Below, piece after piece: positions 1 through 64,000 of a DNA stretch of 64,000 nucleotides. The stretch lies in the NCBI RefSeq assembly GCF_000337535.1, contig NZ_AOIP01000015.1:213112-277111 (forward strand). Reading direction: 5' to 3'. Below the pieces are notes generated by a model, which saw only the letters and a program-made list of their open reading frames with translations, did no database searches and was not told where the DNA came from. This DNA is from Natrialba aegyptia DSM 13077 (GTDB lineage: Archaea > Halobacteriota > Halobacteria > Halobacteriales > Natrialbaceae). The first letter of the stretch is position 1. The number at the start of each line of letters is the position of its first letter. The position numbers and the translations under genes were made by a program.

Positions 1-42
1 AGTTTGGGATAGTGGGAAGGACCTCCCACCGAACGGGACTGT

Positions 43-1011
43 ATGGAACGACGAACCGTTCTGGCATCGATCGGAATCGGACTGACGACCGCGGCAGCCG
101 GCTGTCTCTCTGAAACGGACGCGACGGCCGATCCGGGATCGGAGTCGGAACCGGACTCGGAATCAGAACCCGAAAGCGACGCCCGATCGCTGGCGACGCA
201 GGCGGAATCCCAACCGACCACCGTCGAGAGCGGGGCGACCGCGGATCGGCGCATCGGTGACGAGACGCTCGCGGACAGCGGCCTTCGAAAGCCGGTGCAG
301 GTCGCCCTCACGAACCGAGCGAGCGAGACGCACACGCCCGCGCTCGTCATCGAGCGAAACGGAACGACCGTTCTCGAGGAATCGTTCGAACTCGGCGCGG
401 ACGCGGCGGTTCACGTCTTGCTCTCCGATCTCGACGAGTTCACCGTTCGCGCGACCCTCCCGGACGCCGAGCAGGCGGAAACGGTCACCGTCGGCCGCGA
501 TCAGTTCGACTGCAACGCGACGACGGCGACCGTCGCCGTGCGGGACGACGGCACGCTCGAGTCGTCCGTCGTCTCCACGCTCATGGCCTGCCGGGGAGTC
601 GTAACGACGACCGTCGAACGCGACGAGACGAACTCGACGACCGTCGGAGCCGTGCCGGGTGCTTCCGAACGGGAATCGGCCGACGCCCAACACGGAGTCG
701 TCGTTCACAATCCGACAGCACAGACCTGGACGACGCGCATCCTGCTCGAAGAATCGTCCGATCCGACCTTCGACGGCGTGTACACGCTCGAACCGGGTGC
801 GACCGCCGAGATCGAACTCGCGGAGAGCGGCGAGTACAGTCTCGACGTGACCGTCCTCGAAACGGACGCGACCGACCACGAACGCATCGGCGCGACGTAC
901 TTCGATTGTAACACCTCGACGACGCAGGCTGAACTCGACGCGGCGGGAACGGTGGATCTAACGACGATTTCGACGCGAATGGCGTGCCCCGATGACGAGT
1001 TCAGCGAGTAG
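43..1011 (+). CDS. Secreted lipoprotein with two tandem copies of one domain
   Basis: The N-terminus has Arg-Arg at residues 3-4, a hydrophobic stretch and a lipobox ending at Cys21, so this is probably a Tat-exported, lipid-anchored surface protein. An acidic Ser/Glu/Asp linker follows (about residues 25-50). The remainder holds two related domains, about residues 75-195 and 215-318. Each ends with the same pattern: Phe-Asp-Cys-Asn, a Thr-rich stretch, an acidic-Gly turn, then Ser-Thr-x-Met-Ala-Cys. The two cysteines in each copy could form a disulfide. The beta-rich, Ig-like look of the copies is inference. No enzyme motif is visible and the function is unknown. A weak TATA-like element lies about 30 bases upstream. 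Confidence 0.8.
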   Translation: MERRTVLASIGIGLTTAAAGCLSETDATADPGSESEPDSESEPESDARSLATQAESQPTTVESGATADRRIGDETLADSGLRKPVQVALTNRASETHTPALVIERNGTTVLEESFELGADAAVHVLLSDLDEFTVRATLPDAEQAETVTVGRDQFDCNATTATVAVRDDGTLESSVVSTLMACRGVVTTTVERDETNSTTVGAVPGASERESADAQHGVVVHNPTAQTWTTRILLEESSDPTFDGVYTLEPGATAEIELAESGEYSLDVTVLETDATDHERIGATYFDCNTSTTQAELDAAGTVDLTTISTRMACPDDEFSE

Positions 1012-1036
1012 CGTGATTCCGGATAGGTGGTAATCG

Positions 1037-1315
1037 ATGTCGACTTCCGTCGAATCAACGGACCGTTCCGTCGGGAAGCGACTGCAGGAAACTGCCGTCG
1101 CCGGTGTGCGTGCGATCGCGTTCTGGATCGCGGTCGTGCTGCCTGTTGCGTACCTGCCGGTGCTGTCTACGCTGCTGTTACCGAGATCTCTGACGGTTGT
1201 ACCGCTCGATCCGTTCCTCGCGCTGGTCGCGTCGCTCGGAATACACGGGAGCTGCGTGCTTCTCGGACACGAGCACGCGCCAGGGTACGAGCGACGCGTC
1301 TCGTCCGTTCGTTGA
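1037..1315 (+). CDS. Small membrane protein, two predicted TM segments
   Basis: This 92-residue protein has a short charged N-terminus, a hydrophobic segment at about residues 24-48 rich in Ala, Val and Leu, a second at about 56-77, and a basic C-terminal tail. It starts 25 bases after the lipoprotein stop and is probably co-transcribed with it. A different-frame ORF on the same strand overlaps it, but that one is Arg-rich and looks like a shadow. I do not recognise a family. The TM pattern and tight spacing are the only support. Confidence 0.55.
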   Translation: MSTSVESTDRSVGKRLQETAVAGVRAIAFWIAVVLPVAYLPVLSTLLLPRSLTVVPLDPFLALVASLGIHGSCVLLGHEHAPGYERRVSSVR

Positions 1316-1416
1316 CTCGAGTTCGTGTCCGTCAGTCGACCGTCGTACGGATAGCGAAAGCGTGGTTCACCGGGCTGGTGACTGCAATCGGAGACATCGA
1401 GGCGGTCGGCGAATCC

Positions 1417-2118
1417 CTACGAATCGCTACAAAGCGCCCACTCTCCGTGGTCGCGCATCTCGAGTTCCTCTCGGCGTTCCATCTCCGAAAGGACTTCCGT
1501 GAGCCGGTTCGGCTGGGCGATTTCCATCTCGATCCGTTCGATCCCGTGGAACTCGGTGAGATAGTGGCGCAGATCCTCCTGCGAGAACGTCTCCTGGTCG
1601 GCTTGCTCCATCGCGCTCGAGAGCAGGTCGATCATATCTTCGATGAAGTTCCAGGGGTAGACGACCCAGGTCCAGGTCTCTAGTTGTTCGCCGACGTAGT
1701 CCGGATCGAACTCGCTCGTGCCGAGCAGTTGCAGGGTTGCAGTGCGGACCTCGCCAGCGTTTCGGTCCTCGACGTACTCGTATGCGCGTTTGATCGAGCC
1801 GCCGGTGTCGGCGATGTCGTCGATGATCAACACGTCCTTGCCTTCGACGCTGCCCTCCGGCATCGGATACCGGACGGTCGGCTCGCCCGACTTCTCCGCC
1901 GTCCCGACGTAGTGTTCCATCTTCAGGCTCGTCAGGTCGTTCAGGCCGAGGAAGTCACACAGACACCGTCCCGCGAACCAGCCACCGCGTGCGAGGGCGA
2001 CGATGACGTCCGGTTCGAACTCGTCGCGGCGAACGTCGTCGCTGACGTCGCGACAGAGGCTGTAAATGTACTCCCAGTTCGTAATCGTACAGTCGAAATC
2101 GTCCGGTAGATCGGACAT
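1417..2118 (-). CDS. Phosphoribosyltransferase, purine type
   Basis: The type I phosphoribosyltransferase fold is shown by the PRPP loop VLIIDDIADTGGS at about residues 95-107. An upstream VALARGGWFAG segment matches the substrate loop of xanthine/hypoxanthine-type enzymes. Such proteins transfer a base to PRPP in nucleotide salvage. At 233 residues it carries an extra C-terminal region (about 160-233) that is charged and probably helical, as in haloarchaeal members of this group. The exact base specificity cannot be read from sequence. It is transcribed away from the protease gene; a TATA-like TTATAATGG (read on this strand) lies about 40 bases upstream of the start. Confidence 0.85.
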   Translation of the reverse strand: MSDLPDDFDCTITNWEYIYSLCRDVSDDVRRDEFEPDVIVALARGGWFAGRCLCDFLGLNDLTSLKMEHYVGTAEKSGEPTVRYPMPEGSVEGKDVLIIDDIADTGGSIKRAYEYVEDRNAGEVRTATLQLLGTSEFDPDYVGEQLETWTWVVYPWNFIEDMIDLLSSAMEQADQETFSQEDLRHYLTEFHGIERIEMEIAQPNRLTEVLSEMERREELEMRDHGEWALCSDS

Positions 2119-2151
2119 CTGGTGGCCACCTACTCGGGACAGAATGGGGCG

Positions 2152-2230
2152 ACCATTATAAGTGGGCTGAAAGACGCCTCGTTTATCCGTCTTAGACTAT
2201 CGTGTAATAATATCCAGCTATAACTAACGG
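2152..2230. promoter_or_regulatory. Divergent promoter pair
   Basis: The spacer between the phosphoribosyltransferase and protease genes has two AT-rich elements facing opposite ways. The left one, ATTATAAG near 2155-2163, sits about 40 bases before the minus-strand start. The right one, CTATAACTAA near 2219-2228, sits about 30 bases before the plus-strand ATG at 2254. That spacing fits leaderless or nearly leaderless haloarchaeal transcripts. A further AT-rich stretch lies between them (2180-2215). The assignments rest on spacing and composition only. Confidence 0.5.
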
Positions 2231-2253
2231 TATCACGAACGGTTACGTGACCG

Positions 2254-3624
2254 ATGCCCTCGACACCAGACTACGAGTTCTTACTCGAGTGCGAGAACGT
2301 GATCGGCGTCGACTACGACGAGGACGCAGAGCAACTCACGGTGTTCGTCTCGCAGAAGCGGCCGAAATCGGCGCTCGACGCCGCGGACGACGTGGAAACC
2401 CGTCTGGCCGATGCCGGGGACGACGTGGACGTGACGGTCGTCGACGCGGGCTACGACGAGACGCGCGAAGGGTTCGACGCGCTGGATGCGAACACCGAAA
2501 CGGATACGGAACCGATCGAGGCGGTCCCCGAGGCTGCGCCCGGTCGGCAGGACCGCCACCGGCCCGTCCCCGGTGGCGTCAGCGAAATCAACGCCAATTC
2601 GACGGCCGCCACCGCCGGGCCGTATCCGGCCCGCGTCGACGACCCGGAGGCGTCGGCCGCGCGCTGGCGCGAAGACGTGGCCGCGGGCGACCTCGTCCGA
2701 CTGGCGAACAACCACACCTACGCCCGCTCGAACGCGGCCGAATTCGGCGAGCCGATCCTCCAACCCTCGCCACAGGACGGCGGCACCGCCGACGCCGACG
2801 CGGTCGGCGAACTCGTCGGCTACGTTCCGATCGAAGACGACGGGCGCGTCGACGTCGCCGCCCGCTCGATCGATCCCGAACAGGAGACGGCGACGTACTA
2901 CGAACTCGACGAGTCGTGGCCGACCGGCGTCTACCGGGACGACTACGCCGCACTCCGGGGCGAAACGGTGACGAAAACGGGCCGCACGTCGGGCGTCACG
3001 AGCGCCGAACTCGAGGCCACGAGCGCGAGCGTCCGCGTGGATATCGGCGATCAAGAGCCCGCGTTGTTCCGCGAGCAACTCGTCGCCGGGCCGCTGTCCG
3101 AACCCGGCGACAGCGGCTCGCCGGTCTTCCTCGACGACGGCGCGCTCGTCGGCCTGCTTTTTGCCGGCTCGAGCCAACAAACGATCTGTAATCGGATCGC
3201 GGCCGTCGAAACCGAACTCGGCGTCGAGGTGCTGACCGCCGAACCGGACGAGGAATCCGAGAGCGGCACTGGCCCGGAGCCGACGGCGTCCGTGCCGGTC
3301 TACACGACGACGATGGATCACACCATCGACGTGGATCTGGCGGTCGAGACGCCGTCGCCGACGCTCGACTCCCTCTCGTTCGGCGGCAAAATCCGGTCGG
3401 GCGACTCCGTCGACGTGACTGCCACGATCACCGCCGTGCCGGGAACCTACTGGCTCGCGATCGATGGGGAACGAACGACGGTGACGGTTCCAGAAACGGA
3501 GCGCGAGGCGGAAAACGAAACGAGGACAGCAGCGGCGACGGTCACGGTTTCGATACCCGACGAGCCCGACGACTCGCTGTCGCTTCGTGTTCGGGGAGGG
3601 CCGGTCGGCTCGCTCGACCAGTAG
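2254..3624 (+). CDS. Trypsin-fold (PA clan) serine protease-like protein
   Basis: The middle region shows a PA-clan protease layout. There is a His in the sequence NNHTYARSN (His154), an Asp in VDVAARS (Asp200) and the nucleophile motif GDSGSP (Ser287), followed by a GLLFAG strand that often forms the substrate wall. Residues 1-90 form a separate N-terminal domain that resembles a small alpha-beta module. After about residue 335 a Glu/Thr-rich linker leads to a beta-rich C-terminal domain. No signal peptide is visible, so it is probably cytoplasmic. Proteins with the 'NNH...GDSGSP' pattern are common in haloarchaea, but their targets are unknown. Catalytic competence is inferred from the triad only. 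Confidence 0.7.
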   Translation: MPSTPDYEFLLECENVIGVDYDEDAEQLTVFVSQKRPKSALDAADDVETRLADAGDDVDVTVVDAGYDETREGFDALDANTETDTEPIEAVPEAAPGRQDRHRPVPGGVSEINANSTAATAGPYPARVDDPEASAARWREDVAAGDLVRLANNHTYARSNAAEFGEPILQPSPQDGGTADADAVGELVGYVPIEDDGRVDVAARSIDPEQETATYYELDESWPTGVYRDDYAALRGETVTKTGRTSGVTSAELEATSASVRVDIGDQEPALFREQLVAGPLSEPGDSGSPVFLDDGALVGLLFAGSSQQTICNRIAAVETELGVEVLTAEPDEESESGTGPEPTASVPVYTTTMDHTIDVDLAVETPSPTLDSLSFGGKIRSGDSVDVTATITAVPGTYWLAIDGERTTVTVPETEREAENETRTAAATVTVSIPDEPDDSLSLRVRGGPVGSLDQ

Positions 3625-3708
3625 CCAGCGCCGTTCGAGTTTTTCCCAGTATTCCCCGTATTTCTGCCATAGAGTGGATTCTATCGGCGTATTAGCCTAG
3701 AAGGACAG

Positions 3709-3718
3709 TTATTTATAA
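3709..3718 (+). promoter_or_regulatory. TATA element of thiC
   Basis: TTATTTATAA is centred 29 bases before the thiC ATG, the standard spacing for a leaderless haloarchaeal mRNA. Because the transcript would begin at about the start codon, there is no room for a THI-box riboswitch. Thiamine control is therefore more likely at the DNA level. Confidence 0.65.
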
Positions 3719-3742
3719 CTCGATAGTACAACCTAGTTATCG

Positions 3743-5188
3743 ATGCCATCCACCCAGCTAGCAGCCGCCCGCGAGGGAACGGTTACCGACGAGATGGAAC
3801 GCGTCGCCGACCGCGAGAACCGCGACCCCGAGTTCGTCCGCCAGCAGGTCGCCGAGGGACAGGCCGTGATCCCGGCCAACCGACACCACGACGCGCTCGA
3901 CCCGATGACGATCGGCCGCGAGTTCGCCACGAAGGTCAACGCCAACATCGGCAACAGTGAGACGACGAGCGATCGCGACACCGAACTCGAGAAGCTTCAC
4001 ACGGCGGTTCACTACGGTGCGGATACCGTGATGGACCTCAGCACGGGCACCGATCTGGACGAGATTCGGGAGATGCAGATCGAGCACTCGCCGGTCCCGA
4101 TCGGGACGGTGCCGCTGTACGAGGCCGTCAAGCGGGCCGGAAGCCCCGAAGACATCACGACGGAGTTGCTGCTCGACGTCATCGAAAAGCAGGCGAAACA
4201 GGGCGTCGACTACATGACGATCCACGCCGGCATCCTGGCGGAACACCTGCCGCTGACGGACGGCCGCACGACCGGGATCGTCTCCCGCGGCGGGTCGATC
4301 ATGGCGAAGTGGATGGAAGAACGCGGCGAGCAAAACCCGCTCTTTCAGGTCTACGACGACATCTGCGAGATTTTCGCCGACCACGACGTGACGTTCAGCC
4401 TCGGGGACAGCCTCCGCCCCGGCAGTATCGCCGACGCCTGCGACGAGGCCCAGTACGCTGAACTCGACACCCTCGGCGACCTGACCCGGCGCGCCTGGGA
4501 ATACGACGTGCAGGTGATGGTCGAAGGGCCGGGCCACATCCCGATGCACAAGGTCGCCGAGAACGTCGAGCGCCAGCAGGAGGTCTGCGACGGCGCGCCC
4601 TTCTACGTCCTCGGGCCGCTGGTGACCGACATCGCCCCCGGCTACGACCACATCACGAGTTCGATCGGCGCGGCGATGGCAGCCCAGGCCGGGGCGGCGA
4701 TGCTCTGTTACGTGACGCCGAAAGAGCACCTCGGGCTGCCCGAGGAAGAGGACGTTCGCGAGGGACTGGCGGCGTACCGGATCGCCGCCCACGCGGGCGA
4801 TATCGGCACCGGTCGGGAGGGCGCTCGCGACTGGGACGATGCGCTCTCGACGGCTCGGTACGAGTTCGACTGGCGCGAGCAGTTCCGCCTCGCGCTCGAT
4901 CCCGACCGCGCGCGAGAGTACCACGATCAGACGCTTCCGGGGGACAACTACAAGGAGGCGCGCTTTTGCTCGATGTGCGGCGTCGAGTTCTGTTCGATGC
5001 GCATCGATCAGGATGCGCGCGAAGCCGGCGAAATGAGCGACCTCGAGACCGAGACGGATCTCGACGCATCCCCGGCGGCCGAGGTCAATCTGCCGCCGGT
5101 CGGGACCCACGCCGGCAGCGGAGCGTCGGCGACTGAACTCGATTCGGTAGCACCGCAGTCGGAGACCGAGCCCTCGGAGAGCGACTGA
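3743..5188 (+). CDS. thiC: Phosphomethylpyrimidine synthase ThiC
   Basis: ThiC converts 5-aminoimidazole ribotide to HMP phosphate, the pyrimidine half of thiamine, using a radical-SAM [4Fe-4S] cluster. The cluster motif [11 protein letters not shown] is present near the C-terminus with Cys409, Cys412 and Cys417. Other family landmarks are clear, including the VMDLSTG segment, MVEGPGHIP and the [11 protein letters not shown] loop. The length of 481 residues fits the archaeal form, which lacks the long N-terminal extension of many bacterial enzymes. About 50 residues after the cluster are acidic and Ser/Thr-rich and look disordered. The start follows a well-placed TATA element. Confidence 0.97.
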
Positions 5189-5254
5189 CGGGTAACGGGC
5201 CGCATCGACGCGACGAGTCAAAAGGCCGAAGACTCTGCGAGCGTATCTCCGAAT

Positions 5255-6184
5255 ATGCCCACCGATTCTGCCGCCGGGAGCGCGCGGACGACCCGCGTCC
5301 TGCAGGTCGACGCCTTCACCGACGAACCGCTGGCCGGCAACCCCGCCGGCGTCGTGCCGGCTGCCGACGACCTCTCGACGGCCCAGATGCAGGCTATCGC
5401 CGACGAGATGGCCCTCAGCGAAACGGCCTTCCTCCAAGAAAGCGACGAGGCCGACTACCGCGTGCAGTACTTCACGCCAACCCAGGAAGTCGACCTCTGC
5501 GGGCACGCCACGATCGGCAGTTTCGCTCACCTCCACGACGAGGGCCTCGAGTCCGGCACGACGACGCTCGAGACAAACGTCGGCGTGCTCGACATCGACA
5601 TCGACGCCGACGGAACGGTCTGGATGACCCAGGATGCGCCCCAGATCCGCGAGGTCGACGCCGGATACGACCGCGTCGCCGACGCCCTCGGCGTCGAACA
5701 GGCCGCGCTCGAAGGGGCGCGCGACGACATCCCGCTCGCCGTCTCTTCGACCGGCCTCCCCTTCCTGATCGTCCCGATCACGTACCTCTCTGACCTCGGC
5801 AACGCGACGCCCGATATGGGCGCGATCGAAGACCTCGCCGACGAGTTCAGCGCGGCCGGCGTCTATCTCTTCACCTTCGACGCGCTCGACGCCGACTCGA
5901 CGCTGCACGGCCGAATGTTCGCACCCGGGGCCGGCGTCCCCGAAGACCCGGTTACCGGCACGGCCAGCGGCGCTGTCACCGCCTACCTCGATCGCTTCGG
6001 CGCGTTCGACGACGACCTGCCCGCGGAACTCCGCCTCGAGCAAGGCCACTACGTCGACCGGCCCGGATACGTCCGCGCTGAACTCGACGGACCGACGGTC
6101 CGGGTCGGCGGTCGTGGTGTAACGGTACTCGATGGATCGATTGCCGTTCCTGACGACGACGAGGATGAGATTCTCGAGGCCTGA
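5255..6184 (+). CDS. PhzF-family isomerase/epimerase
   Basis: Members of the PhzF fold catalyse isomerisations of small acids and are built from two similar halves. The catalytic Glu sits in the motif ALSETAFL (Glu56). The conserved pieces VDLCGHATIG and the C-terminal GVPEDPVTGTASG are both present, so the protein is complete at 309 residues. The N-terminus, VLQVDAFTDEPLAGNPAGVV, is typical. Its substrate in haloarchaea is not known and phenazine synthesis is not implied. It follows thiC in the same direction after 66 bases; a weak AT-rich element lies near 5216. Confidence 0.88.
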   Translation: MPTDSAAGSARTTRVLQVDAFTDEPLAGNPAGVVPAADDLSTAQMQAIADEMALSETAFLQESDEADYRVQYFTPTQEVDLCGHATIGSFAHLHDEGLESGTTTLETNVGVLDIDIDADGTVWMTQDAPQIREVDAGYDRVADALGVEQAALEGARDDIPLAVSSTGLPFLIVPITYLSDLGNATPDMGAIEDLADEFSAAGVYLFTFDALDADSTLHGRMFAPGAGVPEDPVTGTASGAVTAYLDRFGAFDDDLPAELRLEQGHYVDRPGYVRAELDGPTVRVGGRGVTVLDGSIAVPDDDEDEILEA

Positions 6185-6316
6185 ATCGTCCGCTTCTCTG
6201 ACGGAAACCACGGCGAAATTCGCCGCTCTGCGGAAGTGTTCATTCGGTTCTGAGTAGCGAATCGTGCGGATCGTTCGCAACCTTCTTTATCGGGTCCCCT
6301 GTCCACACAACTACAG

Positions 6317-8668
6317 ATGGCTGTACTCTGGCTGGACGAAATCAACGCCGGCGATCTCGAGAAGGTCGGCGGCAAAGGCGCCTCTCTGGGCGAGCTTACC
6401 GGAGCCGGGCTCCCCGTACCGCCGGGCTTCGTCGTCACCGCCGGGACCTACCGGTCGTTCATCGAAGCGGCCGGCATCGACGAGGAACTGTTCGCGGCGG
6501 TCGATGTCGACGTCGAGGATTCGGCCGCGCTCGCGGACGCCGCCGACCGCGCGCAGGAACTCATCCTCGAGACGCCGTTCCCCGAGGACCTGCGCGAGGA
6601 GATTCTCGAGTCCTATTCCGAGGTCGGCGACGGGGACGCCTTCGTCGCCGTTCGCTCCTCCGCGACGGCGGAAGACCTGCCCGACGCCTCCTTCGCGGGC
6701 CAGCAGGAGACGTTCCTCAACGTCACCGAGGAAAACCTGCTCGAACGAGTTCGGGAGTGTTGGGCCTCCCTCTTTACGCAACGGGCGATCTACTACCGCC
6801 AGGAGCAGGGCTTCGACCATTCCGCGGTCAACATCGCGGTCGTCGTCCAGCAGATGGTCGACGCCGAGAAGTCCGGCGTGATGTTCACCAGCCACCCCTC
6901 GACCGGCGATCCGACGATGATCATCGAGGCCGCCTGGGGACTCGGCGAGGCGGTCGTCTCCGGGGCCGTCTCTCCGGACAACTACATCGTCAGCCGCGAC
7001 GACCGCTCGATCGAATACACCGTCGCCGAGAAGAAGGTGATGCACGTCAAGGACGAGGCAACCGGCGAAACCGTCGAGCGGGAGGTTCCCCAGGACGAAC
7101 GGAACGCCCGCGTCATCGACGATGCGGAGATCGATACCCTCGTCGACCTCGGGGAACGCGTCGAGAACCACTACGACGATCCGCAGGACGTCGAGTGGGC
7201 GATCGCCGACGGCGAGGTCTTCATGCTCCAGTCGCGCCCGATCACGACGATCGACGACGAGAGCGCGGCCGACGCCGCCACGGGATCGGGTGCCGGCGGC
7301 GCGGACGCGGCACAGGGCCTTACCGACGGCAGCGGCGGCGTGCAGGCGGCCGGCGGCAGCGACGCTGAGGACTCGACCGCGGACGCTGGCACCGGCGATG
7401 TCATCGTCGACGGCCTCGGATCGAGCCCCGGCACGGTCAGCGGAGCCGCTCGCATCGTCACGAAACTCGACGACCTGGACAAGGTCAGCGACGGCGACAT
7501 CATCGTCACCGAGATGACCATGCCCGACATGGTCCCCGCGATGAAACGCGCCGCGGGAATCGTCACCGACGAGGGCGGCATGACCAGCCACGCCGCCATC
7601 GTCTCGCGCGAACTCGGCGTCCCCGCCGTCGTCGGCACGACCAACGCCACGACCGTCCTCGAGGACGGCCGCGTCATCACCTTAGACGGAGACAAGGGCG
7701 CGATTCTCGAAGGCCAGGAAGTCGAACCCGAAGAGGAGACCGAACCCGTCGAGGAGGTCCGCCCACAATCACCGGTCAAGCCGATGACCGCAACCGAGGT
7801 AAAGGTCAACGTCTCCATCCCCGAGGCCGCCGAACGCGCCGCCGCGACCGGCGCCGACGGCGTCGGCCTCCTGCGCATGGAACACATGATCCTCTCGCTG
7901 AACCAGACGCCCGCGAAGTTCATCGAGGAACACGGCGAGGACGACTACATTACCGAACTCGTCGAGGGCATCCGCGGCGTCGCCGACGAGTTCTATCCGC
8001 GTCCGGTTCGCGTTCGAACCCTCGACGCGCCGACCGACGAGTTCCGCCAGCTCGAGGGCGGCGCGGACGAACCCGAGGAACACAATCCGATGCTCGGCTA
8101 CCGGGGCATCCGTCGTTCGCTCGATCGCCCCGACGTGTTCGCTCACGAACTCGAGGCGTTCCGTCGGCTCTACGAGATGGGCTACGACAACGTCGAGATC
8201 ATGTTCCCGCTGGTCAACGACGCCGAGGACGTCTATCGGGCTAAGAAGCTCATGACCGAGGCCGGCATCGACCCCGACAAACGCAAGTGGGGCGTGATGA
8301 TCGAAACGCCGGCTTCGGCACTGGCGGTCGAAGAGATGGCCGACGCGGGCATCGATTTCGCCTCCTTCGGCACCAACGACCTCACCCAGTACACGCTCGC
8401 AGTCGACCGCAACAACGAACACGTCGCCGACCGGTTCGACGAACTCCACCCCTCGGTCCTGCGCCTGATCGGCGACGTGATCGAGACGTGTCGCGAACGC
8501 GATGTCGATACGAGCATCTGCGGGCAGGCCGGCTCCAAGCCCGAGATGGTCCAGTTCCTCGTCAACGAGGGCATCAACTCGGTCTCGGCGAACATCGACG
8601 CCGTCCGCGACGTCCAGCACGAGGTCAAACGCGTCGAGCAGAAGTTGCTGCTGGATTCGGTTCGATAA
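6317..8668 (+). CDS. ppsA: Phosphoenolpyruvate synthase
   Basis: PpsA makes PEP from pyruvate, ATP and water for gluconeogenesis. The N-terminal ATP-grasp half begins with the GGKGASLGEL motif. The swivelling phosphohistidine domain carries GGMTSHAA with His425. The C-terminal TIM barrel ends with the active-site Cys in TSICGQAGSKP (Cys735). The 783 residues include a Gly/Ala/Asp-rich linker (about 313-358) between the nucleotide and His domains, longer than in bacterial enzymes. TATA-like TTCTTTATC lies at 6292-6300. A GAGTA half-site at 6252-6256 could be part of a TrmB site, but its partner half is poor. The enzyme acts opposite to Pyk, encoded 4 kb away. Confidence 0.96.
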   Translation: MAVLWLDEINAGDLEKVGGKGASLGELTGAGLPVPPGFVVTAGTYRSFIEAAGIDEELFAAVDVDVEDSAALADAADRAQELILETPFPEDLREEILESYSEVGDGDAFVAVRSSATAEDLPDASFAGQQETFLNVTEENLLERVRECWASLFTQRAIYYRQEQGFDHSAVNIAVVVQQMVDAEKSGVMFTSHPSTGDPTMIIEAAWGLGEAVVSGAVSPDNYIVSRDDRSIEYTVAEKKVMHVKDEATGETVEREVPQDERNARVIDDAEIDTLVDLGERVENHYDDPQDVEWAIADGEVFMLQSRPITTIDDESAADAATGSGAGGADAAQGLTDGSGGVQAAGGSDAEDSTADAGTGDVIVDGLGSSPGTVSGAARIVTKLDDLDKVSDGDIIVTEMTMPDMVPAMKRAAGIVTDEGGMTSHAAIVSRELGVPAVVGTTNATTVLEDGRVITLDGDKGAILEGQEVEPEEETEPVEEVRPQSPVKPMTATEVKVNVSIPEAAERAAATGADGVGLLRMEHMILSLNQTPAKFIEEHGEDDYITELVEGIRGVADEFYPRPVRVRTLDAPTDEFRQLEGGADEPEEHNPMLGYRGIRRSLDRPDVFAHELEAFRRLYEMGYDNVEIMFPLVNDAEDVYRAKKLMTEAGIDPDKRKWGVMIETPASALAVEEMADAGIDFASFGTNDLTQYTLAVDRNNEHVADRFDELHPSVLRLIGDVIETCRERDVDTSICGQAGSKPEMVQFLVNEGINSVSANIDAVRDVQHEVKRVEQKLLLDSVR

Positions 8669-8740
8669 CCGCCCGGGCCCGGAACGGGTTCGAAATCCGA
8701 CAACGCAACTACTAAACCGCCGACAGCCGACGTACGTGAT

Positions 8741-9961
8741 ATGCAAATCGAGCCCCAAGCGTTCGACCGGGTGCTCTCGTCGATGTGTACGGAGCCCCAC
8801 CCGGTCGCACGGGAGGCGGCCGAACGATTTCTCGCGACGAACCCCGGCGATCCCGGGACGTACCCCGCGATTTCGTCACTCGAAGACGAGGCTATCGAGC
8901 GACTGGGCGAAATCGCCGGTCTCGCGGATCCAGCCGGATACGTCACGAGCGGTGGGACCGAAGCGAACATCCAGGCCGTCCGAATCGCCCGCGAACGCGC
9001 CGAGACGGCGACACCCACCATCGTCATGCCAGAATCCGGCCACTTTAGCTTTCAGAAGGCGGCCACCCTGCTCGAAGTCGACCTCCAACTCGTCCCCACC
9101 GACGACGACCACCGGGCCGACCTCGACGCCGTCCGCGCCTGCGTCGACGACGACACCGCCCTGATCGTCGGCGTCGCCGGCACCACCGAGTACGGCCGCG
9201 TCGACCCGATTCCCGAACTCGGCGACATAGCGCAGTCCGTCGACGCCATGCTCCACGTCGACGCCGCCTGGGGCGGTTTCGTCCTGCCGTTTACCGATCA
9301 CGACTGGAACTTCGATCACGCCCCCGTCGACACCATGGCGATCGACCCCCACAAGATGGGCCAGGCCGCGGTTCCCGCCGGCGGCCTGCTCGTCCGAGAG
9401 GATACTCTCCTCGACGAACTCGCCGTCGACACGCCCTACCTCGAATCGACCTCGCAGGCGACGCTCACCGGAACGCGGTCCGGGGCCGGCGTCGCGAGCG
9501 CCGTCGCCGCGATGGACGAACTCTGGCCCGCAGGCTATCGCGAGCAGTATACCCGCTCGCAGGCCAACGCCGAGTGGCTCGCCGACGCGTTGACGGCGCG
9601 AGGCTACGACGTCGTCGCCCCCGAACTCCCGCTCGTCGCGGCCGACGTTCCCGCCGCGACCTTCGAGGCGCTTCGCGACGCGGGCTGGCGCATCTCCCGA
9701 ACCGGCACCGACGACCTCCGCATCGTCTGCATGCCACACGTGACCCGCGAGATGCTCGAGGCGCTCGTCGCCGACCTCGACGACCTCGGCGGCCAACCGG
9801 GGACAGCCGGAACCGAAACCAGCCCCCGCCCGGCGGAAACTGGACCGGCGAGGACGAACCTGAACTCGGCGAGCCCCAGCGGCGGCTCCGAGACGGACCA
9901 GTCACGGACGTGCCGGAACGGACCGACACCGGGCAGCGCCGGCGACTCGAGTAGCGACTGA
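8741..9961 (+). CDS. mfnA: L-tyrosine/L-aspartate decarboxylase MfnA
   Basis: This is a group II PLP decarboxylase. The cofactor Lys is in IDPHKMGQ (Lys205), preceded by the VDAAWGG segment with the PLP-binding Asp. The N-terminal HPVARE and [10 protein letters not shown] motifs are typical of MfnA. In methanogens MfnA makes tyramine for methanofuran. In haloarchaea, which lack methanofuran, it more probably decarboxylates aspartate to beta-alanine for coenzyme A. About 50 residues at the C-terminus, after residue 350, are Gly/Ser/Thr/Pro-rich and probably disordered, and are not part of the family core. CTACTAAACC at 8706-8715 is a suitably placed TATA-like element. Confidence 0.93.
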
Positions 9962-10030
9962 CCGGCGCGACGAGAAAGGGCAGGGGGGACGGCTGAATAC
10001 TGAAACGAATCGGTCCAACACACGTCAACG

Positions 10031-10114
10031 TTATAGAGCACGACTGCGTACGTATGCGTACGAATGACGACGCGTGCTGTCGACGCTGACTGTTCTCGTC
10101 CCATGCGGATGTAG
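10031..10114 (+). promoter_or_regulatory. Orphan promoter with dyad operator and 16-codon ORF
   Basis: TTATAGAG at 10031-10038 lies 30 bases before ATG 10064, the spacing of a leaderless promoter. That ATG opens only 16 codons before TAG at 10112-10114. Between the TATA element and the ATG, exactly where the transcript would begin, two copies of TGCGTACG (10045-10052 and 10055-10062) are separated by TA. Each contains the palindrome CGTACG. This looks like a repressor operator over a start site. No full gene follows, and metG has its own promoter 200 bases on. It may be the remains of a lost gene, a leader peptide or a small RNA promoter. Confidence 0.4.
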
Positions 10115-10280
10115 CGACAGCGCCGTCTCCGGGTGGAGTGCCGCGAACGCGACCGGTCATACGGAATACAGGCTTCTCGTGGCGTCGAAACCCGGGTATC
10201 CGAGTTCAGCTGTTCGCCGGCTGTGTTCGCGGCTTGTGAGTGACAAGAAATGCATCCCGGCGAGAAATCGAAACCGGCGG

Positions 10281-10288
10281 GTTTTACG
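10281..10288 (+). promoter_or_regulatory. TATA element of metG
   Basis: GTTTTACG begins 31 bases before ATG 10312. It supports the shorter metG start over an in-frame upstream ATG at 10240, which lies before this element. Confidence 0.5.
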
Positions 10289-10311
10289 CCCGCGACCGAC
10301 TGACCACGCAT

Positions 10312-12465
10312 ATGAGCACTACCAACGACGACTTTCCGACGGACCGTCCCGCGGTCGTGACCTGCGGGTTGCCCTACGCGAACGGCGACCTGCACATCGG
10401 TCACCTGCGGGGATACATCGGCGCTGACGCGTTCAGCCGTGCGCTCGAAACGCTCGGCCAGGAGACGGCCTACGTCTCCGGGTCGGACATGCACGGCACC
10501 CCGATCGCCGTCAACGCCGAGCAGGAGGGGGTCGATCCGGAGGAGTTCGCCCTGGAGTGGCACGAACAGTACGCCGAGACGTTCCCGAAGTTCAACGTCG
10601 AGTTCGATAACTACGGCCACACCCACGACGAGACGAACACGGAACTGACCCGGGAGATCGTCCGGACGCTGGACGAGGAGGGGTACATCTACGAGAAGGA
10701 GATCCAGGTCGCGTACGATCCGGATGCCGACCAGTATCTCCCGGATCGGTACGTCGAGGGAACCTGTCCCTACTGCGGCGCGAAGGCCCGCGGCGACGAG
10801 TGCGACGAGGGCTGTCAGCGCCACCTCGAACCGGGCGAAGTCGAGGAGCCGAAGAGTACGGTCACCGGGAACCCGGCGGAGTACCGCGGGCGCACGCACA
10901 AGTTCTTCGAGGTTTCCGAATTCGCGGACTTCCTGACCGAGTTCCTCGACGGACTGGAGGGGACCTCGAACGCACGCAACCAGCCCCGCCAGTGGATCGA
11001 AGAGGGGCTGCAAGACTGGTGTCTCACCCGCGACATGGAGTGGGGGATCGATTATCCGAACGGCGACAATGAGACGACCGAGGACATCGTCCTCTACGTC
11101 TGGGTCGACGCGCCGGTCGAGTACATCTCCTCCACGAAGCAGTACGCAGAGCGCGTCGGGACCGACGAGTACGACTGGCGGCGCGTCTGGGAGGACGACG
11201 GCGAAATCGTCCACATCATTGGCCGCGACATCATCCAGCACCACACCATCTTCTGGCCCGCGATGCTCGAGGGTGCCGACTACAACACGCCCCGCGCCGT
11301 CGCCGCGACCGGCTTCATCACGATCAACGGCAAGGGCCTCTCGACGAGTCGCAATCGTGCAATCTGGGCGAACGAATACCTTGACGAGGACCTTCACCCC
11401 GATCTGCTGCGGTACTACCTGACGACCACCGGCGGCCTCCAGCAGGACGTGGACTTTTCCTGGGACGCCTTCCAGGAGAAGGTCAACGGCGAGTTAGTGG
11501 GCACCGTCGGCAACTTCTGGTACCGCTCGCTGCTCTTTGCCTACCGCAACTACGAGGGCACCCCCGAGGCGGACGTCTCCGAAGAGGTGTCAGAGCGCAT
11601 CGAAGGGGCGATCGGCGACACCCGAGAGGCCGTCAACGACTACTCGCTCCGGGACATCGGGCAGGCCGCGACCCAGCTCGCCCAGTTCGGCAACGAGTAC
11701 ATCCAGCGTAACGAACCCTGGAAGCTCACCGACGACGACCCCGAACGGGCCGCACAGGTCATTCGCGACTGCGTCCAGATCGCCAAGGCCGTCGGCGTCC
11801 TCCTCGAACCTATCGCACCAGAAAAGGCCCAGCGCCTCTGGGAACAACTGGGCGAAGACGGCGACATTGCGGACGCCCACCTCGAAGACGCGCTCGAGGC
11901 ACCGCCCCGAACCTTCGACGAACCCGGTGAACTCTTCGCGAAGATCGAAGACGACCGCGTCGACGAACTCAACGAGAAACTCGCAGAACGCGTCGCGGCG
12001 GCGGGCGGCGATGAAGACGAAGACGAGGACGAGGACGAAGCCGAAGGCGAAGAGACGGAAACCGAAACCGACGACACCGCCTCGGACGAATCGGCTGCCA
12101 TGGCAGACGCCACCGCGGACACCGACGCCCTCGAGCCGCTCATCGAGGACCGCATCGGTTTCGAAGACTTCCAAGAACTCGACATTCGCGTCGGGCGTAT
12201 CGAGTCGGCCGAGGGAATCGACGGCGCGGACGACCTCGCGAAACTCGAAGTCGACATCGGCTTCGAAACCCGCCAGATCGTCGCCGGAATCAAGCAACTC
12301 CACGACCTCGACGAACTCCCTGGCGAGAAGTGCATCCTGCTCGCGAATATGGAACCCGCCGAGCTATTCGGCGTCGAATCCAACGGCATGATCCTCGCTG
12401 CAGGCGACGAGGCGGACCTGCTGACGACCCACGACGACGCCGTCGTCGGCGAAAAGGTGCAGTAG
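10312..12465 (+). CDS. metG: Methionyl-tRNA synthetase with fused tRNA-binding domain
   Basis: This class I synthetase charges tRNA-Met. The HIGH signature is exact (residues 28-31). The second signature is the variant KGLSTSR beginning at Lys341 in place of KMSKS. A zinc knuckle, CPYCGAKARGDECDEGC, sits at about residue 150. After the anticodon-binding helical domain comes an acidic linker of about 60 residues rich in Asp and Glu. A C-terminal EMAPII/Trbp111-like tRNA-binding domain starts at about residue 615 with FEDFQELDIRVGRI. The frame stays open upstream to 10240, but the ATG at 10312 matches the family start and promoter spacing, giving 717 residues. Confidence 0.96.
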   Translation: MSTTNDDFPTDRPAVVTCGLPYANGDLHIGHLRGYIGADAFSRALETLGQETAYVSGSDMHGTPIAVNAEQEGVDPEEFALEWHEQYAETFPKFNVEFDNYGHTHDETNTELTREIVRTLDEEGYIYEKEIQVAYDPDADQYLPDRYVEGTCPYCGAKARGDECDEGCQRHLEPGEVEEPKSTVTGNPAEYRGRTHKFFEVSEFADFLTEFLDGLEGTSNARNQPRQWIEEGLQDWCLTRDMEWGIDYPNGDNETTEDIVLYVWVDAPVEYISSTKQYAERVGTDEYDWRRVWEDDGEIVHIIGRDIIQHHTIFWPAMLEGADYNTPRAVAATGFITINGKGLSTSRNRAIWANEYLDEDLHPDLLRYYLTTTGGLQQDVDFSWDAFQEKVNGELVGTVGNFWYRSLLFAYRNYEGTPEADVSEEVSERIEGAIGDTREAVNDYSLRDIGQAATQLAQFGNEYIQRNEPWKLTDDDPERAAQVIRDCVQIAKAVGVLLEPIAPEKAQRLWEQLGEDGDIADAHLEDALEAPPRTFDEPGELFAKIEDDRVDELNEKLAERVAAAGGDEDEDEDEDEAEGEETETETDDTASDESAAMADATADTDALEPLIEDRIGFEDFQELDIRVGRIESAEGIDGADDLAKLEVDIGFETRQIVAGIKQLHDLDELPGEKCILLANMEPAELFGVESNGMILAAGDEADLLTTHDDAVVGEKVQ

Positions 12466-12731
12466 ACGGCCGTTCGAGTTCACGGTCTCTATTTCGCTTC
12501 TGTGATCGCAATTGCTCACGCTCGCTTTCGAGACGACCTAGCGGCGATAACGGAAGCGACGCCAGCAGTACCGATCCTTGGTTACCGGACCCAGCATGAA
12601 TATAAGAGTGACATGGGGACTAATATAGGAAAATTTTGGTCAAGGAGAACAGTAGCGCGTATATTGGGATTCGCTATTGGAATGAGTGTATCTAACATAA
12701 CGGTTGCCGTGGCACATGACGGGAAAGGATA

Positions 12732-12747
12732 CACTCGGCCCCGAGTA
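12732..12747. promoter_or_regulatory. TrmB-like operator upstream of pyk
   Basis: CACT-N7-GAGTA matches the published Halobacterium TrmB motif TACT-N7/8-GAGTA at all but the first base. It contains the perfect dyad ACTCGG-CC-CCGAGT (12733-12746). It ends 5 bases before the pyk TATA element. TrmB controls glycolytic and gluconeogenic genes including pyk, so the context fits. The match is by eye only. Confidence 0.6.
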
Positions 12748-12750
12748 AGT

Positions 12751-12762
12751 CACCTATCTTTT
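12751..12762 (+). promoter_or_regulatory. TATA element of pyk
   Basis: ACCTATCTTTTT is centred about 32 bases before ATG 12789, consistent with a leaderless transcript. It supports the ATG at 12789 over an in-frame upstream start at 12762, which would lie inside this element. Confidence 0.6.
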
Positions 12763-12788
12763 TGCCCGTGCTCGCGATAGCACAAGGC

Positions 12789-14543
12789 ATGAGAAACGCA
12801 AAGATCGTCTGTACGCTCGGGCCTGCCTCGAGCGATCGCCGGACGATCCGGAACCTCGCGGACGCCGGCATGTCGGTTGCTCGGCTGAACGCGAGTCACG
12901 GAACTCGAGAGGATCGTGCCGCACTCATCGACCGCGTTCGCTCGGTCGACGAGGAACGAGAGAAACCCGTCTCCGTCATGCTGGACATGCAGGGGCCGGA
13001 AATCCGGACTGCACCGCTCCCCGAGGGAGAGACGGTCACGCTCGAAACCGACTCGGAGATCAGGTTCGTCGAAGGGGACGATGCCACGCCCGAAACCGTC
13101 GGCCTCTCGCTGCCGGTTGGTGCCGTCGAACCGGGCGATCGAATTCTGCTCGACGACGGACTGATCGAGACGACCGTTCGCGAACGCGACGGCGACGCCG
13201 TGGTGGCACACGTCGATACGGGCGGCGAACTGGGCGGCCGAAAGGGCGTCAACGTCCCCGGTGTCGACCTGGATCTCGACGTCGTCACCGAGTCCGACCG
13301 CAGGGATCTCGAACTCGCCGCCGAGAAGGAAGTCGACTTCGTGGCGGCGAGTTTCGTCCGGGACACAGCGGACGTCTACGAGGTCAACGAGGTCATCGAG
13401 GACGCCGGCGCGGAGATTCCGATCATCTCGAAGATAGAACGCGCCGGTGCCGTCGACAACCTAGACGACATTATCGACGCCTCGGACGGGATCATGGTCG
13501 CTCGCGGCGACCTGGGCGTCGAATGTCCGATGGAGGACGTACCGATGATCCAGAAACGCATCATCCGCCGGTGTCGCGAGGCCGGTCTCCCGGTTATCAC
13601 GGCGACGGAGATGCTCGATTCGATGGTCCACGCCCGCCGACCGACCCGAGCGGAGGCCTCGGACGTGGCAAACGCCGTCCTCGACGGTACCGACGGCGTC
13701 ATGCTCTCCGCGGAGACCGCGATCGGCGACCACCCCGTCGCGGTCGTCGACGCGATGGACAGCATCGTCCGCGAGGTCGAACACTCCGAGGAGTACGCCG
13801 AACTCCTCGAACAGCGCGTTCCCGCCGCCGGCGAGGCTCGAACGGACGCCCTGGCACGCTCGGCGCGCTTTCTCGCCCGCGACATCGGTGCCGACGCCAT
13901 CGTCGCGGCGACCGAATCCGGCTACACGGCGCTGAAAACCGCAAAGTACCGTCCCGGCGTCCCGGTCGTCGCCTCGACGCCCAGCCACCGCGTCCGCCGC
14001 CGGCTCGCCCTCTCGTGGGGCGTCACACCGCTGTACGCCGAAGTCTCCGATCAGGGAGCCGACGCCGTCGTCGAGAAAGCCGTCCAGGCCGCTCTGGAAG
14101 CCGGCGTCGCCGAAAGCGGTGATACCGTCGTCGTCCTCTGTGGCATGATGACCGAACTCGAGGGCGCGAATACGACGAACATGTTGAAGGTCCACGTCGC
14201 GGCGGAGGCGCTGACGACGGGCCGCGTCGTCGTCGAGGGCCGTGCGACCGGGCCGCTGGCACGAGTTCAGGATGGCGATCTCACCGACGTACCGGAGGGT
14301 GCCATCCTCGCGCTGCCGACGGAGTTCGACGCGGAGTTTACGGGCGATGTCTCGAAGATCGGTGGCATCGTCAACGCTCGGCGAGGGATGACGGGATATC
14401 CGGCGCTGGTAGCACGAGAGATGGACGTGCCGATGGTAAGCGGGGCGACGATTTCGGAGATGGAGGCGGGAACGGTCGTCACCATCGACGCGGAACGAGG
14501 AGTCGTCTACGAGGGCGACATTCGGGATCGAACGGATCGGTAG
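12789..14543 (+). CDS. pyk: Pyruvate kinase with C-terminal PEP-utiliser domain
   Basis: Pyk makes pyruvate and ATP from PEP and ADP in the lower glycolytic route. The start MRNAKIVCTLGPAS is typical. ARLNASHG, the catalytic loop with IISKIERAGAVDN, the MVARGDLGVE segment and the TEMLDSM helix are all present. Beyond the usual C-domain, which ends at about residue 475, there is an extra region of about 100 residues resembling the swivelling PEP-utiliser domain, with the motif GGIVNARRGMTGYPALVAREM. Its pattern lacks the phospho-His of PpsA. This extension is known from Bacillus-type and haloarchaeal Pyk. The gene is probably under TrmB control. Confidence 0.96.
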   Translation: MRNAKIVCTLGPASSDRRTIRNLADAGMSVARLNASHGTREDRAALIDRVRSVDEEREKPVSVMLDMQGPEIRTAPLPEGETVTLETDSEIRFVEGDDATPETVGLSLPVGAVEPGDRILLDDGLIETTVRERDGDAVVAHVDTGGELGGRKGVNVPGVDLDLDVVTESDRRDLELAAEKEVDFVAASFVRDTADVYEVNEVIEDAGAEIPIISKIERAGAVDNLDDIIDASDGIMVARGDLGVECPMEDVPMIQKRIIRRCREAGLPVITATEMLDSMVHARRPTRAEASDVANAVLDGTDGVMLSAETAIGDHPVAVVDAMDSIVREVEHSEEYAELLEQRVPAAGEARTDALARSARFLARDIGADAIVAATESGYTALKTAKYRPGVPVVASTPSHRVRRRLALSWGVTPLYAEVSDQGADAVVEKAVQAALEAGVAESGDTVVVLCGMMTELEGANTTNMLKVHVAAEALTTGRVVVEGRATGPLARVQDGDLTDVPEGAILALPTEFDAEFTGDVSKIGGIVNARRGMTGYPALVAREMDVPMVSGATISEMEAGTVVTIDAERGVVYEGDIRDRTDR

Positions 14544-14684
14544 GAAGCGAGAGCGGGAACGCCGCTCGCGGTCGATCCTGGCCGCTGACCCTACCCGCGG
14601 GCAGACGAACGCGAGACGGGGCATACCAGGATCACCTGTGTTCGGGACGGCGGATTTTTGACGCCACGGCGAGTACGACACTGT

Positions 14685-15110
14685 ATGGCAGATGAAACGT
14701 CCGGACCCGACAGCCGCGGAGACGACTGGGGCACGACGGAGACGGGTGTAACTGGGTCGGACGGATCGAAGGGTGCAGCCGACGAGTCGACCGATGGCGA
14801 GCACGGGGAGGCCGACGAGTGGGGGACAACCGCCGGGGCTGACCGGGCCCGTGACAGGGAACGGAGTGGTGCCGAAACGGAATCAGCCACCGAACGGATT
14901 CCGATCGACCTCTCCGCAAGAGGGACCGACGCGGAGAACCGAGATGACGAGCGCCACACCGGTGACGATGCGGACGACCCGTACGCACCCGAACCGAGTT
15001 CAGCGCCGGTCGAATCCGGCGATCCGTCCCTCGAACACATCATCTTCGTCGCGCTCGGTGCGGTGGCGACGATTCTCGTTCTCGCTCGCGTCGTGTTGGT
15101 TACGTTCTAG
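14685..15110 (+). CDS. Acidic tail-anchored membrane protein
   Basis: About 110 hydrophilic, Asp/Glu/Ser/Thr-rich residues with no visible fold are followed by one hydrophobic C-terminal segment (about residues 113-141, beginning SLEHIIFVALGAVATILVLA). The protein should sit in the membrane by its tail with the acidic part in the cytoplasm. The ATG at 14685 lies about 30 bases after GGATTTTTGA, a plausible TATA element, which favours it over an in-frame upstream start. Similar single-TM acidic proteins are widespread in haloarchaea. I cannot assign a function. Confidence 0.65.
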   Translation: MADETSGPDSRGDDWGTTETGVTGSDGSKGAADESTDGEHGEADEWGTTAGADRARDRERSGAETESATERIPIDLSARGTDAENRDDERHTGDDADDPYAPEPSSAPVESGDPSLEHIIFVALGAVATILVLARVVLVTF

Positions 15111-15135
15111 CGCCCGCCGTCCGGACTCTGGGCCC

Positions 15136-15603
15136 CTATACTTCCGTGCGTTCCTGCACTCGTTCGAGACCCGTCGTCGCCTCCGCTTTCGTCGTTTCGA
15201 GCGGCTCAACGACCTCGTCCGGCAGATTCATTCGATCCGCGAGTGCGAGCAGCGTCTCTAGCTTCGTGATCTCGAGTCGCTCGATCGACCGCCCGAGTTC
15301 AGCGTCGACGAGGTCGCCGAGGACCGGGTCCTGAACGTCTCCGACCAGGTCGTCGCGCTCGCTCCGGAGCGTATCAAGCATCTCGCTCTCGATGACGCCC
15401 GGATCGGCCTCGATCGCGTCGAAGATCGGTTCGATGCGGCCGAGTTGCTCCGTTGTCGTCTCGCTGTGGGCCATGTAGAACTCCTCGAGTTCTTCGTCGG
15501 TGGCGGCGTCGGCCAGTTCCGACTGGAGGTCCTCGAGTTCGCGTTCGATGTGATAGAACTCGCGCAGCGTCCGGATGAACAGATCGTGTTCGTTCTCGAT
15601 CAT
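15136..15603 (-). CDS. DUF892 (YciE/YciF-like) four-helix protein
   Basis: At 155 residues the protein is all helical and acidic. It begins MIENEHDLFIRTLREFYHIERELEDLQ and matches the DUF892 pattern: ferritin-like bundles found in stress-related YciE/YciF proteins. Glu and His residues suitable for metal binding occur in the first helix (FYHIERELE) and the second (EEFYMAHSETT). Biochemical function in archaea is not established. The frame is open 9 codons further upstream, but the MIEN start fits the family better. It converges with the tail-anchored protein gene, with only 25 bases between stops. Confidence 0.75.
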   Translation of the reverse strand: MIENEHDLFIRTLREFYHIERELEDLQSELADAATDEELEEFYMAHSETTTEQLGRIEPIFDAIEADPGVIESEMLDTLRSERDDLVGDVQDPVLGDLVDAELGRSIERLEITKLETLLALADRMNLPDEVVEPLETTKAEATTGLERVQERTEV

Positions 15604-15724
15604 ACCAAAGACGGCAGTGCCGACTCGCAAAGGGATTGGGCCGTCGTGTGAAACCCGGCGCTTGCGGTCACGCCGTGACGCCGGTCATCTCAGTTAGTCT
15701 ACCGAACGCCTATGTGATCGCAGC

Positions 15725-16588
15725 GTGACCGTCGAGGTGACGACACCAATACGTCGCCTCGCCACCGCCCTCCTCGTCGCGCTGCTCGTGACGGCTGCGG
15801 GCTGTAGCGCGTTCGAATCGTCGCCGGACGCCGAGGAACGGGAGCCACTCACCGTCGACGACGAACTCGCTCCCGGCCTTAGCGAGAGCGGGATCACCGA
15901 CACTGTTGCGCTTTCGACCGCTCACCGCAGTGAACTCGAGAACGCCACCTTCGAACGGACACAGACGACGTATCGGTACGACGAACACGAAACCCTCAGC
16001 AACGTCGCGAACACGACACAGACCGTCACCGACGACGCAGCGTACTCCGTCCGAGAGAACGATCCCGAGTATATCGAAGCGAACGAAACACAGCACCCCA
16101 TCCGCCGCCAAGAGTGGCGCTCAGCCGACGACGACCTCGGTCGCGTCACCGACGCGACTGGGGAGACGCACGTACTCTCTCAGACGGCCGGACCCGACTC
16201 GCCGAGTCTTCCAGTATCGATCCACAGATTCGACGAAGTCGAGCACTCGGTTGCCGTCGAACAGACCGCCGGAGGGGCCGAGCGCTACCGACTCACAGGA
16301 GCCGGAAATCTATCCGATGGGACGTTCATGGCGTTTAATACAACCATTACACCATCCGGAGTTATCGAAACCTACGAGATCAGCCTCCGATGGACGGTCG
16401 ACGGTAACCAGCAGACACGAACAACCGTCGGCGAGTTCACCCGCGGCGACGACATCGAACTCGAAGAACCGGCGTGGGTCGACGACGCGCGGGCCGCACT
16501 CGAAGCCGAAACACAGTCGTTCGAGAGCGAAAGAGAGGGCGAGAGAGAGGGCGAGAGAGAAAGCGAAATGACCGACAGCGACCCATGA
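15725..16588 (+). CDS. Haloarchaeal lipoprotein
   Basis: The protein begins with GTG and has a basic N-terminus, a hydrophobic run and a lipobox ending at about Cys27 (VTAAGCSAF). The mature part is acidic, Thr/Glu-rich and beta-prone, with repeated Glu-Thr-Arg-Thr strands. It resembles the large group of haloarchaeal lipoproteins with an LolA/outer-surface-like fold, but I cannot name the family. The C-terminal 20 residues are encoded by a 12-base tandem repeat. Its stop overlaps the next gene (ATGA), so the two are probably translated together. Confidence 0.7.
   Translation: MTVEVTTPIRRLATALLVALLVTAAGCSAFESSPDAEEREPLTVDDELAPGLSESGITDTVALSTAHRSELENATFERTQTTYRYDEHETLSNVANTTQTVTDDAAYSVRENDPEYIEANETQHPIRRQEWRSADDDLGRVTDATGETHVLSQTAGPDSPSLPVSIHRFDEVEHSVAVEQTAGGAERYRLTGAGNLSDGTFMAFNTTITPSGVIETYEISLRWTVDGNQQTRTTVGEFTRGDDIELEEPAWVDDARAALEAETQSFESEREGEREGERESEMTDSDP
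16529..16564 (+). repeat. 12-bp tandem repeat, three units, at a gene's 3' end
   Basis: Three units, GAAAGAGAGGGC, GAGAGAGAGGGC and GAGAGAGAAAGC, run in frame and encode the tetrapeptides EREG, EREG and ERES. They end about 20 bases before the overlap with the cyclase gene. Because the unit is a multiple of three, slippage would lengthen or shorten the tail without breaking the frame. Confidence 0.85.
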
Positions 16589-17268
16589 CCTACTACGACC
16601 TTAGCCACTCGATTCGGTCCGGTATGCCCGTCTTCCCCGGCGATCCGCCGGTCGACATCACGCCGGCGGCAACGGTCGAAGATGACGGCTATCACGTTGC
16701 CGCACTCCACTGTGGCAGCCACACCGGGACACACATCGACGCGCCGAGCCACGTCTTCCGCGACGGATCTGCACTCGACTCGATTGCCGTCGACGAGTTC
16801 GTCTTCGACGCCCGACTCGTCGACTGTACCGGGAAATCGCCACGGGAATCGATCGAGGCGGCCGACTTACCCGCCCCGGACGGCACCGCGGATCTCCTGC
16901 TCTGTCACACCGGCTGGGACGAGTACTGGGGCACGGATCGGTACTTCGATCACCCGTACCTGACGCCGGGGGCCGCCGAACACTGTCGTGAGGCAGGCTG
17001 GAGCGTCGGTCTGGACACGCTTAATCCGGACCCGACGCCGACCGAGAACGCGACGGATTCGGAGCCGGCAGGCTTTCAAGCCCATCACACGCTGCTCGGG
17101 GACGGATCGTACGTCATCGAGAACCTGACCGGCCTCGAATCGCTGCCAGCGGAGGAGTCGATTGTCACGCTCGTCGCCTTTCCCCTCCCAATTACGGAGG
17201 CCGATGGGGCACCGATTCGAGCCGTCGCGATCGACTCGGACGACCAATTGGACGACGGTCCGTTCTGA
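16585..17268 (+). CDS. Cyclase-family metal-dependent hydrolase
   Basis: The signature HTGTHIDAPSH (His46, His50, Asp52, His56) binds the divalent metal in the cyclase/kynurenine formamidase superfamily. The protein is 227 residues, a normal length for the family, and begins with the usual YYDLSHSIRSGMPVFPGDP. Members hydrolyse N-formylkynurenine, isatin or other cyclic amides; which one applies here cannot be told. The ATG overlaps the lipoprotein stop by ATGA, implying translational coupling to an exported protein of unrelated type. Confidence 0.85.
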   Translation: MTYYDLSHSIRSGMPVFPGDPPVDITPAATVEDDGYHVAALHCGSHTGTHIDAPSHVFRDGSALDSIAVDEFVFDARLVDCTGKSPRESIEAADLPAPDGTADLLLCHTGWDEYWGTDRYFDHPYLTPGAAEHCREAGWSVGLDTLNPDPTPTENATDSEPAGFQAHHTLLGDGSYVIENLTGLESLPAEESIVTLVAFPLPITEADGAPIRAVAIDSDDQLDDGPF

Positions 17269-17285
17269 CGACGACTCGGTGCAGA

Positions 17286-18017
17286 TTACGCGAGTTCAGC
17301 GTTCAGTATCCGTATCGTTCCACGCGTCCCGTCCCAGTCGGTCTCGTACTCGAGGTCGATCCGCCGATCCATATGCGGCCCGTCGACGACCAGCGTCTCG
17401 AACTCGCCGCCCTCGCCGAGAACGTGGACGCCGTACTCCTCGTTGAGCGTCTCGAGTTCGACGATGGCTTCGCGGTCGAGCGTACGCCCGAGCCACGACT
17501 CGTCGAGTCCGTAGGCCGCGGTTTGAATGATCTTGATCTCGAAGCCAGCGTCGAGCATCGCCTCGGCGAGCGCTCGCGGGTCTTCCTGCCACAGCGGTGC
17601 GAACAGCTCACAGTCGAGTCGATCGCACATCGCTTCGATGCGGTTCGTCTGGAACTCGCTCTCGACCGCACCAGCCGTGACGCCTGCGATGCCCCCGTCG
17701 AGATCCGCGTCCAGTTCCTCGAGGGCCGCTTCGAGCGGTTCGAGTTCGGCGTCGCCCTGGGCGCTCGAGTCGCGGGCGGTGTCGGCTTCGAGATCCGCGG
17801 GGTCGACATCGACGAGGTCGATGCCGATGCTCTCGGCCGCCAGCGCGGTGAGGTCGGTCGCGGGGACGTGGTACATATAGGAGTCCTCGGAGGGATGGAC
17901 CGTGACGAGTCGGTCCACGTCGAGGCCGTTTTCGAGGGCTCGATACAGCGCCCACGACGAGTCCTTGCCACCGGAAAAGAGGCTCACCCACGCGCCGTCT
18001 GCGTCGCTGTCGCTCAT
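17286..18017 (-). CDS. Dph6-like diphthine-ammonia ligase (PP-loop ATPase)
   Basis: A PP-loop, LFSGGKDSSWAL (residues 13-24), activates a carbonyl with ATP. The rest matches the MJ0570-type ATP-binding proteins related to Dph6, which performs the last step of diphthamide formation on elongation factor 2. Conserved pieces include the FAPLWQEDP and EGGEFETLVVDGPHM segments. At 243 residues it is the short archaeal form without the extra YjgF-like domains of eukaryotes. It converges with the cyclase gene, separated by 17 bases. Dph6 activity is inferred from family membership. Confidence 0.8.
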   Translation of the reverse strand: MSDSDADGAWVSLFSGGKDSSWALYRALENGLDVDRLVTVHPSEDSYMYHVPATDLTALAAESIGIDLVDVDPADLEADTARDSSAQGDAELEPLEAALEELDADLDGGIAGVTAGAVESEFQTNRIEAMCDRLDCELFAPLWQEDPRALAEAMLDAGFEIKIIQTAAYGLDESWLGRTLDREAIVELETLNEEYGVHVLGEGGEFETLVVDGPHMDRRIDLEYETDWDGTRGTIRILNAELA

Positions 18018-18065
18018 AGCAGAGGGTGGGAGCGGGGGAGTAAATGCGTGACGAGTCGCGGGTGA

Positions 18066-19538
18066 TTAGCGGTCTTCGGCATCGGGTTCGGACGCGTCCG
18101 TCTGGGTGTGCTCGCGGCCATCGTCAGATTCGTCCCCGCCCTCGGACTCGAGTTCCGGGTCGGCGTTCGAACCGGTGCGGGTATCTGCACTGCCAGCCCT
18201 AGCGTGCTGTCCAGTTTCGGTTTCAGTTTCGGTTTCACCGTCGCTGAACTCGGTGCTGTCGGCGTCGGTTACAACCTCGACGTCGGCTGACGGCGGTGTC
18301 GTCGACGCGGGTTGGTTTGATCCCGGTCCGCCGTCCGTGAGTTCTGATTGAGGACGGGTTCTCGGGTTCCCGTCACCGGTTCCTGAACCTGGTCCTGATC
18401 CTGACCCTGGGGACGAGCCGTCGTCCGAACTGCTCACTGCGGTTGCGATCCAGGCTCCGATCAGGCTCACCAGAATCGCGCTGATGACGAAGACGGCGAG
18501 CCGTTCGCCCGGCGCAAGCGAGAATCCCTCGACGGTCAGCGGCCCGAGTTCGGTCTCCACGATCGTAATCGAGGAGAGTAACTGCTGTTGTTCGAGGAAG
18601 TACGCGGAGAAGCCGCGGATGACGAGACCGACGGCGACGGCGATAAACGGGAGGTTGAGGTAGGATCGCCGAACCGGGTCTTCGCCGATGATCTCGTCTA
18701 ACAGTCGCCCGGCGCTCGCGGTAAGGCCGGCCATCGTCAACCAGGGAACGCTGTCGAACGCGAACTGTACCGCAGGAATGCCGATTCCGGTGGAACCATC
18801 GAGATTCGAAACGCCGAGTGCGCCGACGAAGAAGCCAACGAGCGTGAGCCCCGCTGCAACGACGTAGGTGACGACCGAGACCTGTCCGGAGTAAAGCGAC
18901 TCGCGCACCTGGTGTGCGAACCCGGTTATGATTTCGTCGATGCTGAACCCCTTGTAGAGCAAGAACAGGCCGATAACGGTCGTAATCGCGGCGGCCCCCT
19001 CTGCTGGGGCGACGACCATCGCAAGAATCGGGAAGACGAGCAACGTCAGTCCGAGTGGAACCAGAATCGTCTGTCGGAGTTCTTCGTCGGCGAGAAATTG
19101 CTTGAGCAGGTAGTACGTCGACTCGATATCCCGGGCCTGCCGAACGACGACCCGATCGACCGAGTCGACCTGAACGCGACTTTCGACGATCGGAACCAGC
19201 CGTTCGTCCTCGCCGCTGTCGATGACGACGACCGCCGAATCGGGGTCGTGCTGTGCAATGAGGTCGTCGAGCTGGCGGGCGACCGCCCTGTCCGCCGAGA
19301 CCATCGACTCTCGGTCACCGGAGACGACCGCGACGATCGCCTCCTCGTTCTCGTCGCGGAGGTTCTGGCCGACCCGCAGCGTCTCGAGAAGCGTATTGAC
19401 TCCCGAGTCCTCCGGGTCGGCAAGTCCGATATCGGTAACGAGAGCCCGAACAGCCTCCCAGCCGACGATCGGCGACTGAAGCCCGGTCTTCCGACCGACG
19501 TCGTCGGTCCGGTCGAGACAGACGACCAGCGTTGTCAC
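18066..19538 (-). CDS. DUF373 multi-pass membrane protein
   Basis: Residues 1-145 form a soluble alpha-beta domain beginning TTLVVCLDRTDDVGRKTGL, the recognisable start of archaeal DUF373 proteins. About seven hydrophobic segments follow between residues 155 and 370. The final 100 residues are low-complexity, rich in Gly/Ser/Pro and then Glu/Thr/Asp. Hexanucleotide repeats in the DNA underlie both the Gly-Ser-Pro tract (18361-18412) and the Glu-Thr tract (18206-18240). Function is unknown; the N-terminal domain looks like a sensor or nucleotide-binding fold. CGATAAA-ACC-ATTTATCG at 19562-19579 supplies a TATA element and an imperfect dyad about 30 bases upstream. Confidence 0.85.
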   Translation of the reverse strand: MTTLVVCLDRTDDVGRKTGLQSPIVGWEAVRALVTDIGLADPEDSGVNTLLETLRVGQNLRDENEEAIVAVVSGDRESMVSADRAVARQLDDLIAQHDPDSAVVVIDSGEDERLVPIVESRVQVDSVDRVVVRQARDIESTYYLLKQFLADEELRQTILVPLGLTLLVFPILAMVVAPAEGAAAITTVIGLFLLYKGFSIDEIITGFAHQVRESLYSGQVSVVTYVVAAGLTLVGFFVGALGVSNLDGSTGIGIPAVQFAFDSVPWLTMAGLTASAGRLLDEIIGEDPVRRSYLNLPFIAVAVGLVIRGFSAYFLEQQQLLSSITIVETELGPLTVEGFSLAPGERLAVFVISAILVSLIGAWIATAVSSSDDGSSPGSGSGPGSGTGDGNPRTRPQSELTDGGPGSNQPASTTPPSADVEVVTDADSTEFSDGETETETETGQHARAGSADTRTGSNADPELESEGGDESDDGREHTQTDASEPDAEDR

Positions 19539-19690
19539 GGTTATCCGTGCATTCCGTACGACGATAAAACCATTTATCGCAACGTGCCTGCGGGCTGCTC
19601 GCGGGCATACCCCCGTCCGCCGCAGTACTATGCATCACGCAAGTACCACGCGGTGGGCACCACTCCGAGTGGCGAGCAGCAAGCACCGAC

Positions 19691-20701
19691 TCAGTTTCGC
19701 AACCGAAGCCGGAACTCGTGGTCGTCTGCGATCCCGGCAACCCCGGCCCCAAACGCGTATGCAACCCGCTGTGCTCCCGCTCCGAGGCGTGTCATCAACG
19801 GCCGTTCCGGCTCGAACTCTTCGACCGTCACCTCGTCCGTCCGAAGTCGCTCCGCCAACTCGTCTTCGAGTTCGCGTCGCGTCCCGAGCGTATCGACGAG
19901 CCCCAGTTCGTGGGCCTGCTCGCCGAGGTAGATCCGGGCTTCCGTCTCGCGGACGAACTCGGGTTCCAGATCGCGGCCGTCGCTGACCCGGTCGACGAAC
20001 GTCTCGTAGTAATCGTCGATCAGTCCCTGGAGGTAGGCGCGTTCGTCCTCGTCGAGTTCTTTCAGCGGCGTGCCGGCGTCCTTGAACTCGCCGGCGGCAA
20101 AGCGCTCGTAGGAGAGGCCGACTTTTTCGGCGAACTCGCTGGCGTTGACCCGCGAGCCGATGACGCCGATCGAGCCGACGATCGAGCCGTCGCGCGCCCA
20201 GAGTTCGTCGCAGCCACTTGCGATCCAGTAGCCGCCGCTTGCACAGACGTCAGTCGTGTAGGCGATGGTCGGGCCGTCGAAGCGCTCGGCTGCGAGGCGA
20301 ATGTCCTCGCTCGGAACGACCTCGCCGCCGGGCGTGTTCAGCTTCAGGAGGAGCGCGTCGACGTGGTCGTCCTCGTCGGCCCGGTCGATCTGATCGACGA
20401 TGTCATCGGCCGGCGTCGACTGCGGGCGTGACGGGAGCGGTCCGCCACCGCCGTCGCGGGTGATCGGCCCGTCGATCGCAACCTCGGCGACGTCGTAGTC
20501 GGGAAACAGCGATGCTGCGATCGTCCCCGCAAACCGGATCCCGACGAGGATCACGCCGAGCGCGATCACGACGCCGAAGAGTTCGGCGAGCGTGGTGGGA
20601 TAGACGAGGAATAGCCACAGACTGGCGATTACAACGACGACGGTCCCCGCGACGATGACGGCGAGTCGATTAGCTCGTTGCGCCTCGACCAACGGCTCCA
20701 C
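19691..20701 (-). CDS. sppA: SppA-type signal peptide peptidase (S49)
   Basis: Two hydrophobic N-terminal segments (about residues 12-33 and 40-66) anchor the protein. The S49 core follows, with catalytic Ser155 in VCASGGYWIAS and general-base Lys207 in AAGEFKDAGTPL. SppA degrades signal peptides left in the membrane. At 336 residues it is the short archaeal/Bacillus type with one catalytic domain. The reported start is a GTG. A leaderless ATG at 20710 opens a 13-codon out-of-frame ORF over it, and a TTG at 20692 is better placed after the ribosome site GAGGTGG, so the true start may be 20692. A second S49 protease lies at 40410-41408. Confidence 0.9.
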   Translation of the reverse strand: MEPLVEAQRANRLAVIVAGTVVVVIASLWLFLVYPTTLAELFGVVIALGVILVGIRFAGTIAASLFPDYDVAEVAIDGPITRDGGGGPLPSRPQSTPADDIVDQIDRADEDDHVDALLLKLNTPGGEVVPSEDIRLAAERFDGPTIAYTTDVCASGGYWIASGCDELWARDGSIVGSIGVIGSRVNASEFAEKVGLSYERFAAGEFKDAGTPLKELDEDERAYLQGLIDDYYETFVDRVSDGRDLEPEFVRETEARIYLGEQAHELGLVDTLGTRRELEDELAERLRTDEVTVEEFEPERPLMTRLGAGAQRVAYAFGAGVAGIADDHEFRLRLRN

Positions 20702-20837
20702 CTCGGTTCATACTGCTCTGTCTGTGTGCTGTCCTGTTAATCGTTGCCGTCCACAGGCGACGCTCGTGCCGTGTCTAGGGTGCTCTAGGTAACTGCACGC
20801 AAGCGACGCTCGCAGCCGAGACCACGGTCGAACGCAG

Positions 20838-20888
20838 AACGCGAAACGTGGACGCGGGACGTGAAACGCGAAATACGAAACGCAAAAC
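20838..20888. repeat. Degenerate 13-14 bp tandem repeat
   Basis: The spacer between sppA and the coiled-coil gene holds about four imperfect units related to AACGCGAAACGTG, ending in CGAAACGCAAAAC. It lies 45-95 bases downstream of the coiled-coil gene's stop on that gene's strand. No dyad or ORF is evident. It resembles other decayed repeats in this window. Confidence 0.5.
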
Positions 20889-20933
20889 ATGCCATACTCG
20901 ACCGTGAGACGAATCGAGCGAGCGCAGACGACC

Positions 20934-21815
20934 TTAGAGCAGCCCCGTCTTCTGGAGCTTCATCAGGTCCTCGGTATCGAGGGTTTCGCCTTCCTTGAAC
21001 TTCTGATAGATTTCCTCGGCTTCTTCTTTGGCTTCCTCTTTCTTCTTGTCGCGTTCGGACTTGCGCTCTTCTTCTTCCTGCTTGTCGAGTTCGCGCAGGC
21101 GCTTTTGGACGCGAACGAAGTCCTCGTGGTGCTGGTCGGCCGCTTCCTGGGCCTCGACGAACTTCTCGTGCATCTCGTCGGCTTCGTCACGGATGTCGTC
21201 GGCCTCGCGGTAGGCCTCGATCATCTGGTTGTGATGTTCCTGGGCCTTGTCCGCAAGCTCCGTGACCTTCTGGTGGTGCTGGGAGGCTTCAGAGCGAACT
21301 TCCTCGGCTTCCTCGACGAGTTCTTCGAGATCCTCGTTCTGCTCGAGTTTCCCCTTGCGCTCTTCGTACTCCTCGCGCTTGTTCTCGATCTTCTCGATGA
21401 GTTCCTGCTCTTCCTCGCTCGAGAGGACTTCGGTCTGCTGTTTGAACTCGAGTTTCTCGATTTCTTCTTCGAGTTCTTCGAGGTCCTTGCCCTCGTCGAG
21501 TTCCATGTCCGACTTGAGCTTCTCGACCTTGTCGAAGAGTTCGTTGGCCTCGGCGTTGAGTTCGTTGCGGCTCTCCTTGTGTTCCTGAACCTTCTCGTTC
21601 AGTTCGTCGCGTTTTTCGCGGTGTTCCTGGGCTTCGTCGACCTTTTCGCGCGTCTTGGCGTTTAGGTCGTCGCGGCTGGAAGCCCGTTCGGAGGCCATCT
21701 GGTTCAGATCGTTTCGCCGGTCTCGAAGCTGGCCGGCCATCTTGATGAGCTGTCCTTTGGAGTTGTTTTCGAGGTCGTCGTCTGTCAGTTCGATGTTTTT
21801 CGATTCGTCTACCAT
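20934..21815 (-). CDS. Long coiled-coil protein (COG1340-like)
   Basis: Almost the whole 293 residues form heptad-repeat coiled coil very rich in Glu, Lys, Arg and Leu, with short breaks near residues 95-105 and 150-160. The C-terminus, EGETLDTEDLMKLQKTGLL, is a distinct short motif typical of the archaeal COG1340 group. These proteins are conserved across archaea but their job is unknown; a structural or scaffolding role is a guess. The next upstream gene on the same strand, across 337 bases, encodes a CetZ tubulin, which makes a cytoskeletal link worth considering. Confidence 0.8.
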   Translation of the reverse strand: MVDESKNIELTDDDLENNSKGQLIKMAGQLRDRRNDLNQMASERASSRDDLNAKTREKVDEAQEHREKRDELNEKVQEHKESRNELNAEANELFDKVEKLKSDMELDEGKDLEELEEEIEKLEFKQQTEVLSSEEEQELIEKIENKREEYEERKGKLEQNEDLEELVEEAEEVRSEASQHHQKVTELADKAQEHHNQMIEAYREADDIRDEADEMHEKFVEAQEAADQHHEDFVRVQKRLRELDKQEEEERKSERDKKKEEAKEEAEEIYQKFKEGETLDTEDLMKLQKTGLL

Positions 21816-22152
21816 GTGTTAGTCAAACCTCTGTGCCATACCCGCACCGGAGTAGCGACGGTCGAAGCGAGGTGACAGTGTGTCGCCACGCCTCCGATCG
21901 TAGTCCTGTATACAGCGATCGCTCACAATCTGCGAAATCCCGGTGAATAAGATTTCCTGTCATCGATCGTCGAGCGATACGCGCCCCGGTGGCGTTCTGG
22001 TAACGGTGTCTACTGGTGCTTGCAATTTAAATGTACCGGTCGTAGACCCCGTGAAAACCGTTATCAGGGGTCGTATTCCGCCCGCGCTCGTTCGTGTTTC
22101 GCGATCGGCGCGGCCTATAAATGGCCGCCGAGTCCGCAGGGTGGCGGCGGAG
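21816..22152. other. 337-base spacer with hairpins and TATA-like elements
   Basis: No convincing ORF is seen. Features are a perfect palindrome CTGTATACAG (21906-21915); an AATTTAAAT element (22024-22032) that could be a minus-strand TATA; a GACCCC/GGGGTC hairpin with an 18-base loop (about 22046-22075); and a TATAAAT sequence enclosed by GCGGCC/GGCCGC arms (22110-22128). The region is long for this genome. It could be a long leader of the coiled-coil gene, a terminator for the CetZ gene, or hold an unannotated RNA. Confidence 0.45.
22110..22128. promoter_or_regulatory. TATAAAT inside a perfect GCGGCC/GGCCGC dyad
   Basis: The 6-base GC-only arms flank a 7-base AT loop just after the CetZ gene's stop. 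As RNA it would be a strong hairpin. As DNA it offers a TATA box on either strand: plus-strand use would start an antisense transcript into the CetZ gene, and minus-strand use would transcribe the 337-base spacer. Confidence 0.4.
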
Positions 22153-23235
22153 TTAAAAGAGGTTCTCGAGCCGATCGTCGGTGAACTGCTCGACGTGGTC
22201 GGTTTCCTCGCGTTCCTGTTCGCGCTTTGCCTCGCGTGCGCGCTCCATGAACTCCCGAATGCGAGCGGAGCGTTCGGCCCCGCCGAGGAGGACGAGCGCG
22301 CCGAGACGATCGCTTTCGAGCGGGAAGTCCCCGCCTCGAACCTGCATACTGCCGGTTTCGTCCTCGAGCCAGCGCCGTGACTTCTCGACGCCTTTCCGCG
22401 GGATCTTCTCGGGATCGCCGGCGATGACGAGCAGGGCGGAGTCGGCCGTCGTCGCGTCCGGCAGACTCGTTCCGGTCAACAGCGCCTGGCGTGAGACCGT
22501 CATCGCCGTTCTGATGTTCTCGGCGCTATCGTCGCTCGCGATTTCGCTCGCGTAGCCGAGCGTTGCGATGCCGCCGCTTCGGAGCGTGTTGATGACTTCG
22601 CTCGAGTCCACGACGCTTTCACCGACGCCTTCGACGGCCTCGCCGGAGGCGAACAGCAGGCCGACTCGGCGGGCGATCTTCTCGTTGATCGTCTCGAAGG
22701 CACCCTCGACGCTTTCGCCCTGCTCGTGCCAGGCGTCGTTGTCGATCAGGAGCGTCGCGTCGGCTTCGCGCACGATGGTCTTTAACGAGCGGCCGGCGTT
22801 GGCCTGGTAGAGCGCGCCTTCGTTGCGCCCCGGCAGGACGCCGAGGGCGTATACCGGGACGTCGTAGACTCGCTGGAGGTGATGGACCAGGACCGGCGCT
22901 CCGCCGCTACCGGTTCCGCCACCGAGCCCGGCGACGACGAAGATACCCTCGGCGCTCGAGGTCACGCGGCCGTCCAAGGACCCGAGTACCTGCTGGATGT
23001 CCGACTGCATGATCTCGGTTCCGAGTTCGTTATCGCCGCCGACGCCGTGGCCGTTGACGCGGTCTGCACCGATCAGTTGCGTGTCGACGACCTGGAGGGA
23101 CTGGAGGTCGGGTTTCGCGGAGTTGACTGCCAGTGCACCACGGACGGCACCAAAGCCCATGTCCGCATCGAATCGAGCGAGCCGTTCCGTGACCTTCCCA
23201 CCGGCCTGACCGACTCCGATCAGGGCAACTTTCAT
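22153..23235 (-). CDS. CetZ-family tubulin-like GTPase (CetZ2-like)
   Basis: CetZ proteins are archaeal FtsZ/tubulin relatives that control cell shape. The tubulin signature GGGTGSG is at residues 105-111, and the N-terminal nucleotide loop reads GVGQAGGK. The protein is 360 residues and ends DRLENLF, a short tail similar to the ELEPLF end of the CetZ1 encoded at 35832. It lacks the insert that CetZ1 carries around residue 240-265. The MKVALIG start at 23235 is preferred over an in-frame start 7 codons earlier. CetZ2 identity rests on length and on a nearby HVO_0758-type zinc-finger gene, so it is tentative. Confidence 0.88.
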   Translation of the reverse strand: MKVALIGVGQAGGKVTERLARFDADMGFGAVRGALAVNSAKPDLQSLQVVDTQLIGADRVNGHGVGGDNELGTEIMQSDIQQVLGSLDGRVTSSAEGIFVVAGLGGGTGSGGAPVLVHHLQRVYDVPVYALGVLPGRNEGALYQANAGRSLKTIVREADATLLIDNDAWHEQGESVEGAFETINEKIARRVGLLFASGEAVEGVGESVVDSSEVINTLRSGGIATLGYASEIASDDSAENIRTAMTVSRQALLTGTSLPDATTADSALLVIAGDPEKIPRKGVEKSRRWLEDETGSMQVRGGDFPLESDRLGALVLLGGAERSARIREFMERAREAKREQEREETDHVEQFTDDRLENLF

Positions 23236-23383
23236 ACAGATATCGTATAAGTGCACCGTGTTGAACGTTCCGGTGTACGCACCTGTTTACGGGCCCAGTG
23301 CCGTTCAGCGCCGCCGCTCACGACGGTCGCCGCAGAACGCTCGAATGGCAATCCACTTGTGCCAGCCCACAGTCACACCCGGT

Positions 23384-23809
23384 ATGTTCCACGAACAGCG
23401 GATGACGGCCCCCGACACGCCCGCCGATCTGCGCGCCGAGTACGCCGCCGATCTCGCCTCGATCGTCGACCGACACGGCGCGGACGAACTCGCCGACGAG
23501 ACGGATCTCGACCGCGAGACGCTCGCGAATCTCGGTCACGAGACGGTCGGCTCCCTCTCACTCGAGGACGCCGCCGAGATCCAGGCCCGCGCCGAATCCG
23601 CTCCCGATGCCGACACCGTCGTCACGATGGCCTGCGAACACCTGCTGCTCGGCATGTCCACCGCCGTCCTCGACGTGGACGCCGTCGAGAGCGAACTCGA
23701 ACTCGAGTTAGATGCAAAGGAGATCCAACAGAAACTCGAACGGCGTGCGCCAATGTCGTTCGAGGAGTACGTTCACCTTCAGTTCGTGATCGTGGACGCT
23801 GCCCCCTGA
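23384..23809 (+). CDS. Conserved haloarchaeal protein (DUF5791-like)
   Basis: This is a 141-residue acidic protein, predicted to be mostly helical. The pattern TPADLRAEYAADLASIVDRHGADELADETDLDRETL, then LEDAAEIQARAES, then a C-terminal FEEYVHLQFV, matches what I recall of DUF5791, a haloarchaea-only family of unknown function. The middle resembles a helix-turn-helix-like helical domain. The frame is open upstream to 23258, but the ATG at 23384 fits the family better; another ATG at 23402 is possible. It is divergent from the CetZ gene. Confidence 0.65.
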   Translation: MFHEQRMTAPDTPADLRAEYAADLASIVDRHGADELADETDLDRETLANLGHETVGSLSLEDAAEIQARAESAPDADTVVTMACEHLLLGMSTAVLDVDAVESELELELDAKEIQQKLERRAPMSFEEYVHLQFVIVDAAP

Positions 23810-23831
23810 TACGAACTTCTAACAGTCAGTG

Positions 23832-23874
23832 CCGGCACAGCCGTGACGCCGCAGAACGGTCGCAGCTGTGCCGG
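23832..23874. terminator. Perfect 10-bp inverted repeat after the DUF5791-like gene
   Basis: CCGGCACAGC (23832-23841) and GCTGTGCCGG (23865-23874) enclose a 23-base loop, starting 22 bases after the stop codon. No T-run follows, so it is not a classic archaeal terminator. RNA processing, mRNA-end protection or a protein-binding dyad are alternatives. Confidence 0.45.
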
Positions 23875-23929
23875 AAACTCGGGACAGCAGACCGGGTGAG
23901 TCCCGCTCCCGCGGTGACTCGCATCGAGT

Positions 23930-24013
23930 GCAGTCACGCTCACGGCCACGATTACAGACACAACCTCAGTTACAGTCCCAATCACGATCACAAACACAGC
24001 CCCAGTCACAGTC
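23930..24013 (+). repeat. Hexanucleotide array, about 14 units, abutting a TATA box
   Basis: From 23930 to 24013 the sequence divides cleanly into six-base units: GCAGTC ACGCTC ACGGCC ACGATT ACAGAC, then ACAACC TCAGTT ACAGTC CCAATC ACGATC, then ACAAAC ACAGCC CCAGTC ACAGTC. The consensus is ACAGTC or ACGATC. The last unit touches ATTATATC, the TATA element of the next gene. Periodicity is exact with no indels although units have diverged by substitution. Confidence 0.85.
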
Positions 24014-24021
24014 ATTATATC
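24014..24021 (+). promoter_or_regulatory. TATA element of the SDR gene
   Basis: ATTATATC is centred about 27 bases before ATG 24044. The position expected for the TFB recognition element is occupied by the last hexamer of the adjoining array. Confidence 0.6.
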
Positions 24022-24043
24022 TCCGCACCCGCGAGTTCATCGC

Positions 24044-24937
24044 ATGACCGCAATGCGCGTTGGGCTGCTTGGCTGTGGCTACGTCGGGCTCGAACTCGGC
24101 CGACAACTCGCGGCCGGCGGCCACGACGTGATCGGCGTGCGACGCTCCGACGCGAGACTCGACGCCATCGAGGCCGCCGGCTTCGAGGCCGTCCAGGCGG
24201 ACGTGACCGACCGCGCTGAACTCGAGGCGGTCCCGGACGTTGATGCGATCGTCTTCGCGGCGAGCAGCGGCGGCAGGGGGGCTGACGCGGCGCGCGAAAT
24301 CTACGTCGACGGGCTTCGGACGGCGATCGAAGCCTTCGGGGAGCGCGAGACGCCGCCGGACCGGCTCGTCTACACCTCCTCGACGGGCGTTCACGGCGAT
24401 CACGACGGGGACTGGGTCGGCTCGGACACGCCGATCGAGCCGACGACGCCGAAAACCGAAGTGCTCGCCGAGGCGGAGCAGATTGCACTCGAGTATCCCG
24501 CCGAGTTCGGTATCGACGGGACGGTCGTTCGCTATGCGGGGCTGTACGGGCCCGACCGGTACCGCCTCGAGCGGTACCTCGAAGGGCCGGTTACGGCGGG
24601 GTACCTGAACATGGTTCATCGGGACGATGCCGCTGGTGCGGTTCGCGTTCTCCTCGATGCGGATCTCGCTCGCGGCGAGGTCGTCCAGGTCGTCGACGAC
24701 GAACCCGTCGACAAGTGGACGTTCGCCGACTGGCTGGCCGACGCCTGCGACCAGGAGTATCCGCCGAAACGGACGAAGGCGGAGCGACTCGAGGCGGGCG
24801 ACCTCTCGGAACCGGCGCGTCGTCGGATTCTGACGAGCAAGCGTTGCGGAAACGACCGGCTCCGAGAGTTGGGGTACGAGTTCAGCTATCCGACGTTCCG
24901 GGAGGGGTATCGGGAGGCGGTCGAGGCGGTTCGGTAG
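24044..24937 (+). CDS. NAD(P)-dependent epimerase/dehydratase (SDR)
   Basis: The N-terminal Rossmann motif is GLLGCGYVGLELG (residues 7-19), followed by VGVRRSD as the end of beta-2. The VYTSSTGVHGDH strand and the RYAGLYGPDR segment are typical of the atypical SDR group that includes YeeZ. No full YxxxK catalytic pair is evident, so the reaction is uncertain: it may be a reductase, an epimerase or an NAD-binding sensor. At 297 residues it is complete. It is expressed from a promoter adjacent to the hexamer array. Confidence 0.8.
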   Translation: MTAMRVGLLGCGYVGLELGRQLAAGGHDVIGVRRSDARLDAIEAAGFEAVQADVTDRAELEAVPDVDAIVFAASSGGRGADAAREIYVDGLRTAIEAFGERETPPDRLVYTSSTGVHGDHDGDWVGSDTPIEPTTPKTEVLAEAEQIALEYPAEFGIDGTVVRYAGLYGPDRYRLERYLEGPVTAGYLNMVHRDDAAGAVRVLLDADLARGEVVQVVDDEPVDKWTFADWLADACDQEYPPKRTKAERLEAGDLSEPARRRILTSKRCGNDRLRELGYEFSYPTFREGYREAVEAVR

Positions 24938-25084
24938 GCAACGTGCTGGCAAGGGCGATCAACCGGCAGCGTGTTCGAGTAGTGGAGCTGTTGACCGGTC
25001 GATAGCGATCCGAGCGACGATACCCGGATCAAAAACCGTCACGAATGGGGGAAATTTCTTGGTTGTTGAATTTGAGTGTCCGGT

Positions 25085-26272
25085 ATGGACTTCCAGGACG
25101 CCTCGGCGGACGTGGCGTTCGTCGAGGCGGAGCCGCTGGTCGCGGCCGTCGAGCGCGCCATCGACTCGGCACAGGCGCTCGACCCCCTCGTTCTCTCGCT
25201 CGTCGTCCTCGTAGCCGTCGGACTCGTCCTCGGTGGCTGGTGGTTCGTCCGCTGGGTTCGCCGTCCACCGGGCGCTCGATTCCAGTCCGTTCTTGCGGAG
25301 TACGACGACGTAACCGTCCTGATGCATCCGAACCCCGATCCGGACGCGATGGCGTGTGCGATGGCCGTCGATGCCATCGCCGACGCGGTCGACACGGACA
25401 CGACGTTGCAGTTCCCCGGGGAGATCCGCCATCAGGAAAACCGCGCGTTCCGAACCGTTCTCGGCCTCGATCTCGATCAGATCGCCTCGAGTTCAGCGCT
25501 CGCGAGCGAGGCGGTCGTTCTCGTCGATCACAACACGGCGCGTGGCTTTACGGGTGCACAAACGGTCGAACCGGTCGCTGTCGTCGATCACCACCCCGGC
25601 AACGGGACCGGGACGAATTTTACCGACGTTCGAACGGACTACGGTGCCGCTGCGACCCTGCTGGTCGAGTATCTCGACGATCTCGGCGCTGGCACGGACG
25701 ACGACACCGATCCCGACTTCTCGGCCGAACTCGCAACCGGACTCCTCTACGGCATCCAGTCCGATACGAACCACCTGACGAACGGCTGCTCGCGCGCCGA
25801 GTTCGAGGCCTGTGGAACCTTGTTCGGCGAACTCGACGAGGATCTGCTCGAACGGATCGCAAACCCGCAGGTGAGCGATGACGTGTTACAGATCAAGGCG
25901 ACGGCAATCACCGAAAAGCGCGTCGAGGGTTCGTTTGCGGTCTGCGATGTCGGAGCGGTCTCGAACACCGACGCGATCCCGCAGGCGGCGGACGAACTCA
26001 TGCAACTCGAAGGGGTTACTGCCGTCGTCGTCTACGGCGAGAACGACGGGACGATCCATCTCTCCGGGCGCTCGCGGGACGACCGCGTGCACATGGGTGA
26101 GACGTTACGCTACGCGGTCAGCGACATTCCGATGGCCAACGCGGGCGGCCACGCGCGGATGGGCGGCGGCCAGCTCTCGGTCGAGCACATGCGCGGGCTT
26201 GGCCCGGCTGACGGCATCGACAAAACCGAATTTGAGGAACAGCTCTTTTCGGCGCTGTCCGGCGAGCGGTAG
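25085..26272 (+). CDS. Membrane-anchored DHH-family phosphoesterase
   Basis: A transmembrane segment near residues 37-60 precedes a RecJ-like DHH domain. Motifs in order are NPDPDAMA, VDHN, the namesake VVDHHPG and SDTNHLT, all metal ligands. A DHHA1 domain follows with NAGGHARMGGGQ. This family cleaves phosphodiester bonds in nano-RNA, cyclic dinucleotides or single-stranded DNA. Membrane attachment recalls GdpP-type cyclic-di-AMP phosphodiesterases, but PAS and GGDEF domains are absent here. Haloarchaea do make cyclic-di-AMP, so that role is possible but inferred. The ATG at 25085 is preferred to a GTG at 25076. Confidence 0.85.
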   Translation: MDFQDASADVAFVEAEPLVAAVERAIDSAQALDPLVLSLVVLVAVGLVLGGWWFVRWVRRPPGARFQSVLAEYDDVTVLMHPNPDPDAMACAMAVDAIADAVDTDTTLQFPGEIRHQENRAFRTVLGLDLDQIASSSALASEAVVLVDHNTARGFTGAQTVEPVAVVDHHPGNGTGTNFTDVRTDYGAAATLLVEYLDDLGAGTDDDTDPDFSAELATGLLYGIQSDTNHLTNGCSRAEFEACGTLFGELDEDLLERIANPQVSDDVLQIKATAITEKRVEGSFAVCDVGAVSNTDAIPQAADELMQLEGVTAVVVYGENDGTIHLSGRSRDDRVHMGETLRYAVSDIPMANAGGHARMGGGQLSVEHMRGLGPADGIDKTEFEEQLFSALSGER

Positions 26273-26301
26273 CTCGTCCTTGCGGACGCAGCCGCGGTCA
26301 G

Positions 26302-27366
26302 TTACTGTCTCTCGCGATCCGCGAGAAACGCGCGGAGCGCACCCGGCGTCGCCGTTTCTGCAGTCGCCACGAAGTGTGCAGCGCAGGCGTTGGCGAGTGC
26401 AAGCGCGAGTTCAGTCGACCAGCCGCGCGCCAGCGCACAGGCCAATGCGCCGGAGAAGCGGTCGCCCGCACCGGTCGTCCGTTTCGTCGTCACCGTCTCG
26501 AGCATGTCGACGGAGACGACGCCGTCCGGCGTCGCCGCACGGGCTGCCTCGGGACCGTGGACGACGATGGTGTGAACGCCGAGTGCAGTTCGCGCCGCGG
26601 CGAGTCGATCGAGGTGTGACCGGTCGTCGTCGATATCGAGAACCGCAGCGACGCGGTCGAACTCCGCCGGATTGACGCTGCAAACGATATCGAGCGGGTC
26701 GACCGCGTCCGTCTCCGAGAGCGTTCGAAAGAACGCTGCAACGGCCGCCTCGTCGTGGACGCCGATCGCGCCGGGATCGACGACGATCGGGAAGGAGTCG
26801 GTCGCGGGCGGGGTCGACGCGAGTCGGTCGAAGACATCGGTGAGACCGCGGACTGAGACCCAGTTGACACAACAGAACGCGTCTGCGCGAATCAGGTCGG
26901 GCCAGTCGACGACGGCGTCGAGAGCGGCTATCGTCCAGTCGTCTGCCGGACCCGGCTCCGGAAGCAACACGTCGCCATCGCTGAACTCGAGAACGTTGAT
27001 CGTCGCCGGCGTTCCCATCGAGTACGTTTCGAATCCGAGGTCGTCGAAGACGGGATGATCGAGGTGGCCGACGAGCGTCGCCCGCTCGCCGAGTTCGTGG
27101 ATTTGCATCGCTGCGTTGGTCGCCTGGCCGCCGGGTCGGGTATCGGTCGGCGTGAGCGGGAACGTCGTCTCGCCGTCGGTGAGCCGCCGACCGAACGCGG
27201 CGGGCGTGTCGAGTCGTCTTCCCTGCGAGTCCTCGACGCTGTAGAAGTAGTCGACGCTGCCATCGGGGAGCGAAACGACGTGGACGCCGCTTTCGTCGCT
27301 CCCTCCACCATCGTCCTCGCTGTCGAAGGCGACCGAGAGTCGCTCGGAGAGTGCATCGTAGCTCAC
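26302..27366 (-). CDS. PfkB-family carbohydrate/nucleoside kinase
   Basis: The C-terminal signature TTGAGDRFSGALACALARG contains the anion hole and catalytic Asp. The N-terminal motif GGQATNAAMQIHELG is the sugar-binding side. The protein is 354 residues, somewhat long because of an acidic Gly/Ser insertion near residue 20. The substrate could be a ketose, ribose or a nucleoside; sequence alone does not say. A C-terminal exchange of the usual extended tail is not seen. The gene converges with the DHH gene across 29 bases. A TATA-like CTGCTTTTAGG (minus strand) lies about 30 bases upstream. Confidence 0.85.
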   Translation of the reverse strand: MSYDALSERLSVAFDSEDDGGGSDESGVHVVSLPDGSVDYFYSVEDSQGRRLDTPAAFGRRLTDGETTFPLTPTDTRPGGQATNAAMQIHELGERATLVGHLDHPVFDDLGFETYSMGTPATINVLEFSDGDVLLPEPGPADDWTIAALDAVVDWPDLIRADAFCCVNWVSVRGLTDVFDRLASTPPATDSFPIVVDPGAIGVHDEAAVAAFFRTLSETDAVDPLDIVCSVNPAEFDRVAAVLDIDDDRSHLDRLAAARTALGVHTIVVHGPEAARAATPDGVVSVDMLETVTTKRTTGAGDRFSGALACALARGWSTELALALANACAAHFVATAETATPGALRAFLADRERQ

Positions 27367-27520
27367 GCTACACCGTACCCCCGTTGACGACGAACGGCCC
27401 TAAAAGCAGTTTCCCGGCAGTCGCTCGCGCGCGATCACCGCTAGCGACGGCGAACGGAACCCGCCGGAAGTCGAGAGAGTCGTGGTCGAAATCGGACTCC
27501 ACAGCGACACCGAACTGATC

Positions 27521-27562
27521 CGGGAACGGGAACGGGACTGGGACCGGAACCGAAATCAACTC
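27521..27562. repeat. Degenerate hexanucleotide array between pfkB and zinc-finger gene
   Basis: Successive hexamers CGGGAA CGGGAA CGGGAC TGGGAC CGGAAC CGAAAT CAACTC keep a period of six, and weaker units may continue to about 27600. The 246-base spacer (27367-27612) shows nothing else but the pfkB promoter at its left end. Confidence 0.65.
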
Positions 27563-27612
27563 CACCGAGACTGCACCGAACATCCCGAACTGCGACAGAA
27601 CCGACCCAGTAG

Positions 27613-27783
27613 CTACCGGATTTCTTTCCACTCCGTATCACAATCTGGACAGATTCGAACCGTCTTGATCTGATCCGGATCGTTCTCGGTCTTCAACGGT
27701 TTCTCGCAATCGGCACAGACGAGCCGATCGTACGTGTCTTTGTCGAGTTTACCCTCGCGCAGCGCCTTCCGGACAGATTTCAT
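27613..27783 (-). CDS. Small zinc-ribbon protein (HVO_0758-like)
   Basis: At 56 residues, the protein begins MKSVRKALREGKLDKDTYDRLVC. It carries two CxxC knuckles, CADC at about residues 31-34 and CPDC at about 48-51, which would bind one zinc. It ends EWKEIR. The pattern matches what I recall of the haloarchaeal HVO_0758 family of tiny zinc-finger proteins, whose function is unknown. Its start codon is the ATG ending at 27783; a longer in-frame reading upstream is not coding-like. Confidence 0.75.
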   Translation of the reverse strand: MKSVRKALREGKLDKDTYDRLVCADCEKPLKTENDPDQIKTVRICPDCDTEWKEIR

Positions 27784-27955
27784 GTTCACTACGTAGGAAG
27801 GTCTAGAAGAAAAAGACCAGGGCTTTGCGGGACCGTATCGAACGCCGTGAGTGGGGTAGTGGCCCGAGCTTCTGTAAACTCGAAAACATGATTGCTGAGA
27901 GCAGGTCTCAGCGAGAGTCGTGGACGTTTTATCGATTCGGCCGAACACCCTACCG

Positions 27956-29215
27956 ATGGAGTACGTCCAGGAGCGGATCGCGACGCTCCACGATTTCCGC
28001 ACCCAACCCACCCAGCGGCCCCAGCGCACCCGTCGGGGACAGCGTGCGGAGACAGCGCGCGAGTCTGGGGAGACCGCTCCCGCTGGTGAGCGCGAGTACG
28101 AGCGCGAACACGACCGGCAACCCGAGTTCCCCACGGACGACCGCCTGCGCGAGACCGCCATCGTCGTCCCCATGGCCGGGCGCGAACACGACAGCCCCGC
28201 CGCCGCCCGCGTCCTGGCCGAACTCGAGCGTCTCGACCCCGCGCCCGCCGCCGTCTTCGTGCCCGTCCGTGCCGACCCCGATCGGATCGAGCCGTTTCGC
28301 GAGTGGCTCGCCTCGTTTTCGCTGCCGATTCGGGTTCTCTGGTGTAACGCCCCCGCCGTCGAAGCCGTGCTCGCCGACGCCGGCCTCCCGAACGGCGAGG
28401 GAACGGGCAAGGGCCGCGACGTGTGGCTCGCACTCGGACCCGCAACCGAATCCGCGGAGTTCATCGTCGTCCACGACGCTGATGCCCGGAGCTACGAGGC
28501 GACCCACGTCCGCCGGCTGATCGCGCCGCTGGCGATGGACCAGGAGTTCGAGTTCACCAAGGGCTACTACGCGCGCATCGAGCAGAACCGCCTCTACGGG
28601 CGGCTGTTTCGACTGTTTTATCGCCCGTTGCTTCGCGCAGTGCGCGACGAACACGACGCGGATGTGCTCTCGTACCTCGACTCGTTCCGGTACGCGCTGG
28701 CCGGCGAGTTCGCGATGACTGCCGACCTTGCGCGTCGTCTCCGCGCGCCGCAGGCCTGGGGACTCGAAGTCGGTATTCTCGGTGACGCGTTCGAACACGC
28801 CGGCTTCGAGGGGAGCGCACAGGTCGACCTCGGGCGACACGTCCACGATCACCGTGCCGTCGCGGGTGATACCGGACTCGAGGGGATGAGCCGCGAGGTC
28901 GCGGCGACGCTCTGTCGCGTCCTCGAGGAGGGTGGCGTCGAACTGAACTACGAGACGCTTCCCGAGCGCTACCTGGCCGCCGGCCGGCGACTGATCGACC
29001 AGTACCGCGCCGACGCCGCGTTCAATGAACTCGCGTACGATCCGGCGGCCGAACGGGACCAACTCGAGCGTTACGCCGACTCGATCAGACCGCCCGGCCT
29101 CGACAAGCGACTGCCGGAGTGGACGGATGCACCGGTCGAACCGGCATCCGTTCTCGCCGCGTCCCGGCCCTGGCTCGACGACGCGACGCGGCTCGAGACG
29201 AGCGCGGACGATTAG
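27956..29215 (+). CDS. Family 2 glycosyltransferase (glucosyl-3-phosphoglycerate synthase-like)
   Basis: The GT2/GT81 fold is indicated by an opening strand TAIVVPMAGREHD (VPxA near the sugar-nucleotide site), the metal-binding FIVVHDADARSYE and a later WGLEVGILGDAFEH segment, typical of mannosyl- or glucosyl-3-phosphoglycerate synthases. Such enzymes make glucosylglycerate-type compatible solutes, which is plausible in a halophile but not proved. The first 60 residues are charged and disordered-looking. ATG 27956 follows GACGTTTTATCG by about 27 bases and is preferred over an in-frame upstream start. Confidence 0.75.
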   Translation: MEYVQERIATLHDFRTQPTQRPQRTRRGQRAETARESGETAPAGEREYEREHDRQPEFPTDDRLRETAIVVPMAGREHDSPAAARVLAELERLDPAPAAVFVPVRADPDRIEPFREWLASFSLPIRVLWCNAPAVEAVLADAGLPNGEGTGKGRDVWLALGPATESAEFIVVHDADARSYEATHVRRLIAPLAMDQEFEFTKGYYARIEQNRLYGRLFRLFYRPLLRAVRDEHDADVLSYLDSFRYALAGEFAMTADLARRLRAPQAWGLEVGILGDAFEHAGFEGSAQVDLGRHVHDHRAVAGDTGLEGMSREVAATLCRVLEEGGVELNYETLPERYLAAGRRLIDQYRADAAFNELAYDPAAERDQLERYADSIRPPGLDKRLPEWTDAPVEPASVLAASRPWLDDATRLETSADD

Positions 29216-29313
29216 GGCGATCAATCACAATCGATCACGAGCGACTCAGACGCCGCGCTGTGAGCGACTGGCGGCTATCAATCTTTATCAGCGAACCGCC
29301 CGTTACACCGCGT

Positions 29314-29805
29314 ATGGATGCGACCGCCGACGAACTGGCCGGCGTCGTCGACCTCTTCGGCGGGTTGACGAGGACAGAACTCGACCGCGCCCTCTCGGAG
29401 GCCGCCTTCCGTGCGGACGGCCAGTCCGTCAACGAGACGGCACTCGAGGAGACGATCGACGGTGCACTCGCGTCGTTCGCACTCGTTCGCTCCCCGCCGA
29501 CCGCCGTCACCGCTCCCTCGGAACCGACGGCACCCCTCCTGGTTGCCGGCCCGACGGCGTTTCCAACCGTTCCGGACCACGCCGAGGACGTTCCCCACAT
29601 CCTCGACGTCGAGCGACGAGAACTCGACCGAACTGCACTCGGCGAGAGCGCCCGCGAACGGTTCGACGATGCAGTCGCGGAAGCCACCGAATCGGCCGAC
29701 GAGGAGCGACTGTCACACCTGCTCGACGTGAGCTACGATCTCGAAGCCTGGGCACCGCTCGATTTAGCGCCCGCGCGCCGGACCATTTCGGAGGCGCTCG
29801 AGTGA
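29314..29805 (+). CDS. Conserved haloarchaeal protein, unknown function (DUF7109-like)
   Basis: This 163-residue acidic helical protein begins MDATADELAGVVDLFGGLTRTELDRALSE. The first 45 residues resemble a small winged or three-helix domain, and the LDLAPARRTISEALE end is helical. I associate this pattern with DUF7109, with limited certainty. ATCTTTATCAG lies about 28 bases upstream and supports this start over in-frame upstream ORF extensions. The stop is separated by one base from the ATG of the Nudix gene, so they form an operon. Confidence 0.6.
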   Translation: MDATADELAGVVDLFGGLTRTELDRALSEAAFRADGQSVNETALEETIDGALASFALVRSPPTAVTAPSEPTAPLLVAGPTAFPTVPDHAEDVPHILDVERRELDRTALGESARERFDDAVAEATESADEERLSHLLDVSYDLEAWAPLDLAPARRTISEALE

Positions 29806-29806
29806 G

Positions 29807-30382
29807 ATGAGCCGGCGGCTCACCCTCGAACCGGTCGCCGCTCACGAACCCGTCGGGATCGACGACCAGCAGTTCAACGCCGCGGTACTCGCGCCGATTA
29901 TCGACCGCAACGACGAGGACCACCTCCTGTTCACCCGCCGCGCCGACCACCTCGGCGACCACCCCGGGCAGATGAGCTTTCCCGGCGGCGGGGCCGAGCC
30001 GATCGACGACTCCATTCTCGATACCGCACTCCGCGAAGCCAACGAAGAGATCGGCCTCGACCCCACCGAAGCCGAACTCGTCGGCCAACTCGACGACATC
30101 CGCACGGTCAGCGAGTACGCGGTCACGCCGTTCGTCGCCCGCGTTCCGGACAGAGAGTACGAACGCGACGACAACGAAGTCGCCGAAATCGTGCTCCTGT
30201 CGCTGTCCGACCTGCTCGATCCGGATAACTACGAGTTCGAGCGACGCGATCACCCCTACTACGGCGATATCGTGGTCCACTACTTCCGCGTCGACGGCTA
30301 CACCGTCTGGGGGGCCACGGGTCGGATTCTCGTCCAGTTACTCGAGTTGGCGACGCCGTTCGACGGGGCGTCGGACACCTGA
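29807..30382 (+). CDS. Nudix hydrolase, CoA pyrophosphatase type
   Basis: The Nudix box reads GGGAEPIDDSILDTALREANEEIGL, with the catalytic REANEE core, preceded by LLFTRRADHLGDHPGQMSFPGG. The 'HxGQxSFPGG' segment is the hallmark of the CoA pyrophosphatase (NudL/Pcd1) subgroup, which cuts coenzyme A or its oxidised derivatives. At 191 residues it is complete. It starts one base after the previous stop. Confidence 0.88.
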   Translation: MSRRLTLEPVAAHEPVGIDDQQFNAAVLAPIIDRNDEDHLLFTRRADHLGDHPGQMSFPGGGAEPIDDSILDTALREANEEIGLDPTEAELVGQLDDIRTVSEYAVTPFVARVPDREYERDDNEVAEIVLLSLSDLLDPDNYEFERRDHPYYGDIVVHYFRVDGYTVWGATGRILVQLLELATPFDGASDT

Positions 30383-30629
30383 GCGGCCCGCCGGTTCTCG
30401 AAAAATCCGCATCGAGCGTCAGGTTTTTGCACGCGCCGGACCCAGAACTCCTATGGTCGCACAGACGATGGGTCGAGTTCCGCACGGGCGATAACGACAC
30501 CGGTTCCACGGGCAGTCGTCATCGCCGCCGTCGCCTGGCCCGATTTCGATCCGATCGCGTTCAGTTGTACTGTTCTTGCCGTTTCCGAGACGAAGTACCC
30601 ACTACCAACTCCATGCGAGGTGTCCGTCG
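30383..30629. other. Spacer with TATA-like element and 13-codon leaderless ORF
   Basis: AGGTTTTTGC at 30421-30430 lies about 28 bases before ATG 30453. That ATG opens only 13 codons (stop at 30492-30494). The next gene starts at 30630 behind the ribosome site GAGGTG (30617-30622), so its mRNA would carry a leader of about 180 bases including this mini-ORF. A 62-codon minus-strand ORF also fits here, but has no promoter and overlaps the next gene. Confidence 0.4.
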
Positions 30630-31430
30630 ATGCTAACAACGAGTACAGTTGCCCGCGCCGGCCTGGACGCGGTCGCGCTCAAACCGGCCGAGTGTGACGT
30701 CGAGCAAGCGGCGTCGCTGCCGGTCGAGACGATCGCGATCGATTACGAGGGGCACGATCACGTCCCGGACCGGCGGACGATAGAAGCGCTTTCGGCCGAC
30801 GCGACGGTTCGGCTGACGACCCCCGTTCGTGCCGACGGATTCGACCCGCTCGGTGACGATTCGCTCGCCGCCGAACTCCCGTCGGGCGTCGAGCGCATCC
30901 TCGTCGCCGGCCACCCCGCTTACCTCACCGACGACGAGCAGGACCGCGCCGTCGCGCCCCGGTTGGGTGCGGCACTCGAAACGGCCCCCGACTCCTGGGT
31001 CGGCACCGAGAGCGTCGAACGAATCGCGATGGCAACGGGCGCAACACAGTACGACCTGCTCTCGCGAACGACGATGCGCGAGTTGCGGGCGCTTCGTGCT
31101 GCGACCTTCGACGGCGACATCGCAGTCTACGCACCGACAGTGCTCACGGCCGACGAAGACGCGATCCTCGACGCCGTCGGGGACTACGTCGCTCGCCGGC
31201 GACCGGTCGCCGCGGCGCTCCCGGACGACGGGGACGAAGACGGAGACAGAACCGTCACCGATTCGCGCGCGACGGGCCGAACTCGTGAAATCCTGCTCGC
31301 CGCCGCCGAGGACTACGCGCTCGTCGGCACCGAAGCCGCGGTCCGCGAACGGACCGACGCGCTCCGCGAGGCCGGCGCGACGACCGTCGTCGGCTACCCC
31401 GCTCGCGAACTCGAGGCCTTCCTCGAGTAG
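30630..31430 (+). CDS. Conserved haloarchaeal protein, unknown function (DUF7388-like)
   Basis: A 266-residue protein begins MLTTSTVARAGLDAVALKPAECDVEQ. Alternating strands and helices such as ETIAIDYEG, VRLTTPVRADGFDP, RILVAGHPAY, DIAVYAPTV and YALVGTEAAV suggest an alpha/beta-barrel-like fold, and GATTVVGYPARELEAFL is a typical last unit. I link it loosely to DUF7388. Phosphate- or cofactor-binding residues are not evident. It starts from a Shine-Dalgarno-led ATG and precedes the creatininase-family gene by 63 bases. Confidence 0.65.
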   Translation: MLTTSTVARAGLDAVALKPAECDVEQAASLPVETIAIDYEGHDHVPDRRTIEALSADATVRLTTPVRADGFDPLGDDSLAAELPSGVERILVAGHPAYLTDDEQDRAVAPRLGAALETAPDSWVGTESVERIAMATGATQYDLLSRTTMRELRALRAATFDGDIAVYAPTVLTADEDAILDAVGDYVARRRPVAAALPDDGDEDGDRTVTDSRATGRTREILLAAAEDYALVGTEAAVRERTDALREAGATTVVGYPARELEAFLE

Positions 31431-31493
31431 GACCACCATTTCTTCGAAACGAACGGCAGACGATATAAGTCACTCCGGCAACCAGAGGGTGGC

Positions 31494-32258
31494 ATGACAC
31501 TGCTCGCCGAACGCACGACGACCGACGCTGCCGACGAACTCGGGCCAGCCGAGGTCGCCGTGCTACCGACTGGGAGCACCGAACAGCACGGGCCGGCGTT
31601 ACCGCTCGGGATGGACTTCATGGCCGCCGAGGCGTTCGCCCGTTCCGCAACCGATCGCGAGGATACCGTGGTCCTCCCGACGATTCCGGTCGGCGTCAGC
31701 GGCCACCACCGACAGTTCGACGGCACGCTGTCCGTCTCCGCACCGACGTTCGAACGCTACGTCGAGGAAACGATCGCGAGCCTCGCCGACCACGGCGTTC
31801 ACAAAGCCGTCGTGGTCAATGGCCACGGTGGCAACACGGACGCGCTCCGACGGGTCGCACGGACCCTGCGCAACGAGGAAACCGCGTTCGCACCCCCCTG
31901 GAACTGGTGGGACAGCGTCGACGACCTCGCGGCCGACCTGTTCGACGAGGACGGCGGTCACGCCGACGCGATGGAGTCGAGTCTGCTCTGGCACCTCCGC
32001 GAGGACCTCGTTCGGCCGGACGAGTTCGCGGCCGCCGAAGCGGGGGCGAGCGACTCCTGGGGCGAGTTCAGCCACGGCGCGCCGGTCGGCTTCGATACGA
32101 TCGACTTCTCGGAGAGCGGGGCGGTCGGCCGGCCGACCCAGGCCGACCCCGAGAAGGGTGCGGCGTTGTTCGAGGCCGGGCGCGATCACCTCGACGCGCT
32201 GCTCGACTGGCTCGCGGCGCGACCGCTCGCGGACTGCTGGCCGCGTGATCACAAATGA
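31494..32258 (+). CDS. Creatininase-family amidohydrolase (ArfB-like?)
   Basis: The metal ligands of the creatininase fold are present: Glu and His in GSTEQHGP, Asp in LGMDFMAAE, His in NGHGGN, and Glu in HADAMESS. Family members include creatininase, MftE and ArfB. ArfB is the archaeal deformylase acting early in riboflavin and F420 (FO) synthesis. F420 genes lie 6-10 kb downstream, so ArfB is a reasonable guess, but the specificity is unproved. GATATAAG (31461-31468) lies about 30 bases upstream for a leaderless start. The stop overlaps the next gene (ATGA). Confidence 0.8.
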   Translation: MTLLAERTTTDAADELGPAEVAVLPTGSTEQHGPALPLGMDFMAAEAFARSATDREDTVVLPTIPVGVSGHHRQFDGTLSVSAPTFERYVEETIASLADHGVHKAVVVNGHGGNTDALRRVARTLRNEETAFAPPWNWWDSVDDLAADLFDEDGGHADAMESSLLWHLREDLVRPDEFAAAEAGASDSWGEFSHGAPVGFDTIDFSESGAVGRPTQADPEKGAALFEAGRDHLDALLDWLAARPLADCWPRDHK

Positions 32259-33445
32259 GCGACGAAACCGAACTCGCCGTCGGTGCCGATGCCTTCACCG
32301 ACCGGGGTGCAGGGCGCTCCGTCGCCGTCGTCGGTGCGGGAGCCGTCGGTGCGACCGCAGCCTACGATCTGGCGCGCGAGGGCGCGGACGTAACGCTGTA
32401 CGACCGCGGCGGCGTCGCACACGGCTCGAGCGGCCGCGCGGCCGGCATCTGTTATGACGCCTTCGCGGACTCGCTCGACGCCGAAATCGCGAGCGATGCG
32501 ATCGAACGCTTCCGGGCGCTCTCGGGCGACGACACGTTTCCCTTCGTCGAGTGTCCCTACGTCTGGCTCGCTCGGGAGGGAGACGACCGGCGTGCCGACG
32601 CCATCCGCGACCAGGTCGAACGGATGCAAGCACAGGGCGTCGTCGCCGTCGAAATGGACGGCGCTGAACTCGCGGACCGGTTCCCGACCGTGCGGGCCGA
32701 CGACGTGGCCGTCGCGGGCGTCGCCGGCGGCGCGGGGTACACGGATCCCGGCCAGTACACCGCCTGTCTCGCCGCCGCAGCAACTGGGGCGGGCGCGACG
32801 CTCGAGACCGACACGCCCGTCAGCGTCCGAACTGACCCGTCCCAAATCGTCCGCGAAGACGGGACCGTCGACGAGTTCGACGCGGTCCTCGTGACCGCCG
32901 GCGCGCACACGAAGCGACTCCTCGCGGATGCCGGCATCTCGATCGCCGTGAAACCCTACCGCGTCCAGGCGCTCGTCGCGAACTGTGACCACCCGGAACC
33001 GACGTGTTACGACGCTAGCGACGGGTTCTACCTCCGCCCGCACCCGGAGGGGCTGCTCGCGGGCGACGGCACCGAGGAGTGGGAGGCCGACCCGGACGAC
33101 TACGATCGGGACGCAAACCCCGAGTTCGCGACGGACCTGCTCGAACGCGTGCGCCATCGGTTGCCCAATGCCGACGTTGAACTCGAGCGGGCCTGGGCCG
33201 GACTCTGTACGGCGACGCCGGACCGCGATCCGCTGGTCGGGCAACTAACGGACGGACTGTACGTCGCAACCGGCTTCCAGGGTCACGGCTTTATGCGCGC
33301 GCCGGCGATCGGCCAGCGACTCGCCCGACAGGTGCTCGGCGACGACGGTGGCGACGGCATCGACGCCTTCGATCCGACTCGATTCGACGGCGACGAAGCG
33401 TTCGACGTGGTCGAGGGGATGACCGTCCCGGACGAGTTCGACTGA
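32255..33445 (+). CDS. FAD-dependent oxidoreductase (DAO/glycine oxidase family)
   Basis: The dinucleotide-binding motif AVVGAGAVGATAAYDLAREGADVTLYDRG (about residues 24-52) binds FAD. GSSGRAAGICYDAF and a C-terminal GLYVATGFQGHGFMRAPAIGQRLA are typical of the D-amino-acid oxidase/sarcosine oxidase group, which oxidises secondary or primary amines. It is translationally coupled to the creatininase-family gene by ATGA. The pair suggests a small amide- or amine-processing unit, perhaps creatinine- or sarcosine-like, and this competes with the ArfB reading. Confidence 0.85.
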   Translation: MSDETELAVGADAFTDRGAGRSVAVVGAGAVGATAAYDLAREGADVTLYDRGGVAHGSSGRAAGICYDAFADSLDAEIASDAIERFRALSGDDTFPFVECPYVWLAREGDDRRADAIRDQVERMQAQGVVAVEMDGAELADRFPTVRADDVAVAGVAGGAGYTDPGQYTACLAAAATGAGATLETDTPVSVRTDPSQIVREDGTVDEFDAVLVTAGAHTKRLLADAGISIAVKPYRVQALVANCDHPEPTCYDASDGFYLRPHPEGLLAGDGTEEWEADPDDYDRDANPEFATDLLERVRHRLPNADVELERAWAGLCTATPDRDPLVGQLTDGLYVATGFQGHGFMRAPAIGQRLARQVLGDDGGDGIDAFDPTRFDGDEAFDVVEGMTVPDEFD

Positions 33446-33508
33446 CGCCCGTGCCGTCCGGTGAGGCAAAGGCTTTAGTCGTGCGGGAGTGTACCACACC
33501 GGCGAACG

Positions 33509-33751
33509 ATGGTCCACGCGTTTATCATGGTCAAGACGGCGGCCGGCAAGTCGGAGGGGCTGCTCTCACAGGTGACCGCGCTCGAGTCGGTCGCGAACGC
33601 CCACATCGTCGCGGGCAACTACGACATTATCGTCGAGATCGATGCCCCGGAAGTCTACGACGTTCTCAAGGCCGTCTCCTCGGATATTCAGGGTCTCGAG
33701 GGCGTGACCGACACGAAGACCTACATCGCGATGGACCGGAACGACGGGTAA
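33509..33751 (+). CDS. Stand-alone RAM (Lrp/AsnC ligand-binding) domain
   Basis: All 80 residues match the C-terminal effector domain of Lrp/AsnC regulators: HAFIMVKTAAGKSEGLL, then NAHIVAGNYDIIVEIDAPEVYDVLKAV, then VTDTKTYIAM. No DNA-binding helix-turn-helix is encoded. Such free-standing domains oligomerise and may bind amino acids or modulate full-length Lrp proteins. It is probably a separate unit after the FAD oxidoreductase (63-base gap). Confidence 0.85.
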   Translation: MVHAFIMVKTAAGKSEGLLSQVTALESVANAHIVAGNYDIIVEIDAPEVYDVLKAVSSDIQGLEGVTDTKTYIAMDRNDG

Positions 33752-33903
33752 CGCTGCCCTGGTACTGCTCTGATACTACCCTGACCCTGCACTCGGCTAC
33801 CGATCGGCGCGCTTCTGTTTCCGAACTCGACGCCGGCTGTCCGAGCGGTTGTGAATCGGCCGGGTGTACTGTGAGTTCAGGGTTTAGTACTCAGTGTTCG
33901 CGT

Positions 33904-33938
33904 TCAGCGCTCAGCGTTCAGCGGTCAACGGTCAACGG
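33904..33938. repeat. Heptamer tandem repeat spanning the tmk stop codon
   Basis: Five units, TCAGCGC TCAGCGT TCAGCGG TCAACGG TCAACGG, run from the spacer into the 3' end of tmk, whose stop codon (TCA on this strand, 33925-33927) opens the fourth unit. The repeat therefore looks like duplication of the gene's last bases. More diverged TCAG units occur to about 33874. The spacer to the left (33765-33800) also contains loosely repeated CCTGACC/TACTGCT words. Confidence 0.75.
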
Positions 33939-34518
33939 TGGCCGCGAGTACGTCCCGCACGTCTTCGAGAACCGCGGCTGGTGATTGGGCGGCGTCGATG
34001 CGGACGAACCGGTCGTCGTATCGCTCGCACAGCCGTTCGTAGTTCTCCCGGACCGCGGTGAGGTAGTCGACGCGTTCGAACTTGTTCGTCGAGCCGGCGC
34101 GTCGGGCGGCCGTCTCGGGATCGAGGTCGAGATAGAGTGTCAGGTCGGGTTCGACCGAGAACGCGTCGTGGATGTCGATAACGTACTCGAGGGGGTTCTC
34201 GACGCGCTCGGTCTCCGCGAGCGTCGCTCCCTGGTAGGCGAATCGGGAGTCGGCGTAGCGATCGGAGACGACGAGTTCGTCGCGCTCGAGGGCCGGTTCG
34301 ATCTTTCGGGAGAGGTGGTCGGCGTGATCGGCGGTGTAGAGGAAGAGTTCGGCGAGCGAGTCGGCGTCGTCGTCTTCGATCGATCGGTAGACGGCGTCGC
34401 CGTACCAGGAGTCGTTGGTGGGTTCGCGGGTGAAGACGGCGTCGGGGTGGGATTTCTGCAGGGCCTCCCAGACCGTCGTTTTGCCGCTCCCGTCGAGTCC
34501 CTCGAGCGTGACGAGCAT
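33925..34518 (-). CDS. tmk: Thymidylate kinase
   Basis: Tmk phosphorylates dTMP to dTDP. The P-loop GLDGSGKTT is at residues 7-15. The DR[YH] motif appears as [15 protein letters not shown], and the LID region [14 protein letters not shown] is present. The length of 197 residues is normal. The last codons, GTT GAC CGT TGA, are part of a heptamer repeat continuing downstream. A TATA-like CAGATTGTAATACC (minus strand) lies about 28 bases before the start. Confidence 0.95.
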
Positions 34519-34721
34519 GCTCGCACGTCGTCGGGTGAGGTATTACAATCTGTCGAGTGGCCGTTGTCGACCGCGCGAGCGGTGACGCCGTTCGTGTTTA
34601 CTATCACGAGTGAATGGGGCCACGTACCTGCTGTCACGAGTAGCTAGCTTTCTCGTACCGACGGCCACGGTGACTCTCCGCGGCAACTACTTATTTGGGG
34701 AATCGAGTGCATGTCTCACCT

Positions 34722-35648
34722 ATGCAGGTCCTCGTCGCCGGCGGCACCGGCTTCATCGGCACGCACCTCTGTACCGAACTCGCCGAACGCGGCCACGAGG
34801 TCACTGCGCTGTCTCGAAACCCGACGGCCGAAGACGCCGACGAATTCCCCGACGAGGTCGACCTGTCGACGGGCGACGTGAGCGCCTACGATTCGATCGT
34901 CGACGCCGTCGCGGACCACGACGCCATCGTCAATCTCGTCGCCCTCTCCCCGCTCTACCAGCCCCCCGGCGGGACCGACCACGAGACGGTCCACCTCGGC
35001 GGCACGGAAAACCTGGTTCGAGCGGCCGAGGAACACGGCGTCGATCGATTCCTCCAACTCAGTGCCCTCGGCGCCGATCCCGACGGGCCGACGGCGTATA
35101 TTCGCACCAAGGGCCGCGCCGAGTCGATCGTCCGCGAAGCGGCACTGAGTTGGACGATCGTCCGTCCCGCAGTCGTCTTCGGCGACGGCGGCGAGTTCCT
35201 CTCCTTCGCAAAACGACTCACGACGCCGTACCTGACCGGCCTGCCCGGCGGCGGGAAGACGCGCTTTCAGCCGATCTGGGTCGGCGACTTCGTCCCGATC
35301 CTCGCCGACGCGCTCGAGGACTCCCACGTCGGCCGAACGTACGAGATCGGCGGCCCCCAAGTCGTCACCCTGGCCGACGCAACCGAACTCGTCTACGAGG
35401 CGGACGGTCGACCGGTGACGATCCTCCCGATACCGATGGCGCTCACGAAGTTCGGACTCATCGCCGTCGATCCGCTGCCGTTCGTCCCGTTCGGAACAGA
35501 CCAGGCGCGCTCGCTCGAGTTCGATAACACCGTCGCGGAGAACGACGTGCAGGCGTTCGGCGTCGAACCAGCTGATCTGTTGACGCTCGGTGCGTATCTT
35601 GGCGTGCGAGATGGGACGCCGCGCGAGAGGAGTCGACCGCTCGCCTAA
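34722..35648 (+). CDS. NAD(P)-binding epimerase-like protein (NDUFA9-type SDR)
   Basis: The motif VLVAGGTGFIGTHLCTELAERGHEV (residues 3-27) is an SDR nucleotide site. The pattern LQLSALGADPDGPTAYIRTKGRAE, with Tyr and Lys spaced as Y-x3-K, and WTIVRPAVVFGDG place it in the atypical SDR group near complex I subunit NDUFA9. Bacterial and archaeal members are often reductases or assembly factors of unknown substrate. ACTTATTTGGG at 34688-34698 is a TATA element spaced about 30 bases from ATG 34722. The next gene is CetZ1. Confidence 0.85.
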   Translation: MQVLVAGGTGFIGTHLCTELAERGHEVTALSRNPTAEDADEFPDEVDLSTGDVSAYDSIVDAVADHDAIVNLVALSPLYQPPGGTDHETVHLGGTENLVRAAEEHGVDRFLQLSALGADPDGPTAYIRTKGRAESIVREAALSWTIVRPAVVFGDGGEFLSFAKRLTTPYLTGLPGGGKTRFQPIWVGDFVPILADALEDSHVGRTYEIGGPQVVTLADATELVYEADGRPVTILPIPMALTKFGLIAVDPLPFVPFGTDQARSLEFDNTVAENDVQAFGVEPADLLTLGAYLGVRDGTPRERSRPLA

Positions 35649-35776
35649 TCGGCCGCCGTCTATATCTCAAGTTACCGACTTATATCTATTGGCTGTTGAG
35701 TAGATGTTTCTTCAAACCCGCCTCAGTCTATCGATTTATGGCGATATAGAATTACGCAAGAAATTCACTTCATAGA

Positions 35777-35789
35777 AAGACTTATAGTC
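35777..35789 (+). promoter_or_regulatory. Putative TATA element of cetZ1
   Basis: AGACTTATAGTCC, itself an imperfect dyad (GACT/AGTC), lies about 48 bases before ATG 35832, which would leave a short leader of about 20 bases. The upstream 130 bases (35650-35775) are unusually AT-rich and contain two further TTATAT-type elements, so promoter choice is uncertain. Confidence 0.45.
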
Positions 35790-35831
35790 CTAATCGCTCT
35801 GGTCCAAATCAACGGAGCCCCCTGACAAAGT

Positions 35832-37010
35832 ATGAAGCTGGCGATGATCGGATTTGGACAGGCCGGTGGCAAAATCGTCGATCGATTCCTCGATTACGAC
35901 GATCGGACTAACAGCGGTATCGTCCGTGCGGCGATCGCTGTAAACTCCGCGAAGGCGGATCTGATGGGTCTCGAACGGATTCCACAGGACAATCGCGTTC
36001 TCATCGGTCAGGCCCGTGTCAAGGGCCACGGCGTTGGAGCGGACAACGAACTCGGCGCGGAAATCGCCGAAGAAGACATCGACGAAGTGCAAAACGCGAT
36101 CGACTCGATTCCGACCCACGAGGTCGACGCGTTCCTGATCGTCTCCGGCATGGGTGGTGGGACCGGCTCTGGCGGTGCGCCAGTTCTTGCGAAGCATCTC
36201 CAGCGGATCTATACGATTCCCGTCTACGGTCTCGGCGTTCTCCCCGGCACGGACGAGGGCGGCATCTACACGCTCAACGCGGCGCGCTCGTTCCAGACCT
36301 TCGTTCGCGAGGTCGACAACCTGCTCGTCTTCGACAACGACTCCTGGCGACAGACCGGCGAGTCCGTCGAAGGCGGCTACGAACAGATCAACGAGGAGAT
36401 CGTCCGCCGGTTCGGGCTGCTCTTCGGTGCCGGCGAAGTCGCCGGCGATCAGGAAGTCGCAGAGAGCGTCGTCGACTCCTCCGAGATCATCAACACGCTC
36501 TCGGGCGGGGGCGTCTCTACCGTCGGCTTCGCGAGCGAGGAGGTCGAACTCAACACCAGCGGCGGACTGCTCTCCCGGTTCACCGGCGACGGAGCCAGCG
36601 ACGAGGGACTCGACGCCGCAAACACGACCAACCGGATCACCAGTCTCGTTCGCAAGGCCGCCCTCGGTCGACTCACACTCCCCTGTGAGATCGAGGGCAC
36701 CGAACGCGCGCTACTCGTCCTCGGCGGCCCCTCGGAGTACTTAAACCGAAAAGGCATCGAGCGCGGGCGCAAGTGGCTCGAAGAAGAAACCGGCAGCATG
36801 GAAGTCCGCGGTGGCGACTACCCGCGCGAAAAACCGGAAGTCGCCGCAGCGATCCTGCTCTCGGGCGTCACGAACGTCCCCCGGATCAAGCGTCTCCAGC
36901 AGGTCGCAATCGAGGCCCAGGACAACATGGACGACATCCAGGCCGAAAGCGAAGAGAACCTCGAAGAACTCGTCGAGGACGACGAGGACGAACTCGAGCC
37001 GTTGTTCTGA
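35832..37010 (+). CDS. cetZ1: CetZ1 tubulin-like GTPase
   Basis: CetZ1 polymerises and controls rod formation and motility in Haloferax. The tubulin signature GGGTGSG is at residues 108-114, with the N-terminal GFGQAGGK loop. Compared with the CetZ2-like protein at 22153 it has an insert near residues 240-270 (SGGLLSRFTGDGAS...) and a longer acidic C-terminal tail ending EDELEPLF. At 392 residues it matches CetZ1 length. It is followed by cofC and cofG in the same direction, the arrangement I recall around cetZ1 in Haloferax, which supports the assignment. Confidence 0.92.
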   Translation: MKLAMIGFGQAGGKIVDRFLDYDDRTNSGIVRAAIAVNSAKADLMGLERIPQDNRVLIGQARVKGHGVGADNELGAEIAEEDIDEVQNAIDSIPTHEVDAFLIVSGMGGGTGSGGAPVLAKHLQRIYTIPVYGLGVLPGTDEGGIYTLNAARSFQTFVREVDNLLVFDNDSWRQTGESVEGGYEQINEEIVRRFGLLFGAGEVAGDQEVAESVVDSSEIINTLSGGGVSTVGFASEEVELNTSGGLLSRFTGDGASDEGLDAANTTNRITSLVRKAALGRLTLPCEIEGTERALLVLGGPSEYLNRKGIERGRKWLEEETGSMEVRGGDYPREKPEVAAAILLSGVTNVPRIKRLQQVAIEAQDNMDDIQAESEENLEELVEDDEDELEPLF

Positions 37011-37248
37011 CGGACCGAGTTCACCGACGCGCTACCGAACTGAACTCGCGAGGACCGGTTCGGAACCGCAGCTGGTTCGACTACTCGCAACGAATGCACG
37101 TGCTGTAGCGCCTCTCTCGTGTCGTTTCCGGGTGTTCGTGACGGGGGCCACGAACGAAACGGACGAACGAGTCCCCAAGTGGCATGGGGTATGATCCCAA
37201 CCCGGGAGTTCGACGTGTTTTTGGATGCCTGTTTCTAACCACTGATAA

Positions 37249-37932
37249 ATGCAGGTCGTCGTCCCGTTCGCTGCCGAGACGCCGAAGACGCGTCTCGGTA
37301 CGGTACTCGCTCCCGCCGAGCGACGCAGTGTGGCCAGAGCCATGCTCGCGGACGTTCTCGATGCACTCGTCGAGGCCGATCCGGAACTCGAGCCGCTGAT
37401 CCTGTCGACGGCACCGATCGAACTCGACGAGTGCGACGAGTTCACCGACCGTGCACCACGCCCTGCCGTCGCGGTCGACGACCGGCCGTTAACCGAGGCA
37501 GTGAACGCCCACCTCGCGGCGACGGCGGAGCCCCTCGCGATCGTTATGGCGGATCTGGCGCTTGCAACCCCCGAAGCGATTACGGACGTCGTCGAGACGC
37601 CGGGAGATGTCGTCATCGCGCCCGGGCGGGGCGGCGGAACGAACGCGCTCGTGGTTCGCCACCCCGCGTTCAGAGTGGACTATCACGGAGCCTCGTATCG
37701 CGACCACCGAGCGCGCGCCCGGGAAGTCGGCGCGACGATCGAGACGGTCGACTCGTTTCGGCTGGGAACGGATATCGACGAACCGGCGGATCTGGCCGAG
37801 GTATTGCTCCACGGTCGCGGACGGACAGCGACGGCGCTCCGGGAGTGGGGATTCGAACTCGAGACGAGCGACGGGCGGGTCGGCGTCGACCGCTCGGCTG
37901 CCGGTTCGGCGTCCGATTCCTGCGAAAACTGA
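37249..37932 (+). CDS. cofC: 2-phospho-L-lactate (or PEP) guanylyltransferase CofC
   Basis: CofC joins GTP to 2-phospholactate or PEP, making the activated side chain for coenzyme F420. The N-terminal VVPFAAETPKTRLGTVL is the nucleotidyltransferase loop, IVMADLALATPE carries the metal-binding Asp, and PGRGGGTNALVV followed by YGxxSY-like DYHGASYRDH is typical of the family. It has 227 residues. The C-terminal 25 residues are low-complexity Ser/Asp/Glu. It is followed by cofG. Confidence 0.92.
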   Translation: MQVVVPFAAETPKTRLGTVLAPAERRSVARAMLADVLDALVEADPELEPLILSTAPIELDECDEFTDRAPRPAVAVDDRPLTEAVNAHLAATAEPLAIVMADLALATPEAITDVVETPGDVVIAPGRGGGTNALVVRHPAFRVDYHGASYRDHRARAREVGATIETVDSFRLGTDIDEPADLAEVLLHGRGRTATALREWGFELETSDGRVGVDRSAAGSASDSCEN

Positions 37933-38034
37933 CCGCGGATCGACCGCAACCGACTGCGGATTGCCCGAGGCGGATCGACGAGGATACCGCTCGAAGTGAA
38001 ACGCTTTAGGGCGGCGCAACGACACACCGAGGTA

Positions 38035-39231
38035 ATGATTCCCGGGGCGGCGGAGTACGATATCGAACTCACGATCGACGAGGCGGCGATCACCGACCTG
38101 CTGGCTGTCGAACCCGATCACGTCGGACCGCCGTCGGAGCTGAGTTTCTCGCGGAACGTCTTCGTCCCGCTGACGACGGCGTGTCGGTACACCTGCACCT
38201 ATTGTACGTACTTCGATCCGCCGGGACAGGCCTCCCTGCTCTCGCTCGAGGAGGTTCGGGACATCTGCAAACGGGGAGCCGACGCCGGCTGTACCGAGGC
38301 GCTGTTCACCTTCGGCGACGATCCCGACGACCGCTACACCGAGATCCACGACCAGCTCGATGCATGGGGCTACGACTCGATTCACACCTACCTGCGAGCG
38401 GCCTGCGAGGTCGCCCTGGAGGAGGGACTGCTCCCGCACGCGAATCCCGGCGACCAGACCCGCGAGCAGCTGGCGACGGTCGCCGACGTCAACGCCAGTA
38501 TGGGCGTGATGCTCGAAACGACCGCCGACGTCGACGCCCACGGCGGCCCCCGACAGAAGGAACCGGGTCAACGCCTGCGGACGATCGCGAACGCAGGCGA
38601 ACTCGACGTGGCGTTTACAACCGGCATCCTCGTCGGCATCGGCGAGGACTGGCGCGACCGCGCCGAGAGCCTGCTCGCCATCCGCGAGCTTCACGAGCGG
38701 TACGATCACATTCAAGAGGTCATCGTCCAACCCGTCGTGAGCAACGAGCGCTGGCGCGACGGCTCCCCCGACCTCGAAACGATGCGCCGCGTCACGGCGA
38801 TGGCGCGGGTCGCCCTCCCCGAGGAGATCTCCGTGCAGGTCCCGCCGAACCTCACGGCCGCCCGCGAACTCGTCGACTGCGGCGTCGACGACCTCGGCGG
38901 CGTCTCTCCCGTCACCGACGACCACATCAACCCCGACTACACCTGGCCGGCGCTCCGAGAACTCGAGGACATCGCCGCCGACGCCGGCCTTCCACTTTGC
39001 GAACGGCTCCCGGTATACGAGCGATTCCTGCCGTCCGACCTGCGCACCGACGAGTTCAGCGGCGTGCCAGCAGCGGGAACCGGCGGGGATGGGGCCGGCA
39101 CCGAAGCGGAGACGCGCGAGTGGCTTTCACCGCAGATTCGGGCGGCGCTGACGGCGGACGATGCCGGCGGACGACGGTATCGGTCGGTGCTTCGGGGTGA
39201 GGCGACGATTTCGACGGCGACGGACGACTGA
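38035..39231 (+). CDS. cofG: FO synthase subunit 1, CofG (radical SAM)
   Basis: CofG works with CofH to build the deazaflavin FO from tyrosine and the pyrimidinedione precursor. The radical-SAM motif is CRYTCTYC at about residues 44-51. FTFGDDPDDRY, the HANPG strand, MGVMLETTAD and the C-terminal VQVPPNL...GVDDLGGVSPVTDDHINPDYTWP are diagnostic. ATG 38035 (MIPGAAEYD) is preferred over a GTG 13 codons earlier because it matches family length (398 residues). cofH is not adjacent but 2.5 kb away on the other strand. Confidence 0.93.
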   Translation: MIPGAAEYDIELTIDEAAITDLLAVEPDHVGPPSELSFSRNVFVPLTTACRYTCTYCTYFDPPGQASLLSLEEVRDICKRGADAGCTEALFTFGDDPDDRYTEIHDQLDAWGYDSIHTYLRAACEVALEEGLLPHANPGDQTREQLATVADVNASMGVMLETTADVDAHGGPRQKEPGQRLRTIANAGELDVAFTTGILVGIGEDWRDRAESLLAIRELHERYDHIQEVIVQPVVSNERWRDGSPDLETMRRVTAMARVALPEEISVQVPPNLTAARELVDCGVDDLGGVSPVTDDHINPDYTWPALRELEDIAADAGLPLCERLPVYERFLPSDLRTDEFSGVPAAGTGGDGAGTEAETREWLSPQIRAALTADDAGGRRYRSVLRGEATISTATDD

Positions 39232-39378
39232 TTCTACCGGAAGAACCCGTTACACACAGATCGAACTCGAGCGGCCGTCGTCACGAGCGATGATCTGTGA
39301 GACGCGACCGAGAAGTCAGTGACTGCTGTCCGGCAAGATGAGTGTCTGTGACTAAAAACGCGAAGGGGAGTGACGTAT

Positions 39379-40413
39379 TCAGGGCGTGATCATCGTGCCG
39401 TCAGTCTGTCCCGTTCCGGTCTGCCCGCCGGCCGCTCCCTGTCCGCCGGTTGCGCCGTCGGGGACGCTCGGCTCGCCCGGCGTCTTCTCGCCGCCGACGA
39501 GGAATTCCAGAAGGTTTCCGATGAAGACTTCGTTATCCGCGATGGTGGCAGTCTCCGAGGACATGAAACCCGTGTCGCCGACCGCGACCGCGTTATCGCT
39601 TCGGACGGCGACGCCGAACTCGCCCGAGTGGCGGCTCTCCTCGTGTTCGGCCGTTTCGCTCGTTGTCAAGAGCGTCTCTCCATCGGAGACGACCGCCGTC
39701 GGGCTATCGAGAACGACCCGGTCGACGCCGTCCGTCAGGGCCGTCTCCGACGCCGGCGTCACATCGATCGTCCGATAGTTCGAGCCGACGGACTCCATAT
39801 CGTAGAGGGAGCTGGTATCGTAGGCGATCCCGAGCGGCGACGTGACCGCGGCGAACTCGCCCTGGCCGGCTTCGGCACCACTGGCATCGCCGAGCAGGTC
39901 GCCGACGGCAGTGCTCGCGTCACCGCCGCTCGGTCCGGCAGCGAACATGACGCGGCCGCCGGCGTCGGCGAATTCCGTGACGGCGTCGGCCTCTCCTGCC
40001 GTGTATCGCTGGGTCGGTTCCGCGACGATGAACGCGTCCGCATCCTGTAAGTCACTCCTGAGCGCAGCATCCGGGCTGTCGGCGAACTGACCGGCACCCT
40101 CGTGGTACGTGACGGTGTGGCCGGCCGCAGTCAGCGCCGAGACGACCGGCTGCAAATCCGCTTCCGAGACGCCGTTTCCGTGAGCTACGTCGATCAGCAC
40201 CGTCTTCGACCCGGTCGAACTGAACTCGATCTCGCCGCTCTGGTCGAGTTCATCGACGGCGGTCGCGTTCGGCTGGAAATGGGGCTGGTCGACGGTCGGT
40301 TTCGCCGTCTGTCCCTGGTCGGTCACGACGCCGGCGGCGGTGACGGCGGCGACGGTGAGGAGGACGACGGTGACGAACAGCGCGAGTCGCGAGCGGAGCG
40401 GGCCTGCACTCAT
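39379..40413 (-). CDS. DUF4350-type secreted or membrane-anchored protein
   Basis: One N-terminal hydrophobic segment (about residues 9-30) precedes a class I glutamine amidotransferase-like fold of the DUF4350 kind: VLIDVAHGNGVSEADL, DADAFIVAEPTQRYTAGEADAVTEFADAGGRVMFAAGP. The nucleophile Cys of true amidotransferases is absent, so it is probably a binding module. The last 30 residues are Gly/Gln/Thr/Pro-rich. Its ATG overlaps the stop of the SppA gene by four bases, so the two are a translation unit: a surface protease and a partner. Confidence 0.75.
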   Translation of the reverse strand: MSAGPLRSRLALFVTVVLLTVAAVTAAGVVTDQGQTAKPTVDQPHFQPNATAVDELDQSGEIEFSSTGSKTVLIDVAHGNGVSEADLQPVVSALTAAGHTVTYHEGAGQFADSPDAALRSDLQDADAFIVAEPTQRYTAGEADAVTEFADAGGRVMFAAGPSGGDASTAVGDLLGDASGAEAGQGEFAAVTSPLGIAYDTSSLYDMESVGSNYRTIDVTPASETALTDGVDRVVLDSPTAVVSDGETLLTTSETAEHEESRHSGEFGVAVRSDNAVAVGDTGFMSSETATIADNEVFIGNLLEFLVGGEKTPGEPSVPDGATGGQGAAGGQTGTGQTDGTMITP

Positions 40414-41408
40414 GGCGAGGCACCTCCCTGTGGGGCCTCCAGTGATGGTGTCGGTCCTGCCGCGTCGGATGCGGTGCGTTCGCCACCGGTCTCGGCGATG
40501 ACGGTCTCGCCGTCGACGCTCCCCCAGAGCGCGAGGAACGCGGGTGTGGACACGTCGCCGTACTGGCCGAACGTCTGCGGGTGGTGGTGCGGCCCGGTTG
40601 CGGCGGTTTCGCCGCCGCTGTCGTCGCCCTCGAGGAGGATCCCGGTGCCGAGAGACGAACTCCGTTCCATCTCGACGACCTCGTAGTCGCCGAGTCCGGC
40701 ACGATCCGCGGCCTCGCCCACCGCGACTTCGGTATCGCCGATTTCGTCTGCGAGCCCGTTGTCGACGGCCTCGGTACCGGTGTAGACCTTCGCGTAGGAG
40801 AGTTCGGTTTCGGAAAGCGAGAGGTCGTCGCCGCGGTGTTCGAGGACCGAGCCGAGGAACGTCTGTTTCATCAGTTCGGTCTGTTCTTTGACCTGCGTCT
40901 CGCTCATTGTACCCTTGTCGGGACCGGTCCTGATCTCGTTCGTGGCTGAGCTATCGGTGTAGGTTGCGCGGACGCCGATGCTGCCGACGGTCGAACTCGG
41001 GGAGACGTAGATGTCGTCCGTCGGGGCGCTCATGTAGTACGCGCCGGAGGCACCCATCGATTGGATGCTGGCGATGACGGGCATCTCCGCAGCGGTGCGC
41101 TCGACGGCGAGATAGAGGCGTTCACTCGCGGTGACGCCGCCACCGGGACTATCGATTTCGAGAACGACCGCATCGATGGAACTGTTCTCGCGGGCCGTCT
41201 CGAGATCGGCTGCGATTTCGTCGGCGGATGCCTCGGTAATCGACTGGTCGACTTCGATGACCGCAACGGAGCCATCCGGGCCGCTCGTGGCCCCCCAGGC
41301 GATCGGCGCGACCGCAGCACCGACGAGGAGGGCAGCGACGACGACGGTCACGTACGACCGTGCGATCGTCCCGAGTAGCTCTCGGACGGCAGTGAGCTTT
41401 CCTGTCAT
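40410..41408 (-). CDS. Second SppA-like S49 peptidase
   Basis: After an N-terminal TM segment (about residues 19-40), the S49 domain has the nucleophile in SMGASGAYYM (Ser121) and the preceding DSPGGG strand. A Lys in DKGTMSETQVKEQ (about 160-172) is a candidate base. A predicted cytosolic or extracellular tail after residue 255 contains PHHHPQTFGQYG and is Gly/Ser-rich. Bacterial SppA/SohB and archaeal homologues cleave membrane-embedded peptides. It differs clearly from the SppA encoded at 19691. It is the first gene of a pair with the DUF4350 protein. Confidence 0.88.
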   Translation of the reverse strand: MTGKLTAVRELLGTIARSYVTVVVAALLVGAAVAPIAWGATSGPDGSVAVIEVDQSITEASADEIAADLETARENSSIDAVVLEIDSPGGGVTASERLYLAVERTAAEMPVIASIQSMGASGAYYMSAPTDDIYVSPSSTVGSIGVRATYTDSSATNEIRTGPDKGTMSETQVKEQTELMKQTFLGSVLEHRGDDLSLSETELSYAKVYTGTEAVDNGLADEIGDTEVAVGEAADRAGLGDYEVVEMERSSSLGTGILLEGDDSGGETAATGPHHHPQTFGQYGDVSTPAFLALWGSVDGETVIAETGGERTASDAAGPTPSLEAPQGGASP

Positions 41409-41433
41409 TTCAGTGTGAGTGACTCTCGTTACT

Positions 41434-41448
41434 GGATATATAAAAATT
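41434..41448 (-). promoter_or_regulatory. TATA element of the second sppA operon
   Basis: GGATATATAAAAATT, read here on the plus strand, is centred about 33 bases upstream of the minus-strand start at 41408. It is one of the strongest TATA-like stretches in the window. A second AT-rich stretch (41452-41475, including TTTTATAG) lies further upstream and may bind a regulator. Confidence 0.6.
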
Positions 41449-41615
41449 CCTTGATTTATCTACAGTATTTTATAGACAGAGGCGCTGCTATCGGCGAGAG
41501 TGACCGTCCGACGGCCACCACACCGGTTCCGTCACGACTGCCGATCCGACTCCCCCAGTCGTCGCTGGCAGCTAGTCCGTCGAACGATAGTATAAAAGAC
41601 CCCGCCGAGCGTTTT

Positions 41616-41741
41616 CCGCCCCTGAAACTCCACCGTTCGACCGTCCGCCAGAAACCTACCACTCAATCGGCTGCCAGAAACCCGCCGCTCAGCCGTCCGT
41701 TAGAAATCCACCGCTCAATCGTCCGCCGAAACCGGTCGCTC
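41616..41741. repeat. 26-bp tandem repeat containing the cofH stop codon
   Basis: Five units of 26 bases begin at 41616, 41642, 41668, 41694 and 41720. They share a core CGTCCGCCAGAAACC followed by ACCGCTCAAT. The stop codon of cofH (41715-41717 on the minus strand) falls in the fourth unit and the fifth is its last coding sequence, so the array looks like repeated copies of the 3' end of cofH extending into the spacer. Units differ by several substitutions but not by length. Confidence 0.85.
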
Positions 41742-43088
41742 TCCGCCGGCAAGCAACGGCGTTCCGTCGGCCTTCGGCCCGAGTTCAGGACCGAACGACG
41801 AGGCGGCCGGATCAACCACTCGCCGCGTCTCGTAGTCCGTCGACCGCTCGACCGGCACCCGTCCGATCGAAGAGATCAACTCGACGTAGTCGGCGACCGA
41901 TCTGAACTCGCCGAACTCGCCGCCGGCCCGCTTCGTGATCTCCTCGGAGAGGATCGTCCCCATGAAGTCGTCCGCGCCGCAGTGAAGCATCTTGAGTCCG
42001 GCCTCGTCCCCGTACTTGACCCACGAGGACTGGATGTGGTCGATGTTATCGAGGAAGAGCCGCGAGACGGCGATCATGAGTTCGTCTTCGGCCTGGGAGG
42101 CACCACTGTCGACCACGTCGTGTTCGAACAGCGGCGTGTTCTGGTGGATAAACGAGAGCGGGACGAACTCCGTGATCGCGCCGTCGACGCGCTCCTGGAG
42201 TTCGCGAACTCGCTTGAGGTGCATCGCACGGTGGGCCTCGTTCTCGACGTGGCCGTACATGATCGTCGCCGTGAGGCCGAGGCCGACGTTCGCCGCGGCC
42301 TCCATCGCTTCGAGCCAGCCGTCGGTGGTGATCTTTCCCGGGCAGATCACGTCGCGCACTTCGTCGACGAGGATTTCGGCGGCGGTCCCGGGCACGGTGT
42401 CGAGGCCGGCCTCGGCGAGTCGGCCGTACACGTCCTCGTAGGACCAGTCCGTTCCGCGCTTGGCGTGGTATCCCTCTTCCGGCGTCATCGAGTGGACGTG
42501 GACGCCGTCGACGCTCATCGCCTCGAGTTGCGCCGCGTAGGTTCCGGGATCGGTGTCGTAGCGCTCGGGCGGCTTGTAGTTGATTTCCTTGGGATTCGGA
42601 TGGGCGTCGAGAATCTCGCGGTGTTCCTCGTCGAGCGCGAACGCCGGGTGAAGCCCGGAGACGGACGTGACCTCGTAGATCCCGCGCGAAACGGCGTCTG
42701 CGACGATCTCCCGCGATTCTTCGGGCGTCTTCGTAAAGCCCGCCGTCTGGACCGCCGTCTCGCGTTCGAACGTGTGTGCGGCGTCCTTGAAGTTACAGAA
42801 CAGACAGCCCACGTTACAGGCCGTCGTGACGTTGTTGTTCAGATTCGCGACGAAGGTTACTTCCTCGCCGACGACGTCCGCTCGACGGTGATCTGCCGCC
42901 TCGAGCACCCGTTCCTTGCGCGCGTCGTCGATACCGTCGGTATCCGTCCCTGTCGTGAGCAACTCGATCGCGTCGTCGACCGTCAGTCGCTCACCTGTCC
43001 GTGCCTTCTCGAGTGCGTTCTCGAACGCCTGGTCGGTCTCGGGAACGTGCTCGAACGTGAGATCAGCCTCGGTCACCGGGCGCTCCAT
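41715..43088 (-). CDS. cofH: FO synthase subunit 2, CofH (radical SAM)
   Basis: CofH adds tyrosine-derived carbon to the pyrimidine precursor, and CofG closes the ring to FO. The radical-SAM cluster motif is CNVGCLFC at about residues 90-97. VSGLHPAFALDEEHREIL, VHVHSMTPEEGYHAKRG and LGLTATIMYGHVENEAHRA are family segments. The preferred start MERPVTEADL at 43088 gives 457 residues; six more in-frame codons are possible. Its 3' end lies in a 26-bp tandem repeat. It is on the opposite strand to cofG, with the SppA/DUF4350 pair between them. Confidence 0.93.
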   Translation of the reverse strand: MERPVTEADLTFEHVPETDQAFENALEKARTGERLTVDDAIELLTTGTDTDGIDDARKERVLEAADHRRADVVGEEVTFVANLNNNVTTACNVGCLFCNFKDAAHTFERETAVQTAGFTKTPEESREIVADAVSRGIYEVTSVSGLHPAFALDEEHREILDAHPNPKEINYKPPERYDTDPGTYAAQLEAMSVDGVHVHSMTPEEGYHAKRGTDWSYEDVYGRLAEAGLDTVPGTAAEILVDEVRDVICPGKITTDGWLEAMEAAANVGLGLTATIMYGHVENEAHRAMHLKRVRELQERVDGAITEFVPLSFIHQNTPLFEHDVVDSGASQAEDELMIAVSRLFLDNIDHIQSSWVKYGDEAGLKMLHCGADDFMGTILSEEITKRAGGEFGEFRSVADYVELISSIGRVPVERSTDYETRRVVDPAASSFGPELGPKADGTPLLAGGERPVSADD

Positions 43089-43254
43089 CGAGGTAACGAT
43101 ACGCACACAGCGAGAAAAACGTGGTGGAACCGGTCAACCCGCCGCCGAACTGATCGCCTTCCTCCGTCATTCGACGCCTCTCGCCGCTTTTCGCCTCGGA
43201 CGGCTGGCAAGCGATATTGAAACCTTCTTGACCCACCGTCCCGGCAACTGAGGT

Positions 43255-43302
43255 ATGGACGACGGTGACCGGCTCCATGCCCGTACGAGGTGGCGAGCGT
43301 GA
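43255..43302 (+). CDS. 15-codon leaderless mini-ORF overlapping the purC start
   Basis: GATATTGAAACC at 43213-43224 is a TATA-like element 30-40 bases before ATG 43255. The ORF encodes 15 residues ending RTRWRA and stops with TGA at 43300-43302. That TGA overlaps the purC start as GTGA. It contains the purC ribosome site, GAGGTGG, inside its coding sequence. It could be a leader peptide that couples translation, or chance. No homology is claimed. Confidence 0.4.
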
Positions 43303-44318
43303 CGAGCGTTAAAGAGTTCCAGATCGACGACGCGGCAACCGATACCGAACTCGGCCGCGGGTCGTTCGTCTTCACCGACGACTACTCCGTCTTCGACTGG
43401 GGGAAGATGCCCGATCAAATCCCCGAAAAGGGCGCGAGTCTCTGTACGATGGGCGCGTTTAACTTCGAGCTGCTCGAATCCGAGGGCGTCCCGACGCACT
43501 ACCGCGGTGTTGTCGAGAACGGCGAGGTCGTCTCGCTCGAGGACGCCTCTCGCCCGCCCTGGCAGATGGCCATCGACCTCACCCAGGTTCCCGACCTCCC
43601 GAACGACGGTCGCAAATACGACTACGACCACTACCACGACGCCGCCGGCACGAACTACCTCATCCCGCTCGAAATCGTCTTCCGCAACGAGGTCCCGGTC
43701 GGCTCCAGCCTTCGCAGCCGTACCGAGCCATCCGATCACGGCCTCGCGTTCGACACCTGGCCCGACGACCCCGTCGACCTCGACGACCCGATCGTCGAGT
43801 TCTCCACGAAGTACGAGGAGAGCGACCGCTACCTCGACCGCGCGGAAGCCGACGCCATCGCCGGCCGCGCCGACATCGACGCGCTCGCCGAACTCGCACG
43901 CGAGGTCAACCGGATCATCACCGACCAGGCTGACTCGGCCGGACTCGACCACCAGGACGGCAAGATCGAGTGTCTCTACTACGACGGAGAGATTCGCGTC
44001 GCAGACGTCGTCGGCACGTTCGACGAGAACCGGTTCAGCTACGAGGGTACGCAACTTTCGAAGGAAGTGCTCCGCCAGTACCACAAGCGCACCCAGCCGG
44101 AGTGGGTGCAGGCCGTCGAGACTGCAAAGGCCGAGGCAAAACGGGACGGCGTCGCCGACTGGAAGGCACTGTGCACTCGTGAGCCGGAATCGCTCGACGA
44201 CGATGTTCTCGAAACTGCCCGGGACATGTACTGTGCAGGCGCAAACACCTACACTGGACTGGAACTCTTCGATGTCCCGCCGCTCTCGTCGGCAATCGGT
44301 GCCGTCCGCCGGCTGTAA
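43299..44318 (+). CDS. purC: SAICAR synthetase
   Basis: PurC condenses CAIR with aspartate in step 7 of purine synthesis. The archaeal variant begins [34 protein letters not shown], and the catalytic [13 protein letters not shown] and [26 protein letters not shown] segments are present. The GTG at 43299 is chosen because GAGGTGG (43287-43293) is spaced five bases before it and because its GTGA overlaps the mini-ORF stop; a GTG at 43290 is in frame but lies within the ribosome site. The result is 339 residues. Confidence 0.93.
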
Positions 44319-44392
44319 CTTGCTGCGATCAACATCCCGGTACAGAAAGTAACGCTCATATTCGACGGGTCCCGAGTGTAGCACGACCTCAC

Positions 44393-44599
44393 ATGACGGT
44401 TCCCACGAGTATCGTTTCGAGTATCGTCCCGTTTGACCCTGTTATCGGGTTCACTATCGTCGCTGGCGTTATGCTGACCGTCTTCGTCGCGACCATGGTC
44501 GTCCTCGCGTTGGCTCCGGTCGTCTCCAATTCGTGGACGGATCGAGTCGTCTCGTCCGCACAGGGCGGACCCTCCATCGAGCCGACGGACGCAGATTGA
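44393..44599 (+). CDS. Small single-TM protein
   Basis: This 68-residue ORF has a clear hydrophobic segment (about residues 17-45, GFTIVAGVMLTVFVATMVVLALAPVV) and a polar C-terminus. GCTCATATTCGACG lies about 35 bases before the ATG. A T-rich stretch (GTTTTTCG, 44629-44636) follows the stop and could end the transcript. The codon pattern is typical of the genome. I do not recognise a family. Confidence 0.5.
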   Translation: MTVPTSIVSSIVPFDPVIGFTIVAGVMLTVFVATMVVLALAPVVSNSWTDRVVSSAQGGPSIEPTDAD

Positions 44600-44640
44600 G
44601 CCTCTCGGAGTCCGGGCGTCTCGGTAGTTGTTTTTCGTTA

Positions 44641-44682
44641 GCGGTGTCGCAGTCGCAGTCGCTGTCGTCGATAGTGTCGTAG
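44641..44682 (+). repeat. Hexanucleotide array next to an AT-rich element
   Basis: Seven hexamers, GCGGTG TCGCAG TCGCAG TCGCTG TCGTCG ATAGTG TCGTAG, end directly at TTATAAGTAAAA. The arrangement, a six-base array touching a TATA-like sequence, repeats that seen at 23930-24021. Here it lies between two converging genes and no ORF follows at promoter distance. Confidence 0.65.
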
Positions 44683-44788
44683 TTATAAGTAAAATCGTTT
44701 CACAGCCGCTGTCTGTGATCTCGAGTTCAGTCAGCAAACGCCGGACCCGGCAACGTCAGAGCGAGTGTCGGTCGTCGTTCAAATGACC

Positions 44789-44962
44789 CTATCGCCACGC
44801 CTCGAGCGGTTCGGCGTCGGGTTCAGCGATCGAGAGCCAGGCTTCATCCCGCGAAATATCGGCGATGATGTAGTGTGGCTCGCCGTCGAACTCGTCGATT
44901 GCGGCGACGACATCGCAATCGAGAGCCCGTTGCCGGCCGACCGGCTCCGTTCCGGGAGACAT
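44789..44962 (-). CDS. Small conserved haloarchaeal protein (DUF7556-like), 57 residues
   Basis: I translated this reading frame by hand; it is too short for the usual ORF cut-off. The sequence runs MSPGTEPVGR..., then CDVVAAIDEFDGEPHYIIADISRDEAW, then LSIAEPDAEPLEAWR. The core 'DVVAAIDEFDG-x-H-IADISRDEAWLS' is what I recall of a tiny haloarchaeal family (DUF7556). The plus-strand ORF over the same DNA has no such pattern and is a shadow. It is acidic, with two strands and a Trp-containing turn. Function is unknown. Confidence 0.7.
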   Translation of the reverse strand: MSPGTEPVGRQRALDCDVVAAIDEFDGEPHYIIADISRDEAWLSIAEPDAEPLEAWR

Positions 44963-45072
44963 AGTATCAAATCCGTCCGTCGAGTAGATGAACGTTTCGG
45001 AAAGTAGGTGAGCGGACTCGAATTCGGAAACTAGAATTCAAAATTACCGAACGATCCGCTACTGCGTGTCGA

Positions 45073-46041
45073 TCAGGATTCGTGGGTACCGGAGCGGTCG
45101 TCTGCGACTGCGCTGCCGATGCCGTCGACGGGGCGGTCGGGGGTGACATCGTCGATTTTCGATGGCAGGCCCAGCTGGTACCCGGTTCCGTTCTCGCGGA
45201 CCGTCGTTCGGCCGCGGTGGACGGAGACGTCGCCGTTGAGGTGGAGTTTGACCGCTTCGAGGAGGGCGTCGGCTTCGAGCGGCTGGCCGCGCCGTTTCAT
45301 CTCCTCGATGTCGGCGTCGTCGGGCACGTCGAAGGCGCGCTGGGTGATGATCGGTCCCTGATCGAGGTCCGTCGTGACGTAGTGGGCGGTCACACCGGCG
45401 ACGCGGACGCCCTCTTCGACGGCCTGACGGTAGGCCTCTGCACCGGGGAACGCGGGCAGCAACGAGGGGTGGACGTTGATGATCCGGTCCTCGTAGCGGA
45501 AGACGACGTTCGGACTCAGGATGCGCATGTAGCGCGCCAGAACGATGAGGTCGGCGTCGTACTCCGCGAGGAGGTCGATGAGTTGCTCCTCGTTTTGCTG
45601 GCCCTTCTCGTCGCCGATGTCGTGGAACGGGACCCCGTAGTGCTCGGCGAGCGGCTGGAGATCGTCGTGATTGCCGATGACGACCCCGATGTCGGCACCG
45701 AGTTCGTCGTTGGCCCAGGCTTCGAACAGGGCCTCGAGACAGTGGCTCTCCTTCGTCCCGAGGACGGCGATCTCCTGGGTCTCGCGGTCCGCGGGGAAGC
45801 GTACCTGCACGTCGAGGCCGAGGTCGTCGCCGAGGTCGTGAAGATCATCCCGAAGCGTCGCCTCCGTACAGACCATCTCGCTCGTATCGACGGCGAGGGA
45901 CATCCGGAAGACGCCGTCTCGAACCGCCTGATCGAGGTCCTCGATGTTGATCCCGCGCTCGAACAGAAGGCTCGTCACCCGGGCGACGAGCCCGGTGTCG
46001 TCGTCTCCGATCACCGTAATTTCGGTCACGTCGGTCGTCAT
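45073..46041 (-). CDS. purU: Formyltetrahydrofolate deformylase
   Basis: An N-terminal ACT domain (TEITVIGDDDTGLVARVTSLLFERGINIEDL) precedes a formyltransferase-type catalytic domain with INVHPSLLPAFPGAEAY and the HYVTTDLDQGPIITQ segment. PurU releases formate from 10-formyl-THF, feeding formate-dependent purine steps. About 45 extra residues at the C-terminus are not in the bacterial protein. The ATG at 46041 follows an ideal ribosome site, GGAGGTGG, by five bases. A leaderless start at 46092, in frame and 17 codons earlier, sits about 25 bases after a TATA-like GACTTTTAGCC, so two forms are possible. Confidence 0.93.
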   Translation of the reverse strand: MTTDVTEITVIGDDDTGLVARVTSLLFERGINIEDLDQAVRDGVFRMSLAVDTSEMVCTEATLRDDLHDLGDDLGLDVQVRFPADRETQEIAVLGTKESHCLEALFEAWANDELGADIGVVIGNHDDLQPLAEHYGVPFHDIGDEKGQQNEEQLIDLLAEYDADLIVLARYMRILSPNVVFRYEDRIINVHPSLLPAFPGAEAYRQAVEEGVRVAGVTAHYVTTDLDQGPIITQRAFDVPDDADIEEMKRRGQPLEADALLEAVKLHLNGDVSVHRGRTTVRENGTGYQLGLPSKIDDVTPDRPVDGIGSAVADDRSGTHES

Positions 46042-46193
46042 CGTGGCCACCTCCGCTCGAGCGTACGTCGGGACATCAGTATCAGTACGCATCTCAGTCC
46101 ACGGGCGGCTAAAAGTCCTGCTTTCCGTGCCTGTCTCTGCGAGAGATTCGATACCACCATTGCGGTCTCACGAGGGAGGGACCGATAGCGGCG

Positions 46194-46676
46194 TCACTCG
46201 ATCGACCGGTCGGGGTCACGGTCGCCAGTAGCGTCGATCCCGTCCTCCCGGGCGGTGCCACCATCGCGTTCGGCCGCAGAATCGAACGGGAGGTTGCCGC
46301 GATCGCCTTGCCGGGACTGATCAGCGAGGTACCGAGCGGCATCGGTCTCGGTCTCCGTCTCGACGAGAGTCTCGAGTTTCCGCTCGAACTCGGCGTCCGA
46401 GAGGTCGCCGCTTGCGTACCGCGCTCGCAGCGTTTCGAGGGAATCGGCAGCCGTGTCGTTCGGTTTCGCCCCGTCGGCTGAACTCGTCACTTCGTCGGCC
46501 AGTGCCGTCGTGATCTGTCCGAGCAGGTTGCCGCCGAAAATGAACGCAAAGATAATGACGACGATCGCGAGGCCGACATCGATCACGGCCAGTGTAAGCA
46601 AGCCCAGGGAAAGCACCAGTGAGGCGAGGGTGAACGCAAGCGTGGAAACGTGGATCACCGGCCGATCCGAGGTCAT
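46194..46676 (-). CDS. SHOCT-domain membrane protein
   Basis: Two TM segments (about residues 11-32 and 34-52) are followed by a linker and a SHOCT motif, LRARYASGDLSDAEFERKLETLVE (about 81-104), a short helical hairpin often found in membrane proteins. The C-terminal 45 residues are acidic and disordered-looking. Function is unknown. An A-rich TATA-like stretch (46698-46711) lies about 27 bases upstream. Confidence 0.75.
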   Translation of the reverse strand: MTSDRPVIHVSTLAFTLASLVLSLGLLTLAVIDVGLAIVVIIFAFIFGGNLLGQITTALADEVTSSADGAKPNDTAADSLETLRARYASGDLSDAEFERKLETLVETETETDAARYLADQSRQGDRGNLPFDSAAERDGGTAREDGIDATGDRDPDRSIE

Positions 46677-46795
46677 ACGTTTGTCTTCCCCCTTCCAAAC
46701 AAAAAAGATAGGCGTTTCAACACGATAGCGATTTCTCGTTCCTCTCCCAGAAGCCAGACTCGCTGTGACTGCTCGGCACCTTCGCTACAATACCT

Positions 46796-46811
46796 ATCCA
46801 CAAACGTGGAT
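46796..46811. promoter_or_regulatory. Candidate operator: ATCCAC-AAAC-GTGGAT dyad before purS
   Basis: A perfect 6+6 inverted repeat with a 4-base spacer lies 19 bases upstream of the purS TATA-like element CGTTTTTGAG (46830-46839). The position suits an activator or repressor site. I did not see the same dyad in front of purC or purU. Confidence 0.45.
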
Positions 46812-46862
46812 TACGTAGCAAAGCCGAAAGCGTTTTTGAGCACGGTTACGGGGTTTCAGGTG

Positions 46863-47114
46863 ATGACCGCCTACACCGCCACGGTGACGGTTCGACTCAA
46901 ACACGGCGTCCTCGATCCCGAGGCCGAAACCACCAAACAGGCCCTCGAACGGCTCGGTTTCGAACTCGAAGCGCTGCGCTCGGCCGATCGCTTCGAAGTC
47001 GATCTCGAAGCCGACTCAACCGCGGCCGCCCGCGAACGCGCGGAGGACATGGCGGAACGACTGCTCGCGAACCCGACCATCCACGATTACGACGTGGAGG
47101 TCGACGAACGGTAG
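46863..47114 (+). CDS. purS: FGAM synthase subunit PurS
   Basis: PurS is the small subunit that bridges PurL and PurQ. The 83 residues begin MTAYTATVTVRLKHGVLDPEAETTKQALERLGFE, the diagnostic PurS pattern, and end with the PTIHDYDVEV strand. TATA-like CGTTTTTGAG is about 28 bases upstream, so the ATG at 46863 is the start of a leaderless mRNA; the frame is open upstream but not coding-like. Confidence 0.93.
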   Translation: MTAYTATVTVRLKHGVLDPEAETTKQALERLGFELEALRSADRFEVDLEADSTAAARERAEDMAERLLANPTIHDYDVEVDER

Positions 47115-47177
47115 ATGTCCGTCCCAATCACGCTGATCGAATCCGTCGATCGCACCACCTCGGGGTGGCGACTGTGA
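47115..47177 (+). CDS. 20-codon mini-ORF filling the purS-purQ gap
   Basis: An ATG immediately follows the purS stop (TAG then ATG). The 20-residue ORF, MSVPITLIESVDRTTSGWRL, ends with TGA overlapping the purQ GTG as GTGA. It leaves no untranslated base between purS and purQ. The ribosome site for purQ lies inside it. Ribosomes could pass from purS through it to purQ. It may be a conserved coupling peptide or a relic of a longer purS end. Confidence 0.4.
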   Translation: MSVPITLIESVDRTTSGWRL

Positions 47178-47854
47178 CGGTTTCGATCATCCGCTTTGGC
47201 GGTTCGAACTGCGATCGCGACGCCGAGCGCGCGCTCACGCACCTCGGTATCGACGCCGAAATCGTCTGGCACGAGGACGGCCTCCCTGCGGACACGTCGG
47301 GTATCGTCCTCCCCGGCGGCTTCTCCTACGGCGACTACCTCCGCGCCGGCGCGATGGCCGCCCGCTCCCCGATCGTGTCCGCGGTCCGCGAGGCCGCCGC
47401 CGACGGCACGCCCGTCCTCGGCGTCTGCAACGGCGCGCAGATCGGCTGCGAGACCGGACTCACCGACGGCGCGTTCACGACCAACGAGAGCGCCCGCTTC
47501 CAGTGTGAACACGTCCACCTCCGCGTCGAACGCGACGACACCCCCTGGACCGCCGCCTACGACGAGGGCGACGTCATCGAGATCCCCATCGCCCACGGCG
47601 AAGGCCGCTACGAGATCAGCGAGCAGCGACTGACTGAACTCGAGAACGACGGCCGCGTGCTCTTTCGGTACTGCGACGAAAACGGCGAGTCGAGCGCCGA
47701 CGCGAATCCGAACGGGTCGAAGCACAACATCGCGGGCATCCTCGGCGAGCGCGAAACGGTCGCCGTCTTGATGCCACATCCGGAGCGCGCGACGTTGCCC
47801 GATGTCGGCCCGACGGACGGACAGGGTGTGCTGCGCGGCTTCGAGACTGCATAG
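47174..47854 (+). CDS. purQ: FGAM synthase glutaminase subunit PurQ
   Basis: PurQ releases ammonia from glutamine for FGAM synthase. The amidotransferase triad is visible: nucleophile Cys in GVCNGAQIG, and the His-Glu pair in MPHPERA. FGGSNCDRDAERAL at the N-terminus is typical of the small PurQ type. The GTG at 47174 is preferred: it follows GGGGTGG by five bases and overlaps the mini-ORF stop. A GTG at 47165 is in frame. PurL is not in this window. Confidence 0.95.
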   Translation: MTVSIIRFGGSNCDRDAERALTHLGIDAEIVWHEDGLPADTSGIVLPGGFSYGDYLRAGAMAARSPIVSAVREAAADGTPVLGVCNGAQIGCETGLTDGAFTTNESARFQCEHVHLRVERDDTPWTAAYDEGDVIEIPIAHGEGRYEISEQRLTELENDGRVLFRYCDENGESSADANPNGSKHNIAGILGERETVAVLMPHPERATLPDVGPTDGQGVLRGFETA

Positions 47855-47891
47855 AAAGGGAACGATCAGACGTAATTTCAGTACGTAGCAC

Positions 47892-48992
47892 TTAGCGCGT
47901 TAGCGGCTGGTTGAAACTCCGCTCGCGTTCCATCACGACTTCCCAGGTCCGCTCACACTCACAGGAGACCTGCTCGAAGACGGCGGGGTCCTGTCGTAGA
48001 TCGAAGTCCTTGATCGCTTTCTGTACGAGGTCATCACACTCCTGGCAGTTGTGTGGCCCGCGATCGGAGCCGTGACCGACCGGATCCGAGACGACGATGG
48101 CGTCGACATCGGCGGTTTCCTCGAGCACGTGTGCGACCGACCAGAGCCACGGCGGCCGGTAGCCGTCGTCGAAGTAGAGTTCGTCGACCATCGTGTAGCG
48201 CTGGACGTTACAAGGGTTCATCGAGACGGTGTGACAGCCCTCGACGGCGGCGCAGCGTTCGATGGAGGAAATCATATCCGCGGCGGCTTCGGATTCGGTG
48301 AGAAACGGCGGCTTCATCAGGAGATAGGCTTTGATGCCGGCGTCTGCCTTGCCGTCTGCGTCCTCATCGGCGAGGGCGGCTTCTGCACAGGCGTCCTCGA
48401 AGTCCGCGAAGTCGAAGTACTTGTTCACGCAGTCGTGGCGCACGCGATCGGTCGCCGTCTCGAGTCCGATCGCAACGTCGGTGTCGATGCCGTGCTGGGT
48501 GAACTCGCCGATCTTCTCGCGGTCGACGAAGTCCGGGAGCGATTCGACGACGATCCGTTCACGGTCGGCGAAGGTGTCGGCGATGGCGCGGCGCGTCTTT
48601 GCACCCACCTCGCGCTCGTCGAGGAAGGATCCGGAGGTGTAGATCTTGATGAGTTGGGCCGGTTCGTCCCCGTTTTCTTGCTCGTGCTCGAGACAGACGT
48701 CGATCTGGTTCATCAGCGCCTCGTGGCTGACGCTGCCGCCGTCGACGCTCTCGGCGACGTAGCCGCACATGGTACAGCCGCCGGCGCGCGCCCAGCGACA
48801 GCCGCCGGTGTTGAGAATGATGGTCAGGCTCTGTTTGACGCCGTCGGGCGTGTTGTCCTCGTCGAGCCAGACGCGGGTCGGTTCGTGGGGGTCGTAGCTC
48901 GCCTCCTTGCGCGAGCGGATCTCCCGCATTACCTGGTTGTGGGCGTCCATGCCCTTTCCCTGCTCGTAGACCTCGGGCGTGGGTTGACTCAT
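47892..48992 (-). CDS. Archaeosine synthesis radical SAM protein RaSEA
   Basis: RaSEA works with ArcS to convert the lysine adduct of preQ0 at tRNA position 15 into archaeosine by radical chemistry. The cluster motif is GCRWARAGGCTMCGY at about residues 64-78. Family segments IKIYTSGSFLDEREV, DVAIGLETATDRVRHDCVNK and VSMNPCNVQRYTMV are clear. A C-terminal Cys cluster (HNCQECDDLV, CECERTWEV) may bind a second metal. Length is 366 residues. Its partners tgtA and arcS lie 10-14 kb downstream. Confidence 0.92.
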   Translation of the reverse strand: MSQPTPEVYEQGKGMDAHNQVMREIRSRKEASYDPHEPTRVWLDEDNTPDGVKQSLTIILNTGGCRWARAGGCTMCGYVAESVDGGSVSHEALMNQIDVCLEHEQENGDEPAQLIKIYTSGSFLDEREVGAKTRRAIADTFADRERIVVESLPDFVDREKIGEFTQHGIDTDVAIGLETATDRVRHDCVNKYFDFADFEDACAEAALADEDADGKADAGIKAYLLMKPPFLTESEAAADMISSIERCAAVEGCHTVSMNPCNVQRYTMVDELYFDDGYRPPWLWSVAHVLEETADVDAIVVSDPVGHGSDRGPHNCQECDDLVQKAIKDFDLRQDPAVFEQVSCECERTWEVVMERERSFNQPLTR

Positions 48993-49093
48993 TGGGCGGA
49001 CAAAGCGGGCCAGCGCCTAAAGCGCCTTCGTCTGGGCCATCCAGTCTGCGTGTCCCATCTCAACACTTCCGTTATAAACGGACCTCGTTCGCT

Positions 49094-49285
49094 CTAGCTA
49101 AGCCGCATTTCCCGCGTTTCAACGGCCTTACAGGCCGGACAGACGAATTGATACTGCACGCGATCACCAGATGAACTGACCCGCCACCCACCACTTTCGT
49201 CGTGGTATCCACAGTGGCGACACGTGAGTTCAGTTTCGTCGAACTTCGCCCGCAGCCGGTCGAACGGGGAACGATAGGTAGACAT
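49094..49285 (-). CDS. Small zinc-finger protein (HVO_0649-like)
   Basis: This 63-residue protein begins MSTYRSPFDRLRAKFDETELTC. It has CRHC at residues 22-25 and CPAC at 50-53, making one zinc ribbon, with GDRVQYQFVC between. This is the pattern I recall for the haloarchaeal HVO_0649 family, whose function is unknown. TATA-like sequences on this strand lie at 49290-49300 and about 49309-49316. Confidence 0.75.
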   Translation of the reverse strand: MSTYRSPFDRLRAKFDETELTCRHCGYHDESGGWRVSSSGDRVQYQFVCPACKAVETREMRLS

Positions 49286-49550
49286 ATGTTACCATATAAC
49301 TTGTCCACACTTAATCGTTTGGGAAGAGACACCGAGGGACAGTATGTCGGACGAGTTCACCGGAACCCGGGATAGGTCGCCGTGACCGGCCCGTGAACGG
49401 GTATCGAGGACAGTGCGCGATGATCGATAGCGCGTAGGGTGTGACCACGAAACGGGAAGGAGTCCTTACTGTGCTGTAGCCTGTCGTTAGCGGGGCAAAC
49501 AGTGAGAGACAGTCGGTGGCGTTTATGTGAGATGCAGGCGGAGGCGGACT

Positions 49551-49739
49551 ATGTTCGAGTTCACACCGCCGCTCCAGCTCGCCGGTGATGGCTTTCTGTA
49601 CTGGGCGATCGTCTTTTTCGTCCTCGCGATCGTCGCGGCTGCAGTCGGTGCTCGGGGTGTCGCCGGCATCTCGATGGAGATCGCACGGATTTTCGTGCTA
49701 GTCTTCATCGTGCTGGCGATCGTTGCACTCCTGTTGTGA
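49551..49739 (+). CDS. DUF1328 (UPF0391) small membrane protein
   Basis: At 62 residues it has two TM segments. LYWAIVFFVLAIVAAAVGARGVAGIS followed by a second hydrophobic run is the DUF1328 signature, widespread in bacteria and haloarchaea with unknown role. GCGTTTATGTG lies about 30 bases before ATG 49551. The 265 bases upstream (49286-49550) show no further gene; a short ATG ORF at 49344 stops after 13 codons. Confidence 0.85.
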   Translation: MFEFTPPLQLAGDGFLYWAIVFFVLAIVAAAVGARGVAGISMEIARIFVLVFIVLAIVALLL

Positions 49740-49903
49740 CTGGCTGCGACGTTCGAGGACCCACTGAATCGCGCTCACTCTGAACTCGATCGTGCAGGCG
49801 GGCAGTTCGAGACACTGGTATCACTGGCCGTAACCGAAACCCGTTACCCGAGGGTGTGAACAACTAACACTCTGGCGGCCTTAATAAACGATGAGGGATT
49901 ACC

Positions 49904-51826
49904 ATGACTGAACTCGGTGGTTTCCAGGACCGGCTCGCTCGTATCGATCTGTCGGAGGGAACGATCGACTACGAGTCGATCGACGAGGAGGATGCGCAGA
50001 AGTATATCGGTGCACGCGGGCTCGGAGTAAAGCACGTCTTCGACCAGGGGCCGGACGTCGATCCGCTCGGACCGGACAACCTGCTCGCGTTCATGAACGG
50101 GCCGCTGTCGGGCACGCAGGTAACGATGAGCGGGCGGATCGCCGTCTGTACGAAATCGCCGCTGACCGGCACGGTCACCGACAGCCACCACGGCGGCTGG
50201 TCCGGCGCTCGCCTGAAGTGGGCCGGCTTCGACGGCCTGCTCGTTGAAGGACAAGCGGATGACCCCGTCTACGCCTACGTCGAGGACGGCGAGGTCGAAC
50301 TCCGCGACGCCTCCCACCTCTGGGGGGACGGCGTCCACGAAACCCGCGACCGACTCGAGGAGGAAGTCGACGGCTCCTACGGGAAGAACCTCTCGTTGAT
50401 GGCGATCGGCCCCGGCGGCGAAAACGAGGTCAAGTACGCCTGCATCGTGAACGAGGACGACCGGGCCTCGGGCCGCGGCGGAACCGGCTGTGTGATGGGG
50501 TCGAAAAACCTCAAAGCGATCGTCATCAAATCGAGCACGAAGATGCCCCAGCCGGCGGACCAGGAGACGTTCCGCGAGGGTCACCAGCAGGCCATGCAGG
50601 CGATCACGGAATCCGAGGTTACCGCGCCGAACGAGGGCGGTCTCTCGCAGTACGGGACGAACGTCCTGATGAACATCGGCGAGGAGATGGACGGCCTCCC
50701 CACCAAGAACGGGCGCTACACCTCGACCGAGAGCATGCGCGAGTCCGAGGGCGTCGATATCGACGCCGAGCGCGTCTCCGGCGAGAACGTCCGCGAGAAC
50801 ATTCTCGTCGACGAACCGACCTGCCACTCCTGTCCGGTCGCCTGCAAGAAGGAAGTCGAAGTGCAAGCGATGCACAAGGGCGAGGAGATGAACGTCCGAA
50901 TGGAGTCCTACGAGTACGAATCCGCCTACTCGCTCGGACCGAACTCGGGACACACCGACCGCGACGCCATCGCGCTCATGATCGACCGCTGTAACGACAT
51001 GGGCGTCGACACCATCGACACGGGGAACATGATGGCGATGGCCATGGAGATGACCGAAGAAGGCAAACTCGAGGACGAGGGCGGACTCGACTGGGGCGAC
51101 CACGAGACCATGGTCGACATGATCGAGCGCATCGCCCGCCGCGAGGACGACCTCGCGGACCTGCTGGCCGAGGGCCCGCGCCGCGTCGCGGACCGCAAGG
51201 AGGCCCACGACAACTCGCTTGCGGTGAAGGGACAGACGATCGCCGCCTACGACCCACGCTGCCTGAAAGGCATGGGGATCGGCTACGCCACTTCGAACCG
51301 CGGGGCGTGCCACCTGCGCGGCTACACGCCGGCCGCCGAAATCCTGGGCATCCCAGAGAAGGTCGACCCCTACGAATACGAAGGCAAGGGCGAACTCACC
51401 GCCCAGTTCCAGGATCTCCACGCCATCAGCGACTCCTTCGACATCTGCAAGTTCAACGCCTTCGCGGAAGGCATCGAGGAGTACGTCCTCCAGTACAACG
51501 GCATGACCGGCCGCGACGTCACCGAGGACGAACTACTGCAAGCCGGCGAACGCGTCTACAACCTGGAGCGCTACTACAACAACCTCCTCGGCTTCGACGG
51601 CGACGACGACTCGCTCCCCGAGCGCTTCCTCGAAGACGGCATCCGCGGTCAGGGCGCAAGCGAGGGCGAGTTCTGCGAACTCGACGAAATGAAAGACGAG
51701 TACTACGACTACCGCGGCTGGGTCGACGGCGTCGTCCCCGATGAGAAACTCGACGAACTCGAAATCGATGTCGGGCCTGGAACGGGCGTCTCGGCCGACG
51801 ATTCGGCGGCTCCGGCCGACGACTGA
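49904..51826 (+). CDS. aor: Aldehyde ferredoxin oxidoreductase (tungsten enzyme)
   Basis: AOR oxidises aldehydes to acids with ferredoxin, using a tungstopterin and a [4Fe-4S] cluster. The domain-1 motifs GARGLGVKHVFDQG and GRIAVCTKSPLTGTVTDSHHGG, the cluster Cys in CHSCPVACKK, the pterin-binding GIGYATSNRGACHLRGYT and the last Cys in DSFDICKFN are all present. At 640 residues it is full length, with a short acidic tail. Likely roles are amino-acid or sugar-acid aldehyde oxidation. The TAATAAA at 49882-49888 lies only about 20 bases upstream, closer than usual. Confidence 0.95.
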   Translation: MTELGGFQDRLARIDLSEGTIDYESIDEEDAQKYIGARGLGVKHVFDQGPDVDPLGPDNLLAFMNGPLSGTQVTMSGRIAVCTKSPLTGTVTDSHHGGWSGARLKWAGFDGLLVEGQADDPVYAYVEDGEVELRDASHLWGDGVHETRDRLEEEVDGSYGKNLSLMAIGPGGENEVKYACIVNEDDRASGRGGTGCVMGSKNLKAIVIKSSTKMPQPADQETFREGHQQAMQAITESEVTAPNEGGLSQYGTNVLMNIGEEMDGLPTKNGRYTSTESMRESEGVDIDAERVSGENVRENILVDEPTCHSCPVACKKEVEVQAMHKGEEMNVRMESYEYESAYSLGPNSGHTDRDAIALMIDRCNDMGVDTIDTGNMMAMAMEMTEEGKLEDEGGLDWGDHETMVDMIERIARREDDLADLLAEGPRRVADRKEAHDNSLAVKGQTIAAYDPRCLKGMGIGYATSNRGACHLRGYTPAAEILGIPEKVDPYEYEGKGELTAQFQDLHAISDSFDICKFNAFAEGIEEYVLQYNGMTGRDVTEDELLQAGERVYNLERYYNNLLGFDGDDDSLPERFLEDGIRGQGASEGEFCELDEMKDEYYDYRGWVDGVVPDEKLDELEIDVGPGTGVSADDSAAPADD

Positions 51827-51960
51827 TCCGCGGTCCCAACCCTCGCTGTCCGCTTCCGATCCGATCCGTTTTGCCTCGTATTCAGTAGTTCCCGGCTAGA
51901 AACCCTTCGTGACCGCCGCTGCATCCCGGGAGAACGGGCCAAAATCCACCCTCATCCCAC

Positions 51961-52344
51961 TCACGCTGGATCTGACTCGCACTCGGATTCCACTCCGATA
52001 CACACCGCCTCCCGAATCTCGAACGCCGTCTCGAACTCATCCTCACGATCCATCCGTCGGCCAGCACGGAGTACCTGCTCTTCGTGTGCCCGGCGAACCG
52101 CCGCGATCTCTCGCTCGCTCATCCCGAGTTCAGCGCCGAGGTCCTCCCAGTGACCCCACTCGACGAGAAACGCCTCGGTGAACTCGTCGGCGTAGAGACG
52201 TTCGAACTCGTGTCGGTAGTGCGCAAGGCGTTGGGAAAGGAGTGCCTGTGCGTCGTCGACGAGTTCAGGGAGGCGCGACGGTGGCACGCTCGCTTTGGCT
52301 GCGGTGAGCAGGAGGACCTGCCCGTCGATGGGGTCGGTGCTCAC
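51961..52344 (-). CDS. Conserved haloarchaeal protein, unknown function
   Basis: A 127-residue, helical, acidic protein: MSTDPIDGQVLLLTAAKASVPPSRL, HYRHEFERLYADEF, FLVEWGHWEDLGAELGMSEREIAAVRRAHEEQ. The middle 'WEDLGAELGMSEREIAAVRRAHEEQ' resembles a helix-turn-helix-like pair. It begins six bases after the stop of the MoaD-related gene, so the two are an operon. I believe it is conserved in haloarchaea next to that gene but cannot name a family. Confidence 0.65.
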   Translation of the reverse strand: MSTDPIDGQVLLLTAAKASVPPSRLPELVDDAQALLSQRLAHYRHEFERLYADEFTEAFLVEWGHWEDLGAELGMSEREIAAVRRAHEEQVLRAGRRMDREDEFETAFEIREAVCIGVESECESDPA

Positions 52345-52350
52345 GCTCGT

Positions 52351-52641
52351 TCAGCCTCCGGCACGCATGGCCTTTTGGGCGAAGGTGTCGACGAGTTCGT
52401 CGAGCGGTGTGCTCCCGTCGGCGTCGTCGGTCGCATCACGTTCGAAAACGATCGTCAACTCGGTAAGTGTCAGCGTCGGTCCGACGTCGACCGATTCCGA
52501 GGTGATCGTCGCCGTCCAGTCGTCGGCTTCGACCACCGTTTCGTCGCCGTCCTCGACTCGTTCGCCGCCGAGGTTTGAGAGGTACCGAACCGCGAGCCGC
52601 TCGGAAATACCGCGAAAGGACCGCTCGATACGCCGTTCCAT
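52351..52641 (-). CDS. MoaD-related C-terminal domain protein (DUF1952-like)
   Basis: The 96 residues begin MERRIERSFRGISERLAVRYLSNLGGERVEDGDETVVEADDWTA and end LVDTFAQKAMRAGG. This agrees with what I remember of the molybdopterin 'MoaD-related, C-terminal' family (DUF1952), a small alpha-beta protein of unknown function. Its position beside a tungstopterin enzyme (aor) supports a pterin-cofactor link. Minus-strand TATA-like CGAATTTATCC (52662-52672) lies about 27 bases upstream. Confidence 0.65.
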   Translation of the reverse strand: MERRIERSFRGISERLAVRYLSNLGGERVEDGDETVVEADDWTATITSESVDVGPTLTLTELTIVFERDATDDADGSTPLDELVDTFAQKAMRAGG

Positions 52642-52740
52642 GACGAGTGTTCGTCGCCCGAACGGATAAATTCGCGTGCCGGGAGTATCTGTCGGGCCGC
52701 ACTGGCCCGCGTCTGGCCGACAGCGGGTGTGTCACTACAT

Positions 52741-52752
52741 GAATATCTTTTT
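52741..52752 (+). promoter_or_regulatory. TATA element of the ABC operon
   Basis: GAATATCTTTTT is centred about 27 bases before ATG 52773 and favours that start over a GTG at 52764. Confidence 0.55.
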
Positions 52753-52772
52753 GTCGTTCTAGTGTGCTGATT

Positions 52773-53654
52773 ATGTCAATGGAACTATCTCTTGAGTCCG
52801 TCGGCAAGCGCTACGGAGAGGAACTCTGGGGCGTTCGTGATATCACCCTCGAATTAGAAACGGGGATCCACGGCCTGCTGGGTCCGAACGGAGCGGGGAA
52901 GTCGACGCTGATGCGCATCATCACGACGGTTGTGGAGCCGACGACGGGAACTGTCTCCTGGAACGGCACCGACATCACCGACTCGCCCGGCGAGATCCGG
53001 GACGTGTTGGGTTATCTTCCCCAGGATTTCGGCGTCTATCCCAATCTGACTGCCGCGGAGTTTCTCGAGTACATGGCCGCGTTACGCGGGATCGACCGAG
53101 AGACGGCCGACGCTCGTATCGACGAACTACTCGCGCTGACCGGTATCGAGCGGGTGCGGGATCGGAAACTCCGCACCTTTTCCGGCGGGATGCGTCAGAG
53201 CGTCGGCATCGCACAGGCGCTGCTCAACGATCCCGACCTGCTGGTCGTCGACGAACCTACCGTCGGCCTCGATCCCGAAAAGCGGGTCCAGGTTCGCAAC
53301 CTGCTCTCGTCGGTCGCGAGCGATCGGGTCGTCCTCCTCTCGACGCACATCGTCCCCGATGTCGAGGCGACGGCAAAACGGGTCGCCCTCCTGAACGACG
53401 GCGAACTACTGGCTCACGGCGACCCCGAGTCGTTCGTCGCGGCCACCGACGGCAAGGTCTACGAGTTCGTCGCCCCGCGCGAGGACCTCGCACAACTGCG
53501 CGAGCGGTACCGGGTTTCGAGCACCGTCCAACAGGCCGACGGCGTCCGAGTGCGGCTCATCGCCGACGAGCGTCCGGCGTCCGACGCCGAATCGGTGATG
53601 CCGACGCTCGAGGATGCGTATCTCGACCACATCGGGCCGCGAGAGGTGGCGTAG
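52773..53654 (+). CDS. ABC transporter ATP-binding protein
   Basis: Walker A is GPNGAGKST, the signature loop is FSGGMRQSVGIA (variant of LSGGQ) and Walker B is LLVVDEPTVGLDP, with the switch His in LSTHIV. It is the single-domain ABC-2 export type, 293 residues. A C-terminal region after about 215 (YEFVAPREDLAQLRERY...) is the regulatory tail common to drug/antibiotic exporters. The stop touches the ATG of the permease gene. The ATG at 52773 is chosen on promoter spacing; one at 52779 is also in frame. Confidence 0.92.
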   Translation: MSMELSLESVGKRYGEELWGVRDITLELETGIHGLLGPNGAGKSTLMRIITTVVEPTTGTVSWNGTDITDSPGEIRDVLGYLPQDFGVYPNLTAAEFLEYMAALRGIDRETADARIDELLALTGIERVRDRKLRTFSGGMRQSVGIAQALLNDPDLLVVDEPTVGLDPEKRVQVRNLLSSVASDRVVLLSTHIVPDVEATAKRVALLNDGELLAHGDPESFVAATDGKVYEFVAPREDLAQLRERYRVSSTVQQADGVRVRLIADERPASDAESVMPTLEDAYLDHIGPREVA

Positions 53655-55304
53655 ATGGTCGGCGGAACGGTTTCGACCGCGGTTCGAGTTGCGCGCGCCG
53701 ATTACCTCCAACGGACCCGTTCGCGCCGGTTTCTGGTCGTGTTAGCGATCATCGCGTACATCGGCTACCAGTTGAACGTCGGAACGTTCGAGTTGCTGTA
53801 TCAGGATACCGTGGACGGGACCACCGTCGATTATCGAGGGGAGCCGACCGCGCCGTACATCGGACTGACAACCGGGCTCACTGGAGGGTTATTCCTGCTG
53901 TTTTTTGGCTACTACATTCTTGCGAGTTCACTTAGACGCGATCGGGCAACGGGATTCGATGAACTCCTCGCGAGTATGCCCGTGAGCGACCGCGCGTACC
54001 TCCTAGGCAAGTGGCTCAGCCACGTCGGCGTCGTTACGGTGATGCTGACCACGCTGGCCGCTGCTGCACTCGTCAATCACGCCGTCCACGGCGTCGGTCC
54101 AACCGACCCAATCTGGATCGTCGGTGCAGTCTTTCTGATCGGCGTTCCGATGGGGTGTTTCGTCGCCGGTGTGACGCTCGTCTTCCAGTCGACCGATCGG
54201 CTTCGCGGCACGCTCGGGAACGTGACGTACTTCTTCGGGGCGGTCACGCTATTGTCCCTCGTAGCAGCCGCCTTCGCGGGGGACGATGGGGGAGCGGGAT
54301 CGATTTCGCTCTGGATTCGGGCCGTCGACTCGATCGGTCTTGTCGCAGCCGGAGAGATGACGTTCGATGCGCTGCTTGAAGTCGCTCCCGGATACGACGG
54401 CCCGCCAGTAGCAAATTACGGGACCGGCACGATCGGCGGCGCGATGGCCACGTTCGAGTGGAACGGCGGCTCCTGGCCCACGTGGTTCTACGCGAATCGC
54501 CTCGGGTTCGCGCTGGCGGGCGTCGGACTGGCACTCGTCGCGACCCTGCCATACGATCGATACGCGCCTCGCGAAGAATCGGCAGGTACTGCCGTCGTCG
54601 ACCGACTCGGTCGGTTCGTCACGTCCGTATTCTCCCGCGATGATACCACTGCCGCTGGATCCGAGACGGGCGAACCCGCGAACATCTCATTGACGCCAGT
54701 CACGGACCGTTCGGCCGGCGGGTTCGGCCGACTGTTTATTCAGGAACTCAAGCTCCTGGTCCGAGGGCACGCTCGGTGGTGGTACGCTGGGGTGGCATTC
54801 ATCGCCGTCGTCGGACTCGTCGGTTCCGCGCCGCCGAACGCGATCGTCTCGATTGCGGTGATTTGGCCGCTGTTCGTCTGGTCGGGGATGGGTTACCGGA
54901 CGGATCACTACCGGATCACGCCCGTTGTCATCTCCTCGAACCAGCCGTACCGGCAACTACTCGCGGAGTGGGCCGCCGGCGCGGTCGTGACGGCAGGCTT
55001 TCTCGGCGTCGCGCTTTGGCCGAACGTCCTCGATGCCGGGCCCGAAGGAGTAGTCGTGTTCGTCGGAGCAGTGCTGTTCGTTCCCTCGGTCGCCCAGGCG
55101 CTCGGACTGTGGAGCCAAACACGACGAGTGTTCGAACTCGGCTATCTCGTCCTCTGGTACGCGGGTCCCCTGAACGGTATCGTCCCTCTGGACTTCGCCG
55201 GGGCAACGACCAAAACCGTCGGCACCGCGACGCCGATGCTGTTCGGCGCTGTCGGGCTGATCGCCCTCGGTGCTGCGCTGGCACGTCGGGCGCTCCAGGC
55301 GTAG
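53655..55304 (+). CDS. ABC-2 type membrane permease
   Basis: This 549-residue protein has about 12 hydrophobic segments in two blocks (about residues 20-255 and 375-545). The hydrophilic middle (about 300-370) ends with FGRLFIQELKLLVRGHARWWY, the start of a second half that mirrors the first: IRVARADYLQRTRSRRFLVVLAIIAY at the N-terminus. It looks like two ABC-2 permease halves fused. It begins immediately after the ATPase stop, with AGGTGGC as the ribosome site. The exported substrate is unknown. Confidence 0.85.
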   Translation: MVGGTVSTAVRVARADYLQRTRSRRFLVVLAIIAYIGYQLNVGTFELLYQDTVDGTTVDYRGEPTAPYIGLTTGLTGGLFLLFFGYYILASSLRRDRATGFDELLASMPVSDRAYLLGKWLSHVGVVTVMLTTLAAAALVNHAVHGVGPTDPIWIVGAVFLIGVPMGCFVAGVTLVFQSTDRLRGTLGNVTYFFGAVTLLSLVAAAFAGDDGGAGSISLWIRAVDSIGLVAAGEMTFDALLEVAPGYDGPPVANYGTGTIGGAMATFEWNGGSWPTWFYANRLGFALAGVGLALVATLPYDRYAPREESAGTAVVDRLGRFVTSVFSRDDTTAAGSETGEPANISLTPVTDRSAGGFGRLFIQELKLLVRGHARWWYAGVAFIAVVGLVGSAPPNAIVSIAVIWPLFVWSGMGYRTDHYRITPVVISSNQPYRQLLAEWAAGAVVTAGFLGVALWPNVLDAGPEGVVVFVGAVLFVPSVAQALGLWSQTRRVFELGYLVLWYAGPLNGIVPLDFAGATTKTVGTATPMLFGAVGLIALGAALARRALQA

Positions 55305-55324
55305 CCGTCCTCTCACGTCGAATC

Positions 55325-55648
55325 TCAGAAGATCGCCCGAAACGCCACGACGGCGATGACGCCGGTACACAGCGCGAGCAGGATACTCTCGGTCCGCCAC
55401 ATGACGAGCAAGACAGCACCCGCAGCAGCCCACTCCGCCGGGCCACCGGCTGCGAGTTCAGGTCCGATCACGGCGACGACGATCGCGCCGGGGAGTACGG
55501 TGAGGCCCGCTTCGAGACGGTCGCTCAGTTCGAATCGGCGGACGAGCCAGATGCCGCCGACCTTCGTGAGGAACGTGATGAGTGCCATCGCGAGGACGAC
55601 GGCGACGACGAGCGGGTCGAGGGAGAGGGTGAGAGCGTCACTCGCCAC
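55325..55648 (-). CDS. azlD: AzlD-family branched-chain amino acid exporter subunit
   Basis: The 107 residues form about four TM segments in the AzlD pattern, including TFLTKVGGIWLVRRFELSDRLEAGLTVLPGAIVVAVIGPEL. AzlC and AzlD together export branched-chain amino acids or analogues. Translation starts at GTG behind GAGGTGATC, a near-perfect ribosome site located inside azlC; the two genes overlap by 11 bases. Confidence 0.87.
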   Translation of the reverse strand: MASDALTLSLDPLVVAVVLAMALITFLTKVGGIWLVRRFELSDRLEAGLTVLPGAIVVAVIGPELAAGGPAEWAAAGAVLLVMWRTESILLALCTGVIAVVAFRAIF

Positions 55649-56540
55649 GGCGGATCACCTCGACGGTGGCGGCGGCGAGGCCGCCGAGGAGGATGTACCA
55701 GCGGCCGGGAACGAGTTCAGCGGTGATGAGCGCGGTGGCAAGTGAGACGGTCCAGGGGAGGAGTGAGGACTGACCCTCCCAGAGTTCGGCGGCGAGGGAG
55801 AGGAAGACGGCGGTGAGGATGAAGTCGAAGCCGTACGTCGTCGGGTCGCCGATGACGCCGCCAGCGACGCTGCCGACGATCGTTGCGCCGACCCAGGCGA
55901 GCCAGACGGCGATGCCGCTGCCGAGGAGGAACGCGCCGTAGCCGGTGTTTGATTTCAGCGAGCGCATGGTTAGCGCCCAGTTCTCGTCGGCCATGACGAA
56001 GAGGCTGCCGTAGACCTTGGTGGCGGAGAGGCGCTTGAACCACGGCTGGAGGGCGGCACCCATCAGGGAGTACCGAAGGTTGATGGCGAACGTGGTGACG
56101 AGTACGGCGGCGATCGGAATCGGGTCGGCCCAGAGTTCGACGGCGACGATCTGGGATGCGCCGGCGACGACGGTTGCGCTCATGAGTGCAGCCTCGGCGA
56201 CGCTCAGACCGGCCTGGTCGGCCAGGATACCGAACGCGATGCCGTAGCCGCCGATGCCGAGGGCTACCGGGATCGTTTTGAGAAAGCCGGCTCGAAGACC
56301 GTCTCGGTCGAACGTGACGGCGGTGTCCGTTTCGGTTGCGCCGGCTGCGATCTCAGTAGCGGTTGCCTCGTTCTCGGCGGCGGGTGTGGCTGTGGTCGAT
56401 GCCGTGTTCGGTTCGGCTGTGGCCGGCGTCACGTCGGCCGCCGCGTCCTCACGACCGTCTGTCCGCCGGCTCGTGCGTTCGGATCGTCGTGCATCGGCCT
56501 CGCTGTCGGCGTCCTCGTCAGTTTCCGGGTCGAACTCCAT
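55638..56540 (-). CDS. azlC: AzlC-family branched-chain amino acid exporter subunit
   Basis: The AzlC core starts at about residue 80 with DGLRAGFLKTIPVALGIGGYGIAFGILADQAGLS and includes the QIVAVELWADPIP and LRYSLMGAAL segments typical of the family. About 75 N-terminal residues, rich in Glu, Asp, Ala and Thr, form an unusual acidic extension absent in bacterial AzlC. The core of 220 residues is complete. It overlaps azlD by 11 bases. Confidence 0.87.
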   Translation of the reverse strand: MEFDPETDEDADSEADARRSERTSRRTDGREDAAADVTPATAEPNTASTTATPAAENEATATEIAAGATETDTAVTFDRDGLRAGFLKTIPVALGIGGYGIAFGILADQAGLSVAEAALMSATVVAGASQIVAVELWADPIPIAAVLVTTFAINLRYSLMGAALQPWFKRLSATKVYGSLFVMADENWALTMRSLKSNTGYGAFLLGSGIAVWLAWVGATIVGSVAGGVIGDPTTYGFDFILTAVFLSLAAELWEGQSSLLPWTVSLATALITAELVPGRWYILLGGLAAATVEVIRRGE

Positions 56541-56660
56541 TCGATCACTCCTCGCAGTAGTTCGATGGGCCGACGCGTAAAGCGTTCTCGAAACATAGCT
56601 TCAAAGAGAACTCGGTTCCCGAACGGTGTCCGCTACCGGAAGCCGATTTCGCGGTTCAGT

Positions 56661-56963
56661 TCATCGACGGTGGTCGACGCAGCCGCCGGCGACCGGCGGG
56701 AAGACCGAGATGACATCGCCGTCTTCGAGTTCAGTATCCGGGCCGGCCATGTGGGTGATATCACGGCCGTTCTTGAGGACGCTCAGTTGCTGGCGAACGG
56801 CGGTACCGTCCTCGGAGAGGAGGTGGCCATCGAGGCCGTCGTAGGTCGTTTCGAGTTCGGAGAGGACGTCGCCGACGGTGGCGTCGGCGTCGACGGTGTG
56901 TATCCGTTCCTTCTCGCCGACGGCGTCCCGGAACGTGGCGAAGAAGCGCAGCGTGAGTTCCAT
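56661..56963 (-). CDS. MoaD/SAMP3-like ubiquitin-fold protein with masked Gly-Gly
   Basis: The 100 residues show the beta-grasp pattern MELTLRFFATFRDAVGEKER, TVGDVLSELE, LSVLKNGRDIT and GDVISVFPPVAGG, closely like Haloferax SAMP3 and archaeal MoaD. SAMPs and MoaD need a C-terminal Gly-Gly for adenylation, thiocarboxylation or protein conjugation. Here CVDHRR follows the Gly-Gly before the stop, so it must be trimmed, for instance by a JAMM/MPN+ protease. MELTLRFF at 56963 is the family start; 19 upstream in-frame codons are unlikely. Roles are molybdo/tungstopterin sulfur transfer or protein tagging. Confidence 0.85.
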   Translation of the reverse strand: MELTLRFFATFRDAVGEKERIHTVDADATVGDVLSELETTYDGLDGHLLSEDGTAVRQQLSVLKNGRDITHMAGPDTELEDGDVISVFPPVAGGCVDHRR

Positions 56964-57067
56964 ACGGGCTAGTTGACCGGCGATGGTATAAATGTCGACA
57001 CCGAGTGCGTGACGATCCATGCAGATGTCGGCTCAGCGTTTATTCGTTTCACTGGCAGAGAGTCGGT

Positions 57068-57394
57068 ATGACTCGTTCGACTGGTCCATCTCGGCGGCGA
57101 TTGCTCGGGCTGACAGGAACGGCGGTTGCAACGGTACTCGTTGCGGGCTGTGGCGGTCCTGGGGAAGACGACGGGACACCTGAGTCTGAAGAAGAGACCG
57201 GCAACGGGCAGGATATCGAAGAAGAAGAAGGTGATGAAGAAGCCGGTACTGACGTGACTAACGACTCCGAGACAGAGAGCGGGAACGAGAGTGACGACGG
57301 AAACGGAAACGAGAACGACACTGGCACCGACAACGAGAGCGGAACCGAAACCGGTTCCGACGCTGAAACGGAATCTACTGCCGAGACTGGCTAA
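57068..57394 (+). CDS. Tat lipoprotein with wholly acidic low-complexity body
   Basis: The signal has RRRLLGLTG and a lipobox ending at about Cys28 (VLVAGCGG), so it should be exported and lipid-anchored. The remaining 80 residues are almost only Glu, Asp, Gly, Asn, Ser and Thr with no predicted fold. GCGTTTATTCG (57035-57045) lies about 28 bases before ATG 57068. It may be an extracellular polyanionic coat or cation buffer protein, or simply a truncated lipoprotein. Confidence 0.65.
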   Translation: MTRSTGPSRRRLLGLTGTAVATVLVAGCGGPGEDDGTPESEEETGNGQDIEEEEGDEEAGTDVTNDSETESGNESDDGNGNENDTGTDNESGTETGSDAETESTAETG

Positions 57395-57440
57395 CAGTTC
57401 AACTGCACCGATCCAGGCGGGGTCCGTTCGAGACAGTGGG

Positions 57441-57565
57441 TGGTTTGGATGGGATGACGGTTCAGATAGGACGGTTCTGATGGAGGATGGTTCGGATAGA
57501 AGAGGGCGGTTCAGATTGCGGTGACAGTGGAGAAAAGGATCAAATTGCGGTAGCAGTGGAGAAAA
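57441..57565. repeat. Two adjacent repeat families in a convergent spacer
   Basis: First, five copies of YGGTTYNGAT at 57441, 57458, 57472, 57488 and 57507. Second, a 22-base direct repeat, ATTGCGGTGACAGTGGAGAA.. at 57515 and ATTGCGGTAGCAGTGGAGAA.. at 57544, 29 bases apart. The spacer (57395-57604) lies between the stop codons of the acidic lipoprotein and the PadR gene and has no ORF. Confidence 0.75.
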
Positions 57566-57604
57566 ACACCTGAGACGGTTCGAGCAGTCGCTCGCCAGCA
57601 GTGA

Positions 57605-57880
57605 TCAGACGTCGACGTACTGATTAACCCACTCCTGACGACGCTGTAACACTCGTCGTCCCTTCGGTGTCAGTGCGTAGTAGTTCGTCCGGCGGTCGAG
57701 TTGTCCTTTCTCGATGAGTTCTTTCTCGACGAGGGTGTCGAGATTCGGATACAGCCGTCCGTGGGTGACCGGCTGGTCGATATAGTGGTTGATATCATCG
57801 AGAATCGTCTGGCCGGACGGGCGATCCTTGCCTGCGATCACGTACAGCAAATCACGCTGGAATCCAGTTAGCTGATCCAT
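57605..57880 (-). CDS. PadR-family winged-helix regulator (RosR-like)
   Basis: The 91 residues comprise a PadR winged helix: LTGFQRDLLYVIAGKDRPSGQTILDDINHY, HGRLYPNLDTLVEKELIEKGQLDRRTNYYALT. The order matches Halobacterium RosR, the oxidative-stress PadR regulator, but is shorter at the C-terminus. A TATA-like CTATAACAAAG (minus strand, about 57918-57928) lies about 40 bases upstream. Target genes cannot be read from sequence. Confidence 0.85.
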   Translation of the reverse strand: MDQLTGFQRDLLYVIAGKDRPSGQTILDDINHYIDQPVTHGRLYPNLDTLVEKELIEKGQLDRRTNYYALTPKGRRVLQRRQEWVNQYVDV

Positions 57881-58067
57881 GGATCATCCTCTGAATCCCA
57901 ACCTTCATCGATTCGTGGCTTTGTTATAGAGCGAGTACACGCCACCCATCGCGGAGAACGGACCCCATAGCGTCGATACAGGGCACCACTGACCACGTCG
58001 ATTCACCGCTTCGATCACCGGCCCGGATGACGTGGCTCTTTTGATACACAGCGTCGTATCGAGCGAT

Positions 58068-58628
58068 ATGCCAGCAGATCCCCTCGCCTGGGAGACCGTC
58101 GACCGGCAGGTAGCCTACACCTGTCCCGGCTTCGATATCGTTAACGAGTCCGTTCGCCTCCCCGACGGCACCGACACCGAGTTCGACTACCTCTCCGAAC
58201 CCGCAAGCGTCTGTCTCCTCCCGTTCACGCCGGACGGCGACGTCGTCTGCATCGCCGAGTGGCGACAGGCCGTCTCTCGCGTCAACTACGGCCTCCCCGT
58301 CGGCGGCACCGAACCCGAAGACGACGACCTCGAAACCGCTGCCCGCCGCGAACTCGCCGAAGAAACCGGCTACGAAGCCGACCGTCTCGACTCGCTCGTC
58401 ACCGTCGAACCGGCAAACGGCATCGCCGACTCCGTCATGCACTTCTTCGTCGCCCGCGACTGCCGCCCGACCGCCGAACAAGAACTCGACTACAACGAGA
58501 ACATCCGCGTCGAACCGACGCCGCTCGACGAACTCGTGGATGCGATCGCTTCGGGTGAGGTCCGCGATGGACGAGCGGTTCTGGCCGTATCGTACTACGA
58601 GTTGTTCGGGGCGGGCGAGTCGGCGTAA
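58068..58628 (+). CDS. Nudix hydrolase, ADP-ribose pyrophosphatase type
   Basis: The Nudix box GGTEPEDDDLETAARRELAEETGY is complete. Preceding strands (FDYLSEPASVCLLPFTPDGDVVCIAEWRQAV) and the later VEPANGIADSVMHFFVARDC match NudF-type ADP-sugar pyrophosphatases. At 186 residues it is normal. The ATG at 58068 is chosen; the frame is open 12 codons further upstream, but CTCTTTTGATAC at 58036-58047 looks like the TATA element in that stretch. Confidence 0.88.
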   Translation: MPADPLAWETVDRQVAYTCPGFDIVNESVRLPDGTDTEFDYLSEPASVCLLPFTPDGDVVCIAEWRQAVSRVNYGLPVGGTEPEDDDLETAARRELAEETGYEADRLDSLVTVEPANGIADSVMHFFVARDCRPTAEQELDYNENIRVEPTPLDELVDAIASGEVRDGRAVLAVSYYELFGAGESA

Positions 58629-58775
58629 TTGGGCTGTGGCCGTCTCAGCCGAGGGACGACCACCGGCCGAGTCGAAAACGAAGACCGGTGTGTCTGCACC
58701 GCCGGTTAGCGAAGGGCACCCATCGGAACGCCGCGGAACGGAACGTTTACCGGTCCCCTCGCCAACACACGGTCG

Positions 58776-60251
58776 ATGCGCGAGTGCTTCGAAATTCGAG
58801 CGACCGACGCCGGCGGCCGCCTCGGCGAACTGACCGTTCCGCGGGCCGACGCCACCGTCGAAACGCCCGCCCTCCTTCCCGTAATCAACCCGAACCTGGA
58901 CACGATCAGCCCCCGACGGCTCGCCGACGAGTTCGGTGCCGAGATTCTCATCACGAACTCCTACATCATCCACGGCACCGAGGACGTTCGCGAGGAGGCC
59001 CTCGAATACGGCCTTCACGAAGTGCTCGATTTCCCCGGCGCGATCATGACCGACTCAGGCTCGTTCCAGCTCGCCGAGTACGGCGAGATAGACGTGACAA
59101 CCGAGGAAATCCTCGAGTTCCAGCACGCGATCGGCTCCGACATCGGCACGCCCGTCGACATTCCGACCCCGCCGGACGTGTCCCGTGAGCGCGCCGAAGC
59201 CGAACTCGAAACGACCCAGGAGCGACTCGAAGCCGCCGAGGCCGTCGACACGGGCGAGATGCTCGTCAGCGCGCCGGTCCAGGGCTCGACCTACCCCGAC
59301 CTGCGCGAGCGGGCCGGCCGCCACGCCGACGCGACCGACCTCGACGTCTTCCCCGTCGGCGCGGTCGTCCCGCTGATGAACGACTACCGCTACGACGACG
59401 TTGTCGACGCCGTCGCCGCCGCGAAACGCGGGCTGGGAGCCGACGCACCGGTCCACCTCTTCGGTGCCGGCCACCCCATGATGTTCGCCCTCGCCGCCGC
59501 GATGGGCTGTGACCTCTTCGACTCCGCCGCCTACGCCCTCTACGCCCGCGACGACCGCTACCTCACCGTTCGCGGCACTCGAAACCTGGACGATCTCGCG
59601 TACTTCCCCTGTTCGTGTCCCGTCTGTGCCGCCCACTCGCCCGCCGAGATCCGCGACCTGCCGGACCGAAAGCGAGAGCAAGAACTCGCCGCCCACAACC
59701 TCCACGTCACCTTCGCCGAAATCCGCCGGATCAAACAGGCCATCCGCGCCGGCACCCTGCTCGAACTCGTCGAACAGCGCGCTCGCTCTCACCCCACGAT
59801 GCTCGACGGCTACCGGACGCTGCTCGATCACGCCGCCGAACTCGAGCGGACGGACCCCGTCTCGAAAGGCGCGTTCTTCTATACGTCCCACGAGAGCGCG
59901 CGCCGACCCGAAGTGCGCCGCCACCACCGACGACTCGACCGGCTCTCGGTCCCCGACTCGCTGCTCCTGACGGAGGGCGACGCCCCCCGCGGCGACGAGT
60001 TCGACGCCTCCTGGCGCGTCGAGCCGCCGTTCGGCCCCTTCCCGCGGGCGCTCTCGAAGAGCTACCCGCTCACGGCCGAGGTACCGGACCGAACCGACCG
60101 CGCGGCCGTCGCGGCCGCCGCGGACGGCGTAACCCGACTCGTCGAGTCGAATCCAGACACCGAGTTCACCCTGGCACACCGGGGCTGGCCCGCGCCGATT
60201 CGAGACCGGCTGCCGGCCCGCGTTGAACTCGTGGATCTGACCGGCGAGTGA
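58776..60251 (+). CDS. tgtA: tRNA-guanine(15) transglycosylase
   Basis: TgtA exchanges guanine-15 in the tRNA D-loop for preQ0, the first archaeosine step on tRNA. The catalytic Asp is in [24 protein letters not shown] and the zinc site CSCPVC...H (about residues 275-305) are typical. The 491-residue protein keeps the archaeal C-terminal domain C1, but the long C2/PUA region is short. GAACGTTTACCGG (58741-58753) provides a TATA-like element about 30 bases upstream. The TRAM and arcS genes follow in the same direction. Confidence 0.95.
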
Positions 60252-60299
60252 AAAGTCGAATCAGAACAGCAAAGGTGCGAGCACGATCCAGTATCCGAT

Positions 60300-60662
60300 A
60301 TGCTCGGTGTAGCGTCGCTGGTGCTCGGTCTGCTCGTAATCGTCCTGTTCGCGTCGTGGGTCGTGCGGCGGGTTCGTGGCCCGGGCGGCTCGGCCGCTCA
60401 ACGGAACTCGTGGGAAAGCCATAGGGAAGCCCAACAGCGCGAGCCGCCGGTCGAGATCGGCGACGAACGCGAGGTCGCGATTCAGGAGTTTTCCGAACAC
60501 CACACGGGCGAGCGCCAGGCGGTCTGCAAGATCGAGGGCTTCGTCGTCTTCGTCGAGGACGTGCCCGCCCGCTGCGAGCCGACGGACGTGATCCGGATTT
60601 CGATTCTCTCGTTCAACCGGGGGCACACGTCGGCGACGGCGCAGTACGTCGGTGGCGCATAA
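60300..60662 (+). CDS. Membrane-anchored TRAM-domain protein
   Basis: A single N-terminal TM helix (about residues 4-23, ending with the basic stop VVRRVRG) is followed by a linker and a C-terminal TRAM domain (about 50-115): VEIGDEREVAIQEFSEHHTGERQAVCKIEGFVVFVEDVP and DVIRISILSFNRGHTSATAQYV. TRAM domains bind RNA, often tRNA. Soluble TRAM proteins are common in archaea, whereas the membrane anchor here is unusual. It sits between tgtA (48-base gap) and arcS (63-base gap) in the same direction, which suggests a role in tRNA handling. Confidence 0.85.
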   Translation: MLGVASLVLGLLVIVLFASWVVRRVRGPGGSAAQRNSWESHREAQQREPPVEIGDEREVAIQEFSEHHTGERQAVCKIEGFVVFVEDVPARCEPTDVIRISILSFNRGHTSATAQYVGGA

Positions 60663-60725
60663 CACGACACACAGCCGGCGACCGACACCGACAGCCTCTT
60701 TCACGCTCCCCCGCCCAGTTCTGGT

Positions 60726-62510
60726 ATGACCGAGTACTTCGAAGTCCACGAGCGCGACGGGGCCGCGCGCGTGGGTGAACTCCGCCTCGATTTCGAGGCT
60801 GCCGGTTCGGACCCCGACCGCAAGCCACCCCGAACGACCCCCGCGCTCGTCGACGACGTACTCGAGGACGCGGGTTCGCTCTGGTCTGCCGACCGCGAAC
60901 TTCCCGCCGGCGACGACTCGCAACTCACCGTCCTCCCCCACCGGGCGTTTCCCGGCGGCACCGCCGAGGAGGTTCAGGAGTCGTTCGCCGTCGACTACCC
61001 GGACGTGGACTACCCGAGCGTCGCAGTGGTCTCGAGCGAGAGTTCCGCGGACCACGGCACCGATGCCTACGCGGTCTCGGACGTGCAATCGTTCACCGGC
61101 CACGGTGCCGGACTCGTCGAGGCCGTCGTCGACGTTCGAAGCGAGATTCCGACCGACACCGCACTGTTCTTCTCCGGCGCGGCCACGCCGCGAAACGTCG
61201 CCCTGCTCGCCTACGCCGGCGTCGACCTCTTCGATCGCACCGCCGCCGTCGTGAAGGGCACCGAAGGCCGGTACCTGACGACCGACGACGCCTACTTCCT
61301 CGAAGACCTCGAGGAACTGCCTTGTTCCTGTCCCGCCTGCCAGCAGCCCCGCGACGAGTTCACCCGCGAGGACTGCGTCGAGCACAACGTCAACGCGCTC
61401 GAAGCGGAGCTGGGAATCGTCCGCCGGCGGATTCGCGACGGCCGCCTGCGCGACTACGTCGAGGGGCAGGCCCGCCAGGACCAGTGGCTCACCGCCGCGA
61501 TGCGCGAACTCGATTCGCAGTGGGGCTACCTGGAGGAGCGGACGCCGATCCTCCGAGACGCGCAAATCGATGCGGCGACCGAGGACACCCTCCGTCGGGT
61601 CGAGATCCAGCGCTACGCCGACCGCGTCACGACGCGGTACCGCAACCGCTTCGACAACCCGCTCGTGTTGGTGCCCTGTTCCGCGGCGAAACCCTACAGC
61701 GAGTCCCAGAGCCACCGCCAGTTCCACGACGCCATCCAGTGGCGCGCCCACCTCGTCTCGATGACCAGCCCCATCGGCGTCGTGCCGCAAGAACTCGAGA
61801 CGACCTATCCGGCCCAGCACTACGACACCGTCGTCACCGGGCGCTGGTCCGAGGACGAAAAGCAGTTCGTCAGCGCGGTGCTCCGGCGCTATCTCGAGCG
61901 CAACGACTACCCGCGGATCATCGCTCACGTTCCCGACGAAGGGTATCGGGACATCGTCGGCCGCGTCGAGGACGAACTCGACCTCGACGTGACCTACACC
62001 GTCGCGGAACACCCCACGGACGACGAGTCACTCGCGAACCTCAGCGAGGCACTCGCGGGCGAACTCAAGTACTCGAAGCGCGAGCGCGAGCACAACACCG
62101 TCCGCGCCATCGCCGACTACCTGCTCGGCGACGGAGCCGGCGACGAACTCTTCGCCGACATCCAGACCACCAGCCGCTACCCGAAGATCCAGGTCCGCGA
62201 CCGCGAGGATACCCAGCTCGCGACGATGGTGCCCCAGTACGGGACCCTCTCCTTTACCCTCGCGGGTGCCCGCCGGTGGGTCGACAGCGATGCGCCGGTC
62301 AAGCGCGTCGAAATCGACGGCTTCGTTCCTCACGGCAGCGTGCTCGCGCCGGGTATCGTCGACGCCGACGAAGATATTCGCGTCGGCGACGAGGTCGTCG
62401 TCGAGGGACCGAAGGCGTTCGGCGTCGGCCGCGCCGAGATGTTCGGCCGCGAGATGGCCGAGAGTTCACGCGGCGTCGCCTGCGAGATTCGCCACGTCGA
62501 AGAGAAGTGA
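60726..62510 (+). CDS. arcS: Archaeosine synthase ArcS
   Basis: ArcS attaches lysine to preQ0-15 in tRNA, and RaSEA then completes archaeosine. The N-terminal half is a TGT relative lacking the catalytic Asp loop but keeping the zinc-type CSCPACQQP segment. The core motif LVPCSAAKPYSESQSHRQFHDAI, then TTYPAQHYDTV, marks the ArcS-specific domain. A PUA domain closes the protein (VKRVEIDGFVPHGSVLAPGIVDADEDIRVGDEV). The length of 594 residues is normal. With tgtA and RaSEA in the same window, the pathway on tRNA is complete. Confidence 0.94.
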   Translation: MTEYFEVHERDGAARVGELRLDFEAAGSDPDRKPPRTTPALVDDVLEDAGSLWSADRELPAGDDSQLTVLPHRAFPGGTAEEVQESFAVDYPDVDYPSVAVVSSESSADHGTDAYAVSDVQSFTGHGAGLVEAVVDVRSEIPTDTALFFSGAATPRNVALLAYAGVDLFDRTAAVVKGTEGRYLTTDDAYFLEDLEELPCSCPACQQPRDEFTREDCVEHNVNALEAELGIVRRRIRDGRLRDYVEGQARQDQWLTAAMRELDSQWGYLEERTPILRDAQIDAATEDTLRRVEIQRYADRVTTRYRNRFDNPLVLVPCSAAKPYSESQSHRQFHDAIQWRAHLVSMTSPIGVVPQELETTYPAQHYDTVVTGRWSEDEKQFVSAVLRRYLERNDYPRIIAHVPDEGYRDIVGRVEDELDLDVTYTVAEHPTDDESLANLSEALAGELKYSKREREHNTVRAIADYLLGDGAGDELFADIQTTSRYPKIQVRDREDTQLATMVPQYGTLSFTLAGARRWVDSDAPVKRVEIDGFVPHGSVLAPGIVDADEDIRVGDEVVVEGPKAFGVGRAEMFGREMAESSRGVACEIRHVEEK

Positions 62511-62792
62511 GTAGGGTCCTTCATCTGTTGGCCTTTGAGGGCTCAGCCACGAAGTCCGCTCGGAAGAAATTAGAGAGCAGTTCGGAGTTCCTTCACAGTT
62601 TGACTGAGCAGGGGATTCGCGGCTCAGTAGCGAAAGGGACAAACGGGCTGTCGCGCTGCGTCTACACGTGACCGAGATGGGAGAAATAGCAGATCGGAAG
62701 TGGTCGGTTCATCCGAGAGACCGCCTGATGGCTGTCACAATTGGGTGCTGGTCACCCGCTTCTCCGTGGCGTTATCCGCCGACCGAGGCGGA
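62511..62792. other. Spacer of lower GC with a possible gene remnant
   Basis: From about 62515 to 62740 the base and codon composition is less GC-rich than the flanks. One plus-strand frame is open to TGA at 62669-62671 and reads like a peptide tail (HLLAFEGSATKSARKKLES...). I could not match it to a transposase or other family. It converges on the minus-strand PQQ-propeller gene. No terminal inverted repeats were found by eye. Confidence 0.35.
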
Positions 62793-63950
62793 TCACTCGC
62801 GTAAGGCGACGATGTGATTGTCGGCCGTCGACGCGTACAGCGTCGAGTCCGCAGCGGCGAATCGGGCGGTTCCGATCGTGTCTCGCTCCCAGAGACGTTC
62901 GCCGGATTCGGCGTCCATCGCGGTCAGCGGATACCCGGCGTACACCGTTCCGTCGGCGACGATCGCGCCGGCAGCCCCGCTCACGCCGGCGGTCCATCGT
63001 CGACTCCCGTCGGGCCGCATCGCGAGGAGTTCCCTGTTACTCGTCGCGATCGGCGCGACGATCGGTCCGTTCTCGGCAACGGTGATCGCGAACGACCCGT
63101 AATCGAGTTCAACTCTGTGTTGTGTCTCTCCGTCGGCGTCGTAGACAACCACGTCTCCGCCGTCGGCGGGAGGCTGGTACTGTGAAACGTAGATCAGTTC
63201 CTCTGCGATCGTTGGATGACGCGATTCGGTGGGGTTCTGACTCTGGACGCGCCAGCGTTCCGCGAGCGTTCGGCCCTCTCCCTCGTAGCTGGCGAGGATC
63301 CCGGAAAAGGCTGCGTACAGCATGCCGTTGGCAGCCGCCATGTTTCGGACCCACGTCTCGCGCTCGCGGACGATTTGACCTGTGTCTGCGTGGAGCGTCC
63401 AGTACCGATCCCGACCCGCGACGAACACGTAGCCGTTCTGCTCGTGAATACCCGTGATTTGGCTCGGTACGGTGGCTCGCCACTGCTCGTCTCCTGTGGG
63501 TGAACGCGCGACGAGCTCCGATTCTTGGAGCCCCCAGTGTAGGTGGTACAGGCGTCCATCGACGTACTTCAGCCCGGAAGCGCCGTCGGTATCGTGCTCC
63601 CACTGGTGCGTTCCGTCGGCGGCGTCGAGCGCCACCAGACGGTACCGTGTCGAGACGTACACTGTCCCGTTGGCGACGACGAGCGACCCGTCACCGAGCC
63701 GGTTGTCGAGGTCGTACCGCCAGTCGATCTCGGGTTCGGTTCGTGGTGGTGTTGCGTGCGGATTGTACCGGCGCTTCGCAGGGCCGTAGTCGTCTTCGGC
63801 CCACGTTCCTGGCCCGGGACGCCAGTCGGGGTCAACGCGGCGCTCCGGGGTACTGCGGCGCACATCTCCGAGGCGTTCCCGAGCCGTAGTACAGCCAGCG
63901 AGACCGACGGTCGCGGAGGATGCGGCCACGAGGACCTGGCGACGACGCAT
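62793..63950 (-). CDS. PQQ-like beta-propeller lipoprotein
   Basis: The Tat signal MRRRQVLVAASSATVGLAGC has its lipobox Cys at residue 20. The mature part has repeated blade motifs of the PQQ-binding type: VVANGTVYVSTRYRLVALDAADGTHQWEH, YVFVAGRDRYWTLHADTGQIVRE, VADGTVYAGYPLTAMDAESGERLWER. About eight blades fit into 385 residues. It resembles BamB/PQQ-dehydrogenase propellers, but haloarchaeal members may be PQQ-free scaffolds or sensors. The ATG at 63950 is used; a GTG at 63959 is in frame. TATA-like CTAAATATTTGG (63982-63993) lies upstream. Confidence 0.85.
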   Translation of the reverse strand: MRRRQVLVAASSATVGLAGCTTARERLGDVRRSTPERRVDPDWRPGPGTWAEDDYGPAKRRYNPHATPPRTEPEIDWRYDLDNRLGDGSLVVANGTVYVSTRYRLVALDAADGTHQWEHDTDGASGLKYVDGRLYHLHWGLQESELVARSPTGDEQWRATVPSQITGIHEQNGYVFVAGRDRYWTLHADTGQIVRERETWVRNMAAANGMLYAAFSGILASYEGEGRTLAERWRVQSQNPTESRHPTIAEELIYVSQYQPPADGGDVVVYDADGETQHRVELDYGSFAITVAENGPIVAPIATSNRELLAMRPDGSRRWTAGVSGAAGAIVADGTVYAGYPLTAMDAESGERLWERDTIGTARFAAADSTLYASTADNHIVALRE

Positions 63951-64000
63951 GGAAGGCACGGTAGATGCTCACTCCGCCACACTAAATATTTGGTGACTGT

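Follow-up and report, generated by a model that had tools for sequence, protein, structure and literature searches.

We report that SAMP3 of Natrialba aegyptia DSM 13077 is encoded with its C-terminal diglycine covered by a six-residue tail, CVDHRR; comparison with independent genomes confirms that the tail is genuine and that Gly-Gly is masked. The gene lies in a stretch of 64 000 nucleotides that was analysed as a whole (the window; features in Table 1). From comparative sequence evidence, we infer that this SAMP3 is made as a precursor that is probably trimmed after Gly-Gly by a desampylase of the HvJAMM1 type and put to use thereafter, with a tail that probably has no sequence-specific role. 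The SAMP3 of Haloferax volcanii, which serves as the reference, has no need of maturation; about one-third of the sampled haloarchaeal SAMP3 genes encode masked precursors, which likely give the desampylase a second job as a maturase.

Table 1. Features of the SAMP3 locus and its surroundings, in window coordinates.
Feature	Position	Strand	Evidence
SAMP3 orthologue (MoaD/ThiS family), 100-aa precursor	56661..56963	-	ATG to TGA; PF02597, NF041918, TIGR01687 and 2m19 matches
Gly93-Gly94 codons GGC GGC, predicted mature C-terminus and cleavage point	56682..56687	-	PP[VI]AGG in 162/162 orthologues
Masking C-terminal peptide CVDHRR, codons TGC GTC GAC CAC CGT CGA, then TGA	56664..56681	-	Like tails in two sister genomes
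AzlC-like gene, between SAMP3 and partner	55638..56540	-	PF03591, E = 2.1e-37
AzlD-like gene, between SAMP3 and partner	55325..55648	-	PF05437, E = 1.4e-15
P0002, DUF1952/TBP-like (arCOG06308-like) partner ending RAGG	52351..52641	-	Own-genome match, E = 1.1e-24
Aldehyde ferredoxin oxidoreductase, adjoins partner gene	49904..51826	+	PF01314, E = 1.7e-119; PF02730, E = 1.6e-75

An earlier, sequence-only reading had described the gene product as SAMP3/MoaD-like, and profile and structure-based searches bear this out. The ThiS family model PF02597 matches residues 6–94 (E = 1.1e-17; 64.7 bits against a cut-off of 22.5), and the curated cut-offs are likewise exceeded for TIGR01687 (72.1 versus 49.5 bits) and for NF041918, the model that NCBI names SAMP1 (94 versus 60 bits). 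PDB entry 2m19, an H. volcanii-type protein, aligns up to its own last Gly with E = 8.7e-30, as compared to E = 3.8e-8 for SAMP1 (3po0), placing the window protein with HVO_2177 over SAMP1; SAMP1-like and VPSVYGG paralogues have genes of their own in the same genome. HVO_2177 is SAMP3 (PMC4500146), in which the residue immediately before the diglycine is Ala90 (PMC7305310). The 2m19 sequence, 92 residues that stop exactly at PPVAGG and hence have Ala before the diglycine, appears to fit this protein. The orthologous Ubl core and the PPVAGG end are common to the H. volcanii and window proteins, but the former stops exactly at Gly-Gly, whereas the latter is six residues longer. Read on the minus strand, the window gene ends VFPPVAGG-CVDHRR-TGA; the encoded protein thus has no exposed C-terminal Gly-Gly, although its mature form may have one. 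The plus strand of 56661–56963 gave no family match, and a gene on that strand was dropped from consideration.

The sequence-only reading had also held that CVDHRR masks the diglycine, unless close relatives all ended at Gly-Gly and a frameshift explained the extra residues. The reverse was found when C-termini of close relatives were compared: all seven genomes of the genus encode an extension. The tail of Natrialba asiatica (L004, an independent record) is identical to that of the window and that of N. taiwanensis (L005), RVDHCR, is nearly so. The two closest relatives of the window protein share 92–93% identity with it along 100 residues. In four further genomes of the genus the extension is GRPQP, GRPQL, GRP, or a stretch of 19 residues rich in glycine. 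The occurrence of the tail in independent genomes rules out sequencing frameshift and misassembly, as well as an accident of a single genome.

We read 162 SAMP3 orthologues from DNA, 107 belonging to the same family as the window and 55 to the remainder of the class. Gly-Gly is the end of 108 of them, while 44 have tails of 1–19 residues (most of them 1–6) and 10 are fused in frame to a second domain; masked genes number 54 of the 162 overall and 30 of the 107 in the family.

The search for homologues of HvJAMM1/2 that the sequence-only reading had advised was successful. Two Prok-JAB proteins are encoded in the window genome. One (G000:C3:76634-76978) is a candidate desampylase of the HvJAMM1 type, scoring 147.9 bits with the NF041370 equivalog model (cut-off 130), and its JAMM motif, HSHPRGPPRPSETD, is intact and matches the pattern ExnHS/THx7SxxD. 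Its gene is not beside that of SAMP3, an arrangement that is frequent though not obligatory: the protease is on contig C3 and SAMP3 on contig C14. The second, JAMM-B (G000:C31:78588-78899), has a Prok-JAB domain, falls under the desampylase cut-off, and is near universal in the family and in the class; a cytidylyltransferase-like ORF adjoins it (L234, 207–785, minus strand), which resembles the Jab–cytidylyltransferase pairing noted previously (PMC2948915). A single ThiF-family E1 (ThiF/UbaA-like) is encoded. In the proposed pathway, translation would give pre-SAMP3 with its diglycine covered by CVDHRR, and the HvJAMM1-type JAMM/MPN+ metalloprotease would cut after Gly94, releasing SAMP3-GG; the E1 would then adenylate SAMP3-GG, leading to conjugation and/or sulfur transfer.

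SAMP3 and the desampylase are largely present or absent together. In our survey of 125 family genomes, those at least 90% complete comprise 101 with both, none with SAMP3 only, 3 with the protease only, and 13 with neither (Fisher P = 9e-15), protease presence being called here from Prok-JAB E-values, which do not overlap between the two paralogues, and not from NF041370 scores for each genome. The class-wide counts are 232 with both, 28 with SAMP3 only, 20 with the desampylase only, and 61 with neither (P = 3e-28); the sequences are related, so such sequence-level P values overstate the evidence, and the 28 genomes with SAMP3 and no desampylase mean that the partnership is not universal. Both genes are absent in six genera (g2, g3, g7, g9, g11, and g27), which at the genus level makes several independent losses likely. 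Loss of the molybdopterin pathway is ruled out as the cause because MoaE and SAMP1 are kept, in 122 and 120 of the 125 family genomes, respectively.

The association by itself could also be accounted for by the desampylation role alone. The more specific evidence is that masking was absent from protease-lacking genomes, a comparison that covers six genera. SAMP3 genes from desampylase-lacking genomes are masked in none of 15, these being the genes read among the 28 class genomes concerned (the other thirteen are of one genus, g36); by genus, a masked member occurs in 26 of 44 that bear the protease and in 0 of 6 that lack it (P = 0.008). In near-complete genomes, no SAMP3 was masked in the absence of the desampylase: the one masked genome with no JAMM hit, G124, is just 53% complete. 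An independent-pairs comparison of masking with protease presence on the SAMP3 tree yielded only two to three contrasts, a number too small for a test. These distributions also bear on whether the tail might instead be trimmed by a general carboxypeptidase or by another endopeptidase, JAMM-B included. The prevailing tail length of 1–6 residues would suit such enzymes, and JAMM-B is a widespread Prok-JAB protein; yet fusions that extend ∼86–100 residues beyond Gly-Gly also exist and need an endoprotease, and masked genes were found only where the desampylase is present, even though JAMM-B is found in desampylase-lacking genomes with SAMP3 as well. We therefore consider trimming by these other peptidases unlikely.

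The motif PP[VI]AGG is invariant in all 162 orthologues, including every masked one; its conservation in masked genes would be unexpected unless Gly-Gly were exposed at some stage. Tails are short, with a median of 3 residues for the 44 short ones. When the gene context is matched, their median is 4, as compared to 28.5 codons before the next in-frame stop is reached after unmasked genes (P of about 5e-11, for sequences that are not independent). It is thus quite improbable that masked SAMP3 is never matured, either functioning non-covalently or decaying after loss of its stop codon by drift. That account would explain why tails are unconserved and arise repeatedly, and loss of function might be tolerable, given that H. 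volcanii SAMP3 is dispensable for DMSO reductase (PMC4443979); it is at odds with the full conservation of the motif in 54 of 54 masked genes, with the 92–93% identity of the two closest relatives to the window protein, with tails that remain short, and with the want of a masked gene in any near-complete genome without the protease.

Masking is heritable yet labile, as judged from at least 24 state changes by parsimony on the SAMP3 gene tree versus at least 35 with shuffled labels (approximate counts, from a 92-residue gene tree) and from six genera in which masked and free SAMP3 are both present. Neither the sequence nor the length of the tail is conserved among orthologues, and many genera related to Natrialba have none; we infer that the tail has been tolerated and not selected for, and it looks like a decoration, not a dedicated switch. 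In the presence of a protease specific for Gly-Gly, a lost or shifted stop codon would be tolerated, and short, varied tails would come and go. QbsE of quinolobactin synthesis likewise has Gly-Gly followed by extra residues that begin with Cys, and is trimmed by a JAMM protease. The sequence-only reading had noted that CVDHRR, too, begins with Cys, but a QbsE-like signature is not upheld: first residues vary among the 44 short tails (Ala 14, Cys 8, Gly 7, Ser 5, and others) and the sister species has Arg, such that the window Cys is no signature. Unlike for QbsE, moreover, no siderophore genes were seen beside window SAMP3. The need for maturation that the same reading proposed is favored by the comparative evidence insofar as it means cleavage after Gly-Gly; the dedicated control step that it attached to this need is not supported. 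A regulated mask whose maturation controls protein tagging or pterin synthesis is highly improbable in view of the frequent gain and loss of tails that differ in sequence and length and are missing from related species, even though any obligatory cleavage can limit rate and JAMM control of molybdopterin synthase is seen with engineered SAMP1-MoaE (PMC4443979) and natural Deinococcus MoaD-MoaE (PMC8832034).

Masked archaeal SAMP precursors already had a precedent in Caldiarchaeum, whose precursors are cleaved by CsJAMM (PMC6043591). The Caldiarchaeum subterraneum proteins Csub_C0702 and Csub_C1603 are SAMP/MoaD-like precursors cut by JAMM, in likeness to what we propose for window SAMP3. There, one SAMP (C0702) and the JAMM (C0703) have consecutive locus tags, whereas in the window genome SAMP3 and the protease are on different contigs and the cleavage is predicted. 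With linear SAMP1-MoaE as substrate, HvJAMM1 cuts precisely behind the last Gly, both in vivo and in vitro, and it also cleaves SAMP3-MoaE conjugates (PMC4443979), while DRJAMM cuts the natural MoaD-MoaE fusion of Deinococcus (PMC8832034). In both linear Ubl fusions JAMM cuts directly after Gly, as would be the case for SAMP3 here; SAMP1-MoaE was engineered in Haloferax, whereas the window extension belongs to SAMP3, is short, and occurs naturally. If maturation by the desampylase is correct, a masked species mutated in jamm1 is predicted to have inactive SAMP3. The natural variation after the cut site also offers material for learning JAMM specificity.

Masking is not a general trait of Gly-Gly paralogues, a possibility ruled out by their counts. 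SAMP1 is masked in 6 of 48 genes checked, and five of these six genomes also have masked SAMP3, in a sample enriched for masked genomes; the SAMP1 tails are CCSQ (L155), SVERR (L168 and L171), A (L242), SQT (L246), and GRR (L249). The third MoaD-like paralogue, ending VPSVYGG (G000:C31:114033-114311; L003, L173), occurs in 64 of the 125 family genomes and is masked in 0 of 30 checked.

The fused genes point to a further Gly-Gly protein, one without the ubiquitin fold. In 10 of the genomes sampled for the 162 orthologues, SAMP3 and a DUF1952-like domain form one ORF, and in many haloarchaea the SAMP3 stop codon overlaps or almost touches the start of a small DUF1952-like gene. P0002 of the window is a detached homologue of this domain. 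The two are not one polypeptide in the window (52351–52641 and 56661–56963), where they are distinct genes some 4 kb from each other with azlCD and an ABC transporter in between; AzlC is in the flank of 70 of 121 SAMP3 loci. P0002 had no match to the Pfam DUF1952 profile, and a PDB search by profile with the partner found nothing either. The AlphaFold2 model of P0002 (pLDDT 88), searched with Foldseek, has as its best PDB match the C-terminal domain of 1v8c (E = 4.4e-4; TM 0.71), a MoaD-related protein of Thermus thermophilus that combines MoaD and DUF1952 in one protein. Its domain order is that of fused haloarchaeal SAMP3, and a natural fused SAMP3 protein aligns to it over the whole length, including the internal PPVAGG and the C-terminal Gly-Gly. 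In the AlphaFold2 model of a natural fused SAMP3 (pTM only 0.51), the sole stretch with pLDDT <50 is residues 91–94, Ala-Gly-Gly-Ser, as expected for an accessible joint.

No paper on DUF1952 turned up in a literature search. Makarova and Koonin (PMC2948915) listed, among possible Ubl analogues, a Halobacteria-specific TBP-like family (arCOG06308) that has a C-terminal Gly-Gly and is encoded next to MoaD, and the partner ORF fits this description. The family was described as unique to Halobacteria, whereas Thermus has a distant homologue that is fused to MoaD. Our analysis adds that the partner can be fused in frame behind SAMP3 and that its Gly-Gly (RAGG or RSGG) is exposed in all 77 with a complete end. 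We tentatively raise, as an unlikely reading, that SAMP3 and its partner might constitute a two-Gly-Gly module, encoded as a single polypeptide in some haloarchaea and Thermus and as neighbors in many others; JAMM would cut after the internal Gly-Gly to release SAMP3-GG and a second, non-beta-grasp protein, whose own Gly-Gly would be activated by E1 and serve as a tag or a carrier of sulfur. The aldehyde ferredoxin oxidoreductase gene beside the partner is consistent with the known MoaD–AOR linkage (PMC1779556). Also adjoining the partner gene is a 127-residue ORF (51961–52344, minus strand) that has no Pfam match and is conserved in 29 SAMP3 loci.
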